A stretch of DNA of 60,076 nt from an uncultured Bacteroidales bacterium (GTDB lineage: Bacteria > Bacteroidota > Bacteroidia > Bacteroidales > Bacteroidaceae): assembly GCA_902801485.1 (NCBI GenBank), contig CADCIP010000022.1, positions 1 through 60,076 of the forward strand. The letters run 5' to 3'. The position numbers and the translations under genes were made by a program. Of the stretch, positions 1 through 60,076 are shown piece after piece. The notes under the pieces are model-generated. The model had not been told where the DNA came from. It saw nothing but the letters and a program-made list of their open reading frames with translations, and did not search any database. The first letter of the stretch is position 1, and each line of letters begins with the position of its first letter.

Positions 1-239
1 CTGACACTGCCATCCAGATTACCTGCTACGACCGCAACGGTCAGGAGGTGAAGCGCGTAACGAGTGCCGACGAGGGTATCGTTGAAGATAACGATAACGT
101 CAACGATAACGTCAACAATGGTGGCAACGGGAACGATAACGAAAACGAAAACCAGAACGGTGGTAACACCGGTGGCGGTGACAACACCAACGTAAATCCA
201 AACCCTAACCCTAACGAGGGCGGGGAGGATGAAGACTAG
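1..239 (+). CDS. C-terminal end of a probable HU-like DNA-binding protein (5' end outside window)
   Basis: The frame is already open at base 3 and reads DTAIQITCYDRNGQEVKRV before a tail rich in Asn, Asp, Glu and Gly that ends at a TAG at 237-239. A GTG at 48 could be taken as a start, but the clear coding sense upstream shows this is only the end of a longer gene. The fragment carries no diagnostic motif. The HU-like assignment rests on position: in Bacteroidales a histone-like HU-family gene commonly precedes a smalltalk peptide gene, and one follows here. The low-complexity tail is encoded by near-repeats of AACGATAACGTC and could shorten or lengthen by slippage. Confidence 0.5.
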   Translation, partial: DTAIQITCYDRNGQEVKRVTSADEGIVEDNDNVNDNVNNGGNGNDNENENQNGGNTGGGDNTNVNPNPNPNEGGEDED

Positions 240-240
240 T

Positions 241-267
241 GAAGAGCGGGCCTTCGGGCCCCTCTTT
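241..267 (+). terminator. Rho-independent terminator after the first gene
   Basis: A strong stem forms from AAGAG-GGGCC and GGCCC-CTCTT closed by a TTCG tetraloop, followed by a short T run. It starts 2 bases after the stop codon of the preceding gene. Confidence 0.75.
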
Positions 268-268
268 A

Positions 269-326
269 GAGTTTACCGTTTACAGTTTACAGTTTACGGT
301 TTACCGTTGAGAGGTTATCGGTTATG
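269..326. repeat. Heptamer tract, TTTACNG type, with GGTTATC units
   Basis: Five tandem variants of TTTACNG are followed by GTTGAGAGGTTATCGGTTATG. This is the first of about nine related tracts in the window. The rest of the gap to 584 shows no gene I trust; it holds a small AATCTC/GAGATT hairpin near 404-421. Confidence 0.8.
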
Positions 327-584
327 TGGTTCCCTCTTACATCATACATCTTACATCTTTAGGCTGTTTTTAGCGAAGCGGGTTTTTTCTTCTGGTTGGG
401 TTGAAATCTCGAAAGAGATTGATGGTGTGGCTGGGTGCTTTTATCTGGGTGCTTGCACACAAGGAAAAGGACGCAGACATAACATCAAAGACGAAGTCTC
501 AACCTAAGCAGAAGGGTTTTCGGGGTTTTCTTTTATCAACCAACTCGTCAACTAACAAACTTATAAACTTTAAAACTAAACAAA

Positions 585-680
585 ATGAAAAAAGAAACTT
601 GGAAATTTATCATTCAGACGATAGTAGCTATTCTGACTGCTATTCTGACCAGCCTGGGTGTTACCAGCTGCATGAACTAA
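585..680 (+). CDS. Smalltalk-family small peptide (31 aa)
   Basis: The reading is MKKETWKFIIQT, then an Ile/Leu/Thr-rich segment, then LGVTSCMN. The conserved MKKETWKF start and hydrophobic body ending in TSC match the peptides named smalltalk in Bacteroidales genomes, whose function is unknown. The single hydrophobic segment (about residues 8-26) suggests membrane association; the TSC resembles a lipobox but sits at the far C-terminus. It is usually found between an HU-like gene and an N-acetylmuramoyl-alanine amidase gene. The HU-like candidate is upstream here, but no amidase follows. After the stop the same frame stays open for 22 more codons, to 749. Confidence 0.8.
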   Translation: MKKETWKFIIQTIVAILTAILTSLGVTSCMN

Positions 681-770
681 GAGCAGGCATTCCTTCTGGC
701 AGGCTCCATCTTCGGCCTAGACTATTACATTGACAAAGTAACAAAATAAGCTCTGCTTATCTCTAACAAG

Positions 771-802
771 AAAAAGGCATCCATGCGTATGGGTGCCTTT
801 TT
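771..802 (+). terminator. Rho-independent terminator after the smalltalk gene
   Basis: AAAAAGGCA and TGCCTTTTT form the outer stem with CCAT/ATGG inside, ending in a T run. It lies 22 bases after the stop of the post-smalltalk open frame. Confidence 0.8.
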
Positions 803-834
803 GTGATGTATTATTTATTCCCGTTAGCACTATA

Positions 835-862
835 ATGAGCAGCCAAATCAATGGCTGCTCAT
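835..862. repeat. Perfect 11-bp inverted repeat (hairpin)
   Basis: ATGAGCAGCCA and TGGCTGCTCAT flank a 6-base loop. It lacks a long T run, so it may be a weak terminator, an operator or an RNA structure. It lies between the terminator at 771 and the promoter at 939. Confidence 0.6.
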
Positions 863-938
863 TCTTATATAGGCATTTGTGCCAACTGCTATATCATTGC
901 CAAAAAAGAATGTAATACGCAAATATCCTATGCAAAAG

Positions 939-969
939 TTGCTTGATTTGAAAACTTTTTGTAATTTTG
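939..969 (+). promoter_or_regulatory. Promoter for the YDRSGS-repeat gene
   Basis: TTG at 939-941, a 20-base spacer and TAATTTTG at 962-969 fit the Bacteroidetes primary-sigma promoter exactly. The predicted start near 975 gives a leader of about 90 bases. Confidence 0.75.
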
Positions 970-1015
970 CATCCATGAAACAACGAAACGAGAATGAACA
1001 TACTATTAGCAAAGT

Positions 1016-1048
1016 AAAATGAGTTGTCAAACAATGACAGCTCATTTT
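1016..1048 (+). promoter_or_regulatory. Leader hairpin just upstream of the repeat-protein gene
   Basis: AAAATGAGTTGTCA pairs with TGACAGCTCATTTT across a 5-base loop, with a single G-U position. It ends 16 bases before the ATG at 1065, inside the predicted leader. It looks like an intrinsic terminator or a fold that controls ribosome access, so it may be an attenuator. A 15-codon frame starting at 974 ends inside the hairpin, but it begins almost at the predicted transcript start. Confidence 0.55.
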
Positions 1049-1064
1049 ATATATACAACGTTCA

Positions 1065-1472
1065 ATGAAAAAATTAAAGTACATTCTTTCACTCATATTG
1101 CTGACAATGTCCATTCAAGGATATTGCCAGCAGATGTATGACCGCTCGGGCTCTCTCTTAGGACGCTACGATAGCGGCAAGATATATGACCGTTCCGGTT
1201 CCTATGAAGGCAAGGTCGATTCGGGGCGTTTTTATGACCGCTCCGGAAGCTGTATCGGCTACGAACGCGACGGAAAGTTCTACGACCGATCGGGCTCTTA
1301 CATCGGTTATACAAAGGATGAAAAGTTCTATGACCGCTCTGGCAGTTACATCGGTTACATCAGTGGCAACAACGTCTATAACCGTTCCGGTTCACTGATA
1401 GGCAGAGTCAACAGAGTTCCAGACTTGGTAGCTGCCATTGTATATTTTTACGGTTATTACCCTTTACGTTAA
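1065..1472 (+). CDS. Secreted YDRSGS-repeat protein, probable beta-flower type
   Basis: This is a 135-residue protein with a typical signal peptide (MKKLKYILSLILL to GYC at about residue 21). The mature part is six imperfect units of about 16 residues built on (Y/N)(D/N)RSGS, each followed by a Gly-containing turn such as IGY or LGRY. The last unit leads into a hydrophobic tail ending YFYGYYPLR. Such RSGSxIG repeats occur in small proteins described as 4-fold beta-flower folds; that link is from memory and not tested. The protein is probably periplasmic or surface exposed. The function is unknown. The gene stands alone, with its own promoter and a hairpin leader. Confidence 0.75.
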   Translation: MKKLKYILSLILLTMSIQGYCQQMYDRSGSLLGRYDSGKIYDRSGSYEGKVDSGRFYDRSGSCIGYERDGKFYDRSGSYIGYTKDEKFYDRSGSYIGYISGNNVYNRSGSLIGRVNRVPDLVAAIVYFYGYYPLR

Positions 1473-1575
1473 CAAAAGGGAAGTATATACCTGTTGTCCC
1501 TGATTATCTTTTATTTAGGCAATAATATAGAAGTTGGCACAAGATATCTAAAAAAATGAGCAACGATAGTTTACA

Positions 1576-2382
1576 TCAGGTAAACTCGTGGACAAAACAG
1601 TTATAATTCTCATTCCCTCTGGCACCTATGGCAAACTCTATCAGGTCGAAGCTATAGTTCTTTAAGACCTTATGGAACACACTTGCCACAACATCTGCAG
1701 GATTCTCAAAAGCACCACACCCCCAAGCACCTAATATCAGCACTTCGTTTTTCTCCTTGGCAGCTACATCCAATATTTTCCTGATTCGCGATGAAAGCTG
1801 TTCCTCATAGTCGGCAGGCAGATCGTCTTCGTCCCATAATTCAGGCGCAGCACAAGTAATAACATTTACCTTATACCAGTCCTCCATAGGCATCATCTTC
1901 GGAAACACGAGACCTTCTTCCATCATGTCTGTTTTGAAAACTGTTACATCTGGCGTATAAATCAGGTCATCATTACCCATAAAATCTATTTCTCCTGCAT
2001 CGTATTGGTTAATGTGCTTCTGATAGAAGGGGGTATGCATGGCCTCAAGGCAGGGTAGCAACGTAGAACAATGGCATAAAGACTCTTCTTGTGCACCCGA
2101 AGAGAAAGGTGCGCCACCAACAGAATGGCTGTTGGCGAAATTCAGCACTGCAATTTTCTTGCCCTTATACTGACTTGCAGCCTCTAAGCTTCTGTGGTCA
2201 GTCACTTTATAAATGGTGTTGTTTCCGGTGACGGAAGTCAGTTCTATCTTTTCCTCATGAGCCACCATGTATTGGTGTGCAATGGAGTATTCCACTGCTT
2301 TCTTCAGTTCGGGCAATGTCTCGTACTGCTTCTTTGTGTCGGTCATCACCTCAAAGTTGATTCTTCTGTAATTGTACATCAT
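1576..2382 (-). CDS. TIGR02452-type PARG-like macrodomain hydrolase
   Basis: The 268-residue protein carries the hallmark GGAPFSSGAQEE at about residues 89-100, the counterpart of the GG-x-GAQEE loop of microbial poly(ADP-ribose) glycohydrolase-like proteins. It also has NFANSHSVGG, a DLIYTPDVTVF strand, and LGAWGCGAFENP, the phosphate-binding loop typical of macrodomains. The family is expected to remove ADP-ribose or bind related nucleotides in the cytoplasm; the substrate here is unknown. The start at 2382 is 1 base after the stop of the upstream GNAT gene; a Met at residue 13 is an alternative. It is the last gene of the SprT-GNAT-PARG operon. Confidence 0.85.
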   Translation of the reverse strand: MMYNYRRINFEVMTDTKKQYETLPELKKAVEYSIAHQYMVAHEEKIELTSVTGNNTIYKVTDHRSLEAASQYKGKKIAVLNFANSHSVGGAPFSSGAQEESLCHCSTLLPCLEAMHTPFYQKHINQYDAGEIDFMGNDDLIYTPDVTVFKTDMMEEGLVFPKMMPMEDWYKVNVITCAAPELWDEDDLPADYEEQLSSRIRKILDVAAKEKNEVLILGAWGCGAFENPADVVASVFHKVLKNYSFDLIEFAIGARGNENYNCFVHEFT

Positions 2383-2383
2383 G

Positions 2384-2962
2384 TTATCTGATTGGTTTGT
2401 CTTGGCAAAGGGTTTGAAAATAGGCGGTATTCCATATCTCGTAGCTTTTCCTTAATGCTGCTAACAATGATCCGAGCTCTATGTCGGGACCTTTTATATG
2501 GACATCGTAATTGGCATAATATGGACTGCTCCTTTTAAAGGGAACATTTCTGAATCCATTCTTCAGGAGAAATATTTTACGATGGACACATGTGGCCAGC
2601 TGATCGCTGTCGCTCATCGCTACTTCGCTGAGCAGCAAATAAGTACGGTCAGGATTACTACAGACATGACGCAGCAACATGGTGCCATAGCCTTTCCTAC
2701 GAAATGATTCTCTGACGTGAAGGTGCGTGATGTAGGTTGCCTGGAAGAAATCGAATGTTATGACATAGCCGACACACTGGTCTTCCTCTGCTATGGCCAA
2801 TAACCTTGGAGACGAGCTCCGGGTTTCGGGGCCATACAGAAGACTGGCCAATATCTGGGGTTCAACACGATTTTCCGACAAATCTTCTACTATAGACTTG
2901 TAGAACTCATCATCACAGGATACCTGTCTGATGGTAACGGTAGGTTGGGAATTCTTGTTCAT
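2384..2962 (-). CDS. GNAT-family N-acetyltransferase
   Basis: The 192-residue protein contains the acetyl-CoA binding motif A as LHVRESFRRKGYGTMLL (about residues 80-96), including the R-R-K-G-Y-G loop that grips the CoA pyrophosphate. Upstream strands (LLAIAEEDQCVGYVITF) fit the GNAT fold. The C-terminal 60 residues, with a His/Lys-rich stretch, are less standard and may form the substrate site. The substrate cannot be told from sequence. It begins 10 bases after the SprT-like gene and ends 1 base before the PARG-like gene, so the three are almost certainly cotranscribed. Confidence 0.85.
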   Translation of the reverse strand: MNKNSQPTVTIRQVSCDDEFYKSIVEDLSENRVEPQILASLLYGPETRSSSPRLLAIAEEDQCVGYVITFDFFQATYITHLHVRESFRRKGYGTMLLRHVCSNPDRTYLLLSEVAMSDSDQLATCVHRKIFLLKNGFRNVPFKRSSPYYANYDVHIKGPDIELGSLLAALRKSYEIWNTAYFQTLCQDKPIR

Positions 2963-2972
2963 TGTTTACTGT

Positions 2973-3434
2973 TTATCTGTCAAATAGCCGAATGAATATT
3001 TTACCCAACAAACCGTCCTTTGGCTTATCCACAATCAGTTCGAGGTCGTTATATACCATTATATTCATACCGTAGGTTTTGTTGAGGCGTTTCATGTGTT
3101 TTCTGAAATGCCTGCCATGACCTAACAATCCGTCAAAATGCTTCCCTTCAACGGTTGTTACATACATGTGTATCATTTCATGAACAAGAACATCCCTAAG
3201 TGTTTCATCCGTCCATCTTACATTTCTCGACATACCGATACGGCTTTCTATCTTACCGTTTTTCTTTGTTTCGAAATTATATTTCCCGTATGTACTGCCT
3301 GAAATTAACCAGTAGAATCTACATTTACCTAATTCCCCGTTGAAATACATCTTATTGTATTTGTCAAACAGTTCGTACAGTATTTCCCTACCGGTTTCCT
3401 TACCATTAAGAAGTAAAGTGTATTTCTTACCCAT
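2973..3434 (-). CDS. SprT-like zinc metalloprotease domain protein
   Basis: The 153-residue protein shows the zinc-site helix HEMIHMYV (residues 85-92) with a third ligand candidate in GHGRHF (105-110), the arrangement of SprT/Spartan-type domains. YELFDKYNKMYFNGEL near residue 20 is the usual N-terminal helix of this fold. Spartan proteins cut DNA-protein crosslinks in eukaryotes; the bacterial role is less clear. No C-terminal zinc ribbon is seen. This is the first gene of the operon. Its promoter lies inside the left 67-bp inverted repeat and is nearly the same as the promoter of the AAA+ gene at 5403. Confidence 0.85.
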   Translation of the reverse strand: MGKKYTLLLNGKETGREILYELFDKYNKMYFNGELGKCRFYWLISGSTYGKYNFETKKNGKIESRIGMSRNVRWTDETLRDVLVHEMIHMYVTTVEGKHFDGLLGHGRHFRKHMKRLNKTYGMNIMVYNDLELIVDKPKDGLLGKIFIRLFDR

Positions 3435-3454
3435 ATATTCTTGTTTTGAAGTTC

Positions 3455-3521
3455 GTAACTGAATTCGGCTGCAAAGGTAAAGCGAAAATTCCTTCTAAAC
3501 GAATTCTATATACGTATATCG
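3455..3521 (-). repeat. Left 67-bp inverted repeat with a left-facing promoter
   Basis: This stretch is the reverse complement of 5315-5381 with 4 mismatches in 67. It carries a minus-strand TACCTTTG (-7, at 3472-3479) and a weakened -33 (TCG in place of TTG). It also holds the perfect 12-bp palindrome ATATACGTATAT at 3508-3519, upstream of the -33. It drives the SprT-GNAT-PARG operon. The match stops where the coding leaders begin and where the heptamer array starts. Confidence 0.9.
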
Positions 3522-3526
3522 TTTAT

Positions 3527-3840
3527 GGGTTAGCGGTTAGCGGTTAGCGGTTAGCGGTTAGGGGTTAGCGGTTAGCGTTATAAACAGTAAACGGTAAACG
3601 GTAAATCGGTTAGCGGTTAGCGGTTAGAGGTTAGCGGAACTGTAAACTGTAAACAGTAAATCGGTTAGCGGTTAGAGGTTAGCGGTTAGCGGCGAATAAC
3701 GGTAAACTGTAAACGGTAAACGGTAAACAGTAAATCGGTTAGTGGTTAGCGGTTAGCGGTTAGCGGTTAGAGGTTAGCGGTTAGCGGTTAGCGGAACGGT
3801 AAACTGTAAACGGTAAACTGTAAACGGTAAACTGTAAACT
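3527..3840. repeat. Left heptamer array of the island (GGTTAGC and GTAAACN units)
   Basis: About 310 bp of tandem GGTTAGC-like heptamers alternates with blocks of AAACGGT/AAACTGT heptamers. The orientation is the reverse of the array at 5060-5316, so the arms of the inverted repeat extend into the arrays. No gene is contained. Confidence 0.9.
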
Positions 3841-3875
3841 TATTTTCCTCTTTAACAAACCTTAAGATGAAAAAA

Positions 3876-3906
3876 TTGTCTGTTTCAAATGTAATACATA
3901 ATTTTG
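3876..3906 (+). promoter_or_regulatory. Promoter inside the island
   Basis: TTG at 3876-3878, exactly 20 bases, then TAATTTTG at 3899-3906. The predicted start is near 3912. Transcription would run right through the structured leader toward the gene at 4362. Confidence 0.75.
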
Positions 3907-3911
3907 CACCG

Positions 3912-4361
3912 AGTTTTCAAGCGTATGTGTCTGAAAAGGCACAAAAAAGCCTCAGCGTAAGATACTGTATTCGACCCGTTGAGCAATTCGCTACTAATTC
4001 TGCAGACTCTGCCGAAAGGCAAATGGAAATATATAGTATAGTCTGTCAGAGCAAAGGAGATAAGCGCCCTTATGAGTGGGGCGCCTCCAGAAGAGATCTT
4101 TGAAAAACAAGTTAGATCAAGAGACAGCCCCGAGCTGCCCCAACCGAGCACATAATCGCCACGGTGGGAAAATGATCTGAATTAACAGTTTAGTAATAAC
4201 CGATTAATTAAATTAGATTATGACAAAATTATTTTCTTTCTTGTGTATCATTTGTGCGGAGGTGTCCACGACCTTCTCACCAGGTAGTCGTGTTTTGCGT
4301 CAACCTTTGACGTCAGCGTTATTGTGTGTTATTATGTTGAACCAGTAAATACCTTATATAT
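3912..4361 (+). ncRNA. Long structured leader or small RNA of unknown family
   Basis: About 450 bases separate the promoter from the next gene. Foldable elements include TGCC-GAAA-GGCA near 4010-4022, enclosed by GCAGACT/AGTCTGT; GCGCCC/GGGGCGC near 4062-4083; GATCT/AGATC near 4096-4118; CACGAC/GTCGTG near 4268-4293; and CGTCAA/TTGACG near 4299-4313. I do not recognise a known RNA family (it is not tmRNA, RNase P, SRP RNA or a known riboswitch). It may be a regulatory 5' leader for the gene at 4362 or a separate RNA. The ends are inferred. A 78-codon frame starting at 3867 overlaps the promoter and is not believed. Confidence 0.45.
4220..4348 (+). CDS. Possible small hydrophobic leader peptide (42 aa)
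   Basis: ATG at 4220 opens a 42-codon frame beginning MTKLFSFLCIICAEVS and ending LLCVIMLNQ, with two hydrophobic stretches. It stops 13 bases before the ATG of the gene at 4362, so translation of the two could be coupled. The frame spans both strong hairpins near 4268 and 4299, so translating it would disrupt them, as in attenuator leaders. There is no homology evidence. Confidence 0.25.
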   Translation: MTKLFSFLCIICAEVSTTFSPGSRVLRQPLTSALLCVIMLNQ

Positions 4362-5060
4362 ATGACTATCGTAGCAGACAATCACCGCATATCCATCGAT
4401 GTTGACCCATTACTCGTTTTAATTTTCCTTGGCAACAAAGTAGATAAGAAGATACTCTACGACTTCGCAGCCCCCGACTTCAACATCGTCGTCAGACCAT
4501 CCGACAAGCGTCGTTACTCATCCAAGGACGGAGACTATGATATTGTTCTCCGCAAGAACGACGGCAAGGAAATACTCCTCGACATGCCCCATCGTGGTCC
4601 GAAAATGCTCTATGTACTCTCGCTCCTTTGCCAGAAAGTGGTAGGCGGACTTCCCAACAAGTACTTCAAGAACGAGAATGCAGCAAAAGCCATAGCATCA
4701 CTCTTTAACAAACTCTACCGTTCGGGTGGTGATTTATGGGTCAGCAGCTGCGCCGTTAACAATCACAACCTCTCGACATTCCGTACCCATGCCAAGAACG
4801 CCGTGGAAGAAAACACTGCGTTGGACAATGTCTCGCGCTATTGGTGCGGCTTCGAGGACGAGAAGCGCAGTGTAGGCAAGAAGCAGCTACAGCTTCGCAG
4901 AATACGCATTCCCAACGAACGTATAATCTTCGAGGACGCAACGCACAGCCCTGTCACCTTCGAACAGATTATGGATCAGTTGCCCCCATTGGAGGACCTG
5001 TTCGGATTCAGGAACAAGACCACAGAGTACATTCGGGAGCTACGATCGAAGAACAGTTGA
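4362..5060 (+). CDS. Unrecognised 232-aa protein inside the inverted-repeat island
   Basis: I do not recognise this protein. It has no signal peptide or membrane segment and looks cytoplasmic. The N-terminal 75 residues read as alternating strands (RISIDVDPLLVLIFLGNKV, then VVRPSDKRRYSSKDGDYDI). A helical middle follows (KAIASLFNKLYRSGG), then a basic stretch rich in Arg/Lys/Gln (RSVGKKQLQLRRIRIPNER). The C-terminus is EYIRELRSKNS. The basic region would suit nucleic-acid binding, but that is only a guess. It is the only substantial gene between the 67-bp repeats and lies downstream of a long structured leader. Its stop is joined at once by the right-hand heptamer array. Confidence 0.75.
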   Translation: MTIVADNHRISIDVDPLLVLIFLGNKVDKKILYDFAAPDFNIVVRPSDKRRYSSKDGDYDIVLRKNDGKEILLDMPHRGPKMLYVLSLLCQKVVGGLPNKYFKNENAAKAIASLFNKLYRSGGDLWVSSCAVNNHNLSTFRTHAKNAVEENTALDNVSRYWCGFEDEKRSVGKKQLQLRRIRIPNERIIFEDATHSPVTFEQIMDQLPPLEDLFGFRNKTTEYIRELRSKNS

Positions 5061-5316
5061 GAGTTTACGGTTTACGGTTTACTGTTTACTGTTTACGGTT
5101 TACTGTTTACGGTTTACGGTTCCGCTAACCGATAACAGTTGAGAGTTTAGAGTTTAAAGTTGAGAGACAGTTTATAAAGTTTAGAGTTTACAGTTTACCG
5201 TTCCGCTAACCGCTAACCGATTTAGAGTTTACAGTTTACTGTTTACCGTTTACAGTTCCTCTAACCGCTAACCTCTAACCGCTAACCACTAACCACTAAC
5301 CGCTAACCGCTAACCG
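5060..5316. repeat. Right heptamer array of the island (GTTTACN and GCTAACC units)
   Basis: Blocks of GTTTACGG/GTTTACTG heptamers are followed by GCTAACC heptamers, the reverse-complement order of the left array. It also contains the degenerate block GTTGAGAGTTTAGAGTTTA. Bases 5168-5218 recur exactly at 11510-11560. Confidence 0.9.
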
Positions 5317-5381
5317 ATATACGTATATAGAATTTGTTGGGAAGGGATTTTCGCTTTACCTTTGCAGCCGAATTCAGTTAC
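5315..5381 (+). repeat. Right 67-bp inverted repeat with a right-facing promoter
   Basis: This is the partner of 3455-3521. The promoter is perfect: TTG at 5334-5336, 20 bases, TACCTTTG at 5357-5364. The palindrome ATATACGTATAT is at 5317-5328, 5 bases upstream of the -33. Sequence identity ends at CAGTTAC, about 20 bases before the ATG at 5403. No target-site duplication is seen outside the two repeats. Confidence 0.9.
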
Positions 5382-5402
5382 ACACCAAATCTAATAAGCC
5401 GA

Positions 5403-7166
5403 ATGAAGAAAATGAGAAAGTCGTCACAAAGAAGAAAAAACAAAGACATGTTTGAGGAAAACGCTGGTATATGCGTGGACAATGAATATGTTGAACCTAA
5501 GGAATGGACCATTATTTCCGCTCTCGACAGAGTATTAAAACTGGCGGAATACAGTGAATTGAACAGCGAGTTCTGGGAATTGGCAGAGAATCCCCTAGCC
5601 TATCTGAGGGAAAGATTAGACCTTACAAACATGCAAATAGTGATTATCGCTATCTTGGCAGAAACGGGTGAGCCCCTCTCTTGGCGAAAATTAGGTGAGT
5701 ATGTGAACTGCAGCCGTCTGGCCATGATGTGCTATTCTGATGAAATTGAGGGTCTGCTATCCAAACGTTGGATAACACCCAGAGGTTGTAGAGAAGTAGG
5801 GACCTACTACCAAGGATTTGCATTAGAATACGGTGTTGTGACTGCTCTTCGTCAGAATAAGGTATTTGTACCAGAAAAGATTGACGGATTAGACGAACAA
5901 CAATTCATGCGCAAATTGGAAAGCCATCTTGACAAGAACCTGGAGAAAAACAATGTTCAATTCGCGGACATCGAAGCTTGGATGATGCAGCTTGTTGAAG
6001 CAAATCCTGAACTTCCGCTATGCCACGAGATTATGAAATTTACTGATATACACGAAAAATCCCTTCTGCTGATGATTGCATTTGACTATGCCCAGTGGGC
6101 TGATTCGGAAGACGAGGGACTTACGTTGAGCAGCATAGACGAGGACTACCCTGAGGATTGGGAGTGCAACGGATTACGAAACGAACTGCTGAACGGTACT
6201 CATATATTAATGAAAGCGGGTCTGATAGAGCATAAATGTGAGGACGGTATAGCAAATGTTGAACGCTATGTGCTGACAGAAAAAACAAAGAGAGACTTAC
6301 TTGCTGCCTATGAACCCAGCAGAAGCAGATGCAAGACGATATTGAATAAAGACAAGAGTCTTAAGAGCTTTAACGAGATAAAAGAGAAAACTATGTTCTA
6401 TAATTCGTTTGAGGAGGACCAAATAGAACAACTGACCCATCTTCTTTCTCAAGAAAACCTGACAGACATACAACGACGACTTGAAGAAGAAGGTATGCGG
6501 AAGGGAGTTGCCTGTCTGTTTTACGGTGCACCTGGTACGGGAAAGACAGAAACAGTACTACAGATTGCACGTAGAACGGGACGCAATATTATGCAAATAG
6601 ACATAGCGGGACTTCGTAACAAGTTTGTCGGTGAGAGTGAGAAGAACATCAAGGCCATCTTTACGCGATACAAACAGATCTGCAAGAAATCCGATAGTCT
6701 GCCGATACTGTTCTTTAATGAGGCTGACGGTATTCTGAGCAAGCGTACTTCTCTTAACAGCACCAATCCGACGGTCGAAAAAATGGAAAATACAATGCAA
6801 GACATCATTCTTCAGGAAATTGAGAACCTGGAAGGAATACTCATTGCCACAACAAACCTGACGGGTAACCTGGACGCTGCCTTTGAACGTCGTTTCCTGT
6901 TTAAAATAGAATTCAAGAAACCTGAAGCCAAGGTTAAGGCTAAAATATGGAAATCCATGCTTCGTTCCATTAGCAATGAAGACGCAAGGCTTCTGGCCGA
7001 ACGCTACGATTTCTCCGGTGGTCAGATAGAGAATGTTGCAAGGAAACGCGCAGTTAACTATGTCCTTTACGGCAAGAATGCTACATTGGACGAAATAGAG
7101 CACTACTGTAAATCGGAACTGCTTGACAAGAATAACGGACGAGCTGTTGTAGGATTTAAAATGTAA
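5403..7166 (+). CDS. AAA+ family ATPase with a long N-terminal region
   Basis: The start at 5403 (587 aa) is chosen because the frame upstream of it lies in the promoter; an upstream TTG at 5334 is itself the -33 element. The C-terminal part is a classic AAA+ module: Walker A GAPGTGKT at about 375-382, Walker B ILFFNEAD at about 435, sensor 1 ATTNLTGN, arginine fingers in ERRF, and a sensor-2 helix SGGQIENVARK near 540. The 360-residue N-terminal region is helical, with winged-helix-like stretches (SWRKLGEYVNCSRLAMMCY), and may recognise a substrate or partner. The specific job is unknown. It shares its promoter with the SprT-GNAT-PARG operon, which suggests common control. Confidence 0.85.
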   Translation: MKKMRKSSQRRKNKDMFEENAGICVDNEYVEPKEWTIISALDRVLKLAEYSELNSEFWELAENPLAYLRERLDLTNMQIVIIAILAETGEPLSWRKLGEYVNCSRLAMMCYSDEIEGLLSKRWITPRGCREVGTYYQGFALEYGVVTALRQNKVFVPEKIDGLDEQQFMRKLESHLDKNLEKNNVQFADIEAWMMQLVEANPELPLCHEIMKFTDIHEKSLLLMIAFDYAQWADSEDEGLTLSSIDEDYPEDWECNGLRNELLNGTHILMKAGLIEHKCEDGIANVERYVLTEKTKRDLLAAYEPSRSRCKTILNKDKSLKSFNEIKEKTMFYNSFEEDQIEQLTHLLSQENLTDIQRRLEEEGMRKGVACLFYGAPGTGKTETVLQIARRTGRNIMQIDIAGLRNKFVGESEKNIKAIFTRYKQICKKSDSLPILFFNEADGILSKRTSLNSTNPTVEKMENTMQDIILQEIENLEGILIATTNLTGNLDAAFERRFLFKIEFKKPEAKVKAKIWKSMLRSISNEDARLLAERYDFSGGQIENVARKRAVNYVLYGKNATLDEIEHYCKSELLDKNNGRAVVGFKM

Positions 7167-7182
7167 ATAAGGGAAACTAACC

Positions 7183-7220
7183 AAAAAGGCAACCACTATT
7201 TCTTGGTGGTTGCCTTTTTT
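7183..7220. terminator. Bidirectional terminator between the AAA+ and M48 genes
   Basis: AAAAAGGCAACCAC pairs with GTGGTTGCCTTTTTT across a 9-base loop. A T run on the plus side and an A run on the other let it serve both convergent genes. The stop codon of the M48 gene lies within it. Confidence 0.85.
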
Positions 7221-8092
7221 GTTGTTGTCTTTTTGGTCGTTGTTGCCTTTTTCTGTGCAGGAGCTGCAGCAACAGGCTTGTAGTACTTGAGTGCCTCGGG
7301 CATAAGCTTCTGCAGAGCAGCCAGACGTTTTTCGTCGGATGGATGGTCGCTGAACAGTTCGCTTTGATTACTGCCGCCGCCAAGCTGTGACATACGCTGC
7401 CAGAAAGGTATAGCCAACTGGGGATCGTAACCTGCCATAGCTGCAAAGATAAGACCCAAGTGGTCTGCCTCTGTCTCGTTGTCGCGCGAATACTTCAGGT
7501 TGGCAAACTTGAATCCCATCTGTCCTGCCAAGTCGATTAACGATGCTGTATTGCCCAAGCCTTTCTTCTGTGCCAACTGCGAAAGTACGCTGCCTCCGAT
7601 TTGTGCTGCATACTGCTGGCGCATCTGCTTGGAAAGCTGTTCGGCTGAATGTTTGGCTACGGCATGTGCTATCTCGTGTCCGAGCACAATGGCGAGGCCT
7701 GTTTCGTCCTGTGTAACGGGAAGGATACCTTCATATACAACAATCTTGCCGCCTGGCATACAGAAAGCATTTACCTGACTGTTGGCAACGAGATTGAACT
7801 CCCACTGGAAGTTCTGCAGTTCGTTGGAAAAACCATTATCCCTGAGGTATGTCTCTACGGCAGTGGCAAGACGCTGACCTACGCGCTTCACCATAGCGGT
7901 GTTATTCTGATTGGCAGATAACTGAGCCCCCTTCATATAATCCTGATATTGTTGGGAACTGAGGCTGAGAATCTGAGCATCATCGACAAGTAAATGGGTT
8001 TTTCTGCCTGTAATAGGCACTGTGTTGGTTGTACCACATGCTACAGTGAGCAGTGTTAAAGCTGAAATAAAAAGATTTCTGAAGGTTTTCAT
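7196..8092 (-). CDS. M48-family metalloprotease, lipoprotein
   Basis: The start is placed at MKTFRNLFISALTLLTVAC (8092), a lipoprotein signal with a lipobox ending in Cys19. The upstream frame is open back to 8299 but is made of a 93-bp non-coding tandem repeat. The 298-residue protein has HEIAHAVAKHS, the HExxH zinc site, and a downstream Glu ligand candidate in NETEADHLG, as in M48 proteases related to BepA/LoiP and Oma1. VNAFCMPGGKIVVYEGIL is a conserved family stretch. The C-terminal tail is Thr/Lys-rich (TTKK repeats). It is expected to be attached to a membrane and to act in envelope protein quality control. Confidence 0.9.
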   Translation of the reverse strand: MKTFRNLFISALTLLTVACGTTNTVPITGRKTHLLVDDAQILSLSSQQYQDYMKGAQLSANQNNTAMVKRVGQRLATAVETYLRDNGFSNELQNFQWEFNLVANSQVNAFCMPGGKIVVYEGILPVTQDETGLAIVLGHEIAHAVAKHSAEQLSKQMRQQYAAQIGGSVLSQLAQKKGLGNTASLIDLAGQMGFKFANLKYSRDNETEADHLGLIFAAMAGYDPQLAIPFWQRMSQLGGGSNQSELFSDHPSDEKRLAALQKLMPEALKYYKPVAAAPAQKKATTTKKTTTKKATTKK

Positions 8093-8114
8093 CTGAATAG
8101 ATTTTACGATAAAT

Positions 8115-8347
8115 CTCTTGTCTTTCCTACCATCTTGAAAGCAAGCTTTCGATGGTAGTTTTTGTCGGATTAGATATCCTGGCGCCTGCCGCGGGCAGGC
8201 TTTCAAGTCTTTGTCTTTCATACCATCTTGAAAGCAAGCTTTCGATGGTAATTCTTGTCGGATTAGATATCCTGGCGCCTGCCGCGGGCAGGCTTTCAAG
8301 TCTTTGTCTTTCCTACCATCCTGAAAGCAAGCTTTCGATGGTATTCA
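8115..8347. repeat. 93-bp tandem repeat, 2.5 copies, between the M48 gene and tRNA-Thr
   Basis: Copies can be phased on TACCATC at 8128, 8221 and 8314, an exact 93-base period. Each unit holds a hairpin with ACCATC/GATGGT and GAAAGC/GCTTTC stems, and each of the two full units holds a second GC-rich hairpin, GCCTGCC-GCG-GGCAGGC. CTTTCAAG at the end of one unit can also pair with CTTGAAAG in the next. The second unit contains TCTTGTCGGATT, which also occurs at the 3' end of the adjacent tRNA gene (the first unit differs at its first base). Confidence 0.9.
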
Positions 8348-8360
8348 AGACAAATCCTTG

Positions 8361-8434
8361 AGCCTCTTGTCGGATTCGAACCAACGACCCCGAGATTACA
8401 AATCACGTGCTCTGGCCAACTGAGCTAAAGAGGC
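8361..8434 (-). tRNA. tRNA-Thr (anticodon UGU)
   Basis: On the minus strand the acceptor GCCTCTT pairs with AAGAGGC. The D arm is GCTC/GAGC, the anticodon loop is TTTGTAA with TGT, and the T loop is TTCGAAT. The anticodon stem has one T-T mismatch. CCA is not encoded. Its promoter is at 8505-8535. Confidence 0.95.
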
Positions 8435-8504
8435 GGGTGGGAAAGCTATCTGCATCGCGCCGCTGAAGGGAGCATGCCGTACAGGACTTTCCCGTTTTGC
8501 GGTG

Positions 8505-8535
8505 CAAAGGTAGATATATTTGACGGAAAACACAA
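8505..8535 (-). promoter_or_regulatory. Promoter of tRNA-Thr
   Basis: Minus strand TTG (8533-8535), 20 bases, TACCTTTG (8505-8512). It is a perfect match to the Bacteroidetes consensus. Confidence 0.8.
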
Positions 8536-8666
8536 ATTTTGGCACTCTTTTTTTTTCTTACAAAAATTTCTCGCGTACACACGTACATAACTGAAATTTA
8601 AATTGTATCTTTGCACGATATTTCGCGAAAAAGAAAGATTGAACAATATTATATATAACATAAAAG

Positions 8667-9242
8667 ATGAGTGATAATACACCACAACAACTGACAATTG
8701 CACAGTATGCGCAGCGTAAAGCCATTAATATAGGTTTCTGGTGCTGCATCAGCTTTCTGTGCAGTGTGCGTGGCATAACATCGCCAGGAATAGCTATAAT
8801 AGGACGTTTTGCAGCTCTGCTGGCTGCATACAAAATTTTCAAGAGTCTTATTCTATACAGGTTAAACATACAGGACATTAAGTTCGGCAAGTGTCTGCAG
8901 ACGGCATTTCTGATATGCATCTTTGCAGGCTTGCTGACCAATGTGATACAATACCTGTACTTTCAGTTCTTCGACAACGGTTTTTTCCTGTCTTCCCTTG
9001 GTGCCCTGATGGAGACCCCTGAATACCAGCAGATGATTAAGTCGGTCTTTGCGGGTGTTCCCCAGAGTGAACTGAATGCCGCTTTTCAGCAACTGAACGT
9101 ACCCACACTGATGGCGCAGATTATATTCATGAATCTGATATTGTCTGTGCCGGTATCGTTTATAACAGCTGCCTTAGCTGCATACCCCAAGATAAGAAGA
9201 TCAAGCATCAACCAGTCTGAACAAAATATAGAAAACAAATAA
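8667..9242 (+). CDS. DUF4199 family integral membrane protein
   Basis: The 191-residue protein has about four hydrophobic segments (residues 22-38, 48-62, 78-95 and 150-172). The soluble loop between the last two contains the family-typical run of small helices (EYQQMIKSVFAGVPQSELNA). The arrangement and its position directly before a polyprenol-type glycosyltransferase gene are typical of DUF4199 proteins of Bacteroidetes. The function is unknown. A -7 element TATCTTTG lies at 8606-8613, about 55 bases upstream, without a clear -33. The gap to the next gene is 5 bases, so it heads a four-gene operon. Confidence 0.85.
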   Translation: MSDNTPQQLTIAQYAQRKAINIGFWCCISFLCSVRGITSPGIAIIGRFAALLAAYKIFKSLILYRLNIQDIKFGKCLQTAFLICIFAGLLTNVIQYLYFQFFDNGFFLSSLGALMETPEYQQMIKSVFAGVPQSELNAAFQQLNVPTLMAQIIFMNLILSVPVSFITAALAAYPKIRRSSINQSEQNIENK

Positions 9243-9247
9243 GAAAA

Positions 9248-10210
9248 ATGGATATATCTGTCGTAATACCTCTGTTTAACGAGGAGGAATCACTGCCCGA
9301 ACTCTTTAGCTGGATAAAGAGGGTAATGGAAGAAAACCATTTCAGCTACGAGGTTTTCTTTGTGAACGATGGCAGCACGGACAACTCCTGGCAAGTAATA
9401 GAACAGTTGCGCCAGGAGAACCCTGATGTGGTACACGGCATCAAGTTCCGTCGCAACTATGGCAAGAGCCCTGCCCTATACTGCGGATTTGACCGTGTTC
9501 AGGGGGATGTGGTTATTACCATGGATGCCGACCTGCAGGACTCACCGGACGAGATTCCAGAACTCTATCGCATGATAAAAGAGGACGGATACGACCTGGT
9601 GAGCGGCTACAAGATGAACCGCAGCAAGGGTGATCCTCTGTCCAAGACTATCCCCACCAAGCTTTTCAATGCTACAGCACGCAAGGTAAGCGGCATTCAT
9701 AACCTGCACGACTTCAACTGCGGCCTGAAAGCCTATCGCAAGGAAGTGGTAAAGAACATCGAGGTGTATGGCGAGATGCACCGCTATATCCCCTATCTGG
9801 CCAAGAATGCCGGTTTCTGCAAGATTGGCGAGAAACGTGTTCACCATCAGAAGAGAAAGTTCGGAAAGTCTAAGTTCATGGGCTGGAACCGCTTTGTGAA
9901 CGGCTATCTGGATTTGCTGAGCCTGTGGTTCCTGGACAGCTTCGGGTTGAAACCCATGCATGTTTTCGGCTTCGTTGGTACGCTTATGTTCATGATTGGT
10001 TTTCTGGCTGTAATAGCTGTGGGAGCCACCAAGCTTTACTACATGAGTAACGGCATAGCCCACCCACTGGTAACGGACAGTCCATACTTCTACATTGCCC
10101 TTACCACCATGATTCTGGGAACACAACTCTTTGTGGCCGGATTCCTGGGCGAGCTTATCAGCAGAAATGCTCCTGAACGTAACAACTATCATATCGAAAA
10201 GGAGATTTAA
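9248..10210 (+). CDS. Family 2 glycosyltransferase, GtrB/polyprenol-phosphate type
   Basis: The 320-residue protein opens with SVVIPLFNEEESLPELF, then FFVNDGSTDNSW and a DADLQDSPDE metal-binding motif, all standard for GT2 enzymes that move a sugar to a lipid phosphate. Two membrane helices at about 235-260 and 270-300 anchor it, as in GtrB/DPM1-like enzymes. The sugar and the final polymer are not deducible. The stop codon overlaps the start of the next gene (TAATGA), which fits translational coupling in the DUF4199-GT2-DUF6452-DUF6048 operon. Confidence 0.9.
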   Translation: MDISVVIPLFNEEESLPELFSWIKRVMEENHFSYEVFFVNDGSTDNSWQVIEQLRQENPDVVHGIKFRRNYGKSPALYCGFDRVQGDVVITMDADLQDSPDEIPELYRMIKEDGYDLVSGYKMNRSKGDPLSKTIPTKLFNATARKVSGIHNLHDFNCGLKAYRKEVVKNIEVYGEMHRYIPYLAKNAGFCKIGEKRVHHQKRKFGKSKFMGWNRFVNGYLDLLSLWFLDSFGLKPMHVFGFVGTLMFMIGFLAVIAVGATKLYYMSNGIAHPLVTDSPYFYIALTTMILGTQLFVAGFLGELISRNAPERNNYHIEKEI

Positions 10211-10692
10211 TGAAACAAGGGAAAGGGTTAATTATAGCATTCTTCGTCACACTGGCTGCCTTATTCGGTTGTGACACCATAGACTGTACACTGGACAATA
10301 CCGTGGTGATGAGATGCAGCTTCTTCAAGGACGGGAATGCGGTTCAGCTGCATGACCTACTTACCATCACGGCGAACGATACTAACATCGTGCTGCTGAA
10401 CAGCCAACGTGATGCCAGCTACATAAAACTATCCCTCAGCTATTTCAACACCGAAGATACGCTGGTCTTCCACGTAACAGGTGACAGATACGAGCTGACA
10501 GATACCCTGTGGATAAAGAAAACATCATACAACCACTTTGAGAGTCCTGACTGCCCCGTGAACATGTTTCACCATATTACTGAAGTACGCAGTACTCACA
10601 TGTATATAGATTCAGTAACCATAACCCAACCGGACGTCAACTTCGCAGAACATGAAAATCTTCAGATTCATTTCTATTCTTCTGCTGATTAG
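10210..10692 (+). CDS. DUF6452-like lipoprotein
   Basis: The 160-residue protein begins with a lipoprotein signal ending LAALFGCDTIDC, so the mature form should start at Cys21. The body reads as a small beta-sandwich and has the paired-cysteine pattern DCTLDNTVVMRCSFF, which I associate with DUF6452. The function is unknown; an envelope role is likely. It overlaps the glycosyltransferase at its start and the next gene by 41 bases at its end, so the three are translated in close coupling. Confidence 0.7.
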   Translation: MKQGKGLIIAFFVTLAALFGCDTIDCTLDNTVVMRCSFFKDGNAVQLHDLLTITANDTNIVLLNSQRDASYIKLSLSYFNTEDTLVFHVTGDRYELTDTLWIKKTSYNHFESPDCPVNMFHHITEVRSTHMYIDSVTITQPDVNFAEHENLQIHFYSSAD

Positions 10693-11452
10693 TCTTTTCT
10701 CTCCTGCATTATGGGGCCAGAGCAAGAAAGACAAACAGCCCAGGGAGAAAGCTCCCCTGCTGAGTGGTGTGGGTGTGGGTATTGACCTCTGCGGACTGGC
10801 CATGAAGGGTGTAGGTGCCCGATTTGCCAACATGGAAATATGCGGACGTGTGGGACTGAAGGAGAAGTTCTTTCCTATATTTGAAATAGGTATAGGCGAT
10901 TGCACGCGTAACGGAGGAGAAACGACAAACGTATTCAGCACACGTGCCCCCTACTGGCGCATAGGTATGGACTATAATGTGAACAAGAAGGTGAACGGAA
11001 ACAGATTCCTGGTGGGTGTACGCTATGGATTTACCAACTACAAGTACGACTTCTCGGCTCCTGATTTTGAAGACCCTGTTTACGGGGTAGTCTCACCCTT
11101 GCGCCTGGAAGGACTGAAAGGAAACAACCAGTGGCTGGAATTCTGTCTGGGCTTTGAAACACGCCTGTGGAGCATCATGCGTCTGGGATATAATATCCGC
11201 TACAAGATGCGCACCCTGCAAAGTGTATCTGAACTGGGTGAACCGTATTTTGTGCCTGGCTTCGGCAAGAATGACAACAGCTGCTTTGGCGGAAGTGTCT
11301 ATCTGACATTCGATATTGGCAAAACTGCTAACCTGAAAGGACAGAAGTCTTTGTTTGGCAAACGGAAGAAAAAAGAGGAGACAAAGAATAAAGAACAGAA
11401 TGCACCACCCGAGGATATCGCACCAAGAGCTGCGAAGAGAAGAGGAGGGTAG
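10652..11452 (+). CDS. DUF6048-like outer-membrane beta-barrel protein
   Basis: The 266-residue protein has a signal peptide (MKIFRFISILLLISLFSPA, cut before QSKK). Alternating aromatic/glycine strands (WRIGMDYNVNKKV, FLVGVRYGFTNYKYDF, LEFCLGFETRLW) suit a small beta-barrel. The tail from about residue 225 is strongly basic and Lys/Glu-rich. DUF6048 genes commonly follow DUF6452 genes, as here. It starts inside the preceding gene. The function is unknown. Confidence 0.7.
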   Translation: MKIFRFISILLLISLFSPALWGQSKKDKQPREKAPLLSGVGVGIDLCGLAMKGVGARFANMEICGRVGLKEKFFPIFEIGIGDCTRNGGETTNVFSTRAPYWRIGMDYNVNKKVNGNRFLVGVRYGFTNYKYDFSAPDFEDPVYGVVSPLRLEGLKGNNQWLEFCLGFETRLWSIMRLGYNIRYKMRTLQSVSELGEPYFVPGFGKNDNSCFGGSVYLTFDIGKTANLKGQKSLFGKRKKKEETKNKEQNAPPEDIAPRAAKRRGG

Positions 11453-11655
11453 TTTACAGTTTATAGTTTACAGTTTACAGTTGAGAGTTGAGAGTGTAGA
11501 GTTTAGAGTCAGTTTATAAAGTTTAGAGTTTACAGTTTACCGTTCCGCTAACCGCTAACCAATAACCGCTAACCGCTAACCACTAACCGCTAACCGCTAA
11601 CCAATAACCGCTAACCAATAACCGCTAACCAATAACCGCTAACCGCTAACCGAAA
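11453..11655. repeat. Heptamer array before mntP
   Basis: TTTACAG-type heptamers and a degenerate GAGTTTAGAG block are followed by a run of GCTAACC/AATAACC heptamers, in the same order and strand as the array at 5060-5316. Bases 11510-11560 are identical to 5168-5218. The array reaches to within 10 bases of the mntP start and leaves no room for an ordinary promoter outside it. Confidence 0.9.
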
Positions 11656-11665
11656 AAAGAGAGAT

Positions 11666-12232
11666 ATGCTAACAATACTGGAGATAATGCTTTTGGGAGT
11701 AGCTTTGGCTATGGATTGCTTTTCGATAAGCATAGCTGAAGGCATGGCGGCAAAACGTGTCGTGCTGCCCTCTATGACTGCATTGGCTCTCTCCTTCGGC
11801 ATTTTCCAATTCGGTATGACTCTGATCGGCTATATGGGAGCTTCTGTATTCAGCCAACACTTTCAGCATTTAGACTATCTGGCAGTTATCCTGCTCTTCT
11901 TTCTGGGTATAAAGATGATCTGGGACGGCTGCAAGAAAGAAGAAGAAGAAACGGTAAACACGCTTAAACCGTTGAATATTATAACATTATCTGTAGCAAC
12001 CAGCATTGATGCATTTACAGTGGGCATTTCTTTTGCATGCCTGCAAAATACCAGTACATCCCTGGTCCTACAGGCCTCCACCATCATAGGCGTGTGCTCT
12101 ACCCTACTGAGTATTGCCGGTCTGTGGTTAGGTATCAAAGCCAGCCAGCATATAAACTTCAGAAGTGAAATCCTGGGTGGCATCATATTAATTTGCATAG
12201 GAATAAAAATATTAGCTGAACACCTTATATGA
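11666..12232 (+). CDS. mntP: Manganese efflux pump MntP
   Basis: The 188-residue protein has six hydrophobic segments in two homologous halves. The conserved Asp-containing helices are visible as VALAMDCFSISIAEG near residue 15 and SIDAFTVGISFA near residue 113, the signature of MntP (YebN). It should export Mn2+ across the inner membrane. The MntP-regulating yybP-ykoY riboswitch seen in other phyla is not apparent; only heptamer repeats lie upstream. The stop overlaps the ATG of apbE (ATGA), so the two are cotranscribed. Confidence 0.92.
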   Translation: MLTILEIMLLGVALAMDCFSISIAEGMAAKRVVLPSMTALALSFGIFQFGMTLIGYMGASVFSQHFQHLDYLAVILLFFLGIKMIWDGCKKEEEETVNTLKPLNIITLSVATSIDAFTVGISFACLQNTSTSLVLQASTIIGVCSTLLSIAGLWLGIKASQHINFRSEILGGIILICIGIKILAEHLI

Positions 12233-13290
12233 AAATTGAAAACGTATCCGACAAGCAGGCAGAAAACCGCTTCCGCCCTTATCACATTGCCTTTCTGGCA
12301 CTTTTAATTGTGGGCACTATTATCATTGCCCGACGAGGACATGGCACAGAGGAAAAGATTCCGTTCCAGACCGAGGAAGGTGCGGTCTTCGGTACTACGT
12401 ATCATATTAAATACCAATACGAAGGAAACCTTCATGACAGTATCATATCCAGACTGAACGCTATAGACCACTCGCTATCGATGTTCAACCCCATGAGTAC
12501 TGTCTCGTGCATCAACAGAGGAGAGAGCATGAAAGCCGACTCGCTCATCACCTGTGTATGGAACATGTCTCAGTCCATCAGCAAAGAAACAAACGGTGCC
12601 TTCGACCCAACAGTTGCTCCGCTTGTAAACGTATGGGGCTTTGGATTCAAGAAAAAACAGTTCCCCGAAAAAGCCATCATAGACAGCTTACGCGGACTTG
12701 TAGGCTGGCAACGTATATCCATACAGAATGGTCAGTTCCACAAGGAAGACCCCAGGATGATTATTGACTTCAGTGCCGTTGCCAAAGGATTCGGCGTGGA
12801 TCATGTAGCCAATCTTTTCCGCAATATGGGTATCCGGAATTTCATGGTGGAGATAGGAGGCGAAATAGTGGCAGAAGGATCGAACCCGAAGGGTGAGGCA
12901 TGGCGCATAGGCATCAACAAGCCCGATGACGACAGCACAGGAACAAATAATGAGCTTCAAGAGATAATAGAGGTACACAACGGTGCCCTTGCCACAAGCG
13001 GAAACTACAGGAACTTCTATATGGAGGGCGGACGCAAGATTGCCCATACCATAGACCCGAAAACCGGTTATCCTGCCCAGCAGAGTATTCTCAGCAGTAC
13101 AGTAAAGGCTCCTTCATGTGCTATGGCCGATGGCTATGCCACAGCTTTCATGGTTATGGGAATGGAACGGGCCCAGGAATTCCTAAGAGATCATCCCCAA
13201 CTGCAGGCTTACTTTATCTACGCTGACGAGAAAGGTCAATATCAGACGTGGCATACGCCCTTCTTCTACGAAACAGAATACAACAAATGA
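12229..13290 (+). CDS. apbE: FAD:protein FMN transferase (ApbE)
   Basis: The 353-residue protein has one N-terminal membrane anchor (about residues 22-36). The family motifs follow: FGTTYHIKY, DFSAVAKGFGVD, VEIGGEIVAEG and LATSGNYRNFY with AHTIDPKTG. ApbE uses FAD to attach FMN through a phosphoester to Thr/Ser in the NqrB and NqrC subunits, so its natural targets are probably encoded at 29015-35022. The anchor would place the catalytic part outside the inner membrane, where the flavinylated domains lie. It is coupled to mntP and, by ATGA overlap, to the Crp-like gene. Confidence 0.92.
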   Translation: MKIENVSDKQAENRFRPYHIAFLALLIVGTIIIARRGHGTEEKIPFQTEEGAVFGTTYHIKYQYEGNLHDSIISRLNAIDHSLSMFNPMSTVSCINRGESMKADSLITCVWNMSQSISKETNGAFDPTVAPLVNVWGFGFKKKQFPEKAIIDSLRGLVGWQRISIQNGQFHKEDPRMIIDFSAVAKGFGVDHVANLFRNMGIRNFMVEIGGEIVAEGSNPKGEAWRIGINKPDDDSTGTNNELQEIIEVHNGALATSGNYRNFYMEGGRKIAHTIDPKTGYPAQQSILSSTVKAPSCAMADGYATAFMVMGMERAQEFLRDHPQLQAYFIYADEKGQYQTWHTPFFYETEYNK

Positions 13291-13967
13291 TTTCGATAAC
13301 AGAGAAATACGAACTGCTGACGAAACTCCCTCTGCTTCAGGGATTGAGCGGAAAAGAGCTGGCTCACATAGAAAGTATGATCGGGCTGGAGGTAAATGAA
13401 GTACCTACCATGAACAGGCCTATCATACTGCAGAACGATCCATGCTCACATCTCGTATTCCTGACCACAGGAAAGGTAAAACGCCTGTATGAGTCTTCTG
13501 ACGGTCTTTTCGTAACAAGATCTGTTATTCAGGCTCCTGCCCTACTGGAGCCTTACAATCTGTTTGGTCTTGACTGCAGGTTCCGCTGTTCGTACAAACC
13601 ACTGCAGCAAACATCCTTCATCACCGTTAACAAGAAAGATGTGATGCAACACCTTATGAAACTGGAGATTTTCAGGATTAACTATTTTAACCTGCTATCG
13701 GCCATCATACACAGAAAAGAGGAACTGCTGCAACCATTAGGGAACCCTACCATAAAAAACAAGATTATACAGTTTATGCAAAGATTGTTTGCAGACTGCA
13801 AAGGACCTGCAGAGATTGTCATCAAAATGACCGACCTGGCAAATTACATAGGTGAAACACGACTGAACACCTCGCGGGTTCTTAATCAGATGGAAGACGA
13901 AAACATCATAGAACTAAACCGTTCCCTTATAGTAATACCAGAATTACAGAAACTTAAACAAGAATAA
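13287..13967 (+). CDS. Crp/Fnr-family transcriptional regulator
   Basis: The start at 13287 (226 aa) overlaps the apbE stop as ATGA; a longer frame from 13248 would lie inside apbE. The N-terminal 120 residues form a cyclic-nucleotide-binding-type beta-roll (ILQNDPCSHLVFLTTGKVK). The C-terminal part is a winged helix with MTDLANYIGETRLNTSRVL as the recognition region. The usual cAMP-binding Arg/Glu pattern is not obvious, so the signal is unknown; redox or metal sensing would fit its neighbours mntP and apbE. Confidence 0.88.
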   Translation: MISITEKYELLTKLPLLQGLSGKELAHIESMIGLEVNEVPTMNRPIILQNDPCSHLVFLTTGKVKRLYESSDGLFVTRSVIQAPALLEPYNLFGLDCRFRCSYKPLQQTSFITVNKKDVMQHLMKLEIFRINYFNLLSAIIHRKEELLQPLGNPTIKNKIIQFMQRLFADCKGPAEIVIKMTDLANYIGETRLNTSRVLNQMEDENIIELNRSLIVIPELQKLKQE

Positions 13968-13989
13968 AAAAACATATAGACAGCAATCC

Positions 13990-16446
13990 ATGAATCCGTT
14001 ACTCACAAATAAATTCAAGACACCGCATGGTACGATACCTTTCAGCCAGATTAAGCTGGAACATTTTGAGCCTGCCATAATGGAAGGTATGCGGCTGGAA
14101 GATGAAGCCATTCAGGCTATTATCTCCAACCCCGAAGAGCCTACTTTCCAGAACACCATAGCACCCCGTACAAGCGAATTACTGGACACAGCTACCACCA
14201 TCTTCTTCAACCTGACAAGTGCGAACACGAATGATGAGATGGATGCCTTAGCCCAGAAACTTAGTCCGCTGCTTACGGAACATGCCAACCGTATTATGCT
14301 CAACGAGGAACTCTTCCTGCGTGTGAAATATGTTTACGAGCATCACGGTGAGCTTACAACCGAGGAGCAGACGCTGCTGGAAAATGTGTACCAAGGTTTC
14401 CTTAGGCACGGTGCCTGTCTCAGTCCAGAGGAGAAAGAACGTTTCTCTGCCCTGCAAGTAGAACTCTCTACCCTAACCTTGCAGTTTAGTCAGAATGAGC
14501 TGAAACAGACCAATGCCTTTCAGCTGCACCTCACAGAAAAAGATCAGCTGTCGGGTTTGCCCCGGACAGCAATAGAAGCTGCAGCACAGGCTGCACAGGA
14601 AAAAGGAATGGAGGGATGGCTTATTACACTGCACTTCCCCAGTTACCAGCCCTTCATGACCTATGCTGACAACCGTGAACTGCGCCAGCAACTCTATATG
14701 GCAAAGATGACTATCTGCGCACATGGTGATGAATACGACAACCGTAAAATCGTGCAGCGTATCGTAAATCTGCGTCGGGAGATTGCCCAACTGCTGGGTT
14801 ATCAGACATACGCTGACTATGTCTTGACACGCCGTATGGCACAGGACACCCAGCATGTGAACCAGCTCATAGACCAACTGCTGAAAGCCTATATGCCTGT
14901 AGCACGCACAGAACTTCGTGAACTGCAACAGAAAGCCCGTCAGACGGAAGGTCCGGACTTTACTCTTATGCCTTGGGACTGGGCTTATTTCAGCCACAAG
15001 CTGAAGCTGGAACGTTACAATCTGGATGCAGAAATGCTGCGTCCCTATTTCCCCTTGCAAAAAGTGCGTGAGGGAATCTTCTCGCTGGCCACCAGGCTAT
15101 ACGGCATTTCCTTCAGGAAGAACGAAGATATTGAGGTTTACCACCCGGATGTAGAAGCGTTTGAGGTTCATGACGAAGACGGTTCCTTCCTGGCTATCCT
15201 CTATGCTGACTTCTTCCCACGCGAAAGCAAGCAGAGCGGTGCATGGATGACCAGCTATCAGGAACAATATACCGACGAGGAAGGTAATGACATACGTCCG
15301 CATGTAAGTATCGTAACCAACTTTACAAAGCCTACATCGGAGCGCCCTTCTTTGCTTACACTGGGCGAAGTGGAAACATTCCTGCACGAGTTCGGGCATG
15401 CGCTGCACGGTATGTTCTCGAAGGTGAAATACCAAGGGCTGGGCGGTACGAATGTATTCTGGGACTTTGTGGAACTGCCCTCTCAGTTTATGGAGAACTA
15501 TGCCGTAGAACCCGAGTTCCTGAACACCTTTGCCTTCCACTACCAGACAGGAGAGCCTATTCCCGCAGCTCTTATAGAGCGCATCCGGAAGAGTCGGAAC
15601 TTCCTATGCGGATATGCCTGTGTACGCCAACTGAGTTTCTGTCTGCTGGATATGGCATATTATACACGCCATGAGGCGCTGCAGGAAGACATCATACCGT
15701 TTGAACAGCAAGCATGGAAACGCGCACAGCTGCTTCCAACCATTGAAGGAACGTGTATGAGCGTACAGTTCAGTCATATCATGAGCGGCGGCTACGCAGC
15801 AGGCTATTACAGCTACAAGTGGGCCGAGGTACTGGAAGCTGATGCATTCAGCCTTTTCCTGAAAAACGGCATCATGGACAGACAGACAGCACAACGTTTC
15901 CGTAACGAAATTCTTTCGCGTGGCGGTACAGAACCACCATTGGAGCTATACAAACGTTTCAGAGGTCAGGAGCCGACCATAGATGCCCTATTACGACGCA
16001 ACGGACTGCCCGACACAAAGCAGAACGAACTGGATATCCGTTACCTGAGAATGGCACGCATCTGGAGTGAGAACAGCTACTGCCAACGCAGGCAAGTAGG
16101 AGCCTTAGTGGTGAAAGACAAGATGATTATCAGTGACGGATACAACGGAACGCCACAAGGCTTTGAAAACATTTGTGAAGATGAGAACAACGTAAGCAAA
16201 CCCTATGTCCTGCATGCCGAGGCTAACGCTATCACCAAAATAGCCAGAAGCGGCAACAACAGTGACGGATCTACGCTATACGTTACCGACTCGCCCTGTA
16301 TTGAATGCTCCAAGCTGATTATTCAGGCAGGTATCAAACGAGTTATCTATGATCGCGAATATAGAATTATGGACGGCGTGGATTTGCTGCGTCGTGCCGG
16401 TATAGAAGTTATTAATTTACCTATTTCTGACAAGGACAATGAATAA
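13990..16446 (+). CDS. Fusion of M3 peptidyl-dipeptidase (Dcp-like) and dCMP deaminase
   Basis: The 818-residue protein has two complete enzymes. Residues 1 to about 670 are an M3 oligopeptidase with the zinc site HEFGH (466-470) and the conserved DFVELPSQFMENY that follows. From about 680 on it is a dCMP/cytidine deaminase with zinc-binding HAEANAI (about 742) and PCIEC (769-773), plus SDGYNGTP. Related genomes, as I recall, carry two adjacent genes. Here the junction RRNGLPDTKQNELDI is in frame with no stop, and the only Met near it (YLRMARIW) is inside the deaminase. It overlaps the S41 gene by 8 bases. The peptidase should degrade short peptides; the deaminase makes dUMP for thymidylate synthesis. 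Confidence 0.9.
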   Translation: MNPLLTNKFKTPHGTIPFSQIKLEHFEPAIMEGMRLEDEAIQAIISNPEEPTFQNTIAPRTSELLDTATTIFFNLTSANTNDEMDALAQKLSPLLTEHANRIMLNEELFLRVKYVYEHHGELTTEEQTLLENVYQGFLRHGACLSPEEKERFSALQVELSTLTLQFSQNELKQTNAFQLHLTEKDQLSGLPRTAIEAAAQAAQEKGMEGWLITLHFPSYQPFMTYADNRELRQQLYMAKMTICAHGDEYDNRKIVQRIVNLRREIAQLLGYQTYADYVLTRRMAQDTQHVNQLIDQLLKAYMPVARTELRELQQKARQTEGPDFTLMPWDWAYFSHKLKLERYNLDAEMLRPYFPLQKVREGIFSLATRLYGISFRKNEDIEVYHPDVEAFEVHDEDGSFLAILYADFFPRESKQSGAWMTSYQEQYTDEEGNDIRPHVSIVTNFTKPTSERPSLLTLGEVETFLHEFGHALHGMFSKVKYQGLGGTNVFWDFVELPSQFMENYAVEPEFLNTFAFHYQTGEPIPAALIERIRKSRNFLCGYACVRQLSFCLLDMAYYTRHEALQEDIIPFEQQAWKRAQLLPTIEGTCMSVQFSHIMSGGYAAGYYSYKWAEVLEADAFSLFLKNGIMDRQTAQRFRNEILSRGGTEPPLELYKRFRGQEPTIDALLRRNGLPDTKQNELDIRYLRMARIWSENSYCQRRQVGALVVKDKMIISDGYNGTPQGFENICEDENNVSKPYVLHAEANAITKIARSGNNSDGSTLYVTDSPCIECSKLIIQAGIKRVIYDREYRIMDGVDLLRRAGIEVINLPISDKDNE

Positions 16447-18196
16447 GCATCGTCTTACCCCCCTTCTAATGGCCGTCAGCATGATTCTGGGTGTCGTCAT
16501 CGGCACCTTTTATGCCAGCCACTATTCAGGTAACCGTCTGAATATCATCAATACGGGTAGCAACAAACTAAACTATTTGCTGCAACTGATAGACAATCAT
16601 TATGTGGACACAGTAGATATGGCATCGCTTGTGGAGGATGCCATGCCGCAGATTCTATCTGAACTTGACCCTCACAGCAGCTATTTCAGTGCCAAGAATG
16701 CACAAGTGGCCCAAGAGGATCTGAAAGGAAGTTTCAGCGGCATCGGCGTAAGTTTCTCTATGGTACAAGATACGGTGAATGTTATGTCGGTGATTCACGG
16801 AGGACCAGCAGAAAAAGTAGGAATATTAGCAGGTGACCGTATTATTACAGCAGATGACTCCACTCTTGTCGGAATGGATAGTAACGATGTGATGAAGCGC
16901 CTGAAGGGAGAAAAAGGCTCGAAAGTAAAACTGGGAGTCCGTCGCCACGGTTCCAAACAAGTTATCTACTTTACTGTTAAACGCGGAGATATTCCCGTTA
17001 TTAGCGTGGATGCCTCTTACATGATTAACGATAAGACAGGCTATATACACGTTAAGAATTTTGGAGAACAGACTTATGCAGAGATGCTTGTTGCCTTAGC
17101 AGACCTGAATATGAGCGGTATGAAGAACCTTATAATGGACCTTCGAGGCAACACAGGCGGGTACATGCATATAGCCATACAGATGGTAAACGAGTTCCTG
17201 AGCAAAAACCAGCTGGTAGTATATACAGAGGGAAGGAAAAGTCCGCGTGAGGAATTCCGTTCCGATGGTCGGGGAACCTTCCAGCACTTGCCTTTGGTAG
17301 TACTTGTTGATGAAATAAGTGCCAGTGCCAGTGAGATTTTTGCCGGTGCCATACAAGATAACGACCGCGGCACCATCATAGGCAGACGAACCTTCGGAAA
17401 GGGACTTGTTCAGCAGCCTATGGAGTTCAGGGACGGCAGTGTTGTACGCCTGACAATTGCAAGGTATTACACCCCCAGCGGACGCTGTATTCAGAAGCCA
17501 TACGAAAAAGGACACGGCGAAGAGTATCTGAACGAACTTATTGCCCGTTATGAGCGAGGCGAATTCTTTAATCAGGACAGCATTCGGCAGGATGGAGAGA
17601 AATACTACACCAACTTAGGACGTGTAGTATATGGAGGTGGTGGTATTACACCCGATATCTTCATTCCAGAAGACACCACGTCCCTTACATCTTATTATAA
17701 GGAAGCAGCCTATACAGGTCTTATCAGGCAGTTTGCCTATGCCTATACCGACGAGAACAGAGCGCGCCTGAATGCCCTTCCCAACGTAGAGGCTATGGAG
17801 AAGTTCTTGCGTAAAGAGAATCTGTTGGAACGGTTTGCGCGATTTGGCGAGGAGCATGACCTTAAGCGTCGTAACCTGATGCTGCAGAAGAGCCGGTCTC
17901 TCTTTGAACGTAACATCTTTGGACTTATCATTTACAATGCCAAAGAGATGGAAGACTATCTGGAGTTCCTAAATGAAAGCGACCAAACCGTACAGCGTGC
18001 TTTACAAGTACTTTCCGACGGTCTCTCCTACCCTCAGGCTCCAGAGCCTGAGGAGGAGGAAACAAGCCAAAAGAAGAAAGAACTGGCTAAGGGAAGCTTT
18101 CCTGAACACCTTTTAGTGCCTATTCATCATATGGCTATTATGCCTTATGGTGCAGGAGATAAAAAAACCTTGGAAATTTCCAAGGTTTTGGGGTGA
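16439..18196 (+). CDS. S41-family C-terminal processing protease
   Basis: The 585-residue protein has an N-terminal membrane anchor (residues 8-26), a PDZ domain (about 90-175, FSGIGVSFSMV onward) and an S41 catalytic domain. The nucleophile Ser lies in ISASASEIFAGA and the general-base Lys in GRRTFGKGLVQ. It should act in the periplasm on protein C-termini. It is translationally coupled to the M3/dCMP deaminase fusion. Its last codons read through a palindrome (18164-18189), and its stop lies inside the antisense tRNA-His gene, so the C-terminal tail (from about GDKKTLEIS) is probably not under strong constraint. Confidence 0.92.
   Translation: MNKHRLTPLLMAVSMILGVVIGTFYASHYSGNRLNIINTGSNKLNYLLQLIDNHYVDTVDMASLVEDAMPQILSELDPHSSYFSAKNAQVAQEDLKGSFSGIGVSFSMVQDTVNVMSVIHGGPAEKVGILAGDRIITADDSTLVGMDSNDVMKRLKGEKGSKVKLGVRRHGSKQVIYFTVKRGDIPVISVDASYMINDKTGYIHVKNFGEQTYAEMLVALADLNMSGMKNLIMDLRGNTGGYMHIAIQMVNEFLSKNQLVVYTEGRKSPREEFRSDGRGTFQHLPLVVLVDEISASASEIFAGAIQDNDRGTIIGRRTFGKGLVQQPMEFRDGSVVRLTIARYYTPSGRCIQKPYEKGHGEEYLNELIARYERGEFFNQDSIRQDGEKYYTNLGRVVYGGGGITPDIFIPEDTTSLTSYYKEAAYTGLIRQFAYAYTDENRARLNALPNVEAMEKFLRKENLLERFARFGEEHDLKRRNLMLQKSRSLFERNIFGLIIYNAKEMEDYLEFLNESDQTVQRALQVLSDGLSYPQAPEPEEEETSQKKKELAKGSFPEHLLVPIHHMAIMPYGAGDKKTLEISKVLG
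18164..18189. terminator. Palindromic terminator shared by the S41 gene and tRNA-His
   Basis: AAAACCTTGGAAA and TTTCCAAGGTTTT form a perfect 26-bp palindrome. It overlaps the last codons of the S41 gene and lies just past the 3' end of the minus-strand tRNA-His, so it can end both transcripts. Confidence 0.7.
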
Positions 18197-18266
18197 CTAG
18201 TGGGACTCGAACCCACGACATTCAGAACCACAATCTGACGCTCTAACCAACTGAACTATAGTCACC
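18192..18266 (-). tRNA. tRNA-His (anticodon GUG)
   Basis: On the minus strand the acceptor GTGACTA pairs with TAGTCAC and an extra G is encoded at -1, as expected for tRNA-His. The anticodon loop is TTGTGGT within TCAGA/TCTGA, and the T loop is TTCGAGT. Its 3' end overlaps the S41 stop codon on the other strand by 5 bases. The promoter is at 18307-18337. Confidence 0.95.
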
Positions 18267-18306
18267 ATCTAACAGACGTTTGAGATTTATTTCTCAATTG
18301 CGAGTG

Positions 18307-18337
18307 CAAAGGTAGTACAATATTTTGATTTTGCCAA
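18307..18337 (-). promoter_or_regulatory. Promoter of tRNA-His
   Basis: Minus strand TTG (18335-18337), 20 bases, TACCTTTG (18307-18314). Confidence 0.8.
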
Positions 18338-18357
18338 ACGATTAGCTACCTTTTTTA

Positions 18358-19230
18358 TCAATAATATAACTTTTGTCCGGCTGCCAGGGTATTCTGCATG
18401 AGCATACAGATAGTCATCGGGCCTACTCCACCGGGAACAGGCGTAATGTAAGAGCAGAGAGGGGCAACATTTTCGAAATCTACATCGCCACTCAGACGGA
18501 AGCCATTCTTGCGTGTGGCATCCGGAACACGGGTGGTGCCTACATCTATAATAGTGGCTCCAGGCTTTACCATATCGGCTGTTACAAATCCGGGCTTTCC
18601 TATGGCTGCAATGATAATATCTGCCTGCAGGCACTCTTCCTTGAGGGTCTTGGAACGACTGTGACAAACAGTAACAGTAGCATCCACACCCTTCTGCATC
18701 ATCAGCTGCGACATGGGCTTACCGACAATATTGGAACGCCCCAAAATGACACACTTCTTACCGCTGGTCTCGATGTTGTAACGACGGATGAGTTCGAGTA
18801 TGCCCTTGGGTGTAGCGGAAATGAAGGCTGGCAGGCCAATGGCTACACGTCCCACATTGATGGGATGGAAGCCATCTACGTCCTTACGATAGTCGATAGC
18901 TTCGATAACCTTCTGCTCATCGATATGCTTAGGCAAAGGAAGCTGTACGATGAATCCGTCGATATCGGCATCCTCGTTCAGGCGTTGAACATGTTCCAGC
19001 AATTCTGCCTCGGTAATGTCATCCTCGAAGCGCAAAAGGGTGCTTTTGAAGCCACAGGCTTCGCAGGCAAGAACCTTATTCTTTACATAGGTCTCGCTAC
19101 CTCCGTCATGTCCCACGAGTATAGCTGCCAGATGAGGGCGTTTACCTCCTGCAGCAACAATAGCTTCAACCTTTTCTTTTATCTCTGCCTTAATGGTGGC
19201 AGCAGTCTGTTTTCCGTCAATTAGTTCCAT
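18358..19230 (-). CDS. folD: Methylene-THF dehydrogenase/cyclohydrolase FolD
   Basis: The 290-residue protein has the substrate motif [17 protein letters not shown] with the catalytic Lys near residue 55. It also has QLPLPKHID, the NADP-loop motif [12 protein letters not shown] and [13 protein letters not shown], all diagnostic of FolD. It interconverts 5,10-methylene-THF and 10-formyl-THF in the cytoplasm for purine and formyl-Met supply. The full family length is present. The region upstream is a heptamer array, so its promoter is not visible and may lie beyond the four-helix-bundle gene. Confidence 0.95.
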
Positions 19231-19244
19231 TTCTTTTCGTATTA

Positions 19245-19353
19245 CGGTTAGCGGTTAGCGGTTAGCGATTAGCGGTTAGCGGTTAGCGGCTAGCGGTTAG
19301 CGATTAGCGGTTAGCGATTAGCGGTTAGCGGTTAGCGGTTAGCGGCTAGCGGC
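19245..19353. repeat. Heptamer array (GGTTAGC orientation) left of the four-helix-bundle gene
   Basis: About 15 tandem heptamers (GGTTAGC, GATTAGC, GGCTAGC). The array supplies the stop codon and the last residues (AASR) of the gene at 19339-19719. Confidence 0.95.
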
Positions 19354-19719
19354 TTCAAGTTGCTTTTGAAATGATGACCGTAAACCAGATAACTGCTTCC
19401 CGATAACATTTATTCTTTCTTTTTCTTCTGCGAATTCTTTTTCACTGATATATCCTAAATCGAGAGCTATGTCAAGCTGACAAAGTGTTTCGGTTAATGA
19501 TCCATAAGCGATTTCAAGAAAGCGAATTTTCTCTTTAACTGAGATGCGGCCAGATCCTTCTGCAATGTTTGAAGGTACCGACACAACGGCTCTACGAAGT
19601 TGGTCGCTCAACGCATATATCTCGCGATTAGGAAATTTGTCTATGAAAGAATACACATCCCTAACCAGCAACTTTGCTTCCTTATATACCCTCAGATCAA
19701 AGAATGTAAACTTATCCAT
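19339..19719 (-). CDS. Four-helix-bundle protein (S23/IVP family)
   Basis: The 126-residue protein shows the standard family pattern: FFDLRVYKEAKLLVRDVY, LSDQLRRAVVSVPSNIAEGSGR (about residues 38-59), FLEIAYGSLTETLCQLDIA and a final helix. Proteins of this type were first seen as open frames in 23S rRNA intervening sequences and are widespread as single genes with unknown function. It sits between folD and ffh, bracketed by heptamer arrays in opposite orientation. The left array encodes its last codons and stop. That makes it look like an inserted cassette. Confidence 0.9.
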   Translation of the reverse strand: MDKFTFFDLRVYKEAKLLVRDVYSFIDKFPNREIYALSDQLRRAVVSVPSNIAEGSGRISVKEKIRFLEIAYGSLTETLCQLDIALDLGYISEKEFAEEKERINVIGKQLSGLRSSFQKQLEAASR

Positions 19720-19722
19720 CTT

Positions 19723-19752
19723 CGCTAACCGCTAACCGCTAACCACTAACCG
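19723..19752. repeat. Heptamer array (GCTAACC orientation) right of the four-helix-bundle gene
   Basis: Four tandem GCTAACC-type heptamers start 3 bases upstream of the gene's start codon. Together with 19245-19353 they bracket the gene in inverted orientation, the same layout as the island at 3455-5381. Confidence 0.9.
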
Positions 19753-19761
19753 AGACAACCA

Positions 19762-21105
19762 TTAACCATTAACGGGCATTCTGCCTTTCATCATCTTAGC
19801 CATCTGAGCCATCTTGCTGTTGTTAGTTACCAGTTTCATCATCTTGCGAGTCTGATCGAACTGCTTTATGAGCTTATTCACCTCCTGAATATTGGTACCA
19901 GAACCCTTGGCCAGACGCATACGACGACTGGTATTCAGACATTCGGGGTTAACACGCTCCTTAGGAGTCATAGAGAGAATTATAGCCTCGATATTCTTGA
20001 AGGCATTATCATCTATATCAACATCCTTGAGTGCCTTGCCAACACCAGGAATCATACTTGCCAGGTCCTTAAGATTACCCATCTTCTTAATCTGCTGAAT
20101 CTGGGAATAGAAGTCGTTGAAATCGAACTGGTTCTTCTGGATCTTCTTCTGCAGGCGACGTGCTTCTTCCTCGTCGTACTGCTCTTGAGCACGTTCTACG
20201 AGTGATACGATATCGCCCATTCCCAAGATACGGTCGGCCATACGACTGGGATGGAAAGCATCTATAGCTTCCATCTTCTCGCCTGTACCGACAAACTTGA
20301 TGGGCTTATCAACAACAGTACGGATACTGAGGGCAGCACCACCACGTGTATCACCATCGAGTTTGGTAAGGATAACACCTGTATAGTCCAAACGATCGTT
20401 GAACTCCTTGGCTGTGTTTACGGCATCCTGACCCGTCATAGCATCAACGACAAAGAGTATCTCGTCGGGTTGAACAGCATCACGGATATCTTGGATCTGC
20501 TGCATCAGCTCTTCGTCGATAGCCTGACGACCTGCAGTATCCACAATGAGCACATCGTGTGCTTTGGCCTTGGCTTCCTGGATAGCATGACGTGCCACTT
20601 CGACAGGATCGGTAGCTCCAAGTTCCATATAAACGGGAACGCCCACCTGATCGCCCAAGACACGTAACTGTTCCATAGCAGCAGGACGGAAAGTATCGCA
20701 GGCAGCAAGTAGCGGATTCATGTGACGCTTTTCCTTCAGCATCTTTGCCAGTTTTCCACTCATAGTAGTCTTACCGGCACCATTCAAGCCAGCCATCAGG
20801 ATAATAGCAGGATGGCCCTTGAGCTGCATGTCGGTGGTCTCGCCTCCCATAAGGGATGCCAGTTCGTCGTGTACGATCTTGACCATCAACTGCTGAGGCT
20901 TAACAGCAGTAAGGACGTTCTGTCCGAGAGCTTTCTGCTTGACAGTATCTGTGAAGTTCTTGGCTACCTTATAGTTGACATCGGCATCAAGAAGTGCGCG
21001 GCGTACCTCCTTCAGTGTTTCTGCTACGTTAATCTCGGTAATCTTACCTTCACCCTTAAGTATCTTAAAAGACCTTTCGAGTCTTTCGCTTAAATTTTCG
21101 AACAT
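19762..21105 (-). CDS. ffh: Signal recognition particle protein Ffh
   Basis: The 447-residue protein has an N domain, a GTPase with GLNGAGKTTMSGKLA (G1, about residue 110), DTAGR (G3) and TKLDGDTRGGAALS (G4). The Met-rich M domain runs from about 325, with SRRMRLAKGSG and a tail rich in Met (KMMKLVTNNSKMAQMAKMM). It binds signal peptides and SRP RNA and targets ribosomes to the membrane through FtsY. It is full length. It lies 37 bases downstream of the YqiA-like gene and may share its promoter. Confidence 0.96.
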   Translation of the reverse strand: MFENLSERLERSFKILKGEGKITEINVAETLKEVRRALLDADVNYKVAKNFTDTVKQKALGQNVLTAVKPQQLMVKIVHDELASLMGGETTDMQLKGHPAIILMAGLNGAGKTTMSGKLAKMLKEKRHMNPLLAACDTFRPAAMEQLRVLGDQVGVPVYMELGATDPVEVARHAIQEAKAKAHDVLIVDTAGRQAIDEELMQQIQDIRDAVQPDEILFVVDAMTGQDAVNTAKEFNDRLDYTGVILTKLDGDTRGGAALSIRTVVDKPIKFVGTGEKMEAIDAFHPSRMADRILGMGDIVSLVERAQEQYDEEEARRLQKKIQKNQFDFNDFYSQIQQIKKMGNLKDLASMIPGVGKALKDVDIDDNAFKNIEAIILSMTPKERVNPECLNTSRRMRLAKGSGTNIQEVNKLIKQFDQTRKMMKLVTNNSKMAQMAKMMKGRMPVNG

Positions 21106-21142
21106 ATTCTTTTTATACCTTATATAATATATACGTTATACT

Positions 21143-21748
21143 TTATCGTTTTTGTGCCGGTAACTGCAGAATCTGCTCTATAAGAGGCAGAACTACATGA
21201 GAGAGAACCTTGTCGTTTAGGAAATGTTCTCCTTCGAAAAGACTCATCTGATCTGTGCCGTAATGTTTCTTAAAATCAGGTTGGCAGTTAACCAGTTTAT
21301 CCTGAGTCCCAAAGAGTCCCCATACCAGCTTCTTATCCTGTGGAGTGATGCCCTGAAACGAACATTTCTCTACCTGTTGGAATTGTTGGATTAATTCTTT
21401 ATCCACCTTAAAGTCGCGTGCTCCATCCTGACGTTTGTTTCTAAACTCACGTCGTCCCATTCCACGGAACGTTAATAAACGGGCCATGTGAAAAGACGGA
21501 TTAACCAGAATACGGGGAACACCCCTTAACTGCTCGGCATACATGGCACCCATACTGGTTGCCACAATTAAATCCGGCTGTTCTGTTTGAATAAGAGAAG
21601 AAAGCATTTTCTGAGCCTCGAGTGGCGAAACAGGTATATCCGGACTTACCACAGAGACATCCCGCCCATACAGCAGATTACGCATCACTGTGGCTGTTCC
21701 CGTGCTGCCTGCAGAAGCAAATCCGTGTAAATATAATACTTTATTCAT
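21143..21748 (-). CDS. YqiA/YcfP-like alpha/beta-fold esterase
   Basis: The 201-residue protein opens with MNKVLYLHGFASAGSTGTA, giving the oxyanion-side HGF motif. The nucleophile elbow is VATSMGAMYA (Ser near residue 66) and a catalytic His candidate is in EGEHFLND. This pattern matches the short YqiA/YcfP hydrolases. The substrate is unknown. It has its own perfect promoter at 21772-21802 with a leader of about 20 bases. Confidence 0.85.
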   Translation of the reverse strand: MNKVLYLHGFASAGSTGTATVMRNLLYGRDVSVVSPDIPVSPLEAQKMLSSLIQTEQPDLIVATSMGAMYAEQLRGVPRILVNPSFHMARLLTFRGMGRREFRNKRQDGARDFKVDKELIQQFQQVEKCSFQGITPQDKKLVWGLFGTQDKLVNCQPDFKKHYGTDQMSLFEGEHFLNDKVLSHVVLPLIEQILQLPAQKR

Positions 21749-21771
21749 CTCTTATGCTTTAATTTTGCTCG

Positions 21772-21802
21772 CAAAGATACGACTTTTTCTGTTAACTGAC
21801 AA
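21772..21802 (-). promoter_or_regulatory. Promoter of the YqiA-like gene (and perhaps ffh)
   Basis: Minus strand TTG (21800-21802), 20 bases, TATCTTTG (21772-21779). The -33 lies close to the end of rmlD. Confidence 0.75.
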
Positions 21803-21809
21803 AAAACTT

Positions 21810-22769
21810 TTATTTCAGATTGCTAATGCAGCACTTTAAGCTGTCCGTCCAATAAGGAACCTTAACGGAAAAAGTCTGCTTGATCTTTGTCTTGTCCAAA
21901 ACACTGTATGAAGGCCGCTTAACCGGGCTGGGAAATTCGTTGGAATGACAAGGCTGGACATCGCAATCTGTCTGTCCGGCATATTCTTGGATCTGTTTGG
22001 TAAAATCGTACCAGCTGCAGACACCCTCGTTCGAAAAGTGGTATATTCCCGAATGGGAATAGGTTAGCGATGAGAGGTTAGCGGTTAGCGATTTCTTGTA
22101 ATCTTCGAGTATTACCATTATGGCTTTGGCAAGGTCATAGGCATAGGTAGGAGTACCGACCTGGTCGAAAACGACTTTTAGTTGGGGCTTTGAGGCTGTA
22201 AGATTAAGCATTGTCCTACAGAAGTTCTTGCCAAACTCGCTGTACAGCCATGCTGTTCGGATGATGACATGCTGACAGCCTACCGCCAGAATATTCTGCT
22301 CGCCACAAAGTTTGGTCTCACCGTACACTCCGGTAGGTGTTCCCTGCTGGTCTTCGCGACAAGGCACATTGTATGGTTCCTTACCAAAGACATAGTCTGT
22401 GGAAATATGTATCAGCAGCCCATTCACCTCTTTCGTAGCAATAGCCAGATTCTCTGGTGCCTTGGCATTTAGCATCATGGCTAAGTCACGGTTATTCTCG
22501 GCAGCATCAACATTGGTATATGCTGCACAGTTTACGATAACCCGGATATCATGCTGTAAGACCATATCACGGACAGCAGAAATATCTGTTATATCAAGCC
22601 GGGAGGTTGCTGTACAGGCATCCTGGCCTGCCAACTTATGAAGCATCCCGACAGACTCTGGAGTCGCATCACAGACATCCGTAAAAAGAAAATGATGTTC
22701 AGAACCATGGGCAACAATTCGTATTTCGTTGCCCAGCTGCCCATTTGCTCCTGTTACAAGAATATTCAT
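21810..22769 (-). CDS. rfbD: dTDP-4-dehydrorhamnose reductase RmlD
   Basis: The 319-residue SDR enzyme has the NAD(P)-binding GANGQLGNEI (about 7-16), the active-site STDYVFG (Tyr-x3-Lys region around 125-150, with YGETKLCGE) and a C-terminal GIYHFSNEGVCSWYDF. It makes dTDP-L-rhamnose for cell-surface glycans. Between LEDYKKS and HSGIYHF it carries an extra stretch of about 13 residues encoded by GGTTAGC heptamers (22061-22091, residues about 227-237). The frame chosen avoids the TAA that the repeat would give in another frame. The rest is normal, so the enzyme is probably active. Confidence 0.93.
   Translation of the reverse strand: MNILVTGANGQLGNEIRIVAHGSEHHFLFTDVCDATPESVGMLHKLAGQDACTATSRLDITDISAVRDMVLQHDIRVIVNCAAYTNVDAAENNRDLAMMLNAKAPENLAIATKEVNGLLIHISTDYVFGKEPYNVPCREDQQGTPTGVYGETKLCGEQNILAVGCQHVIIRTAWLYSEFGKNFCRTMLNLTASKPQLKVVFDQVGTPTYAYDLAKAIMVILEDYKKSLTANLSSLTYSHSGIYHFSNEGVCSWYDFTKQIQEYAGQTDCDVQPCHSNEFPSPVKRPSYSVLDKTKIKQTFSVKVPYWTDSLKCCISNLK
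22061..22091. repeat. Heptamer units inside the rmlD coding sequence
   Basis: AGGTTAGCGATGAGAGGTT and AGCGGTTAGCG make up three to four GGTTAGC-type units within rmlD, in the same strand orientation as the arrays at 3527 and 19245. Confidence 0.9.
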
Positions 22770-22775
22770 TCGCCT

Positions 22776-23909
22776 TTAACGTCCTTTATACATATTATCG
22801 TAGTATGACTGATAATCGCCGGAGGTGACATTATCAAGCCACTCCTCGTTGTCGAGATACCACTTAACAGTCTTCTCGATGCCCTCCTCGAACTGAAGAG
22901 AAGGTTCCCAACCCAGTTCCTTCTGCAATTTGGTTGAATCTATAGCATAACGGGCATCATGACCAAGGCGGTCTGTTACATAAGTGATAAGATCGAGATC
23001 GGCTCCCTCGGGACGACCCAAGAGGCGATCAACAGTCGCAATTACAGTCTTAATAATATCTATGTTCTTCCATTCGTTAAAGCCTCCGATATTGTAAGTC
23101 TCGGCAATAGTACCATTATGGAAAATGGTATCGATAGCACGAGCATGATCTTCGACATAAAGCCAGTCGCGGACATTTTCGCCCTTACCATAGACAGGAA
23201 GAGGCTTACGATGACGAATGTTATTGATAAAGAGAGGAATCAACTTCTCAGGAAACTGGTAAGGGCCATAGTTGTTACTACAGTTGGTAACAATAGTGGG
23301 CATTCCGTAGGTATCATGGAAAGCACGGACAAAATGGTCGGAGCTTGCCTTGGAAGCAGAATAGGGAGAATGAGGATTGTACTTGGTTGTCTCGTAGAAG
23401 AAATCCTTGCCGTAAGCCAGATGATGTTTGCCGGAAGAAGCCTTGGTTGTAAAAGGAGGCTCTATACCATCAGGGTCTGTCATCTCGAGGGCACCATAAA
23501 CTTCATCGGTAGAGATATGATAGAAACGTTTGCCCTCGAACTTCTCGGGAAGAGACTCCCAATAGAGTTTTGCAGCCTGAAGAAGGCTAAGGGTACCCAT
23601 CACATTGGTACGGGCAAAAGTAAAGGGATCCTTAATGGAACGATCGACATGCGACTCTGCTGCAAGATGTATGATACCATCTATCTTCTCGGTCTGCATA
23701 AGCTGATAAAAAGCATCGAAATCACAGATGTCCATCTTGACAAACTTATAGTTGGGCTTGTCTTCCAAATCCTTGAGGTTAGCCAAGTTACCTGCATAGG
23801 TAAGCTTATCAAGGTTGATAATGCTGTAATGGGGATACTTGTTGACGAATAGTCTTACTACGTGGCTACCGATAAAACCAGCTCCGCCGGTGATAACAAT
23901 ATTTTTCAT
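22776..23909 (-). CDS. rfbB: dTDP-glucose 4,6-dehydratase RmlB
   Basis: The start is placed at MKNIVITGGAGFIGSHVV (23909, 377 aa); a longer frame to 24008 would lie inside rmlC. GGAGFIGS is the NAD loop, HISTDEVYGAL holds the catalytic Thr-Asp-Glu and YSASKASSDHFVR the Tyr/Lys pair. YGPYQFPEKLIP is typical of RmlB. It is the second step of dTDP-rhamnose synthesis. It starts 2 bases after the rmlC stop and ends 6 bases before rmlD. Confidence 0.95.
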   Translation of the reverse strand: MKNIVITGGAGFIGSHVVRLFVNKYPHYSIINLDKLTYAGNLANLKDLEDKPNYKFVKMDICDFDAFYQLMQTEKIDGIIHLAAESHVDRSIKDPFTFARTNVMGTLSLLQAAKLYWESLPEKFEGKRFYHISTDEVYGALEMTDPDGIEPPFTTKASSGKHHLAYGKDFFYETTKYNPHSPYSASKASSDHFVRAFHDTYGMPTIVTNCSNNYGPYQFPEKLIPLFINNIRHRKPLPVYGKGENVRDWLYVEDHARAIDTIFHNGTIAETYNIGGFNEWKNIDIIKTVIATVDRLLGRPEGADLDLITYVTDRLGHDARYAIDSTKLQKELGWEPSLQFEEGIEKTVKWYLDNEEWLDNVTSGDYQSYYDNMYKGR

Positions 23910-23911
23910 GA

Positions 23912-24490
23912 TTATAACTTGTTTTTTGATTCTGGAATATATTCGAAAGGACTGATGAAATCCTTCAGTAACTGATGTCTTGTATCTTTCTCGCTGAGTA
24001 TGGCGCACTCTACAGGTACACGCCAGTCGATACCCAGAGACTGGTCTAAAATAGATATGCCGTCATCTGCCTGCGGAGCATAGAAATTATCACACTTATA
24101 CTGGAAGACCGCGGTTTCTGAAAGCACAGAGAAGCCATGGGCAAAGCCATGAGGAATGAAAAGCTGTAGCCGGTTCTGTTCAGATAGTTCCACCGCAACA
24201 TGCTGTCCGTATGTGGGGGACCCCTTACGAATATCTACAGCGACATCCAAGACAGTCCCTTTTACGCAACGTACCAGTTTGCACTGTGTATAAGGAGGAC
24301 GCTGGAAATGGAGTCCACGCATTACACCGTAAGAAGACATAGACTCGTTGTCCTGTACGAAATTTACCATTCCAACCTGCGCCTCGAAGTCACGCTGGGA
24401 ATATGATTCGAAGAAGTATCCGCGTGCATCCTCAAACACGCGCGGTCTGATAATCAGAAGGCCTTCTATTGTTGTCTTAATAACTTCCAT
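23912..24490 (-). CDS. rfbC: dTDP-4-dehydrorhamnose 3,5-epimerase RmlC
   Basis: The 192-residue cupin has the family signature FVQDNESMSSYGVMRGLHFQ with the catalytic His in GLHFQ, then DVAVDIRKGSPTYG and PHGFAHGFSVLS. It catalyses the third step of dTDP-rhamnose synthesis. It begins 9 bases after rmlA. Confidence 0.95.
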   Translation of the reverse strand: MEVIKTTIEGLLIIRPRVFEDARGYFFESYSQRDFEAQVGMVNFVQDNESMSSYGVMRGLHFQRPPYTQCKLVRCVKGTVLDVAVDIRKGSPTYGQHVAVELSEQNRLQLFIPHGFAHGFSVLSETAVFQYKCDNFYAPQADDGISILDQSLGIDWRVPVECAILSEKDTRHQLLKDFISPFEYIPESKNKL

Positions 24491-24499
24491 TTCGATATA

Positions 24500-25408
24500 C
24501 TAAAATTCGATATTGGGATACCCTGTATCTTTCATCTCGTCGATAACCTTCAACAAATACTGCCCATACTGATTCTTTAACATGGGCTGGGCCAGTTCGC
24601 GCATTTTCTTCTCGGAGATCCATCCCTGTCGATATGCTATACCCTCGAGACATGCCACCTTAAGGCCCTGCCGTTTCTCGAGCACTTCTATATATGTTGA
24701 AGCCTCGCTTAACGAATCGTGCGTACCTGTATCTAGCCAGGCAAATCCCCTTCCTAATGTAAGAACCTTGAGGTCTCCGGAAGAGAGAAATTCCTGGTTC
24801 ACGGTTGTTATCTCATACTCGCCGCGTGCTGACGGTTGTATATGTGAAGCAATATCTACTACACGGTTCGGATAAAAATACAATCCCACAACAGCATAAT
24901 TGCTTTTTGGCTTGGCAGGTTTCTCCTCGATCGAAAGACAGTTGCCCTCTGCATCGAACTCGGCCACACCATATCGTTCGGGATCACTTACCCAATAGCC
25001 GAAAACGGTAGCTTTATGATCTTCCTCGGCTGTACGTACAGCGTCCTTGAGCATACCTGTCAGCCCTGCGCCATGAAAGATATTATCACCTAAGACAAGG
25101 CACACGGAATCGTCACCGATAAAATCCTTGCCAATGACAAAAGCCTGTGCAAGGCCATCAGGCGAAGGCTGCTCAGCATACGCAAAATGAACGCCATAAT
25201 CCGACCCGTCACCTAAAAGACGTTGGAAGCCAGGCAGATCCTGGGGTGTGGAGATGATGAGAATATCCCTGATACCAGCTAACATAAGTACCGAAATGGG
25301 GTAATAAACCATGGGCTTATCATATATAGGCATCAACTGCTTGCTGATACCTTTTGTTATCGGGTAAAGTCGCGTTCCGGAGCCACCGGCTAAAACAATT
25401 CCTTTCAT
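24500..25408 (-). CDS. rfbA: Glucose-1-phosphate thymidylyltransferase RmlA
   Basis: The 302-residue protein opens with [18 protein letters not shown], the nucleotide-binding loop of sugar nucleotidyltransferases. [27 protein letters not shown] and [12 protein letters not shown] complete the RmlA pattern. It makes dTDP-glucose from dTTP and glucose-1-phosphate. It starts 24 bases after the lptD stop, so the rmlACBD genes may be read with lptD. No separate promoter is visible. Confidence 0.95.
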
Positions 25409-25432
25409 GATACAAAATGTTTAATCTGGTTG

Positions 25433-28324
25433 TTACTGGTACCACTGAATATTTCCGCTATATGAACTCTGTTTCTTCCATCTAAGAGCATCAGCCAATG
25501 TTCCTGCCTTACAGGAAAAAGTGAAATTGTAACTTGTATATGGGAAGATAACCATACTGGCTGACATAGAAAAACAATGAAGGTCGCGGCTTAAACTGGC
25601 GGTTGTCATACTGAGTTTCTTATAGTTGAAATCATAACCGGAACTGAAGTTTATATTCCACCCTTCTGAGATAGTAAGATTGCCTGAGAAGTTCAGCGTT
25701 TGGGTAAATTTATAAGGATAGCGCATTCTCTTGGGATTAATAGGCGCTGACGTATCCTCTCGCATGGTAATACCATAGCTGACAGACAGGTTCCAAGGCA
25801 TAGAAAACTTGAGATAGCCATCCTCATCGATTCCTCCGGCATCACTATCCTCCTTCGGTCTCAACCTACCCTTCCTTCGTTCCGGGTCAACATTCGGCAT
25901 ATCCATTTCCTCCTCGTCTTCTTCGTCCTCGGCATCGCTTTCTTTATTCTGGTTCTGGTCGAGAATTCCTTTCGACTTATTAAACATTCCCAACAACTTC
26001 TTTATTGACTGATTATTAAACGTATATGAGAGGTTCTGGGACATACCTTGGAAACGGCCGAACCGACCCTGGCTATACTCCGTTTTCTCACCTACTCGCA
26101 CATTCCCGTTTTCATCGAATTCGTAAGCATAGGTAGCAAACACTGCATTCAGGGAGAAAGTATAGGATTTCGTCAGTTTCAGACGCAGGCGCATATTCAA
26201 GTCGCTAAGAGGCCTGACTTTTGCCGCCATATTGTACGACATATTTAGTCCGAATTCATCTATAAGACTTACTTTCTTAAAGGCATTGGCGGAATCGCTC
26301 TTGGTTCGTAATTTCATTTCGATGTTATTGGATATATCCACCGTTACGTTACCTGTCATACCCTGGCTTACCGTACCATAAGCAGCTCCGCTGAAGGGAG
26401 AGTAAGAAACGGTAGAGACATTTCCGTTTTTGTCCGTCTTTACATACGAATCGTAGAATCCGAAGGAAGGCTTACTGAAATCCGGTGCATAAGAGAAACT
26501 GACGGTTGGTGTAAGGACATGACGAATGGCATATATTTTCTTGCCGCCAGCCCAGGGTAAAGGATAGAACATACCATATATCTTGGTGTTGGCACTTAGG
26601 CTCATGTTGAAATTATATACGTTGTAAAAACCGTATATGGTATCTCTTTTTACAGCCTGTTTATCTTGATCCCAAGATTGCATAACCTTATGAGAATACA
26701 TACGGTCTGTAAAATTGAAAGAGGGAGTAACATTAATGTACTTTAGGATGCTGAACGAGGCACTGATGGGAATCTGATGACGCATACCGTTACGCCAATC
26801 CTTAATAAGACTGCTCTTGAAAAGCAGGTTTTCCTTTGTATTGATACTATTGGTAATATTACCTGTGTAACTCATGGCAATCTTTTCGTACCAGCGCTCA
26901 CTTCCTGCCATCTTTTTACGCTTGAAGGGATAGAAACGATTCAAGGTGATGGAAAGGTTGGGAAGGGTTACTGATATCGAGCTGTCGCGAACATTCTGGC
27001 TCAAGTTGAAGGACCCGCTAAGGGTAAGGCCAATGTTCGGGAAAGACTTGCTATACGAAAGGCTACTGGTTCTGGTACTTTGTGTATAACTCTCGGGATT
27101 GTACATACTGGTGAGGTTGTTACGCTCGTAGCTACTTGTAGCAAAATTGACACTGGCAGAGAAACTCTGAGTGGGATTAGCCTTGGCATCCTGGCGATGG
27201 CTCCACGTAATCTTGAAACTTTTGCTGACTGCCTCGTCAGGGAAATTCTTTTCTCCCTCGTGCGTATATTGATAGCTGACATACAGACTACCGTTATACT
27301 TATAACGTTTTCTATAGGTACTCTGAGCAGAAAGCGACCAGGATCCCTTTGTATAAATGTCTCCCAGAAGTTTGACATCGACATAATCGTTAATGGCAAA
27401 ATAATACCCTCCGTCACGAAGATAAAAGCCACGATTGGTCTCGTCACCGTATGTAGGCATAATAAATCCGCTGCTGTACTTCTGTTTGAAAGGGAAAAAG
27501 CCGTAAGGCAAAGCCAAAGGAAGAGGAACATCCTCTACAACAATATGTGCCGGTCCGAAAATCACATTCTTACCAGGATGCATCTTGGCCCTGGATAAAG
27601 CCAGGTAAAAATGAGGATGCTCAGCATCGCAGGTAGTATATTTTCCATGACGGATATACATAACACCGGAACTGTCGCGTTTTCCGTCTTGTGTCTGCAT
27701 GAACCCCTCACCCTCCTGAGTATAGACATTGGTGATAAATGCCTTTCGCGTCTTAAAGTTATAAGCTATCTTATCAGGCTCGTACTCGTCTGTACCTTGT
27801 TTGAACAAAGGCTTACCCTGAATGACTCCGGTAGAGTCCTCGCGTCCTGCAGCATATACCAGACTGCTGTCTATACTGATATCTATCTCCTCGGCATCCA
27901 GTTCCAGATTCTGGTAATTTACTTTACTGTCACCATAAAGATGGGCACGGGAATTACGGTAGTCAAATACGATAGAATCCTTTGCCTCGTATTTTACCGG
28001 TGAGTCGAGGACATTACTGTTAGCTGTTGTATCTGCCTGTGCAGTATCTCTTTGGGTAGTATCAGGCAAAATAATAAAGGAATGTTCCGGAACGGTATCG
28101 CTAAGTATCGAATCGAGTTCTTCCTTACTGATGTAACGTCCTCCCTCCAATGAATGAGCATGACGTTTTAACGTGTCGGAAGGATTGGGAATAACGGAAT
28201 CCTGAACAGGCAGGGTATCCGTATCACCATCATTCGTATTGCTGGGGAAATGGTAATACGGACCAGATGCAAAGGCCATTATGGCTATGCATGCTATTAA
28301 AAATGTCAGTACCCTGGTCTTCAA
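25433..28324 (-). CDS. lptD: Putative LPS-assembly protein LptD
   Basis: The 963-residue protein has a signal peptide (ending near ASG, residue 21). An OstA/LptA-like jellyroll region follows at about 105-230 (AHLYGDSKVNYQNLELDAEEI), and a long beta-barrel after it. Barrel-type features include PLALPYGFFPFKQKYSSGFIMP and many alternating aromatic strands. An acidic linker (DAEDEEDEEEMDMP) sits near residue 790. In Bacteroidetes such proteins are annotated as LptD, the outer-membrane channel that inserts LPS. A -7 element TACCTTTG lies at 28351-28358 with a poor -33. Its location upstream of the rml genes links it to surface polysaccharide assembly. Confidence 0.88.
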   Translation of the reverse strand: MKTRVLTFLIACIAIMAFASGPYYHFPSNTNDGDTDTLPVQDSVIPNPSDTLKRHAHSLEGGRYISKEELDSILSDTVPEHSFIILPDTTQRDTAQADTTANSNVLDSPVKYEAKDSIVFDYRNSRAHLYGDSKVNYQNLELDAEEIDISIDSSLVYAAGREDSTGVIQGKPLFKQGTDEYEPDKIAYNFKTRKAFITNVYTQEGEGFMQTQDGKRDSSGVMYIRHGKYTTCDAEHPHFYLALSRAKMHPGKNVIFGPAHIVVEDVPLPLALPYGFFPFKQKYSSGFIMPTYGDETNRGFYLRDGGYYFAINDYVDVKLLGDIYTKGSWSLSAQSTYRKRYKYNGSLYVSYQYTHEGEKNFPDEAVSKSFKITWSHRQDAKANPTQSFSASVNFATSSYERNNLTSMYNPESYTQSTRTSSLSYSKSFPNIGLTLSGSFNLSQNVRDSSISVTLPNLSITLNRFYPFKRKKMAGSERWYEKIAMSYTGNITNSINTKENLLFKSSLIKDWRNGMRHQIPISASFSILKYINVTPSFNFTDRMYSHKVMQSWDQDKQAVKRDTIYGFYNVYNFNMSLSANTKIYGMFYPLPWAGGKKIYAIRHVLTPTVSFSYAPDFSKPSFGFYDSYVKTDKNGNVSTVSYSPFSGAAYGTVSQGMTGNVTVDISNNIEMKLRTKSDSANAFKKVSLIDEFGLNMSYNMAAKVRPLSDLNMRLRLKLTKSYTFSLNAVFATYAYEFDENGNVRVGEKTEYSQGRFGRFQGMSQNLSYTFNNQSIKKLLGMFNKSKGILDQNQNKESDAEDEEDEEEMDMPNVDPERRKGRLRPKEDSDAGGIDEDGYLKFSMPWNLSVSYGITMREDTSAPINPKRMRYPYKFTQTLNFSGNLTISEGWNINFSSGYDFNYKKLSMTTASLSRDLHCFSMSASMVIFPYTSYNFTFSCKAGTLADALRWKKQSSYSGNIQWYQ

Positions 28325-28407
28325 CTTCCCAAACTATTTGATTCAATTTGCAAAGGTACAAAAATATACTGACACTTCATGAAGGATAAGAGAATATTAA
28401 AGTTTTT

Positions 28408-28944
28408 TCACTCGAAACGGCACTTCCAATCCTCAAAAATCCTCAGCCCGTCCTCTCCGAACTTACGTAAACTGGCAAGAGCTCTTTCAAAAGTTTTCTC
28501 CTCATCGAGCTTGGTCTTAGAGTAAAATTTGTCTGCATAACAGATGATTTGTTCCTCCAAAGTCTCTGGCACATAGTCGTCAGGGGGCAGCGGTAAGGCC
28601 TGTTGCAGGATGTTCTGACGTGTAAGCCCTGTGCCGGTATGACGTTCTGCTACTCGCGCATGAGCGGGGAGTCCCTCCTTACGCAGTATTTCTCCACCCA
28701 ACAAGCCATGTCTGATGTATGGTTCCGGTCCATAGCAATATATAGACGGGGCATCAACTTTTACGATACCGATATCATGCAACATGGCTGCCTCGTACAG
28801 GAACTGACGGTCCAACTGGAACTCCGGATGTTTGTCTGCAATTTTCAATGCTCTGTTTGCAACATCACTACTATGCTTTAGCAAAATATCTTCGAGTGCA
28901 GGGTTCCCCTCGCAATAACGGTGTATTAACTCTTCTGGTTTCAT
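28408..28944 (-). CDS. HD-domain hydrolase
   Basis: The start is placed at MKPEELIHRYC (28944, 178 aa). The metal-binding pattern is visible as H-S-S-D-V (residue about 24), AAMLHDIGIVK (HD near 55) and later HGLLGGEIL and ERHTGTG, as in the HDIG group of nucleotide or phosphate hydrolases. The substrate is unknown. The promoter (28949-28978) ends only a few bases before the ATG, so the mRNA should be leaderless or nearly so. Confidence 0.88.
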   Translation of the reverse strand: MKPEELIHRYCEGNPALEDILLKHSSDVANRALKIADKHPEFQLDRQFLYEAAMLHDIGIVKVDAPSIYCYGPEPYIRHGLLGGEILRKEGLPAHARVAERHTGTGLTRQNILQQALPLPPDDYVPETLEEQIICYADKFYSKTKLDEEKTFERALASLRKFGEDGLRIFEDWKCRFE

Positions 28945-28948
28945 GGTG

Positions 28949-28978
28949 CAAATATATACAAATAATGGCACATCCCAA
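28949..28978 (-). promoter_or_regulatory. Promoter of the HD gene, overlapping the nqr terminator
   Basis: Minus strand TTG (28976-28978), 19 bases, TATATTTG (28949-28956). The -7 is 4 bases from the ATG at 28944. The spacer and -33 lie inside the terminator palindrome 28961-28996. Confidence 0.65.
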
Positions 28979-28996
28979 ACGGAATGTGCCATTATT
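28961..28996 (-). terminator. Terminator of the nqr operon
   Basis: AATAATGGCACAT and ATGTGCCATTATT form a perfect 13-bp stem around a 10-base loop, 19 bases after the nqrF stop. Confidence 0.75.
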
Positions 28997-29014
28997 TATG
29001 AGTGAATCGGGAAA

Positions 29015-30304
29015 TTAACCACCGAAATTATCGAAACGAATCATATCGTCCTCAACACCCAAACTATGCAGCAGGTCGAGAACAGTCTTTGCCATCATTG
29101 GAGGACCACAGAGATAGTACTCGCAATCTTCTGGAGCCTCATGCTGCTTCAGGTATGTATCGCCCATAACAGGAGCTACGAAGCCTGGAGTATATTTGAT
29201 ACCTGCTGCATCTGCCTTGGGATCGGGACGGTCCAAAGCCAGGTGGAAGTGGAAGTTGGGAAAATCCTTTTCCAACTGCAGGAAGTCATCCAAGAAAGGA
29301 ATCTCCTCCAATGCACGAGCACCATAGAAATAGTGCATGGGGCGCTGACGGTCTTCATCGCTGACACCATGTCCCTTGAGCATGTGCATAATCTGCGCAC
29401 GCAGAGGAGCCATACCGGCACCACCACCTACCCAAATCATCTCACGACCAGAACCATAAACAGGACGGAATTCTCCGTAAGGACCACTCATGATAACCTT
29501 GTCGCCGGGCTTCAGACTGAAGATGTATGAAGAAGCGATACCGGGATTAACATCCATGAAGCCAGACCCCTGATCCTTTGGCTTGAAAGGAGGAGTGGCA
29601 ATACGTACGTTCAGCGTAATGATGTCACCCTCATCAGGATAGTTAGCCATAGAGTAAGCACGGATAGTTTCCTGAGGATTAGTACACTTCAAGGGGAACA
29701 GACCGAACTTCTCCCATGCGGGAAGATAGGTGTCACCAATAAGACTCTTATCGAAATCCTTGTCGTAATCGATGCAGTCAAATGCAGGAATCTTAATCTG
29801 TGCGTATGAGCCGGGTTCGAAGTCCATGTGCTCGCCAGCAGGCAGAGCCACCTTGTACTCCTTGATGAAAGTTGCCACGTTCTTGTTGCCGATAACGGTG
29901 CACTCCCATTCCTTAACACCCATAACAGAGTCGTCAATCTTAACCTGCAAATCGCCCTTGACCTTGCACTGGCAACCTAAACGCCAGTGATCTTTAATCT
30001 GCTTACGGGTGAAATGGCCCTTCTCGCTGTCTAGAATCTCACCACCGCCTGCAGGAACCTGAAGCTTGCACTGTCCGCAAGAGCCCTTACCACCACAGGC
30101 ACTGGGCAAGAATATGCCTTCCTGTGACAGCGTACTCAGCAGAGAACTTCCCTGCCCTACAGAGAGCGTGTCTTTTCCGTTAATTGTAATATTTACATTG
30201 CCACTGGGTGACAAATAAGCCTTAGCTACGAGCAGGATGATGACCAAGGCAATAATGACCACCAGGAATACGCCAATGCTCGCTAAAATCAAATTCATAT
30301 CCAT
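29015..30304 (-). CDS. nqrF: Na+-translocating NADH:quinone reductase subunit F
   Basis: The 429-residue protein has an N-terminal membrane helix (residues 5-28). A [2Fe-2S] ferredoxin domain follows with the ligands in SACGGKGSCGQCKLQV and a fourth Cys in RLGCQC (about 70-115). Then come an FAD domain (RAYSMANYP) and an NADH domain (GGGAGMAPLRAQ and CGPPMM). It takes electrons from NADH and passes them into the complex. It is the last gene of nqrABCDEF. ORF length and motif order are normal. Confidence 0.97.
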   Translation of the reverse strand: MDMNLILASIGVFLVVIIALVIILLVAKAYLSPSGNVNITINGKDTLSVGQGSSLLSTLSQEGIFLPSACGGKGSCGQCKLQVPAGGGEILDSEKGHFTRKQIKDHWRLGCQCKVKGDLQVKIDDSVMGVKEWECTVIGNKNVATFIKEYKVALPAGEHMDFEPGSYAQIKIPAFDCIDYDKDFDKSLIGDTYLPAWEKFGLFPLKCTNPQETIRAYSMANYPDEGDIITLNVRIATPPFKPKDQGSGFMDVNPGIASSYIFSLKPGDKVIMSGPYGEFRPVYGSGREMIWVGGGAGMAPLRAQIMHMLKGHGVSDEDRQRPMHYFYGARALEEIPFLDDFLQLEKDFPNFHFHLALDRPDPKADAAGIKYTPGFVAPVMGDTYLKQHEAPEDCEYYLCGPPMMAKTVLDLLHSLGVEDDMIRFDNFGG

Positions 30305-30321
30305 TGTTATTCCTCCTACTT

Positions 30322-30948
30322 TTAGATGTTAAGACCTGAGAAGCACATGAAAGCAAGTGCCATCAGACCTACGGTAATGAATGTAATACCAAGACCCTGC
30401 AAGGGTTTGGGAACATCGGTATAAGCCATCTTCTCGCGAATGGCAGCAAGGCCTACAATAGCCAGCAGCCAACCGATACCTGAGCCAAGAGCATAGGCAA
30501 TAGCATCACCGAAACCGCCAATGAACTGAGCATTGGTGGGCTCCATGGTAACACGCTGCTGCATGAACAAGCTGGCACCCATGATGGCGCAGTTCACAGC
30601 TATCAAAGGCAGGAAGATACCCAGAGATGCATAGAGCGAAGGACTGAAGCGTTCCACTATCATCTCCACCAACTGTACCATACCGGCAATAACGGCAATG
30701 AACAGGATGAAGGCAAGGAATGTTAAGTCAACACCTGCCACTATGGCATCAGGACCGAGTACGTAGGTCTGCAAGGCATAATCTACTGGCACTGTGACGA
30801 GCAGCACAAAAGTAACTGCAATACCCAAACCAAGGGCTGTCTTCACATTCTTGGATACGGCCAGATAAGAGCACATACCCAGGAAGAAGGCAAATATCAT
30901 GTTGTCCACAAAGATGGAGCGGACAAAGAGACTAATCATGTGTTCCAT
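30322..30948 (-). CDS. nqrE: Na+-NQR subunit E
   Basis: The start is placed at [16 protein letters not shown] (30948), 1 base after the nqrD stop. The 208-residue protein has six membrane helices and the family stretch [15 protein letters not shown] with the Cys that helps bind the intramembrane iron shared with Nqr[12 protein letters not shown] holds the second Cys. It forms part of the sodium and electron path in the membrane. Confidence 0.96.
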
Positions 30949-30949
30949 A

Positions 30950-31585
30950 CTACTTCTCCTCCTTATTATAAGCACGATGTGCCCATATTACACAACCTAC
31001 AATAATCAAACTCATGGCAGGCATCACCATCATACCATTATTCATATACCAGCCACCATTGGCTACGTACCAGCTGTCGGGAATAATCTGGTAGCCGAAA
31101 AGGCTGCCAAAGCCGAACAACTCACGAACAAAACCGACAATAACCAGAATGATTGCATAACCCAAACCGTTACCTATGCCATCCAGGAAAGAAGGCCAGG
31201 GACTGTTCTGCATAGCGAAAGCCTCCAGACGTCCCATCAGGATACAGTTGGTAATGATAAGACCTACGTAAACTGAAAGCTGAACGCTGACATCATATAC
31301 GTATGCCTTTAATATCTGACTAACAATAGTTACCAAAGCTGCTACAACCACCAACTGAACGATAATACGTATACGGTTGGGGATAGTCTTGCGCAGCAAG
31401 GAGATGATAACATTTGAGAATGCCGTGATAACCGTCACACTCAATCCCATTACTATGGCGGGCTTCAGCTGACTGGTAACAGCCAATGCCGAACAAATAC
31501 CCAAAACCTGTACAGCAACAGGATTGTTCAGGTTAATAGGACTTGAGAATGCGGCCTTATTCTCTTCTGAAAACAATTTACTCAT
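30950..31585 (-). CDS. nqrD: Na+-NQR subunit D
   Basis: The 211-residue protein has six membrane helices. [18 protein letters not shown] carries the first conserved Cys and [16 protein letters not shown] the second; with NqrE these coordinate the intramembrane iron site. It starts 17 bases after the nqrC stop and ends 1 base before nqrE. Confidence 0.96.
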
Positions 31586-31602
31586 ATTCTTTCCTCCTAA
31601 AT

Positions 31603-32463
31603 TTACTGTTCAACATCGGTTTTTTCACACTCTTCTTTGGTACAGTCGGCATGTTTCTCGCAACAGCACTCTGACCAGCACAGAAAACCTCTGTAAGCAG
31701 TCAGGCCGTCCTTCACCATTGCGGCAACGCCGTTGCTGGTAAGGGTAGCACCTGTTACGCCGTCCACCTCGTTCTCGTTTTGGGCAGCACCTGCCTTCAC
31801 AACTGTAAGAACAACATTGTTCCGCTGGTCGAAGATAGGCTTGCCAATGAACTGGTCTTGGAACCACTTCTCGCCAATGCGGGCACCAAGGCCGGCTGTC
31901 TCACTCTCATGATAGAAATATGTGCCCAGCACTTTGTCCTTTGCCTCGTTTACTGCGATATACCCCCAAAGGCCACCCCAAAGGCCGCGACCTACAACAG
32001 GAATCACGTAAGCCTTCTCTCCATTGGCTGTAGTAGCAGTGAAGACATGAAGCTCGCCATTCTTGATGAGTGAACCGTAGGTGGTGTTGAACTTACCTTC
32101 GTAAGGCTTCAACTCACCTTCCTCTACAAGATTATCCTGCACCTTCTCAGCAAAGACGGCAGCCACATCAATAGTAGCCTTGTCATAGCCAAGAGCAGAA
32201 AGAATCTGTCCCTTGGTATCGTTTGCCACGTTGGCGTCTTGCGTCTCCTTCAAAGCAGAAGCCACAAAAGCCAGCAGGAAGGCAACGATGATAACCATTA
32301 CTGCCGCATAGCAGATAGTATATACATTGCTGTTTGTGTTGATACCCTTCGACTTTACTTCCTTAATTTTGGAAGAGTCGGCGCCGCAGATAGGGCACTT
32401 ATCGGGCATTGATGCAGCCTCGAATGTCTGGCCGCATTGTTCGCATATAAATTTCTTTGCCAT
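31603..32463 (-). CDS. nqrC: Na+-NQR subunit C with rubredoxin-like head and Cys-rich tail
   Basis: The 286-residue protein contains a normal NqrC core: a membrane helix (about 48-70) and an FMN-binding domain with the flavinylation motif DGVTGATLTS, in which Thr240 should carry FMN. Two additions are unusual. The first 35 residues form a rubredoxin/zinc-ribbon knuckle with Cys7, Cys10, Cys23 and Cys26 (CEQC, then KCPICGAD), much like the C-terminal rubredoxin of rubrerythrins. The last 25 residues hold six cysteines (CWSECCC, C, C). The head lies before the helix, so it should face the cytoplasm if NqrC has its usual topology. ApbE (12229) is the likely flavin transferase. Confidence 0.95.
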   Translation of the reverse strand: MAKKFICEQCGQTFEAASMPDKCPICGADSSKIKEVKSKGINTNSNVYTICYAAVMVIIVAFLLAFVASALKETQDANVANDTKGQILSALGYDKATIDVAAVFAEKVQDNLVEEGELKPYEGKFNTTYGSLIKNGELHVFTATTANGEKAYVIPVVGRGLWGGLWGYIAVNEAKDKVLGTYFYHESETAGLGARIGEKWFQDQFIGKPIFDQRNNVVLTVVKAGAAQNENEVDGVTGATLTSNGVAAMVKDGLTAYRGFLCWSECCCEKHADCTKEECEKTDVEQ

Positions 32464-32469
32464 ATCTGT

Positions 32470-33645
32470 TTACTTTTTAGATACGCGTTTAGCACGCATG
32501 TTAATGTTCTTCTGTACGAAGCAATAGTCGATAAGGCTTGCAAAGAGGTTCATCAGCAGAATAGCCAGCATCATACCCTCGGGATAACCAGGGTTAAGAA
32601 CACGAACCAAAACTGCAATGAAACCGATGAGCAGACCATAGACATACTTACCGCATTCTGTACGACAGCTTGTTACAGGATCTGTTGCCATGAATACAGC
32701 ACCGAAGGCAAAGCCGCCGATAACCAGCTGCTCGTACCACTGGATCTGCGTCAGGCCTAAAGCCTGCAGCAGATAACCTGTTGCTGCACCACCTACGAAG
32801 ACACTTAACATGGTCTTCCAGCTGGCAATGCCAGTCCACAGCAAAAGCAGACCGCCCAACGCGATAGCAATGACGCTGGTCTCGCCGATACAACCAGGGA
32901 TGAGACCTGTAATGGCATTCTGAACAGTATCCGGCGTAAAGCCTGCAAAGCCTGCCTGAGCAGCCTCGCCAAGAGGTGTTGCAGCGGTGTAAGCATCTGT
33001 AGCCTTATAACCGAGTCCGAAGATTGTATCCTGTGCCACCCATACGGTTGCATCGCCTGTCATGGCAGAAGGATAACTGAAGAACAGAAAAGCACGGGTA
33101 ATAAGAGCAGGATTGAAGATGTTCATACCTGTACCACCAAAAATCTCCTTAGCAAGGATAACGCTAAAGGCAACTGCTATTGCAAGTATCCACAGTGGGC
33201 AGGTAACAGGAACAATCATAGGAATAATGATACCGGATACCAGGTATCCCTCCTGAATCTCCTCGTTTTTCCACTGTGCTACGGTAAACTCAATACCAAG
33301 ACCAACTGCATAGCTGACAATAATCTTTGGGAGAACGGCCAAGAAGCCGTACCAGAACATGCCCCAGAATGTAGCATCGGCCAAATGACCTGTTGCCAGA
33401 GCATTCTGGTAACCCACATTATACATACCGAAGAGCAAGGCAGGAATCAGAGCAATCACAACGAGACTCATGATACGCTTGCTATCGATAGCATCGTGGA
33501 TATTCACGCTTCCTACGCGACTGGTGGTATTGGGGACGAAAGCAAACGTCTCGAAACCGTCCACCAACGAACGGAAGGCATGGAACTTGCCACCCTCCTC
33601 AACGTAGGGATGAATGTTATCGAATAGTTTCTTTATTGGATTCAT
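32470..33645 (-). CDS. nqrB: Na+-NQR subunit B
   Basis: The 391-residue protein has about nine to ten membrane helices and the quinone-region stretch DAIDSKRIMSLVVIALIPA. ILAKEIFGGTGMNIFNPAL is a hallmark of NqrB/RnfD. The FMN attachment site appears as DAYTAATPL instead of the usual DGxSGAT, keeping the Thr but with Ala in place of Gly at two positions. It is the main sodium-channel and riboflavin/FMN subunit. It starts 48 bases after nqrA and ends 6 bases before nqrC. Confidence 0.96.
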   Translation of the reverse strand: MNPIKKLFDNIHPYVEEGGKFHAFRSLVDGFETFAFVPNTTSRVGSVNIHDAIDSKRIMSLVVIALIPALLFGMYNVGYQNALATGHLADATFWGMFWYGFLAVLPKIIVSYAVGLGIEFTVAQWKNEEIQEGYLVSGIIIPMIVPVTCPLWILAIAVAFSVILAKEIFGGTGMNIFNPALITRAFLFFSYPSAMTGDATVWVAQDTIFGLGYKATDAYTAATPLGEAAQAGFAGFTPDTVQNAITGLIPGCIGETSVIAIALGGLLLLWTGIASWKTMLSVFVGGAATGYLLQALGLTQIQWYEQLVIGGFAFGAVFMATDPVTSCRTECGKYVYGLLIGFIAVLVRVLNPGYPEGMMLAILLMNLFASLIDYCFVQKNINMRAKRVSKK

Positions 33646-33693
33646 ATTATAAATAATAATGTAATGTCGTCAACTTGTCAACTTGTAAATATA

Positions 33694-35022
33694 TTAAGCA
33701 TTTTCCTTTCTGAGGATGTCTAATCCCTCGCGAACGATGCGCTGCAATTCCAGTTTGCTGCTGTCAACAAACTCGGCAATAGCGAAGTCCTCGGGAGCAA
33801 CCTCATAAATACCCAAAGCTTCCTGACGGTCGATATCTCCAGCAATGATAGCTTTCACAAGATAGCCCGCATAGATATTCATCGGAAATACCTTGTCATA
33901 CTCACCGCTCATAATCATGTGGCGTTCACCACCCTTGATTCGAGCATCAAGAACATACTCTTTCTTCTTGCCGAAAAGCCAGGAGAAGTAGCTGTGATGG
34001 GTACTGAAAGTGTTGAAACGAGGCATAATCCAACCCAACATCTCGTCGGCATGATCACCTTCGGGAATAACATTCACTTCTGTAGCATGAGCTGCAAGGA
34101 AACCATCGGCAGTAGTTTTGATACCAGTCATCACATTACCGTTGATGATACGACTGCCTTCCATCTTTACATTACCCTCAACCAGCGTTGTGAGCTTCTG
34201 ACCGACCAGCATTTTGTAATACTTTGGGGCAGTCACTTCACTACCGGCAAGCGCGATAGTACGGGTAAAGTCGACTGTGCCATTCTTCATCAGACGACCA
34301 ACGAAGATTACCTCTTCTGCGCCCAGCGTCCAAACAACTTCACCCTTGTTGATGGGAGAAACATGATTAATCTGGACACCTACATTACCTGCGGGAGCAG
34401 GACCATCGAAAACATTTACCTCACAGTCCTTGGCAGCCGTCAGAGCCTTAGCAGTCTGCTTAGCACTTACGCCCAAATAAACCTTAGCTAATTTGCTCAG
34501 TGCAGTGATACCTGCCTGGAAATCATCTTCCTGGCCTGTCAGGATATACTCAAAATCCTGACTCAGAGGCATACTGTTGAATGCACTTACAAAAATTGCC
34601 TTAGGAGCGTCTTCGGGATTGGCCACCACATCGTAAGGACGCTGGCGGAAGAATCCGAACAAACCACTCTCCAAAAGCAAAGACTTAACATCGCCCTTTA
34701 CATCAAACTGACGAGCTTCCTGTTTGCCATCAGATTGAACGCGGATACTCATAAGCTTACGCCTGTCTCCACGTTCAACAAGAGAAACAGTACCGCTGAC
34801 AGGGCTTACAAACTTAACCTCGGGATGCAGTTTATCAACAAACAGCGCATCCCCGACCTTTACGGCATCACCTTCTTTGACTACCACTTTGGGCTTCAAT
34901 CCGCAGAAGTCGTCCGGAACAAGTGCATACTCTCCGGGGCAACTGGTGCTAACAGTTTCCTTTGCGGCTTTGCCTTTCAGGTTGATATCCAGGCCTTTAC
35001 GTAATTTGATTACTCTTGCCAT
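33694..35022 (-). CDS. nqrA: Na+-NQR subunit A
   Basis: The start is set at MARVIKLRKGLDINLKGKA (35022, 442 aa), since the longer frame runs into the promoter. GDALFVDKLHPEVKFVSPVSG is the lipoyl-like/barrel-sandwich region, and VGVQINHVSPINKGEVVWT is typical of NqrA. It is the peripheral cytoplasmic subunit and is implicated in quinone reduction. It heads the six-gene operon, with a perfect promoter about 37 bases upstream. Confidence 0.96.
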   Translation of the reverse strand: MARVIKLRKGLDINLKGKAAKETVSTSCPGEYALVPDDFCGLKPKVVVKEGDAVKVGDALFVDKLHPEVKFVSPVSGTVSLVERGDRRKLMSIRVQSDGKQEARQFDVKGDVKSLLLESGLFGFFRQRPYDVVANPEDAPKAIFVSAFNSMPLSQDFEYILTGQEDDFQAGITALSKLAKVYLGVSAKQTAKALTAAKDCEVNVFDGPAPAGNVGVQINHVSPINKGEVVWTLGAEEVIFVGRLMKNGTVDFTRTIALAGSEVTAPKYYKMLVGQKLTTLVEGNVKMEGSRIINGNVMTGIKTTADGFLAAHATEVNVIPEGDHADEMLGWIMPRFNTFSTHHSYFSWLFGKKKEYVLDARIKGGERHMIMSGEYDKVFPMNIYAGYLVKAIIAGDIDRQEALGIYEVAPEDFAIAEFVDSSKLELQRIVREGLDILRKENA

Positions 35023-35058
35023 ATTAAAAATAATAAAATATATTTTATTTTGCGGGTG

Positions 35059-35089
35059 CAAAGTTACGAATAAGTGAGAGATTATCCAA
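35059..35089 (-). promoter_or_regulatory. Main promoter of the nqr operon
   Basis: Minus strand TTG (35087-35089), 20 bases, TAACTTTG (35059-35066), with transcription expected near 35053. The same element recurs upstream in the repeat 35059-35325. Confidence 0.75.
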
Positions 35090-35325
35090 ATTTATTTGAG
35101 ATAATCCGAACGAGAGTATCTTCGACCGAAGGTCAAAGTTACGAATAAGTGAGCGGAATACAAAATAAAATCTTTTTATTTTTATTCCCGAGCGAGAGTA
35201 ACTTCGAGGCGATAGCCTCAATGTTACGAATAAGTGAGAGATTATCCAAATATTTGAGATAATCCGAACGGGAGTAACTTCGAGGCATAGCCTCAATGTT
35301 ACGAATAAGTGAGCGGAATACTAAA
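35059..35325 (-). repeat. Four-copy promoter-bearing repeat upstream of nqrA
   Basis: GTTACGAATAAGTGAG recurs at 35063, 35138, 35223 and 35298. Copies alternate between two types (AGATTATCC- and GCGGAATAC-followed), giving a 160-bp duplication. On the minus strand two copies read TAACTTTG and two read TAACATTG at the -7; the copy at 35138 also has a TTG 19 bases further out. Each copy follows a GAGGC/GCCTC or GACC/GGTC hairpin. Confidence 0.85.
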
Positions 35326-35405
35326 TGAAAATAAAGTTTTTTTATTCAAGAGGAAAAGTATTCGCTCAGCATACATAAAGTTCTTCTTCCTAGCGGGAAA
35401 AATTA

Positions 35406-35485
35406 TTTTCAAGGCTTGATAATTTATTTTCAAAGCATGAAAATATTTTTTCAAGGCTTGGTTATATATTTTCAAAGCTTGAAAA
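35406..35485. repeat. Four-fold 21-bp array of imperfect palindromes
   Basis: TTTTCAAAGCTTGAAAA and variants start at 35406, 35427, 35448 and 35469, an exact 21-base step (two helical turns). The fourth copy is a perfect palindrome around AAGCTT. It looks like a row of operators on one DNA face. It lies between the nqr promoter repeats and the terminator of the M56 gene. The rest of 35062-35630 holds no gene. Confidence 0.85.
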
Positions 35486-35549
35486 TAGTTTTAAATGCCG
35501 TAAAAAGACTTTTATCTTTAGGACAGAAATGTTTTGTGTAGAGAGTTAG

Positions 35550-35584
35550 CAAAAGAAAAACTCCCACGTTTCGTAACGCAGGAG
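35550..35584 (-). terminator. Terminator of the M56/BlaI operon
   Basis: On the minus strand CTCC-TG-CGTT pairs with AACG-TG-GGAG around a 4-base loop, followed by TTTTTCTTTT. It lies about 47 bases after the M56 stop codon. Confidence 0.75.
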
Positions 35585-35630
35585 CTGGGTGGTACCACAA
35601 TTATTTTCTTTAAACCTAAAAACTAACCTT

Positions 35631-37334
35631 TCAATGAAGACGGAAATTAATGGGCAAGTGGAAGTAGCAACGAACGGGCTTACCCTTGTTGGTTCCAGGC
35701 TTCCATTTTGGCATTGCCTTTACAAGACGGATTGATTCATCCTGCAGAGCTTTGAGCCCCTTTTCTTCGTTTTCCTTATTCAATTCCTCAGGACTGTCGT
35801 CCTTAGCTTTAGCAACAACCACAATTGCTCTTCCATCTGACACCTTGGATATCTTGATGTCGCTTATGCCACCATCCTTTTCAACCACAAACTGCACAAA
35901 GATGCGTCCCTGCACGCCATATTCTATGGCTTCTGATGGGTACTTCACGTTTCGGGCAAGCCAACCATAAAGTTCTGTCTCACCACCAGGAAACTGGGGA
36001 AGCACCTCTGGCTTGTCAAATATTTTGTCATCAGGCTGATTCTCTTTGAGGTCATTGGCATCTTTTGTTGTAATTAAGAAGACACCATTGGAACCTTTAT
36101 CACCCCATTCGGCAATGGCGGCTTCCTTCTGAAGCACGGTAATGCTCTCGACATCTTCGACATCGATATTAAGTAGTTTAGTTAGCTGCTCCCCGAAATT
36201 AATTCTTTTGGAGGGGATAGCATCTTTAGGGATATCAAAGATTTTGCCGTTGAGGACAATAAGGGGCTGTGCTGCGTCCTGAACCTCATCAACACTTGCT
36301 GTAGCTTTGCCGGAAACATCCTTAACCGTTATTTCCTCTTTTTCTTCCAGGAAATCTTGCAAGTTAGGAGAATTCTCCGTACTTTTGCCTTCGAGTTTAG
36401 TTACTGCGTCCTTAATAGGAGCAACAAACTTAGGCGTAGCGAAGGCGCTGAGTGCCAACGCAGCCACAGGGATGACATAGAGCGCCTTGCTCCGCATCCA
36501 TGGATTTGAATTTGAATTTTTCATCATAGTGATACGTTTTTTTGTTAAACTATGGTTAAAGCTGTTGGCGAAAGCGTAGGAACCTGAGCCAACGGCTTTT
36601 TTTATAATCAATAACTGATAAGACTGCGCAGAAATTCCTTGACGTAAGACATAATCATCAGCCTCGTACTCATGAACATCCCTAAGGCTGATGCCCAGTA
36701 CATAAACCAAAGGATTCCACCACTGCAGCATCTGCACCAAAGTAAGCAGTACAACATCCCATGAATGGTGAGCCTGAATGTGTCCCATCTCGTGCAAGAC
36801 AATCTCCCTGCCTGCCTCGTCATAATCCTTCTGACTGATAACAATGTTCCGCATCCAGCTAAAAGGATTCACATCGTCGGCATGACAATAAATACGGACA
36901 CCGTTCTCTTCCTGTTGCCAAAGCGTTCCCTTGCGCAATCCTAACTGCAGCCGGCCCACTTGCCATAGCCTTATCGCCAGCAAAATCATCATGCCGACTA
37001 TATAAAGAATGCTTACAAGCAGGAAGACGCTGAAACCGGTTGTCCCGTACTTTACGGTTCCGTCTGCAACCACCTGCACCTCGGGCAGAACATGAATGGG
37101 GATTCCCAGTTCCAATATCTGCAGTTGTGCTGCCTGTACTACAGGCTGACGATCCAAAGACATACCCGATATATTACATAACGGTAATACAAGTGACAAG
37201 AACAGGATTCCCAACAACATCATGCGATTGAAACGGAAGAAACTCTCACGTCTTAGCATCAGCATATACGGCAGATAAAGCATTGCCAGTACAATCGCAG
37301 ACTTTATAGAGTATAGAAGTATGGAAGACATCAT
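35631..37334 (-). CDS. M56 (BlaR1-like) membrane peptidase with plug-like and TonB C-terminal domains
   Basis: The 567-residue protein starts with three membrane helices (about 8-22, 36-54, 100-122). The zinc protease motif is HEMGHIQAHHSWD (about 188-200), with the downstream ligand in HEYEADDYVL, and a fourth helix lies near 288-302. The extracytoplasmic part has a segment ending GDKGSNGVFLITTK, like the plug of TonB-dependent receptors. A TonB/TolA-type C-terminal domain follows (PQFPGGETELYGWL, QGRIFVQFVVEKDGG). The family senses an external signal and cleaves the partner BlaI-type repressor. The domain order is common in Bacteroidetes. It is downstream of blaI in the same operon. Confidence 0.92.
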   Translation of the reverse strand: MMSSILLYSIKSAIVLAMLYLPYMLMLRRESFFRFNRMMLLGILFLSLVLPLCNISGMSLDRQPVVQAAQLQILELGIPIHVLPEVQVVADGTVKYGTTGFSVFLLVSILYIVGMMILLAIRLWQVGRLQLGLRKGTLWQQEENGVRIYCHADDVNPFSWMRNIVISQKDYDEAGREIVLHEMGHIQAHHSWDVVLLTLVQMLQWWNPLVYVLGISLRDVHEYEADDYVLRQGISAQSYQLLIIKKAVGSGSYAFANSFNHSLTKKRITMMKNSNSNPWMRSKALYVIPVAALALSAFATPKFVAPIKDAVTKLEGKSTENSPNLQDFLEEKEEITVKDVSGKATASVDEVQDAAQPLIVLNGKIFDIPKDAIPSKRINFGEQLTKLLNIDVEDVESITVLQKEAAIAEWGDKGSNGVFLITTKDANDLKENQPDDKIFDKPEVLPQFPGGETELYGWLARNVKYPSEAIEYGVQGRIFVQFVVEKDGGISDIKISKVSDGRAIVVVAKAKDDSPEELNKENEEKGLKALQDESIRLVKAMPKWKPGTNKGKPVRCYFHLPINFRLH

Positions 37335-37336
37335 TT

Positions 37337-37390
37337 TGAGTTTAGAGTGTAGAGTGTAGAGTAGTTGAGAGTTAAGAGTTGAGAGTTGTC
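37337..37390. repeat. Degenerate GAGTTTAGAGTG repeat between blaI and the M56 gene
   Basis: GAGTTTAGAG, GTGTAGAGTG and GTTGAGAGTT units form a short low-complexity tract. It resembles the degenerate part of the heptamer arrays at 5130-5190 and 11475-11530. Confidence 0.7.
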
Positions 37391-37392
37391 AA

Positions 37393-37773
37393 TTATGATT
37401 TGCTTACAGATTCCAAAAGTTCCTTTATTTCATCCTCGGAGAGTTTTTCCTCGCTGACGAAATAGTTGAGCATTGACTTAACACTGCCGCCAAAGAAGTT
37501 TTTCTTGACTTCCTGCATTGTGCGGCGTGTATATTCCGCACGAGTTACCAAAGGCACAAAGCGGTGCGTCTTTCCCTGTCCCCCAACTTTATGAAAGTCA
37601 AGAAAGCCTTTTTCGTAAAGTACCTTCAGGTATGTGGCTATTGTTGTGTAGGCAGGTTTCGGATCCTCATAGTGCTCCAGTATATCCCAAGCACAGGCTC
37701 CGCCGTTAATATCCCAAAGTATGTTCATTACCTCAAATTCTACTTTGGTCAGTGTATTGTCCTTACGTTTCAT
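37393..37773 (-). CDS. BlaI/MecI-family repressor
   Basis: The start is set at MKRKDNTLTKVEFEVMNILW (37773, 126 aa); the longer frame to 37866 crosses the promoter. The winged helix reads AWDILEHYEDPKPAYTTIATYLKVLYEKGFL (about 31-61), the BlaI recognition region. The C-terminal half is the dimerisation part, where BlaR1-type proteases cut. It should repress its own operon. Operator candidates: the palindrome TTTCGATATCGAAA (37834-37847) next to the -33, and direct repeats of GTAGTAAT 21 bases apart (37882 and 37903). Confidence 0.92.
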   Translation of the reverse strand: MKRKDNTLTKVEFEVMNILWDINGGACAWDILEHYEDPKPAYTTIATYLKVLYEKGFLDFHKVGGQGKTHRFVPLVTRAEYTRRTMQEVKKNFFGGSVKSMLNYFVSEEKLSEDEIKELLESVSKS

Positions 37774-37800
37774 ATTATTCTCTGATTGGTTTTCTGAGGG

Positions 37801-37831
37801 CAAATTTAAAAGGGTATTCCGAATCTCGCAA
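37801..37831 (-). promoter_or_regulatory. Promoter of the BlaI/M56 operon
   Basis: Minus strand TTG (37829-37831), 20 bases, TAAATTTG (37801-37808). The 14-bp palindrome TTTCGATATCGAAA lies just upstream of the -33. Confidence 0.75.
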
Positions 37832-38042
37832 TGTTTCGATATCGAAAACTTACGATATTCGCGCATATTTAACTTTTATTTGTAGTAATAGAACACTTAT
37901 TCGTAGTAATCGGAAAAAAAAACTTGGATCTGACACATTTCCAAAAATATTTTGTACTTTTGTTCTCGATAATAACAATGGGGTATAATAAACAAGAGAA
38001 AAAGGAAGGATAAAAGCACTAAAATTCATAATAAGATGCTTT

Positions 38043-41000
38043 GTGGGACTTGTTTTCATCATCTATTTGATTGGACTTTCCCTCTCTAAGGTTCCGGCTG
38101 TTCAAAGTTGGACGGCTGATGTATTATCCAAATCGCTTTCAGATTATCTTGAAACAAAAGTTATCATAAAAGATGTCAGTCCCGGACTTTTCAACCGAGT
38201 TATTATAGATAACATAAAAATATACGATCGGAATGATTCGCTTATGTTGAACGCTTCCCGTATAGCCGCAAAGATAAGCCTGTTGCCTCTGCTGGATAAA
38301 AAGGTTCAAATAGACAATGCCCAAATTATCGGAGCAGACATAAAACTATACAAAGCAAATGCTGAAGTTCCCCTGAACTGTCAGTTCCTGATAGACAAAT
38401 TCAGTAAAAAAGATAAAGATAAAAAAAACAAAGCGAATATTCAGATAGGTACATTGCTGACCAGACGCAGTTCCGTAAGTTTCAACGTTTGGGACAAGCC
38501 GGAAACGCCACAGCAGATTAACCTTAGTCACTTAAGTGTCAGCGACATAGACGTAAACGCTAAAGTTCTTATCAATCTGCCTGACACGCTTGGAATAGCC
38601 CTGAAAAGACTCAGTTTTATTGAAGGAAGCGGATTAGTCGTGAACCAACTGTCCTTCTTACTTGAAGCAAATAACAAGGAGGCCAAACTTGCCGACTTTA
38701 TACTCCAAACAGACAACTCAAATCTGGAAATCGGCGAATTAATTGCAGAATACCCCAACATTCCAACAGAGGCTGGTATTAAACAATGGCTGAAGGAAAC
38801 AAGCATAAAAGGTAAGGTTAAAGCCCTTGTAGCTCCCTCAGATTTCAGTTGTTTCACCAGCAAATTGCAACATTTCAAGGACCCGATTCATCTTGCAAGC
38901 AATTACGCCCTCCAAGGTAATAACATGCAATTGTCCGACTTGAAGCTGACAGACACCAGGCAGAACATACAATTTGAAGCTAACGCAAGTATCCAGGACA
39001 TTACCTCTACCCCATCGATTAGTGTCAATGACTTACAGCTGAAAATAAGCAAAACCATTCAGCAGTTTATCTCCAAGAACATTCGTGGCGAAGAAGTTGA
39101 GTTAAACCCATACCTCTCAAACATTGGCGACATAATTGCAGAAGGTGATATCAGTTACCATAATAACGTGGCAGATGCACACTTAACCACAACGACTCTT
39201 TTAGGTGCGGTTTTACTGGAAGGCAAACTTACAGAGAAGGATAAAATTCAAGCTAAGATTTCATCACCAAAATTCAATTTAGGACAATTATTCTCCAAGG
39301 GTGAACCTAACAACCTTGGCAACATTGCTTTTTCAGCTGAAGCAAACGGGCATCTGAAAGGTCAGGACAACAAGCCAGAGTTTTCTTTCGGAAGCCTGAT
39401 AAACAGTCTGACTTTCCGCAACCACGAATACAAAGGTATTGTCCTAAACGGAACCACAAAAGGGAGCACTTATAGTGCAGATATTGAAATGGCAGACCTT
39501 AACGGGGCTGTTCGACTAACGGCTTTAGCAGATTTACAGCAAAGCAGAAAGGAAATTCAGTGTACAGGAACTATCTCCAATCTTTCCCCCAATCTCCTGA
39601 ACCTGACAAAATCACTTGAGGGTATTAGCTATAGTGCAAATTTAGATGCTGACCTTGACATTGTTGATGCAGACCATATAACAGGAAACATTGACATTAC
39701 AGATGCAACCATTTTTTCCGAGCAAAACGGTTCCACACGGATAGACAGCATCAGCATTCGCAGTCAGTACAACGAGGACAACCAAAAGATTATCTCCATT
39801 CTCAGTCCTTTCGTTAATGCCAAAGCCACAGGACACTTCAAATGGAAAGATCTGGGACCGACATTCCTGAATATTACCCATCAGGCTTTGCCCAGTATCT
39901 TCCAGAAGCCCCAACATAAGACTATTCCCGAAAACGACATCACTTTTGCCCTCTCCATAAAAGACACCCTGCTGCTGGGTTCCCTGACGGGGAAGGAAAT
40001 AAAAATTCCAGAAACAGCCGTCATTCAAGGAGAGATGAACAACACGACTCAAAGAATTATGCTCAATGCCAATATACCACAGTTTTATTACGCTGGCAAT
40101 GACTTAAGACATACAGAATTTCATCTCGAAAGCTACAAAAACATTATCCAAACCAGTTTAAAGACCGACCGTGTAATGAAAGGGAGGTCCACAGAGTTAA
40201 ACCTTAATGCATACGCAAATCAAGATAAACTTATTACCCGCCTTGACTGGGACAACCATAAAAGCCCGGCAATGAACGGCAGTATTAACCTGATTGGTTA
40301 TTTTCATCGCGACCTGTCAAACCGTCAGGCCATAGAAGGTGTCATCAACAAATCCAACATTATTATTAATGATACCACATGGACGCTCTTACCTGCCCAT
40401 GTGAACTTCCATGATAACGTCATCGATGTAGAAAACATTAAACTGGAATGCGAGAACAGGCATGTTTCGGTAAACGGAAGAATGTCTAAGGAAAGTACCG
40501 ACACCATAACTGCCGACCTCAACCAGATTGACCTTGCCTACATCTTCGATATGGTAAACTTCCATTCAGTTGACTTCGAAGGTAAAGCCACGGGACTCGT
40601 ATATGCCACATCTGTTTTGAAGAAGCCAAACATTGACGGATACATGCATGTCTATGATTTTCTGCTGAACGGCGCTCCTATGGGTGACTGTGATGCCTAC
40701 TGCAATTGGGGAAGCAAAGGAAAAACCATCACCATCGATGCTCATTTGAGAGACTTTTCTAACAATCAGCAGACAAGTGTTAGCGGTACCATAGTACCCG
40801 GGAAGGAAGAAGGAAGCGGCCTTGATTTATATATTAGGGCCAATCGGACCAACATAGCATTCCTGGACAAATGGACAAAAGACATATTCAGCAACCTGAA
40901 AGGAAGTGTCACAGGATGGACACGCCTGCATGGTCCCTTTAAGGTATTTGCAATGGAGGGAGATCTTTTGCTGAACGAGGCTTCGATGCATGTCAACTCC

Positions 41001-42470
41001 TTAGGTGTTGATTATCACGCGGCAGGAGACAGCGTTATCATGCGTCCAGGCAACATCTGGCTGAAGGACATCACTATCCACGACTCGTATAGCAATAATG
41101 CAGATGCTGAGCATACTGCAATTTTAGACGGTCATTTGCTTTATGACCGTTTTACCAATATGAGATATGAATTCAATGCAACAGCAAACAACATCTTAGG
41201 CTACGACTCACACGATTTCGGCGATGCCAATTTTTATGGCACATTATTTGCCGACGGAAAACTGAAACTCACAGGTCAGCCCGGTATTTTAAATGTCGAT
41301 GTAAATGTCACACCTCGTGAAAAAACTACGCTGGTATATAAGGTTGCGTCTCCAGAGACGCTTACAGAAGCAAGTTTTATAACGTATGTATCACATAAGG
41401 ATTCCACATCCATCCAATTACAGGAAGCCAGCCAAACAGAGAAACCTAAGACAGACCTGCACATTAATTTCGACCTCAATATCAACCCTAAGGCCACATT
41501 AAAACTGATAATGGACCCACGTTCCGGCGACTACATCAACATAGCAGGAAGCGGTCACATATTGGCAAACTTTTACAACAAGGGAAAATTCCAGATGTAC
41601 GGCACTTACAGAGTAGATAACGGTATTTATAAGATGTCCTTGCAGGATGTCATCCGAAAGGATTTTACATTCCAACGTGATGGAAGTATCATTTTCGGAG
41701 GTAACCCCATGCAGGCTACCTTGAACCTGAAAGCCAACTATACTGTGCCCAATGTTTCGCTGGACGATCTTTCTGCAACAGGCCTTGGATTGGCCAAAAC
41801 ACGCGTTGACTGTATCATGAACATCGGCGGCATTGCAGGACAGCCGGAAGTAACCTTCGACTTCGACCTGCCCAATGCCAACGAAGATGAAAAGAAGATG
41901 GTTCGTTCTATGGTCAATACAGAAGAAGAACGTAATATGCAGGTTATCTATCTTTTGGGAATAGGACGCTTCTACAGCTATGGTGTCCAATATCAAGAGA
42001 AAGGCAGTGGCGGGCAAAGCAGTATGGCCATTAATTCCTTCCTGAGCAGCACCTTAACCAGCCAGTTCAACCAGATTCTTTCCAACGCTGTCGGTTCCAA
42101 CAACTGGACCTTTGGCACCAACTTGCGCACAGGTGAAAACGGTTGGGACCAGTTGGACGTCGAGGGAATGCTCAGCGGAAAGATGCTGAATAACAGACTC
42201 CTGATTAACGGAAACTTCGGATATCGAGAGAGTTACTATAACACCAACAACTTTATTGGTGATTTTGACCTCCGATATATACTCACTCGCAATGGAGACT
42301 TCTCGTTAAAAGCCTACAATCAGACAAACGACAGGTATTTTGTCCAGTCTTCTCTTACAACACAAGGCTTGGGTATTCAATTCAAAAGAGATTTCAACAA
42401 CTGGAAAGAGGCCTTCCAACGCCAAAATAAGAAAAAGAAGAACAAAAACAAAAAAAAGAAACAAGAATAA
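38043..42470 (+). CDS. TamB-like translocation/assembly protein (first copy), start uncertain
   Basis: The GTG at 38043 gives 1475 residues: an N-terminal membrane helix, a very long beta-helical body and a C-terminal DUF490-type domain (MAINSFLSSTLTSQFNQIL, LRTGENGWDQLDVEGMLSG) ending in a Lys/Asn-rich tail. TamB spans the periplasm and works with an Omp85 protein or moves lipids to the outer membrane. The frame is open back to 37992 and reads KGRIKALKFIIRCFVGL before the helix, so the real N-terminus is longer, yet there is no ATG in frame. An 11-codon ATG frame at 37978 would join it if one base were added to an A5 run. A -7 element TACTTTTG lies at 37955-37962. Confidence 0.9.
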   Translation: MGLVFIIYLIGLSLSKVPAVQSWTADVLSKSLSDYLETKVIIKDVSPGLFNRVIIDNIKIYDRNDSLMLNASRIAAKISLLPLLDKKVQIDNAQIIGADIKLYKANAEVPLNCQFLIDKFSKKDKDKKNKANIQIGTLLTRRSSVSFNVWDKPETPQQINLSHLSVSDIDVNAKVLINLPDTLGIALKRLSFIEGSGLVVNQLSFLLEANNKEAKLADFILQTDNSNLEIGELIAEYPNIPTEAGIKQWLKETSIKGKVKALVAPSDFSCFTSKLQHFKDPIHLASNYALQGNNMQLSDLKLTDTRQNIQFEANASIQDITSTPSISVNDLQLKISKTIQQFISKNIRGEEVELNPYLSNIGDIIAEGDISYHNNVADAHLTTTTLLGAVLLEGKLTEKDKIQAKISSPKFNLGQLFSKGEPNNLGNIAFSAEANGHLKGQDNKPEFSFGSLINSLTFRNHEYKGIVLNGTTKGSTYSADIEMADLNGAVRLTALADLQQSRKEIQCTGTISNLSPNLLNLTKSLEGISYSANLDADLDIVDADHITGNIDITDATIFSEQNGSTRIDSISIRSQYNEDNQKIISILSPFVNAKATGHFKWKDLGPTFLNITHQALPSIFQKPQHKTIPENDITFALSIKDTLLLGSLTGKEIKIPETAVIQGEMNNTTQRIMLNANIPQFYYAGNDLRHTEFHLESYKNIIQTSLKTDRVMKGRSTELNLNAYANQDKLITRLDWDNHKSPAMNGSINLIGYFHRDLSNRQAIEGVINKSNIIINDTTWTLLPAHVNFHDNVIDVENIKLECENRHVSVNGRMSKESTDTITADLNQIDLAYIFDMVNFHSVDFEGKATGLVYATSVLKKPNIDGYMHVYDFLLNGAPMGDCDAYCNWGSKGKTITIDAHLRDFSNNQQTSVSGTIVPGKEEGSGLDLYIRANRTNIAFLDKWTKDIFSNLKGSVTGWTRLHGPFKVFAMEGDLLLNEASMHVNSLGVDYHAAGDSVIMRPGNIWLKDITIHDSYSNNADAEHTAILDGHLLYDRFTNMRYEFNATANNILGYDSHDFGDANFYGTLFADGKLKLTGQPGILNVDVNVTPREKTTLVYKVASPETLTEASFITYVSHKDSTSIQLQEASQTEKPKTDLHINFDLNINPKATLKLIMDPRSGDYINIAGSGHILANFYNKGKFQMYGTYRVDNGIYKMSLQDVIRKDFTFQRDGSIIFGGNPMQATLNLKANYTVPNVSLDDLSATGLGLAKTRVDCIMNIGGIAGQPEVTFDFDLPNANEDEKKMVRSMVNTEEERNMQVIYLLGIGRFYSYGVQYQEKGSGGQSSMAINSFLSSTLTSQFNQILSNAVGSNNWTFGTNLRTGENGWDQLDVEGMLSGKMLNNRLLINGNFGYRESYYNTNNFIGDFDLRYILTRNGDFSLKAYNQTNDRYFVQSSLTTQGLGIQFKRDFNNWKEAFQRQNKKKKNKNKKKKQE

Positions 42471-42472
42471 AT

Positions 42473-42527
42473 AAACTCTCAACTTTAAACTGACTTTAAT
42501 CTATAAACTATTAACTATAAACTTTTT
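42473..42527. repeat. Degenerate repeat tract before udk
   Basis: CTCTCAACTTTAAACTGAC and TATAAACTATTAACTATAAAC resemble, in reverse complement, the GTTGAGAGTTTAAAG and GTTTATAG units of the heptamer arrays. It separates the tamB stop from the udk start. Confidence 0.55.
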
Positions 42528-42532
42528 CATAA

Positions 42533-43162
42533 ATGTACATAATTGGAATTGCCGGTGGAACCGGCTCAGGAAAAACTACGGTAGTGAAGAAAATCATTGA
42601 AGCATTACCCACAGATAAGGTTGCAGTTATTCCATTGGATTCGTACTACAACGACACCTCCCACCTGAGCATGGAGGAACGAAAAAAAATTAACTTCGAC
42701 CACCCCAATGCATTCGATTGGGAACTGCTAACCCAGCAGATTCAGGAGTTACGCCAACATAAAAGCATAGAGCAGCCCACATACAGCTATCTTATCAGTA
42801 ACAGACTGCCGGAAACCATCCATATAGAGCCTTGCGAAGTGATTATTATCGAAGGTATCCTGGCACTATGGAAGAAGGAGTTGCGCGAACTTATGGATCT
42901 GAAAATCTTTGTCGATGCAGACCCAGACGAGCGCCTTATCCGCGTTATTAAACGCGACATCATAGAACGTGGCCGTACAGCACAAATGGTAATAGACCGT
43001 TACCGCGAAGTGCTAAAGCCTATGCACGAAGAGTTCATAGAGCCAACCAAACGGCACGCCGACCTCATTATTCCTTTGGGCGCAACCAATAAGAATGCCA
43101 TTCACATCATGCGTTCGTACATAATCCACCATGTTTCGAGCAATCAAGCACTCAAAAAATAG
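42533..43162 (+). CDS. udk: Uridine kinase
   Basis: The 209-residue protein has the P-loop GIAGGTGSGKTTV (about 5-17), DSYYNDTSHLSMEERKK with the uridine-binding Asp/Tyr, and NFDHPNAFDWELL and IIEGILAL. It phosphorylates uridine and cytidine in the salvage pathway. It is full length. It lies 62 bases after tamB, across a degenerate repeat. Confidence 0.95.
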   Translation: MYIIGIAGGTGSGKTTVVKKIIEALPTDKVAVIPLDSYYNDTSHLSMEERKKINFDHPNAFDWELLTQQIQELRQHKSIEQPTYSYLISNRLPETIHIEPCEVIIIEGILALWKKELRELMDLKIFVDADPDERLIRVIKRDIIERGRTAQMVIDRYREVLKPMHEEFIEPTKRHADLIIPLGATNKNAIHIMRSYIIHHVSSNQALKK

Positions 43163-43212
43163 GGTATTTTATTAAAGATGTTAAAAATCGGTCAAAAATA
43201 GAGAATAACATT

Positions 43213-43242
43213 TTGTTATTCAAAAGAGAATTTGTAATATTG
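43213..43242 (+). promoter_or_regulatory. Promoter of the secreted protein gene at 43293
   Basis: TTG at 43213-43215, 19 bases, TAATATTG at 43235-43242, one base from the TAnnTTTG consensus. Confidence 0.55.
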
Positions 43243-43292
43243 CAGTCGTAAACAACAAAAAAAAAAGAAATAAACCATAAAATTAAAGAAAT

Positions 43293-44102
43293 ATGAAGCA
43301 TTTTACTCTTGCATTGGTGGCCGTTGCCGCCTTCTGTTCTCAATCATTTGCACAGAACAAGGTTAAGAATTTATATGCATCAGGTTCAACCCTGAATGTA
43401 AGTCTTCTTAATAACAACGAACAGCCCGTACAGATTAACCGTACCCTGTTTGCCGGTTATAACAGTATTTGCCTTCCTATGAGCCTTTCTGCTGAGCAGT
43501 TGCAAGCAGCAGCTAAGGATGTTCAGGTAGAGCGCCTTATCTCTATCGGTCAGGAAGGAAGTACTCTTAACATGTACTTCTTAGATTGCACCAATGAAGG
43601 TATCGAGGCTGGTGTTCCATACCTCATCTACTCTCCCACCATGCAAACCTTGCGTGCCAACAGCACAAATGCAGAGTCTGTCAGCACAGATCTTAAGTGT
43701 ATTACAAAAACAGACGCTGAAGGCAACCAGATTACCTTTGGCAGCAGTTGGGAAAGTGTTCAGGTAGAAGGCCGTTATGGCATTCCTGCAATGCAGGAAA
43801 CCGATGAACTGCAAAGCATCCTCATCTGCACAAATGGTGACAAGACATTCCTCCCCACCCGTTGCGGTTTTACATGGGACGCAAAGAGTGTAACAGCCCA
43901 GACTCTAGAGATTAAGCACATTACAGATGTTGCAGGCGAGGAAACCTGTATCAAGGATTTGCAGTCACAGAACGCCGAAGTTGACATTTACAATGCTCAG
44001 GGTGCTATGGTACAGTCCAAGGCTAACATCAACAAGGCAATGAAGACTCTTCCCAGTGGCATCTATGTTATCAAGGGCCTGAAGGTTGCAGTAAACAACT
44101 AA
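43293..44102 (+). CDS. Secreted protein with a type IX-like C-terminal sorting domain
   Basis: The 269-residue protein has a clear signal peptide (MKHFTLALVAVAAFCSQSFA, cut before QNK). The middle reads as beta strands without an enzyme motif that I can name (RTLFAGYNSICLPMSLS is distinctive). The last 45 residues, from about EVDIYNAQGAMVQSK to LPSGIYVIKGLKVAVNN, match the pattern of Por/type IX secretion C-terminal sorting domains (xIYNxxGxxV and LPxGIYxxxG). It is probably carried to the cell surface. The next gene, maf, follows in the same reading frame after the stop. Confidence 0.75.
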   Translation: MKHFTLALVAVAAFCSQSFAQNKVKNLYASGSTLNVSLLNNNEQPVQINRTLFAGYNSICLPMSLSAEQLQAAAKDVQVERLISIGQEGSTLNMYFLDCTNEGIEAGVPYLIYSPTMQTLRANSTNAESVSTDLKCITKTDAEGNQITFGSSWESVQVEGRYGIPAMQETDELQSILICTNGDKTFLPTRCGFTWDAKSVTAQTLEIKHITDVAGEETCIKDLQSQNAEVDIYNAQGAMVQSKANINKAMKTLPSGIYVIKGLKVAVNN

Positions 44103-44135
44103 ATCAGAACTTTTACGAAAGATTATAATATCATA

Positions 44136-44690
44136 TTGGCAAGCAACTCGCCCAGAAGGCGCGAGTTGCTTGCTGGTTTAGGGCTGTCGTACGAGGTACG
44201 CGTTATTGATGGCATAGACGAATCATACCCCAGCAATCTTCCTGTTACAGAGATTCCTTTGTTCATCAGCCAAAAGAAAGCAAATGCCTATTCACTTGCA
44301 GATTCCGAACTCCTTATCACGGCAGATACCATAGTCTGCTTAGGCAATCATGTGCTGGGCAAACCCAAAGACAAAGCAGAAGCCTGCCAAATGCTGGCAA
44401 TGCTTTCCGGACACACTCACCATGTTATAACAGGTGTTACCATTAAAACCACAGAATGGGTACACTCGTTCTCCTGTACAAGTGACGTCACCTTTGCGCA
44501 ACTAACAGAAGAAGAGATTAATCATTACGTAAATAACTACCACCCATTTGACAAAGCAGGTGCTTACGGCATTCAGGAGTGGATAGGCTATATAGGTGTA
44601 ACCCGTCTCGAAGGTTCTTATTTCAATGTGATGGGTCTGCCTGTTCAACGTTTGTACTCTGAACTGAAAAAATTAAACGTAAAGATATGA
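44136..44690 (+). CDS. maf: Maf-family nucleotide pyrophosphatase, unusual start
   Basis: The protein shows the Maf signature LASNSPRRRELLAG, ITADTIVCLG with the catalytic Asp, GKPKDKAEACQMLAMLSG and the tail FDKAGAYGIQEWIGYIG. It hydrolyses nucleoside triphosphates, including modified ones. The only standard start is the TTG at 44136, which would cut off the first beta-strand. The frame is open upstream and reads TKDYNIILASN, with ACG at 44115 exactly where an ATG would be expected. The frame upstream runs straight into the stop of the gene at 43293. The stop overlaps the next gene. Confidence 0.9.
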   Translation: MASNSPRRRELLAGLGLSYEVRVIDGIDESYPSNLPVTEIPLFISQKKANAYSLADSELLITADTIVCLGNHVLGKPKDKAEACQMLAMLSGHTHHVITGVTIKTTEWVHSFSCTSDVTFAQLTEEEINHYVNNYHPFDKAGAYGIQEWIGYIGVTRLEGSYFNVMGLPVQRLYSELKKLNVKI

Positions 44691-45235
44691 AACATTATTA
44701 TTCTTTATTCATTGCTGCAACATGCATACTGGTATCTTTAACATCATGCGAGAAGAAAGACTATTCTTCCTACCCCCCCACATGGAAAGGTTTCCAATTC
44801 ACATGTAACGGTCAAGAGGTAAATGCCAGAACAGGCATCTTTGCAAAAGACAAGATTACGATTACGGCTCAGCAAGACCAGAAAGGCCATCTAATAAATG
44901 CAACCACGTATAACTGGGAGGTTTCTGCCCCAATCCTTTTAGAAGATGGCTACACATATAAGGATTCCGTGTTTTATGCGAAGTCCAATCATACCAATTA
45001 TGATGGAATAGACAGCAACGACCCGTCTATAACATTTACCATTCCTGCAAATGCTTTAGGAACAGCCACTGTTAAATTCAGTGCTACGTATGCATTTAGC
45101 GGTAGCGGTATTCAAGTGGAAGACGGAAGTAACTACGATAGTTCAACCAGTGCATCAGGCTATATACATTCCAGTTCCGGTGCTAACTATGGTCAGGCCA
45201 ATGGTTCCGCCCGTTTTATCATTAATGAAAAATGA
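44687..45235 (+). CDS. Lipoprotein of unknown function
   Basis: The 182-residue protein has a lipoprotein signal MKHYYSLFIAATCILVSLTSC with the acylated Cys at 21. The mature part looks like an Ig-like or PKD-like beta-sandwich (TYNWEVSAPILLEDG and TFTIPANALGTATVKFSAT), followed by a Ser/Gly-rich end. No catalytic motif is seen. It overlaps maf at its start (ATGA) and the GH-like gene at its end (4 bases), so it belongs to the maf-lipoprotein-GH operon. It may bind the substrate of the GH-like protein. Confidence 0.7.
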   Translation: MKHYYSLFIAATCILVSLTSCEKKDYSSYPPTWKGFQFTCNGQEVNARTGIFAKDKITITAQQDQKGHLINATTYNWEVSAPILLEDGYTYKDSVFYAKSNHTNYDGIDSNDPSITFTIPANALGTATVKFSATYAFSGSGIQVEDGSNYDSSTSASGYIHSSSGANYGQANGSARFIINEK

Positions 45236-47928
45236 GAAAACACTGCACGCTCCTATTTCTTCTTTCCTTGTGTCTGTCGTCTTATGCACAAGGCATAGAC
45301 CTGAAAGCAGACACATGGGTAGCATCTGATGCATTAGGGCGTATTATGCCCACAGCCACAAATAATCCATTACGTACCGACAAAACCCGGACAGTTGGCA
45401 TTTTCTATATCACATGGCACGACGAAGGGAAGTTCGGGCTCCGCTCACCTTATGGCGGCGATGTTACACGCACCCTTAAGGAGGCTCCTGAAGCCCGATT
45501 AGATGCTTACCATCCAGCCTGGAAAGAATGGAGCCTTCACTGGGGAGAGCCAGAGGCAGGATATTTCCTCAGTCAGGACCGTTGGCTCATACGTCGCGAC
45601 CTCTCCATGTTGGCAGATGCCGGCGTTGATGTTCTTATCCTGGATGTCACCAATGCTGTCCTGTATTGGGACGAATGGAATGTCCTGTTTGATGAAATGC
45701 AGAAGATGCGCTCTTTGGGCAACCCTGTTCCCCAGTTCTGCTTTTGGGCTTTCAACGGAAATGTTGTCAGCGTAGTAACCCAACTATTTGAGCGTATATA
45801 TAAGAAAGGTATAGCGCAGGACTTCTGGTTCCAGTGGCAGGGCAAGCCATTGCTGCTTTACAATGCAGAGCCCGACCATGATGCTAACGGCGGAGGTTAC
45901 GACAGCGGCTCTTACCCACAGGAGATATACGACTTCTTCACCCTACGTAACATGTGGTGGGGGTATTACGAATGGGGCGGTCATCGCTATGTGGGTACAG
46001 AAGACAGTTGGAGCTTTGGTTATGAGATGAACGATAAACGTGTTGCAGACATGAAACCTATAGACCTTGCCTCCCGTCATCAGGGACGCCTCGAGGAAAT
46101 GGCCGTAACACCAGCTCAGCATCCCATCAGTATTACAGGAAAAAGTTGGCGGCGCGAAACGCAGGAGCCAACACTCAACCAGTACGATCTACCCGATTCC
46201 GCATACGTACCATGGTTGGGTAAAACAGTCAATCACCCGGAAGGCTATGGAATATATTTCCAAGACCGTTGGGACGAAGCACTCAGCGTAGATCCAGACT
46301 TTATCTACATCAACGACTGGAACGAATGGACTGCAGGCAAATACCGTTCGGGCCTTGCTCCCGGCAGCGAAACAGTACCAGGTCCTACAACCTTCTTGGG
46401 CAGAGAGAATCCCTTCTATTTTGTTGACCAGTACAATGCCGAGTTTAACCGCAGCATCCAACCCATGAAAGGCGGCTATACAGACAACTATTATATGCAG
46501 ATGGTACAGAACATTCGACGTTATAAAGGAGTCAGGCCACAGCCAACAACCTTTGGTTACAATACCACTGCAACCTATTATGATACCCGAGGAGATATTA
46601 TCCACCGAGACCACAACGGCTACGGCGGTCTGCATTATACAGACACTACCGGACGGAATGATATCATAGAAACACACGTCAGAGTAACCAAGAAAGATAT
46701 TATCTTCGAGGCTATTACAGCCGAAACACTCAGCCCCTCCACAGGCAAGAACTGGATGTTGCTGTACCTAGATGCAGATACCCTTACCCCTGGTTGGGAA
46801 GGCTTTGACTATATGGTAAGTGAAGGACAGCTTCAACGCTATGACGCAGCCACTCAACACTGGCATGCCATAGTCCCCGTCTCCCAAAGTGCAGAGGGGA
46901 ACCGACTTGCCATTACAATTCCCAGAAAGAATCTACGTCTGAAAGGTAATACCATCACATTAGATTTCAAGTGGGCAGATAATCCGACAGCCCCCTTAGA
47001 CATTATCTCTATTTCCACCACAGGAGACACTGCTCCCAATCGTCGTTTCCGTTACCACTTCAAATGGTCAGCGCAAAGACCTAAGTCCTTCGACCTTACT
47101 CATGCTATGGTAGATAAAATAGCCGATTTACAAGGTGTTCCCAAGCAGGGATATCAGGGAATGGCTATTTGGGACAAGTACCTTGTCAGCCTACAGAACA
47201 CAGGTCTTGCCACCATCTACCGACTTCACAAAGACAGTCTTCAGTTTATCCGTCAGTTCCCATTAGCCAGCAACACCAAAGAAAACCATGCTAATGTGGC
47301 ATTCTTCGGTACAGAGCGTTTTAATAAGGAAGACGAGTTCCCGTTGCTATATGTTTCTCAATGTTCTAAGCAACGCTACAAGGGCATGAAGGATGTCTGC
47401 TTTGTAGAGCGCATATCCCTAACAGGACAGCCACAACTGGTGCAGACCATAGTCCTAGACGACAAAGAGGGTCTCTTTGGTTACGCTCTTCAATGGATGA
47501 TTGACAGAAAACACAATCTGCTGATTGGTTACGGTAATACCATTGAGAATATGGGAAAAGGTAACCGTTGGCGCACTATGATTTTCAAAATGCCCAAACT
47601 CAGCCAAGGGCCCGTTGTGCATCTCAACCCAAAAGATGCAATAGACAACTACTGTATTCAAGACCTGGACCCACGTTTCCCCTCAAACCATATCGGACAA
47701 GGAGCTTGCATAATCAACGACCAGATGTTTATCCCTGTTGGTTTGGGAACGGAACAGCATCCCAGCATCATTTATGTCTGGAATATGAGGAAAAAACGTC
47801 TTGATAACATTCTAGACTTCCAACAGCAAGTTCCCCATGAGTTTGAGGACTGCGAGCCATACGAAAACACCCTCATTATGCAAACAAATGGCGGAGGTCT
47901 CATCCGTTTCACTCCGTATGACCATTAA
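45232..47928 (+). CDS. GH71/GH99-like TIM-barrel protein with a C-terminal propeller-like domain
   Basis: The 898-residue protein has a signal peptide (MRKHCTLLFLLSLCLSSYA). Residues 40-400 resemble the GH71/99-like barrel: VGIFYITWHDEGKFG, DAGVDVLILDVTNAV, GKPLLLYNAEPD, WSFGYEMND and FIYINDWNEWTAG. A beta-sandwich (about 420-610) follows. The last 290 residues form repeated strands (GYQGMAIWDKYLVSLQNTG and QGACIINDQMFIPVGLG) like a beta-propeller. I cannot name the substrate, and the acid/base residues are not certain. It is exported and probably acts on glycans, with the lipoprotein encoded just upstream. Confidence 0.7.
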   Translation: MRKHCTLLFLLSLCLSSYAQGIDLKADTWVASDALGRIMPTATNNPLRTDKTRTVGIFYITWHDEGKFGLRSPYGGDVTRTLKEAPEARLDAYHPAWKEWSLHWGEPEAGYFLSQDRWLIRRDLSMLADAGVDVLILDVTNAVLYWDEWNVLFDEMQKMRSLGNPVPQFCFWAFNGNVVSVVTQLFERIYKKGIAQDFWFQWQGKPLLLYNAEPDHDANGGGYDSGSYPQEIYDFFTLRNMWWGYYEWGGHRYVGTEDSWSFGYEMNDKRVADMKPIDLASRHQGRLEEMAVTPAQHPISITGKSWRRETQEPTLNQYDLPDSAYVPWLGKTVNHPEGYGIYFQDRWDEALSVDPDFIYINDWNEWTAGKYRSGLAPGSETVPGPTTFLGRENPFYFVDQYNAEFNRSIQPMKGGYTDNYYMQMVQNIRRYKGVRPQPTTFGYNTTATYYDTRGDIIHRDHNGYGGLHYTDTTGRNDIIETHVRVTKKDIIFEAITAETLSPSTGKNWMLLYLDADTLTPGWEGFDYMVSEGQLQRYDAATQHWHAIVPVSQSAEGNRLAITIPRKNLRLKGNTITLDFKWADNPTAPLDIISISTTGDTAPNRRFRYHFKWSAQRPKSFDLTHAMVDKIADLQGVPKQGYQGMAIWDKYLVSLQNTGLATIYRLHKDSLQFIRQFPLASNTKENHANVAFFGTERFNKEDEFPLLYVSQCSKQRYKGMKDVCFVERISLTGQPQLVQTIVLDDKEGLFGYALQWMIDRKHNLLIGYGNTIENMGKGNRWRTMIFKMPKLSQGPVVHLNPKDAIDNYCIQDLDPRFPSNHIGQGACIINDQMFIPVGLGTEQHPSIIYVWNMRKKRLDNILDFQQQVPHEFEDCEPYENTLIMQTNGGGLIRFTPYDH

Positions 47929-48066
47929 TCTATTTATATTCAGCTATCTCCGTTTGTATCAGGTACCCACAAACTACTATCGCCCCAGCAACAAGTCTAA
48001 ATAGAATCGGAATATCAGTTAATAGAAATAGTCAAACGAATCACCTTCTCAATACAATAATCGAAG

Positions 48067-48486
48067 ATGGAAAAGACAGAAATACAAGCACTGAAAGAAT
48101 TCTTCCTGCATGACGAGTTTGCAAGACAGAACGGCATAGAGATTGTGGATATAGCAGAGGGTTATGCACGAACACAAGTACATATAGAGCCCCGTCATCT
48201 GAATGCAGGTGGCAATGTACAGGGTGGTGTGCTCTTTACATTAGCAGACCTCGCTTTTGCTGCAGCTACCAACAGCCACGGTATCCTTACCGTCACATCA
48301 TCAGCAAACATCACATTTGTTCGTGGTGCCTCTTCCGGCTATATCACAGCCGAGGCTCATGAACTTGTAAACCATCGCCATTTACCTTTCTGCGAAGTAC
48401 GTGTTACAGACGAGGCTGGTAATCTTCTGGGTATCTTCACAGCAAACGGTTATCGCAAGGAAGGAGTTTCGACAATAGTAAAATAA
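48067..48486 (+). CDS. PaaI-type hotdog thioesterase
   Basis: The 139-residue protein has LNAGGNVQGGVLFTLADLAFAAAT (about residues 46-69), the catalytic helix of PaaI-like hotdog enzymes with the Asp in LADLA. TSSANITFVRGASSG follows. It should hydrolyse acyl-CoA thioesters; the substrate is unknown. It stands 138 bases after the GH-like gene, and that gap shows nothing notable. Confidence 0.88.
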   Translation: MEKTEIQALKEFFLHDEFARQNGIEIVDIAEGYARTQVHIEPRHLNAGGNVQGGVLFTLADLAFAAATNSHGILTVTSSANITFVRGASSGYITAEAHELVNHRHLPFCEVRVTDEAGNLLGIFTANGYRKEGVSTIVK

Positions 48487-48512
48487 CAGGAAATGATATT
48501 TATTTAATTACG

Positions 48513-49133
48513 ATGAAAGTATTACTATTAAACGGCAGCGCAAATAAAAACGGCAACACGTTCACAGCTCTCTCAGAGGTCGCACGGCAACTAGAAAAGA
48601 ATGGTATAGACTCGGAAATCATGCAGTTGGGCAACAAGCCCGTCAGAGGCTGCATAGCCTGTGGACAGTGTAAGGTGAAACAACTGGGATGCTGTGCCTT
48701 TGATGATGACATTTGTAACCGTTTTGTTGAGAAGCTTAATGAGGCAGATGCACTTATTGTCGGATCTCCTGTCTATTACGGACAGCCCAATGGTGCAGTG
48801 TTAGCCATTCTTCAACGAGCTTTCTTCTGTGGTGCAAATGTTCAGAACAAGCCTGCTGCAGCTGTGGCCATCTGTCGTCGTGGCGGTGCTACGGCCACAT
48901 TCCAGACAATGAACATGATATTCGAAATGTCCAATATGCCTGTGGTGACTTCCCAGTACTGGAACATCGTCTATGGACAAACTCCCGGTGAAGCGGTTCA
49001 GGATACAGAAGGTCTGCAGACTATGCGTACATTAGCCAACAATATATCCTGGCTGCTAAAGAAGATCCACGCTGACGGCAATCCAGACTACCCAAATCGC
49101 GAGCCTTGGCAGGGTATGAACTTTATCAGATAA
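48513..49133 (+). CDS. Flavodoxin-fold iron-sulfur flavoprotein / NADPH-dependent FMN reductase
   Basis: The 206-residue protein opens MKVLLLNGSANKNGNTFTAL, the FMN phosphate loop. RGCIACGQCKVKQLGCC (about 46-62) supplies a compact Cys cluster as in iron-sulfur flavoproteins. GSPVYYGQPNGAVLA and VAICRRGGATATFQTMN are family motifs of the NADPH-dependent FMN reductase-like group. It may reduce quinones or nitro-compounds. It starts 26 bases after the thioesterase and is probably cotranscribed. Confidence 0.88.
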   Translation: MKVLLLNGSANKNGNTFTALSEVARQLEKNGIDSEIMQLGNKPVRGCIACGQCKVKQLGCCAFDDDICNRFVEKLNEADALIVGSPVYYGQPNGAVLAILQRAFFCGANVQNKPAAAVAICRRGGATATFQTMNMIFEMSNMPVVTSQYWNIVYGQTPGEAVQDTEGLQTMRTLANNISWLLKKIHADGNPDYPNREPWQGMNFIR

Positions 49134-49166
49134 AGCTTATCATACAGTATAAAGAGGCTGTGTCGG

Positions 49167-51077
49167 CTATAATATATTATCTATATAGTCTGCCAAACGC
49201 CTATAGAAGGGAACACGGCACAATGTAGAACGGTCGCCCAGCAGGATGAGCTTCATCCGTGCGCGTGTAATAGCGACATTCATTCGACGCAAGTCGCACA
49301 GAAACCCGATATTGCCTTCTGCATTTGAACGTACAAGGCTGATTATGATGACATCGCGTTCCTGCCCTTGGAAACCATCCACTGTGTTCACTGTAATAAG
49401 ACTGCGGAACGGACGCCAATAGCGGTCTTTCTTCAGTAACTGACGCAACAAGCGTATCTGCCCCTTGTATGGCGAGATAATACCCACATCGATACGCTCC
49501 TCGAGTATGCGTTCTCTGCCTATCTTCTCAAAATAACGCTGCAAAGTTTCCAACGTCAGACTTGCTTCGGCAAGATTTACCCGGGAAAGGCCATCACTTG
49601 TCTCTCCCTCGTTATCCACGTGGCTATCGATCCATTCTACAGCACTGTCCCAATCAAGGATACCACGAAATTTAACCTCTGGAGCACTTTCGAGCATACC
49701 GCCATAAAACTCTTGGTTAGGGAACTGCATAATACAGTCGCACATACGATATTGAAGGCGCAGCAGAGAAACAACATTTGGTTTGTTTTCCACAATGGCC
49801 TGCATGAGTGTACGGTCAAGTCCGCCGTGAAGTGCTTCAGGGCTCTTTATCGTAGGTGGCAATTGGCGATGGTCTCCGGCTAGCACAACACGATGAGCTT
49901 TGCGTATGGCTATCCAGCAAGCGGCCTCTAATGCCTGAGCGGCCTCATCGATGAAGAGAGTTCCGAACTTCATGCCATTCAGCAGATGGCTGGCTGAACC
50001 TGCTAATGTACATGCTATCACCTTGGCATCATCGAAAAGAGTCTGGTTGATACTGTATTCTATCTCGACAGCACGCTCCTTGAGACGTGCTATTTTCTGA
50101 TGCCGGTTTTCGGTATTTCCGCTATGCGACTTATACAGTTCACGTATAGTACGGCGCACAGCCCATAAATCTGTATAGGAAGGATGAGCCTCGAAACGAC
50201 GTTCGTATGTAAAACTCAACATTTTGTCTGTTACACGTGTGGGATTACCTATGCGCAACACACTGACCCCACGGTCAACCAGTTTCTCGGCAATCCAGTC
50301 CACAGCCATATTAGACTGTGCACATACCAATACCTGATTTTCGCGGTGTAATACCTCGTAGATGGATTCGACTAGCGTTGTTGTCTTACCTGTGCCCGGA
50401 GGACCATGCACAATGGCAACATCCTTTGCCCACAGCACTTCGTTTACTGCAGCCTGCTGTGAGGTGTTAAGCCATGGGAATCTGACGGGGGTAAACGTAT
50501 ATTTCTGTGCAGGTGTCGTACTATGGAAGATGTCGCGCAATTCAGCCATTCGTCCTGTCTTGGCATTAATAACTTCATCCAGTGCCTCGAACATCAGCCT
50601 GTATGTCTGTTCGTCCAAGTAGAGTTGCACCCCAAGCCGGAAGGCCGACTGCAACTGAGCTAAGGCATCTGTGCTGGGCAGCGCCACAACCATCAGGTTG
50701 TCCTCTACGAAACTTACTTGAGCCACAAAATTAAAATAGTGCAGCATTCCACCTGTTCCCTGTCGGTCGCCGGAAGCATCTTCAGAAAAGAAACAAACGG
50801 GTTTGCCTGGTTCAAAAAGAGATGCGTCCTCTTCCCTTACTTCTTCCGTGTCCCCTGCCCTTTTCACTTCTACCACAAACTGATCCAACGAGTTATGGTA
50901 GCTCCGCCCTAAGGTGAGCGGGTACCAAGCTAATCCGCGACGTACCTTGCTATCGATGCCCGTTGCCTCGGAGAGTCGCTTAAACTCTTCCTTTTCGTAG
51001 GCATATTCTTTTAGCAACAATGCACGCTGTTTAGTTAGGGTTACTATTGGACTTTCTGTCTTTTTTGTTTCTTTCAT
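49167..51077 (-). CDS. SF1 helicase of the UPF1/IGHMBP2 type
   Basis: The start is set at MKETKKTESPIVTLTKQRAL (51077, 636 aa). Helicase motifs are all present: GPPGTGKTTTL (I, about 212), CAQSNMAVD (Ia), LFIDEAAQALE (II), LAGDHRQLPPT (III), LLRLQYRMCD (IV), VDGFQGQERDVIIISLVR (V) and NVAITRAR (VI). The N-terminal 200 residues form a stalk/barrel, as in IGHMBP2-like enzymes. It unwinds nucleic acid with ATP. A -7 element TAACTTTG at 51083-51090 places transcription almost at the ATG, so the leader is very short. Confidence 0.93.
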   Translation of the reverse strand: MKETKKTESPIVTLTKQRALLLKEYAYEKEEFKRLSEATGIDSKVRRGLAWYPLTLGRSYHNSLDQFVVEVKRAGDTEEVREEDASLFEPGKPVCFFSEDASGDRQGTGGMLHYFNFVAQVSFVEDNLMVVALPSTDALAQLQSAFRLGVQLYLDEQTYRLMFEALDEVINAKTGRMAELRDIFHSTTPAQKYTFTPVRFPWLNTSQQAAVNEVLWAKDVAIVHGPPGTGKTTTLVESIYEVLHRENQVLVCAQSNMAVDWIAEKLVDRGVSVLRIGNPTRVTDKMLSFTYERRFEAHPSYTDLWAVRRTIRELYKSHSGNTENRHQKIARLKERAVEIEYSINQTLFDDAKVIACTLAGSASHLLNGMKFGTLFIDEAAQALEAACWIAIRKAHRVVLAGDHRQLPPTIKSPEALHGGLDRTLMQAIVENKPNVVSLLRLQYRMCDCIMQFPNQEFYGGMLESAPEVKFRGILDWDSAVEWIDSHVDNEGETSDGLSRVNLAEASLTLETLQRYFEKIGRERILEERIDVGIISPYKGQIRLLRQLLKKDRYWRPFRSLITVNTVDGFQGQERDVIIISLVRSNAEGNIGFLCDLRRMNVAITRARMKLILLGDRSTLCRVPFYRRLADYIDNIL

Positions 51078-51109
51078 GAAGGCAAAGTTAAAAAATAAAT
51101 TCGATTTAT

Positions 51110-51140
51110 TTTGCATTGTTCTTGGTTATTCGTAACTTTG
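51110..51140 (+). promoter_or_regulatory. Promoter of the cobalamin riboswitch transcript
   Basis: TTG at 51110-51112, 20 bases, TAACTTTG at 51133-51140. It is divergent from and overlaps the helicase promoter region. The predicted start is near 51147. Confidence 0.8.
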
Positions 51141-51150
51141 TACCCGCAAT

Positions 51151-51368
51151 TGGTTCTTCATGCCCCAAAAACGGGGCTAAACGGAGCTAAGATGGGAACG
51201 CAGTGAGATTCTGCGACATTACCCGATGCTGTAAGTCCTTTCTATGACTGACGGTCAACAGTGTCACTGGATTCAACCACTCCCTACGCCTAGGGTTGAT
51301 GGTTGAGTATATCTGGGAAGATCGCACCGCCTTATAAGGATAAAGTCAGAAGACCTGCCATTTGCAAT
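51151..51368 (+). promoter_or_regulatory. Cobalamin (B12) riboswitch
   Basis: The conserved core is clear: GGGAACGCAGTGAGATTC (51194 on), then CCCGATGCTGTAA (the CCCG-x-CTGTAA element), GTGTCACTGG and GGGAAG near 51315. The 3' B12 box is AAGTCAGAAGACCTGCC (51343-51359). These match the RF00174 pattern as I remember it. It has its own promoter. No ordinary gene follows on the plus strand; only two tiny frames and a terminator do. Confidence 0.93.
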
Positions 51369-51393
51369 AGCTGCTGCTTGCGGGATTACGAGT

Positions 51394-51441
51394 ATGCAAA
51401 ATATTAATGTATATTACAATTGGAACTATCTGCCATGTTAA
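51394..51441 (+). CDS. Possible 15-aa peptide directly after the cobalamin riboswitch
   Basis: The frame ATG to TAA reads MQNINVYYNWNYLPC. It starts 26 bases after the riboswitch core, where a controlled ribosome site would be expected, and its stop overlaps the next small frame. There is no homology support. Confidence 0.25.
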   Translation: MQNINVYYNWNYLPC

Positions 51442-51506
51442 CAACATGTGTGCGAATAGGATGTGTAAGTATGGACCTGGTAATAGGCTTCTTTGTGCTG
51501 ATATAA
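51435..51506 (+). CDS. Possible 23-aa hydrophobic peptide in the cobalamin riboswitch transcript
   Basis: The frame begins MLTTCVRIGCVSMDLVIG and ends FFVLI. It overlaps the preceding frame by 7 bases (ATG within CCATGTTAA), an arrangement that allows translational coupling. A single hydrophobic stretch suggests a membrane peptide. It is unproven. Confidence 0.25.
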   Translation: MLTTCVRIGCVSMDLVIGFFVLI

Positions 51507-51550
51507 ACGTATATTGGTTATTTTTACTATCTGCTAATTATATTTCAAAG

Positions 51551-51584
51551 AAAATGCCTCAACTGTGAAGTTGGGGCATTTTAA
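51551..51584. terminator. Terminator after the riboswitch transcript, perhaps shared with gdhA
   Basis: AAAATGCCTCAACT pairs with AGTTGGGGCATTTT (one G-U) around a 4-base loop, with A and T runs on both sides. It ends the plus-strand riboswitch transcript and could end gdhA on the minus strand. The stretch 51585-51743 shows no feature. Confidence 0.75.
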
Positions 51585-51743
51585 TTCATAATCATTGACA
51601 AGCTATCGAATTCGCTTATCTATAATTACTCAACTTTTGCAAGCATATGTTTCGTCAGACTTTAAGGTCGCTTCGCTTATAGGATTAAGTTGATGTCACC
51701 TCACAACCACAGCAAGTTGAGCACTGGCGAAACTTGAATCAGA

Positions 51744-53084
51744 TTAAACAATTCCTTGTGCCATCATTGCTCGGGCCACCTTCATGAAACCGGCAATGTT
51801 AGCACCTTTCACATAGTTGATATAGCCATCTGGCTCTGTACCATACTTACAGCATTGTTTGTGGATACCATGCATAATCTCGTGAAGACGTTTGTCCACA
51901 TCGGAAGCACTCCAGGACAAGTGCATAGCGTTCTGACTCATCTCTAAGCCGCTGGTGGCAACACCACCCGCATTCACAGCCTTGCCGGGAGCATACAATA
52001 TCTTATTCTTCAGGAAAAGATCTATAGCATCAGGCGTACAACCCATATTACTTATCTCGCCAACACATAATATCTTATTATTAATAAGCTGTTCTGCATC
52101 CTCGGCATTCAGCTCATTCTGCGTGGCGCAAGGCAATGCTATATCAGCCTTTACCTCCCAAGGCTTCTTACCCGGATAGAAAGTCGCACTGGGGAACTCG
52201 TCGGCATAAGGAGCCACAATATCGTTACCACTGGCACGAAGCTCAAGCATATAGTCAATCTTTTCGCCCTCTATGCCATCGGGATCATAGACATAGCCAT
52301 CGGGACCGCTTATGGTTATCACTTTAGCACCCAGCTCGCTAGCTTTTGTAGCCGCACCCCAAGCTACATTACCGAATCCGCTTATGGCTACCGTCTTGCC
52401 TGCGAGATTATGTCCGGCAGTCTCCAGCATTTCGTTTACAAAATAAAGGCCGCCAAAACCTGTTGCCTCAGGACGAATCAGAGAGCCGCCAAAGTCCAAA
52501 CCTTTACCTGTCAGCACACCGCTGAAATCGCGTGTAAGTTTCTTGTACTGTCCAAACAGATAACCCACTTCACGAGCTCCCACACCTATATCGCCAGCAG
52601 GAACATCTATTTCGGGGCCGATATAACGGAATAACTCGCTCATGAAAGCCTGACAGAATCTCTCTATCTCCGCATCGCTCTTCCCACGAGGCGAAAAATC
52701 GGAGCCGCCTTTACCACCACCCATAGGCAACGTGGTAAGCGCATTCTTGAATGTCTGTTCAAAGCCCAGGAACTTAAGAATACTCAGATTGACAGAAGCA
52801 TGGAATCGCAAGCCGCCCTTGTACGGACCTATTGCACTGTTAAACTGGACACGATAGCCGAGATTAACCTGCACCTGTCCTTTATCGTCAACCCATGGTA
52901 CACGGAAAGTAATGATACGTTCGGGCTCTACTAAACGCTCCAGTAAAGCCTTACGCTCGAATTCAGGGTGCTGGTCGTAAACATCCTTAATAAAGACCAA
53001 CACCTCACGTACAGCCTGTAAATACTCTCTCTCACCCGGATGGCGTCTTTCCAGACGCTGCATAAAATCATTAATATCCAACAT
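51744..53084 (-). CDS. gdhA: NADP-type glutamate dehydrogenase
   Basis: The 446-residue protein has GGGKGGSDFSPRGKSDAEI (about 125-143) with the catalytic Lys. PAGDIGVGAREVGYLFGQYK and VAISGFGNVAWGAATKA (nucleotide loop, about 236) follow, all typical of the hexameric GdhA group. It assimilates ammonium by making glutamate from 2-oxoglutarate. It is full length. The promoter is at 53121-53150. Transcripts that pass the terminator at 51551 from the riboswitch promoter would be antisense to it. Confidence 0.96.
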   Translation of the reverse strand: MLDINDFMQRLERRHPGEREYLQAVREVLVFIKDVYDQHPEFERKALLERLVEPERIITFRVPWVDDKGQVQVNLGYRVQFNSAIGPYKGGLRFHASVNLSILKFLGFEQTFKNALTTLPMGGGKGGSDFSPRGKSDAEIERFCQAFMSELFRYIGPEIDVPAGDIGVGAREVGYLFGQYKKLTRDFSGVLTGKGLDFGGSLIRPEATGFGGLYFVNEMLETAGHNLAGKTVAISGFGNVAWGAATKASELGAKVITISGPDGYVYDPDGIEGEKIDYMLELRASGNDIVAPYADEFPSATFYPGKKPWEVKADIALPCATQNELNAEDAEQLINNKILCVGEISNMGCTPDAIDLFLKNKILYAPGKAVNAGGVATSGLEMSQNAMHLSWSASDVDKRLHEIMHGIHKQCCKYGTEPDGYINYVKGANIAGFMKVARAMMAQGIV

Positions 53085-53120
53085 GGTATATCTCGTTTTA
53101 GTTAGTTAAAGATTCTAATG

Positions 53121-53150
53121 CAAAAATATCATTCTTATACTATTTAACAA
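53121..53150 (-). promoter_or_regulatory. Promoter of gdhA
   Basis: Minus strand TTG (53148-53150), 19-base spacer or so, TATTTTTG (53121-53128). Confidence 0.6.
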
Positions 53151-53266
53151 AGAAGAGCTGACAATAATTGCCAGTCAACTGTCATTTTGTAAAGTCAGAA
53201 TTGCCAATTTCACTATAATAGGCCGTAGTTTTCTTACACATTAACACAAGAGTTGGATCTAATGCA

Positions 53267-53295
53267 CAAAAAAAGAAGCCACATGGCTTCTTCTT
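53267..53295 (-). terminator. Terminator of the initiator tRNA
   Basis: On the minus strand AAGAAGCC, a 4-base loop, and GGCTTCTT are followed by TTTTT. It lies just after the tRNA 3' end. Confidence 0.85.
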
Positions 53296-53297
53296 AG

Positions 53298-53370
53298 TTG
53301 CGGGGGCTCGACTCGAACGGGCGACCTCCAGGTTATGAGCCTGGCGAGCTACCAACTGCTCCACCCCGCG
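53298..53370 (-). tRNA. Initiator tRNA-Met (anticodon CAU)
   Basis: The minus-strand acceptor CGCGGGG faces CCCCGCA, leaving a C1-A72 mismatch, the mark of bacterial initiator tRNA. The anticodon loop is CTCATAA in CCAGG/CCTGG. Only two of the usual three G-C pairs at the base of the anticodon stem are kept (A29-U41 replaces one), and the T stem has one C-A mismatch. The promoter is at 53391-53421. Confidence 0.9.
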
Positions 53371-53390
53371 ATATTTCTTTTTTGCGATTG

Positions 53391-53421
53391 CAAAGGTACG
53401 CCGATTTCTTGGAATGACCAA
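53391..53421 (-). promoter_or_regulatory. Promoter of the initiator tRNA
   Basis: Minus strand TTG (53419-53421), 20 bases, TACCTTTG (53391-53398). Confidence 0.8.
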
Positions 53422-53489
53422 ATGTTTGACAAAAAAAATGTTATTTAGCATACAAATCAACCATCAAAAATGGCACAGAGTGTTAAATT

Positions 53490-53543
53490 TGTGCAAAAAT
53501 TGAATCAAATTCTGCACAGAACGAAAGAATTGTGCTATCTTTG
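53490..53543 (+). promoter_or_regulatory. tetR promoter with an inverted-repeat operator candidate
   Basis: The -7 TATCTTTG is at 53536-53543. TGTGCA (53490) and TGCACA (53513) form inverted half-sites that overlap the -33 region, a likely autoregulatory site for the TetR-type protein. The transcript would start almost at the ATG (53552). Confidence 0.5.
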
Positions 53544-53551
53544 CAATCGAT

Positions 53552-54160
53552 ATGGCAGTAGTAAAGACTAGAAAGAAACTGGTTGACGTAGCCAGACAAC
53601 TGTTTGCCAAGAACGGTCTGGAAAATACTACGATGAATGACATTGCCCAAGCATCCGGCAAGGGAAGGCGTACATTATATACCTATTTTAAAAGCAAGGA
53701 GGATATATACTGGGCCGTAATTGAGGAGGAACTGGACATTATGTCGGAACGCATGAATGCGGTTGCCAGTCAGAAGATGGAGCCTGAAGACAAATTGGTA
53801 GAACTTATCTACACACACCTCGACTGCATAAAGGAAGCCGTACAACGCAACGGGAACCTTAGGGCTGAGTTTTTCCGGAACATCGTTATGGTATCGAAGG
53901 TTAGAAAGAACTTCGACCGAAACGAGCGGAATCTATTCTCCAGCATCATGATGGAAGGTGTTCAAAGCGGGCGATTCGTAGTAGAGAGTATCCCTCTGGT
54001 AGTGGATATTTTGCATTATTGTATTAAAGGACTGGAGATTCCGTACATCTACGATCGTCTCTCAAAGGGATTGCCCAGCGGAGTAAGTCGCGGCATTGTA
54101 CAGAAGATTCTTCACAAAGCACTTGCCAGAAACGACAGACATGTAAATTACTATCTTTAA
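53552..54160 (+). CDS. TetR/AcrR-family regulator
   Basis: The 202-residue protein has the N-terminal helix-turn-helix: RKKLVDVARQLFAKNGLENTTMNDIAQASGKGRRTLYTYF (residues about 6-45, written here only to locate the domain in two halves, VARQLFAKNGL and IAQASGKGRRTLYTYF). The C-terminal ligand domain is helical with no known ligand. It precedes fabG by 51 bases and may regulate fatty-acid genes, itself, or both. Confidence 0.92.
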   Translation: MAVVKTRKKLVDVARQLFAKNGLENTTMNDIAQASGKGRRTLYTYFKSKEDIYWAVIEEELDIMSERMNAVASQKMEPEDKLVELIYTHLDCIKEAVQRNGNLRAEFFRNIVMVSKVRKNFDRNERNLFSSIMMEGVQSGRFVVESIPLVVDILHYCIKGLEIPYIYDRLSKGLPSGVSRGIVQKILHKALARNDRHVNYYL

Positions 54161-54211
54161 GGCAATTCATAATTCATATAAAGACAACATTATTAATAAC
54201 GATATATAAAA

Positions 54212-54970
54212 ATGGGATTATTAGAAGGAAAGACCGCAATAGTAACAGGTGCGGCACGTGGTATTGGTAAAGCCATAGCGTTGAAATTTGCGCAGGAAGG
54301 TGCAAACATTGCTTTTACAGATTTGGTATTGAACGATGACATGGCAGCCGGTATGGAAGCCACTCGTAAAGAGATAGAATCCGTAGGCGTTAAATGCCTG
54401 GCTTATGCTGGTAATGCTGCTGATTTTGCCGAAACAGAAGAGGTAGTAAAGAAGATTAAGGAGGACTTTGGCTCCATAGATATTCTGGTAAATAATGCCG
54501 GTATTACAAAGGACGGACTGATGCTACGTATGAGCGAGCAGCAATGGGATGCAGTCATTAACGTGAATCTGAAGAGTGCATTTAACTTCATTCATGCTTG
54601 CATTCCGTTTATGATGCGTCAGCGTGGCGGTTCCATCATCAACATGGCCAGCGTAGTGGGTGTTCACGGTAATGCTGGTCAAGCTAACTATGCAGCCTCT
54701 AAGGCCGGTCTGATTGCTTTGGCCAAGAGTGTTGGTCAGGAGATGGGCCCTAAGGGCATCCGTGCCAATGCCATTGCTCCTGGATTCATAGAGACAGCAA
54801 TGACCGCAGCCTTGCCAGAAGAGGTTCGTCAAGAGTGGGCCAAGAAGATTCCTTTGCGCCGTGCAGGTCAGGTTGAGGATATTGCCAACACAGCCCTGTA
54901 TCTGGCCAGCGACCTTTCCAGCTATGTAAGCGGTCAGGTTATTCAGGTTGACGGTGGTATGAATATGTAG
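54212..54970 (+). CDS. fabG: 3-oxoacyl-ACP reductase FabG (SDR)
   Basis: The 252-residue SDR protein has the cofactor loop TGAARGIGKAIA, NNAGITKDGLMLRM, the catalytic Ser in INMASVVGVHGN and the Tyr/Lys in NYAASKAGL (about 163-171). APGFIETAMTAALPEEV and the VDGGMNM end are as in FabG. It reduces 3-oxoacyl-ACP with NADPH in fatty-acid elongation. Other SDR reactions cannot be excluded, as it lies outside a fab cluster and next to a TetR gene. Confidence 0.88.
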   Translation: MGLLEGKTAIVTGAARGIGKAIALKFAQEGANIAFTDLVLNDDMAAGMEATRKEIESVGVKCLAYAGNAADFAETEEVVKKIKEDFGSIDILVNNAGITKDGLMLRMSEQQWDAVINVNLKSAFNFIHACIPFMMRQRGGSIINMASVVGVHGNAGQANYAASKAGLIALAKSVGQEMGPKGIRANAIAPGFIETAMTAALPEEVRQEWAKKIPLRRAGQVEDIANTALYLASDLSSYVSGQVIQVDGGMNM

Positions 54971-54981
54971 TTCATTGAGCA

Positions 54982-55656
54982 TTGAACGTATTATACGAAG
55001 ACAATCATATTATTGTTGTAAATAAACGGAGCGGGGAAATCGTGCAGGGAGACAAAACTGGCGATGTTCCCCTCTCTGATATTCTGAAGGCTTACCTGAA
55101 GGAGAAATACAACAAGCCGGGGAATGTCTATCTTGGCGTAGTGCACCGTTTGGACAGACCAGTAACCGGTGTAGTACTCTTTGCCAAAACAAGCAAGGCC
55201 CTTCCCCGCCTGAACAAGCTCTTTGCCGAGCACGAAAAGGTAAAGAAAACGTATTGGGCCATTGTGGGCAATAAACCGCCAAAGGAAAGCGGTACATTAA
55301 CACATTGGCTGACACGCAACGAAAAAACCAACACAGCCAAAGCCTACGACCGAGAGGTACCCAACTCAAAAATGGCTGTACTGGACTATAAACTTATAGC
55401 CGTCAGCGAGCGATATTTCCTTTTGGAAATACAACTGCATACAGGCAGACATCACCAGATAAGGTGCCAATTGGCCAAAATGGGTTGTCCCATAAAAGGC
55501 GACCTGAAGTATGGAGCCCCACGTAGCAATTCCGACGGCAGCATCTGTCTGCACGCCAGAAAACTGGAACTGGAACATCCTGTAACACACAAGCTGCTAA
55601 GCATTACGGCTTCCGTTCCAAAAGATGCACTTTGGCAGGCTTTTGGAAAGGATTGA
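54982..55656 (+). CDS. RluA-family pseudouridine synthase
   Basis: The start is TTG at 54982, since a stop in the same frame lies two codons upstream and LYEDNHIIVVNKRSGEIVQG is the normal beginning. The 224-residue protein has the catalytic motif VVHRLDRPVTGVVLFAKT with the Asp in HRLDR (about 54-58). ETHTGRHHQIR-type binding is seen as LHTGRHHQIRCQLAKMG, and ICLHARKLELEHP follows. There is no S4 domain. It isomerises uridine in rRNA or tRNA; the target site is unknown. It begins 11 bases after fabG, so the two are probably cotranscribed. Confidence 0.9.
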   Translation: MNVLYEDNHIIVVNKRSGEIVQGDKTGDVPLSDILKAYLKEKYNKPGNVYLGVVHRLDRPVTGVVLFAKTSKALPRLNKLFAEHEKVKKTYWAIVGNKPPKESGTLTHWLTRNEKTNTAKAYDREVPNSKMAVLDYKLIAVSERYFLLEIQLHTGRHHQIRCQLAKMGCPIKGDLKYGAPRSNSDGSICLHARKLELEHPVTHKLLSITASVPKDALWQAFGKD

Positions 55657-55776
55657 CAGCTTTTCATTCGTTAGAAAATGTTATCTTTTCTGTAAAAACA
55701 GAAAAATTATAATAAGAAGGACCCTCATTATACCTCTTTTTTATTACCTTTGTATAAAATATAGAGGCATTCCCTT

Positions 55777-58700
55777 ATGAAACGTGTACTAAAATGGACC
55801 TGCGCCATCATTCTTACACCAGTATTGCTCATAATAATACTGATGGCAGTCTTCTATATTCCACCCGTACAACGTTGGGTAGTAAGGGAAATAAGCGAAT
55901 ACGCAAGTGAACAGAGCGGTCTGGACATTACAATGGAGAAGGCCACCATTTCTTTCTTGCTGGACTTGGAATTACACAACCTGAACATCTGCGACCATGG
56001 AAAAGAAATACTGAATGTAGAGGAAGCTGTGGTGGACCTGAACATGTGGCGCATTCTGTCCCTGAAAGTAGGCGTTGAAGCTGTTAAACTGCAAAACGGA
56101 AATGTAGATACCCGGGAACTGATTGCCACCCTGAGGCTAAAAGGGCGACTGCACGACTTTAATCTGAGGGCTGACAATGTGGACCTTCGTCATAACAGCA
56201 TCATTCTGAATGGAGCCACCATAGACGGATGTAACCTGGACATTGCCCTGATAGACACCACGGTAATAGATACCACAGAAAGCACTCCCGTAACATGGGG
56301 CTTTGACATAAAGAAAGTGGCCATTATGGACAGTAGAATTATGCTGCACATGCCTTACGACAGCATGGTTTTGCAAACAGGAATCAAGGAAGCACTCCTT
56401 GAGAGCGGCGATATAGACTTGGAAAAAAACACCTACAGGGTAAAGAAATTAAAGATTCGTGCCGACTCGTTGCATTACGACCTACCCTACAAGCCTAAAA
56501 TGACGGACGGGCTTGACCCATCACACATAGCTCTTTATGATTTCAGTACAGACCTCGAGAATGCCATCTTCAAACTTCAGGACAACTATCTGGCCGTGAA
56601 TCTGAGACAGCTCAGGCTAAAGGAACAATGCGGTCTAAGCATTGACACCCTACAGGCAAATATTATTATGGATACCACCAGCCTGATGGTACAAGGGCTG
56701 AAGTTGGCCACTATGCACAGCCGCGCCAGCGGAGATGCTGATATCCACTGGAAAGCACTCGAGCCACAGCCCACTCGCCCCAGAAGGGAACTTTCTACTG
56801 CTTTGAGGGCTCGCATAGGACATGAGGACATTCTGGCTTTGGCGGGCAACTATCTTCCTGCTGACCTTCGACGTGTTTACCCCCAACAGCCTTTGGAACT
56901 GGACATTGCCGCATACGGTAACACTGACAGCATGAACATTGCCGAGAGCCGGATAACAATACCCACAGTCATCGATATCCGTACCAACGGAAATGCAACA
57001 AACCTGACAGACAGCCTGCATCTGGGGGCAGATATGAGGTGGGACGTAAAGACTATGAACCTAAACTTCCTGAAGCAATACCTAGGGCTTCACGATGTAA
57101 ACCTGCCTCCCATGATACTTCATGCTGACACCAGACTGACGGAAAGCAAGAAGATTTCGGCAGATGCCATGCTGCAGGAAGGAAAAGGGAATGTACACCT
57201 GAGGGGGAACATCGACCTGAGCCTTATGGCATACGCTGCCAAGATGCGCATCAACGACCTGCAGATTCATGATTTCCTACCACACGACAGTATCTATAAT
57301 CTGACCGCAAATGCCAGCATACATGGTGCAGGCACCGACCCGCTTTCGGTTTATACCAGTTTCGAGGCAAAGGCCGACATCGAACACCTGAAATACGCCA
57401 GTTGGAATATGGATAGCGTGATGGTGCAAGGTAAACTGAAAGGTGGGGAAGGCAGGCTGGAAATGAGCAGTAATAACGACCTGCTGAGTATGCAGGCCTG
57501 TGCTGAAGCAAGTATCAAGGAAAGGAAACTGAAGACATCTAACTTCTATCTGGACCTTAACAAAATAAACCTTTATGCTTTAGGTTTAGCTAAGAAGAAG
57601 GTAAGTGCCAGTATGGTGATGCATGTTGAGGGAGATTCGGATTTCGAACAGACACACAACCTGGCGGGCACCCTTCAGGCGTTGGAGATGTCGGTGAACG
57701 ATACCGTTTTCCACCCTGTGGATTTGTCTCTTAATCTTCAGTTTACGCCTACCAGCATCAACGCAAAAGCCGATGCCGGAGACCTGGAATTCAGGATGAA
57801 ATCTGTTCAGGGGCTGGATTCACTCCTGGCCAGAAGCAACAGCTTTATAAACGAACTTGGCCGAGAACTGGACAGCCTGCGCATAGACCAGGACACCCTA
57901 CAATCACTCCTACCCTATGCCGAACTGCATCTGCACGGTGGTCAGAAAAACCCCATCTTCAACATCCTAAAGCACGTAGTAGGCTATCAATACAAGGAGC
58001 TGCATATGGACATTGCCAGCAATCCCGAAGACGGTCTGAATGGCAGAGGATACATTCACCATCTGAATACGGGAGCCATCCAGCTCGACACCATCACGTG
58101 CCATATTAAACAGCAGGAAAAGGGACTTAGCATGCAGGCAAAGGTCAAGAACGGGCCAAAGAACAAGGTGGCAAGTTTCGAGAGTACCATCAACACCAAC
58201 CTGACTTCCAACGGAGCAACTGCCCATCTGATATTCCTGGATGCAAAGGGGCAGAAAGGCATTGATATAGGTATGCAAGCCGACGTAACGCCCGAAGCAC
58301 TGAACGTTCACTTCAACCCCTTGAATCCCGTTATTGCCTACAGAAACTTCAAACTGAACGAAGGCAACTATATCAGGCTGATAAAGGGTAATAAGGTTAA
58401 GGCGATGCTAGACCTTTTGGCCGACGACGGGACAGGACTTAAACTCTACTCCACAGACCACAACGAGGAGGCACAACAAGACATCTCGCTAAGTGTAAAC
58501 AGGCTGAATCTAGGCGAGCTCTCGTCCGTCATGCCCTTCATGCCCATGATTGAAGGATTCCTACACGGCGACTTTCACTATATGCAGGCCGACAGCACCA
58601 TTACGCTCTCAACGGATATGACTGTGAAAGGCATGAAGTACAAGGGCACAGGCATGGGAGACATAGGCCTGAACCTGATATACTTGCCTAATACCGACGG

Positions 58701-60076
58701 CAGTCATTACGTTGACGGCATCATATCTCAGAACCAGCGCGAAATAGCACTCCTTAGCGGAAAATACTGGGAGAAGGACAAAGAAGGACAGATAGATGCT
58801 ACAGCCGAACTGAGCAGGCTCCCCTTCAGCCTGGCCAATGCCTTTATGCCGCCCGAAACATTCAAGATGTCGGGGTATGCCCTTGGGAATCTTGAAGTGA
58901 ACGGGCCTGTTAGCAATCCCATCCTCACAGGTATTATAACTACTGACTCGCTCCACATGACGGCGGGCGAATACAACATAAATCTAAGATTCCCTAACGA
59001 CACCCTATACATTAACCAAAGCCATATCGACTTGCAGCAGATAAAGGCCTACGCAGTAGGAAACAATCCCCTGACTCTGGATGGAGACATAGACTTCAGC
59101 AACTTGGACAAAATACAATTGAACCTGAATATGAGTGCCAAGAACTATCAGCTGATTAATGCACGCAAGACCCGCGATGCACTGGCTTACGGAAAAGTCT
59201 TCGTGGATGCCAACAGCAGAATATGGGGCACACTGGACGACCTGAAAGTGCGCGGTGCCCTGACGGTTTTGGGCAATACAGACGTTGCCTATGTCCTGAA
59301 AAACTCACCCATCACGGTAGAAGACCATCTGTCCGAATTGGTAACTTTCTGCGACTTTACAGACACAGTGACCGTAGAACCAGAAGTAACAGCTAACCAG
59401 CACCTGGATGTTCAGATGACTATTACCATCGACCCCACTGTAAAGGTTCTTTGCCTGTTGAGCGACGACGGACGCGACCGTATAGAACTGCAGGGAGGCG
59501 GCAACATAAATATGACCTACGACCTACAGAACGAACTGCAGATGTACGGGCGCTACACCATAGATGAAGGTACCATGCGCTACTCGTTGATGGCCATCCC
59601 GCTGAACGACTTCAAGATAGCTGGAGGTAGCTATGTGGAGTTTGTAGGCGACATCATGAATCCCCGTCTGAACATTGCTGCCAGCGAACGCGTAAAGTCA
59701 AGTGTTACCGAGAACGGCGTACCCAAGAACGTTACCTTTGACGTAGGACTGAAGATTACCCAAATGCTGAACAATATGGGGCTGAAATTCACCCTCGACG
59801 CACCGGAAGACATAACTGTACAGAACGAGCTCTCGGGTATGTCGGAAGAAGAACGCGGACGTATCGCCATTACCATGCTGGTAACTGGAATGTACCTGAA
59901 CGACAGCAGTGATATGCAAGGTGGCTTCGATGCATCCAACACTATGAATGCCTATCTGCAGGGAGCTATCAACAATCTGGCGGGTCAGGCGCTAAGCAAT
60001 TCGGTGGACCTGAACTTTGGCATAGAGAACAACACCCATCAGGGTGGAGAACAGACTACAGATTACAGTTTCAGCT
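55777..60076 (+). CDS. TamB-like translocation/assembly protein (second copy), 3' end outside window
   Basis: ATG at 55777 opens a frame that stays open for 1433 codons to the window end. It begins MKRVLKWTCAIILTPVLL with one membrane helix, then the PPVQRWVVREISEYAS motif shared with TamB proteins. A long beta-helical body with repeated D-L-x-L strands follows. The C-terminal DUF490 part is reached (MYGRYTIDEGTMRYSLM, VTFDVGLKITQMLNNMG, SGMSEEERGRIAITML). It is a paralogue of the gene at 38043, with little direct sequence identity. A -7 element TACCTTTG lies at 55745-55752. It is the last gene in the window. Confidence 0.92.
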   Translation, partial: MKRVLKWTCAIILTPVLLIIILMAVFYIPPVQRWVVREISEYASEQSGLDITMEKATISFLLDLELHNLNICDHGKEILNVEEAVVDLNMWRILSLKVGVEAVKLQNGNVDTRELIATLRLKGRLHDFNLRADNVDLRHNSIILNGATIDGCNLDIALIDTTVIDTTESTPVTWGFDIKKVAIMDSRIMLHMPYDSMVLQTGIKEALLESGDIDLEKNTYRVKKLKIRADSLHYDLPYKPKMTDGLDPSHIALYDFSTDLENAIFKLQDNYLAVNLRQLRLKEQCGLSIDTLQANIIMDTTSLMVQGLKLATMHSRASGDADIHWKALEPQPTRPRRELSTALRARIGHEDILALAGNYLPADLRRVYPQQPLELDIAAYGNTDSMNIAESRITIPTVIDIRTNGNATNLTDSLHLGADMRWDVKTMNLNFLKQYLGLHDVNLPPMILHADTRLTESKKISADAMLQEGKGNVHLRGNIDLSLMAYAAKMRINDLQIHDFLPHDSIYNLTANASIHGAGTDPLSVYTSFEAKADIEHLKYASWNMDSVMVQGKLKGGEGRLEMSSNNDLLSMQACAEASIKERKLKTSNFYLDLNKINLYALGLAKKKVSASMVMHVEGDSDFEQTHNLAGTLQALEMSVNDTVFHPVDLSLNLQFTPTSINAKADAGDLEFRMKSVQGLDSLLARSNSFINELGRELDSLRIDQDTLQSLLPYAELHLHGGQKNPIFNILKHVVGYQYKELHMDIASNPEDGLNGRGYIHHLNTGAIQLDTITCHIKQQEKGLSMQAKVKNGPKNKVASFESTINTNLTSNGATAHLIFLDAKGQKGIDIGMQADVTPEALNVHFNPLNPVIAYRNFKLNEGNYIRLIKGNKVKAMLDLLADDGTGLKLYSTDHNEEAQQDISLSVNRLNLGELSSVMPFMPMIEGFLHGDFHYMQADSTITLSTDMTVKGMKYKGTGMGDIGLNLIYLPNTDGSHYVDGIISQNQREIALLSGKYWEKDKEGQIDATAELSRLPFSLANAFMPPETFKMSGYALGNLEVNGPVSNPILTGIITTDSLHMTAGEYNINLRFPNDTLYINQSHIDLQQIKAYAVGNNPLTLDGDIDFSNLDKIQLNLNMSAKNYQLINARKTRDALAYGKVFVDANSRIWGTLDDLKVRGALTVLGNTDVAYVLKNSPITVEDHLSELVTFCDFTDTVTVEPEVTANQHLDVQMTITIDPTVKVLCLLSDDGRDRIELQGGGNINMTYDLQNELQMYGRYTIDEGTMRYSLMAIPLNDFKIAGGSYVEFVGDIMNPRLNIAASERVKSSVTENGVPKNVTFDVGLKITQMLNNMGLKFTLDAPEDITVQNELSGMSEEERGRIAITMLVTGMYLNDSSDMQGGFDASNTMNAYLQGAINNLAGQALSNSVDLNFGIENNTHQGGEQTTDYSFS

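Follow-up and report, generated by a model that had tools for sequence, protein, structure and literature searches.

A probable three-transcript regulatory hub with mirror-image candidate promoters and a SAM-I/IV riboswitch in a Bacteroidales genome

The window analyzed here is a stretch of 60,076 nucleotides from an uncultured Bacteroidales bacterium (contig CADCIP010000022.1 of assembly GCA_902801485.1, positions 1 to 60,076). Between positions 3455 and 5381, a first-pass annotation made from the sequence alone had described an island bounded by 67-bp inverted repeats, with an outward-facing promoter in each, inverted heptamer arrays inside them, and a core holding its own promoter, a structured RNA and one gene. 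All of these parts could be recognized, the core promoter as a promoter-like sequence, and the structured leader was found to hold a SAM-I/IV riboswitch. The features of the region and of the genes flanking it are as follows:

1576–2382, minus strand: microbial PARG/TIGR02452 gene, third of the left operon (PF10021, E 4.8e-23; TIGR02452, E 1e-37)
2384–2962, minus strand: GNAT acetyltransferase gene, second of the left operon (PF00583, E 8.2e-9)
2973–3434, minus strand: F8, SprT-like metalloprotease gene, the first behind the left arm (PF10263, E 3.7e-17)
3455–3521, minus strand: left arm, candidate promoter of the SprT-like/GNAT/PARG operon; operator-to-minus-7 unit at 3471–3518, fitting the fixed-spacing pattern
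3521–3839: left heptamer arrays, of GGTTAGC and GGTAAAC types
3852–3907, plus strand: promoter-like region of the core, with a TTAACAAACCTTAAG box and a TAATTTTGC minus-7 box, read from the sequence; a similar box lies upstream in relatives
4109–4221, plus strand: SAM-I/IV riboswitch aptamer (RF01725, 51.0 bits versus a gathering cutoff of 41.1)
4152–4157, plus strand: 5′ strand of the pseudoknot (ATAATC), helix 4 of the covariation model
4216–4221, plus strand: 3′ strand of the pseudoknot (GATTAT), helix 4, overlapping an ATG at 4220–4222
4220–4348, plus strand: possible leader ORF of 42 aa, putatively coding, starting in the pseudoknot strand
4362–5060, plus strand: F1, 232-aa protein with no assigned family (no Pfam hit at E ≤ 1; 15 relatives)
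5052–5315: right heptamer arrays, in the opposite orientation to the left ones
5315–5381, plus strand: right arm, candidate promoter of the AAA+ ATPase gene; operator-to-minus-7 unit at 5318–5365, fitting the fixed-spacing pattern
5403–7166, plus strand: F2, AAA+ ATPase gene behind the right arm (PF00004, E 3.4e-23)

The two arms are reverse complements at 63 of 67 bases, and their inverse match, when the heptamer array is included, extends to 111 of 121 nt (92% in one comparison). With an arm as query against the organism's own 3.6-Mb genome, the partner arm was recovered at E 1.2e-23, which excludes a chance likeness. Both arms carry TACCTTTGC pointing outward, and ATATACGTATAT occurs twice genome-wide (3.6 Mb), once in each arm, with zero occurrences of the reversed control pattern. 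A third good copy of the arm stands solo on another contig of the same genome (C7; E 9.0e-19), which has no end sequence in common with the contig of the window that would place the two side by side; this copy faces a small HNH-family gene that clusters with the HNH_3 protein of a relative's locus (L021). Related genomes were searched for the 67-bp sequence, as the first-pass annotation had proposed, and among 101 genomes of the genus the arm was found in only one, namely its own. A close copy was likewise absent from all 15 loci of the F1 relatives, in which the best match covered 40 of 65 positions, compared with 32–38 for 30 shuffled patterns.

The stop codon of F1 falls within the first unit of the right heptamer arrays. 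Arrays of the same GGTTAGC/GGTAAAC-type units were also observed at window positions 270–304, 11451–11651 and 19246–19751, all three outside ORFs of ≥100 aa, whereas a single regular expression detected no heptamer arrays in the 15 relative loci, and no related report was found in the open-access literature. The arrays seem to be intergenic repeats of a general kind in this genome. Repetition of other kinds was seen in the window at 8150–8360, where a stretch of ∼120 bases near a tRNA-Thr gene is apparently in tandem repeat, and at 1065–1472, a 135-aa ORF built of repeated YDRSG-type units.

Weak copies of the arm in relatives led to a shared core motif that is also common to both arms, TTATAC[C/G]TATA (the candidate operator), followed at a fixed distance by TAnnTTTGC, which we take to be the Bacteroidetes -7 box. 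The motif is perfectly palindromic with a central G, as in the arms, but not with a central C, which prevails in the copies of the relatives. The pattern TATACSTATAW-N{22,34}-TANNTTTGC, which permits 13 gap lengths, was used to search the own genome and those of the 15 relatives, and yielded 24 sites in 10 of the 16 genomes, every one with a gap of 27 or 28 bases (spans of 48 in 22 sites and of 47 in two); the reversed pattern yielded no site in the same 16 genomes. The nominal probability for two of 13 gaps is 4e-22, which overstates the case because some of the sites are related by descent. An exact operator match was missing from six of the 16 F1 genomes. When 29 distinct sites were sorted by span, 25 had 48, three had 47 and one had 42 (28 of 29 thus at 47 or 48); the L072 site, which is among the 24 but close to the end of its contig, lies outside the position filter of this tally and of the gene tally given below. 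Among 139 genomes of the genus, the pattern occurred in the own genome (five sites), in G093 (two) and in G155 (one, with a span of 42), that is, at the fixed spacing in two of the 139, the own genome and G093. In G093, a single TATACGTATA is common to two divergent promoters. In viruses, the operator was taken to be background, with six matching stretches at the true spacing versus 11 at a control spacing, and blastp found no island family in the stretches fetched for these six.

Both arms have the operator at the fixed spacing to TAnnTTTGC that defines the class. On this pattern, each is likely, as a putative promoter, to serve the gene or operon that it faces, and presumably it is a working one. 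The close likeness of the arms might still be a by-product of recombination between the heptamer arrays, or of gene conversion between promoters, without regulatory meaning: it continues into the arrays, which are a repeated intergenic sequence in the window, and the three arm copies are far closer to each other than to the remaining sites of the class. However, the operator and the -7 box recur at fixed spacing in other genomes, and the regular expression found none of the arrays at the loci of the 15 relatives; the promoters thus look functional whatever made the arms alike, and a likeness devoid of regulatory meaning is distinctly unlikely. The left arm looks like a second, closely similar promoter copy for the divergent operon, one that might have arisen by way of the heptamer arrays.

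The genes found behind promoters of the class are varied but recurrent. Fifteen of 26 sites lead to one of the gene families that recur in the islands, namely AAA+ ATPase (five, one being the window), MetK (two), the F6 hydrolase (two, one a fragment), the F12 esterase (two, weak at 26% identity), and SprT-like, HNH-family, F14 and GNAT genes (one each); because the families were defined from the very loci counted, this tally is a description and not an independent test. The other 11 sites, including the off-spacing one in G155, do not lead to such a family. In relatives, the class promoters sit before AAA+ ATPase, MetK, GNAT and hydrolase genes; in G164, for example, it is MetK that follows. 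Contig C7 of the own genome has three class sites, one of them the third arm copy; genes for an HNH-family protein, an ADP-ribosylglycohydrolase and an N-formylglutamate amidohydrolase lie in the same stretch.

The aptamer upstream of F1 (RF01725 at 4109–4221) is the only SAM-I/IV riboswitch found in the own genome. Across this genome and those of the 15 relatives, at least 14 matches were found in at least 11 of the 16, at least 11 of them above the cutoff, and the cutoff was exceeded in the own genome and in at least eight of the 15 relatives' genomes; as 137 first-look candidates were scored and some genomes have more candidates, these counts may be low. An aptamer-like leader accompanies F1 in 14 of the 15 relatives (degenerate in L018), and is mostly lost in L026. 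An alignment (A4) was made of 15 of the 20 aptamers found, omitting L018, whose 5′ half is degenerate, L023, L024 and L025, which have long insertions, and an L088 copy that repeats L015. In these 15 sequences, the 26 proposed pairs are formed in 97.7% of cells, and six of the 26 changed on both sides; none of 500 shuffles was as high on paired cells or on double changes, and sliding the proposed structure along the alignment destroys the fit. The double changes lie in P1, P2 and the 3′ hairpin, with none in P3 or the pseudoknot, and of the five covariation measures, that of further pair types failed to exceed the shuffles (195 of 500). The structured RNA of the core contains a SAM-I/IV riboswitch, and membership in this family suggests that the leader RNA binds SAM. 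The insertions in L023, L024 and L025 are in the P3 loop, and in L025 the partner strand of the pseudoknot is also changed.

An ATG overlaps the 3′ strand of the pseudoknot in 17 of the 19 copies listed. At L088, it is within this strand that a NADAR-family gene has its start codon, which suggests translational control. The peptides of the leader ORF look alike in some relatives, and in seven others end at a stop within 6–16 codons. A MetK-family gene in L095 and an HNH-family gene in L096 are likewise preceded by riboswitch matches. Directly before the aptamer, at 4096–4103 in the window and in several relatives' leaders, a TTCTTTGA-like sequence was seen, which resembles the antitermination boxA of Bacteroidetes rRNA leaders. 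A riboswitch of another class, Cobalamin, lies elsewhere in the window (51134–51376; 79.1 bits versus a gathering cutoff of 31.5).

The 15 relatives of F1 are 60–69% identical to it over the alignment and come from MAGs or other assemblies of uncultured bacteria, labelled Prevotella or Prevotellaceae and, in one case, Bacteroidales, from ruminant guts where the source is stated. The C-terminus of F1 is shorter than in 14 of the 15, that of L026 being shorter still, and variants include a form lengthened at the N-terminus and another that has Sel1 repeats. On one contig of G166 (C67; L088–L090), three F1-family genes were observed, one of them within a longer protein. MetK lies downstream of F1, directly or after one or two genes, in six of the 15 relative loci (L013, L015, L016, L023, L024 and L025; Pfam was run on one of the six), and in L015 F1 is followed by NADAR, SprT-like and MetK genes; in the window, no MetK or NADAR gene is near F1. 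A profile of F1 (A1) found it within the genus in the own genome and G093 only, the same two that have the operator at fixed spacing, and in G093 ∼2.5 kb separate the operator from an F1-like domain, and a NADAR gene lies on the opposite side. A strict link between F1 and the operator is nevertheless ruled out by G067, of the same genus as the own genome, where two distant F1-like domains were found but the operator is missing from the entire genome; G254 likewise has a distant form of F1, with no operator within the 14 kb examined. AlphaFold models of F1 were weak (mean pLDDT 70.6 and 57.4), and a fold search with the former returned nothing at E ≤ 0.001. The idea that F1 is a winged-helix regulator is speculative, as the two structure predictions, the fold search and two PDB profile searches lent it no support. 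A further candidate regulator, with a WYL/WCX domain, is encoded ∼5.5 kb from F1 in L091 (18143–19189).

The window and G517, which belongs to another genus (g30), have the same order on a single strand, F1, an operator promoter and then the AAA+ ATPase gene. G517 is not independent of the Prevotella relatives since it shares its genus with G408, the source of the L024 contig; G170 has the same order of F1 and promoter, with an AAA+ fragment. The right arm, whose place relative to F1 and the AAA+ gene is that of the G517 promoter, therefore sits where such a promoter occurs elsewhere. F1 is followed by AAA+ on one strand also in L014/L097; AAA+ is upstream of F1 on the same strand in L020, L025 and L088, and in G067 and G254 the AAA+ gene and the distant F1-like gene do not share a strand.

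The first-pass annotation had offered three readings of the region, as a regulatory inverted duplication, a passenger element or a segment able to invert, and only the first of these is supported. In an element that moves or inverts, the 67-bp arms would be terminal or recombinase inverted repeats, with F1 and its leader as cargo, and a long inverted repeat does flank a single cassette. The patchy distribution of F1 (a broader profile, A2, found it in five of 399 genomes of the family, the own included and G408 being another) would fit such cargo, as would its varied neighborhoods, its varied order relative to AAA+ and the three family members in G166. Yet a Pfam scan of six ORFs of the window found neither a recombinase nor a transposase family, with nothing at or near the cutoff for a transposase, and the first-pass annotation had seen neither a transposase nor a target-site duplication; the arms are promoter-like, and their third copy is solo; no close arm copy exists in the 15 relative loci; the order and strand of F1, promoter and AAA+ recur in another genus; and F1 was not found in the viral-contig and phage collections searched. 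An element is therefore very improbable. The simpler alternative that the first-pass annotation had itself named, shared regulation through a promoter sequence found before unrelated genes, largely takes its place because of the solo third copy before another gene and the recurrence of operator and -7 box at fixed spacing.

Thus, the region is quite probably a regulatory hub with three transcripts that belongs to a chromosomal gene set. There is no need to list it among mobile or invertible elements, which removes a false lead. In this hub, a regulator would bind TTATAC[C/G]TATA, the center of which is ∼34 bases upstream of the start of the -7 box, and would presumably activate rather than repress. 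The mirror-image promoters would drive the SprT-like protease, GNAT and PARG genes leftwards and the AAA+ ATPase gene rightwards, probably at matched levels, so that the two outward transcripts might be equally dosed. F1 would be transcribed separately, from its own promoter and through the SAM-I/IV riboswitch. By analogy with known SAM switches, from which the direction of the response is taken, the aptamer and pseudoknot would close over the nearby start codon at high SAM and lower F1, and would release the F1 start codon at low SAM. The arrangement favored here is one in which matched promoters co-regulate the AAA+ ATPase and the SprT-like protease, and F1 has a SAM-sensing transcript to itself.

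As to what the gene set does, NADAR and PARG enzymes remove ADP-ribose (PMC11833690), and a NADAR gene of E. coli is within a LexA-controlled operon (PMC11125620); the simplest reading is therefore a regulon for stress or damage, ADP-ribose removal included, one branch of which senses SAM. A more specific one is an anti-phage or toxin-immunity island, in which NADAR, PARG, ADP-ribosylglycohydrolase, AAA+ and HNH proteins would undo an attack by ADP-ribose, reported by low SAM. Domains of the NADAR, PARG-like and ADP_ribosyl_GH kinds do occur in the gene set, its AAA+ domain is similar to that of IetA, and a PARG has been shown to act as immunity against an RNA-targeting toxin (PMC11833690). 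Despite these resemblances, the IetA match is limited to the ATPase region (its NCBIfam counterpart scored 86.6 versus a cutoff of 510 bits), and MetK and the esterases fit metabolism or general stress equally, so an immunity island is possible but doubtful. Rather unlikely, but of wider consequence, would be a two-input alarm regulon of gut Bacteroidales, in which a new regulator, possibly the F1 family, acting at TTATACSTATA and SAM-I/IV riboswitches reporting SAM depletion together switch on ADP-ribose reversal (NADAR, PARG, ADP-ribosylglycohydrolase), the AAA+/SprT protein-removal pair and a spare SAM synthetase; if true, the riboswitch would be a sensor of attack or damage. The analysis yields a sharp, testable promoter signature for a candidate regulon, and puts SAM riboswitches ahead of orphan genes and of genes of the NADAR and HNH families. 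Should this link be borne out, the SAM level would control genes of ADP-ribose reversal, a connection that was not found in the open-access literature searched.

Several known systems resemble parts of this gene set. The leader is like the SAM-I/IV class (RF01725) in that P1, P2, P3, the 3′ hairpin and the pseudoknot fit over 15 sequences and the score is above the cutoff; it differs in the genes that it precedes, here a family that has no name and in relatives genes that cluster with the NADAR, HNH and MetK families, the class being listed as "Several phyla, marine" in Table 1 of PMC2864571. With the DarT-DarG and DarT-NADAR toxin–antitoxin systems, the gene set shares ADP-ribose-removing enzymes (NADAR, PARG-like), but here several hydrolases are in one set, and no DarT-type toxin was matched among the ORFs scanned with Pfam, except for weak, below-cutoff ART-type matches in G093. 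Resemblance to the IetAS defense system lies in an AAA+ ATPase with a PADLOC IetA match (E 3.6e-28) and in a protease gene of the same set; the match covers the ATPase region only, however, and whereas IetS is subtilisin-like, the protease here is a SprT-like metalloprotease. Finally, the LexA-controlled ybiA operon of E. coli likewise has a NADAR gene in a damage-induced operon, together with helicase genes (PMC11125620); it differs in its operator, and the set described here has SprT-like, AAA+, HNH and MetK genes, part of it apparently under a SAM riboswitch.
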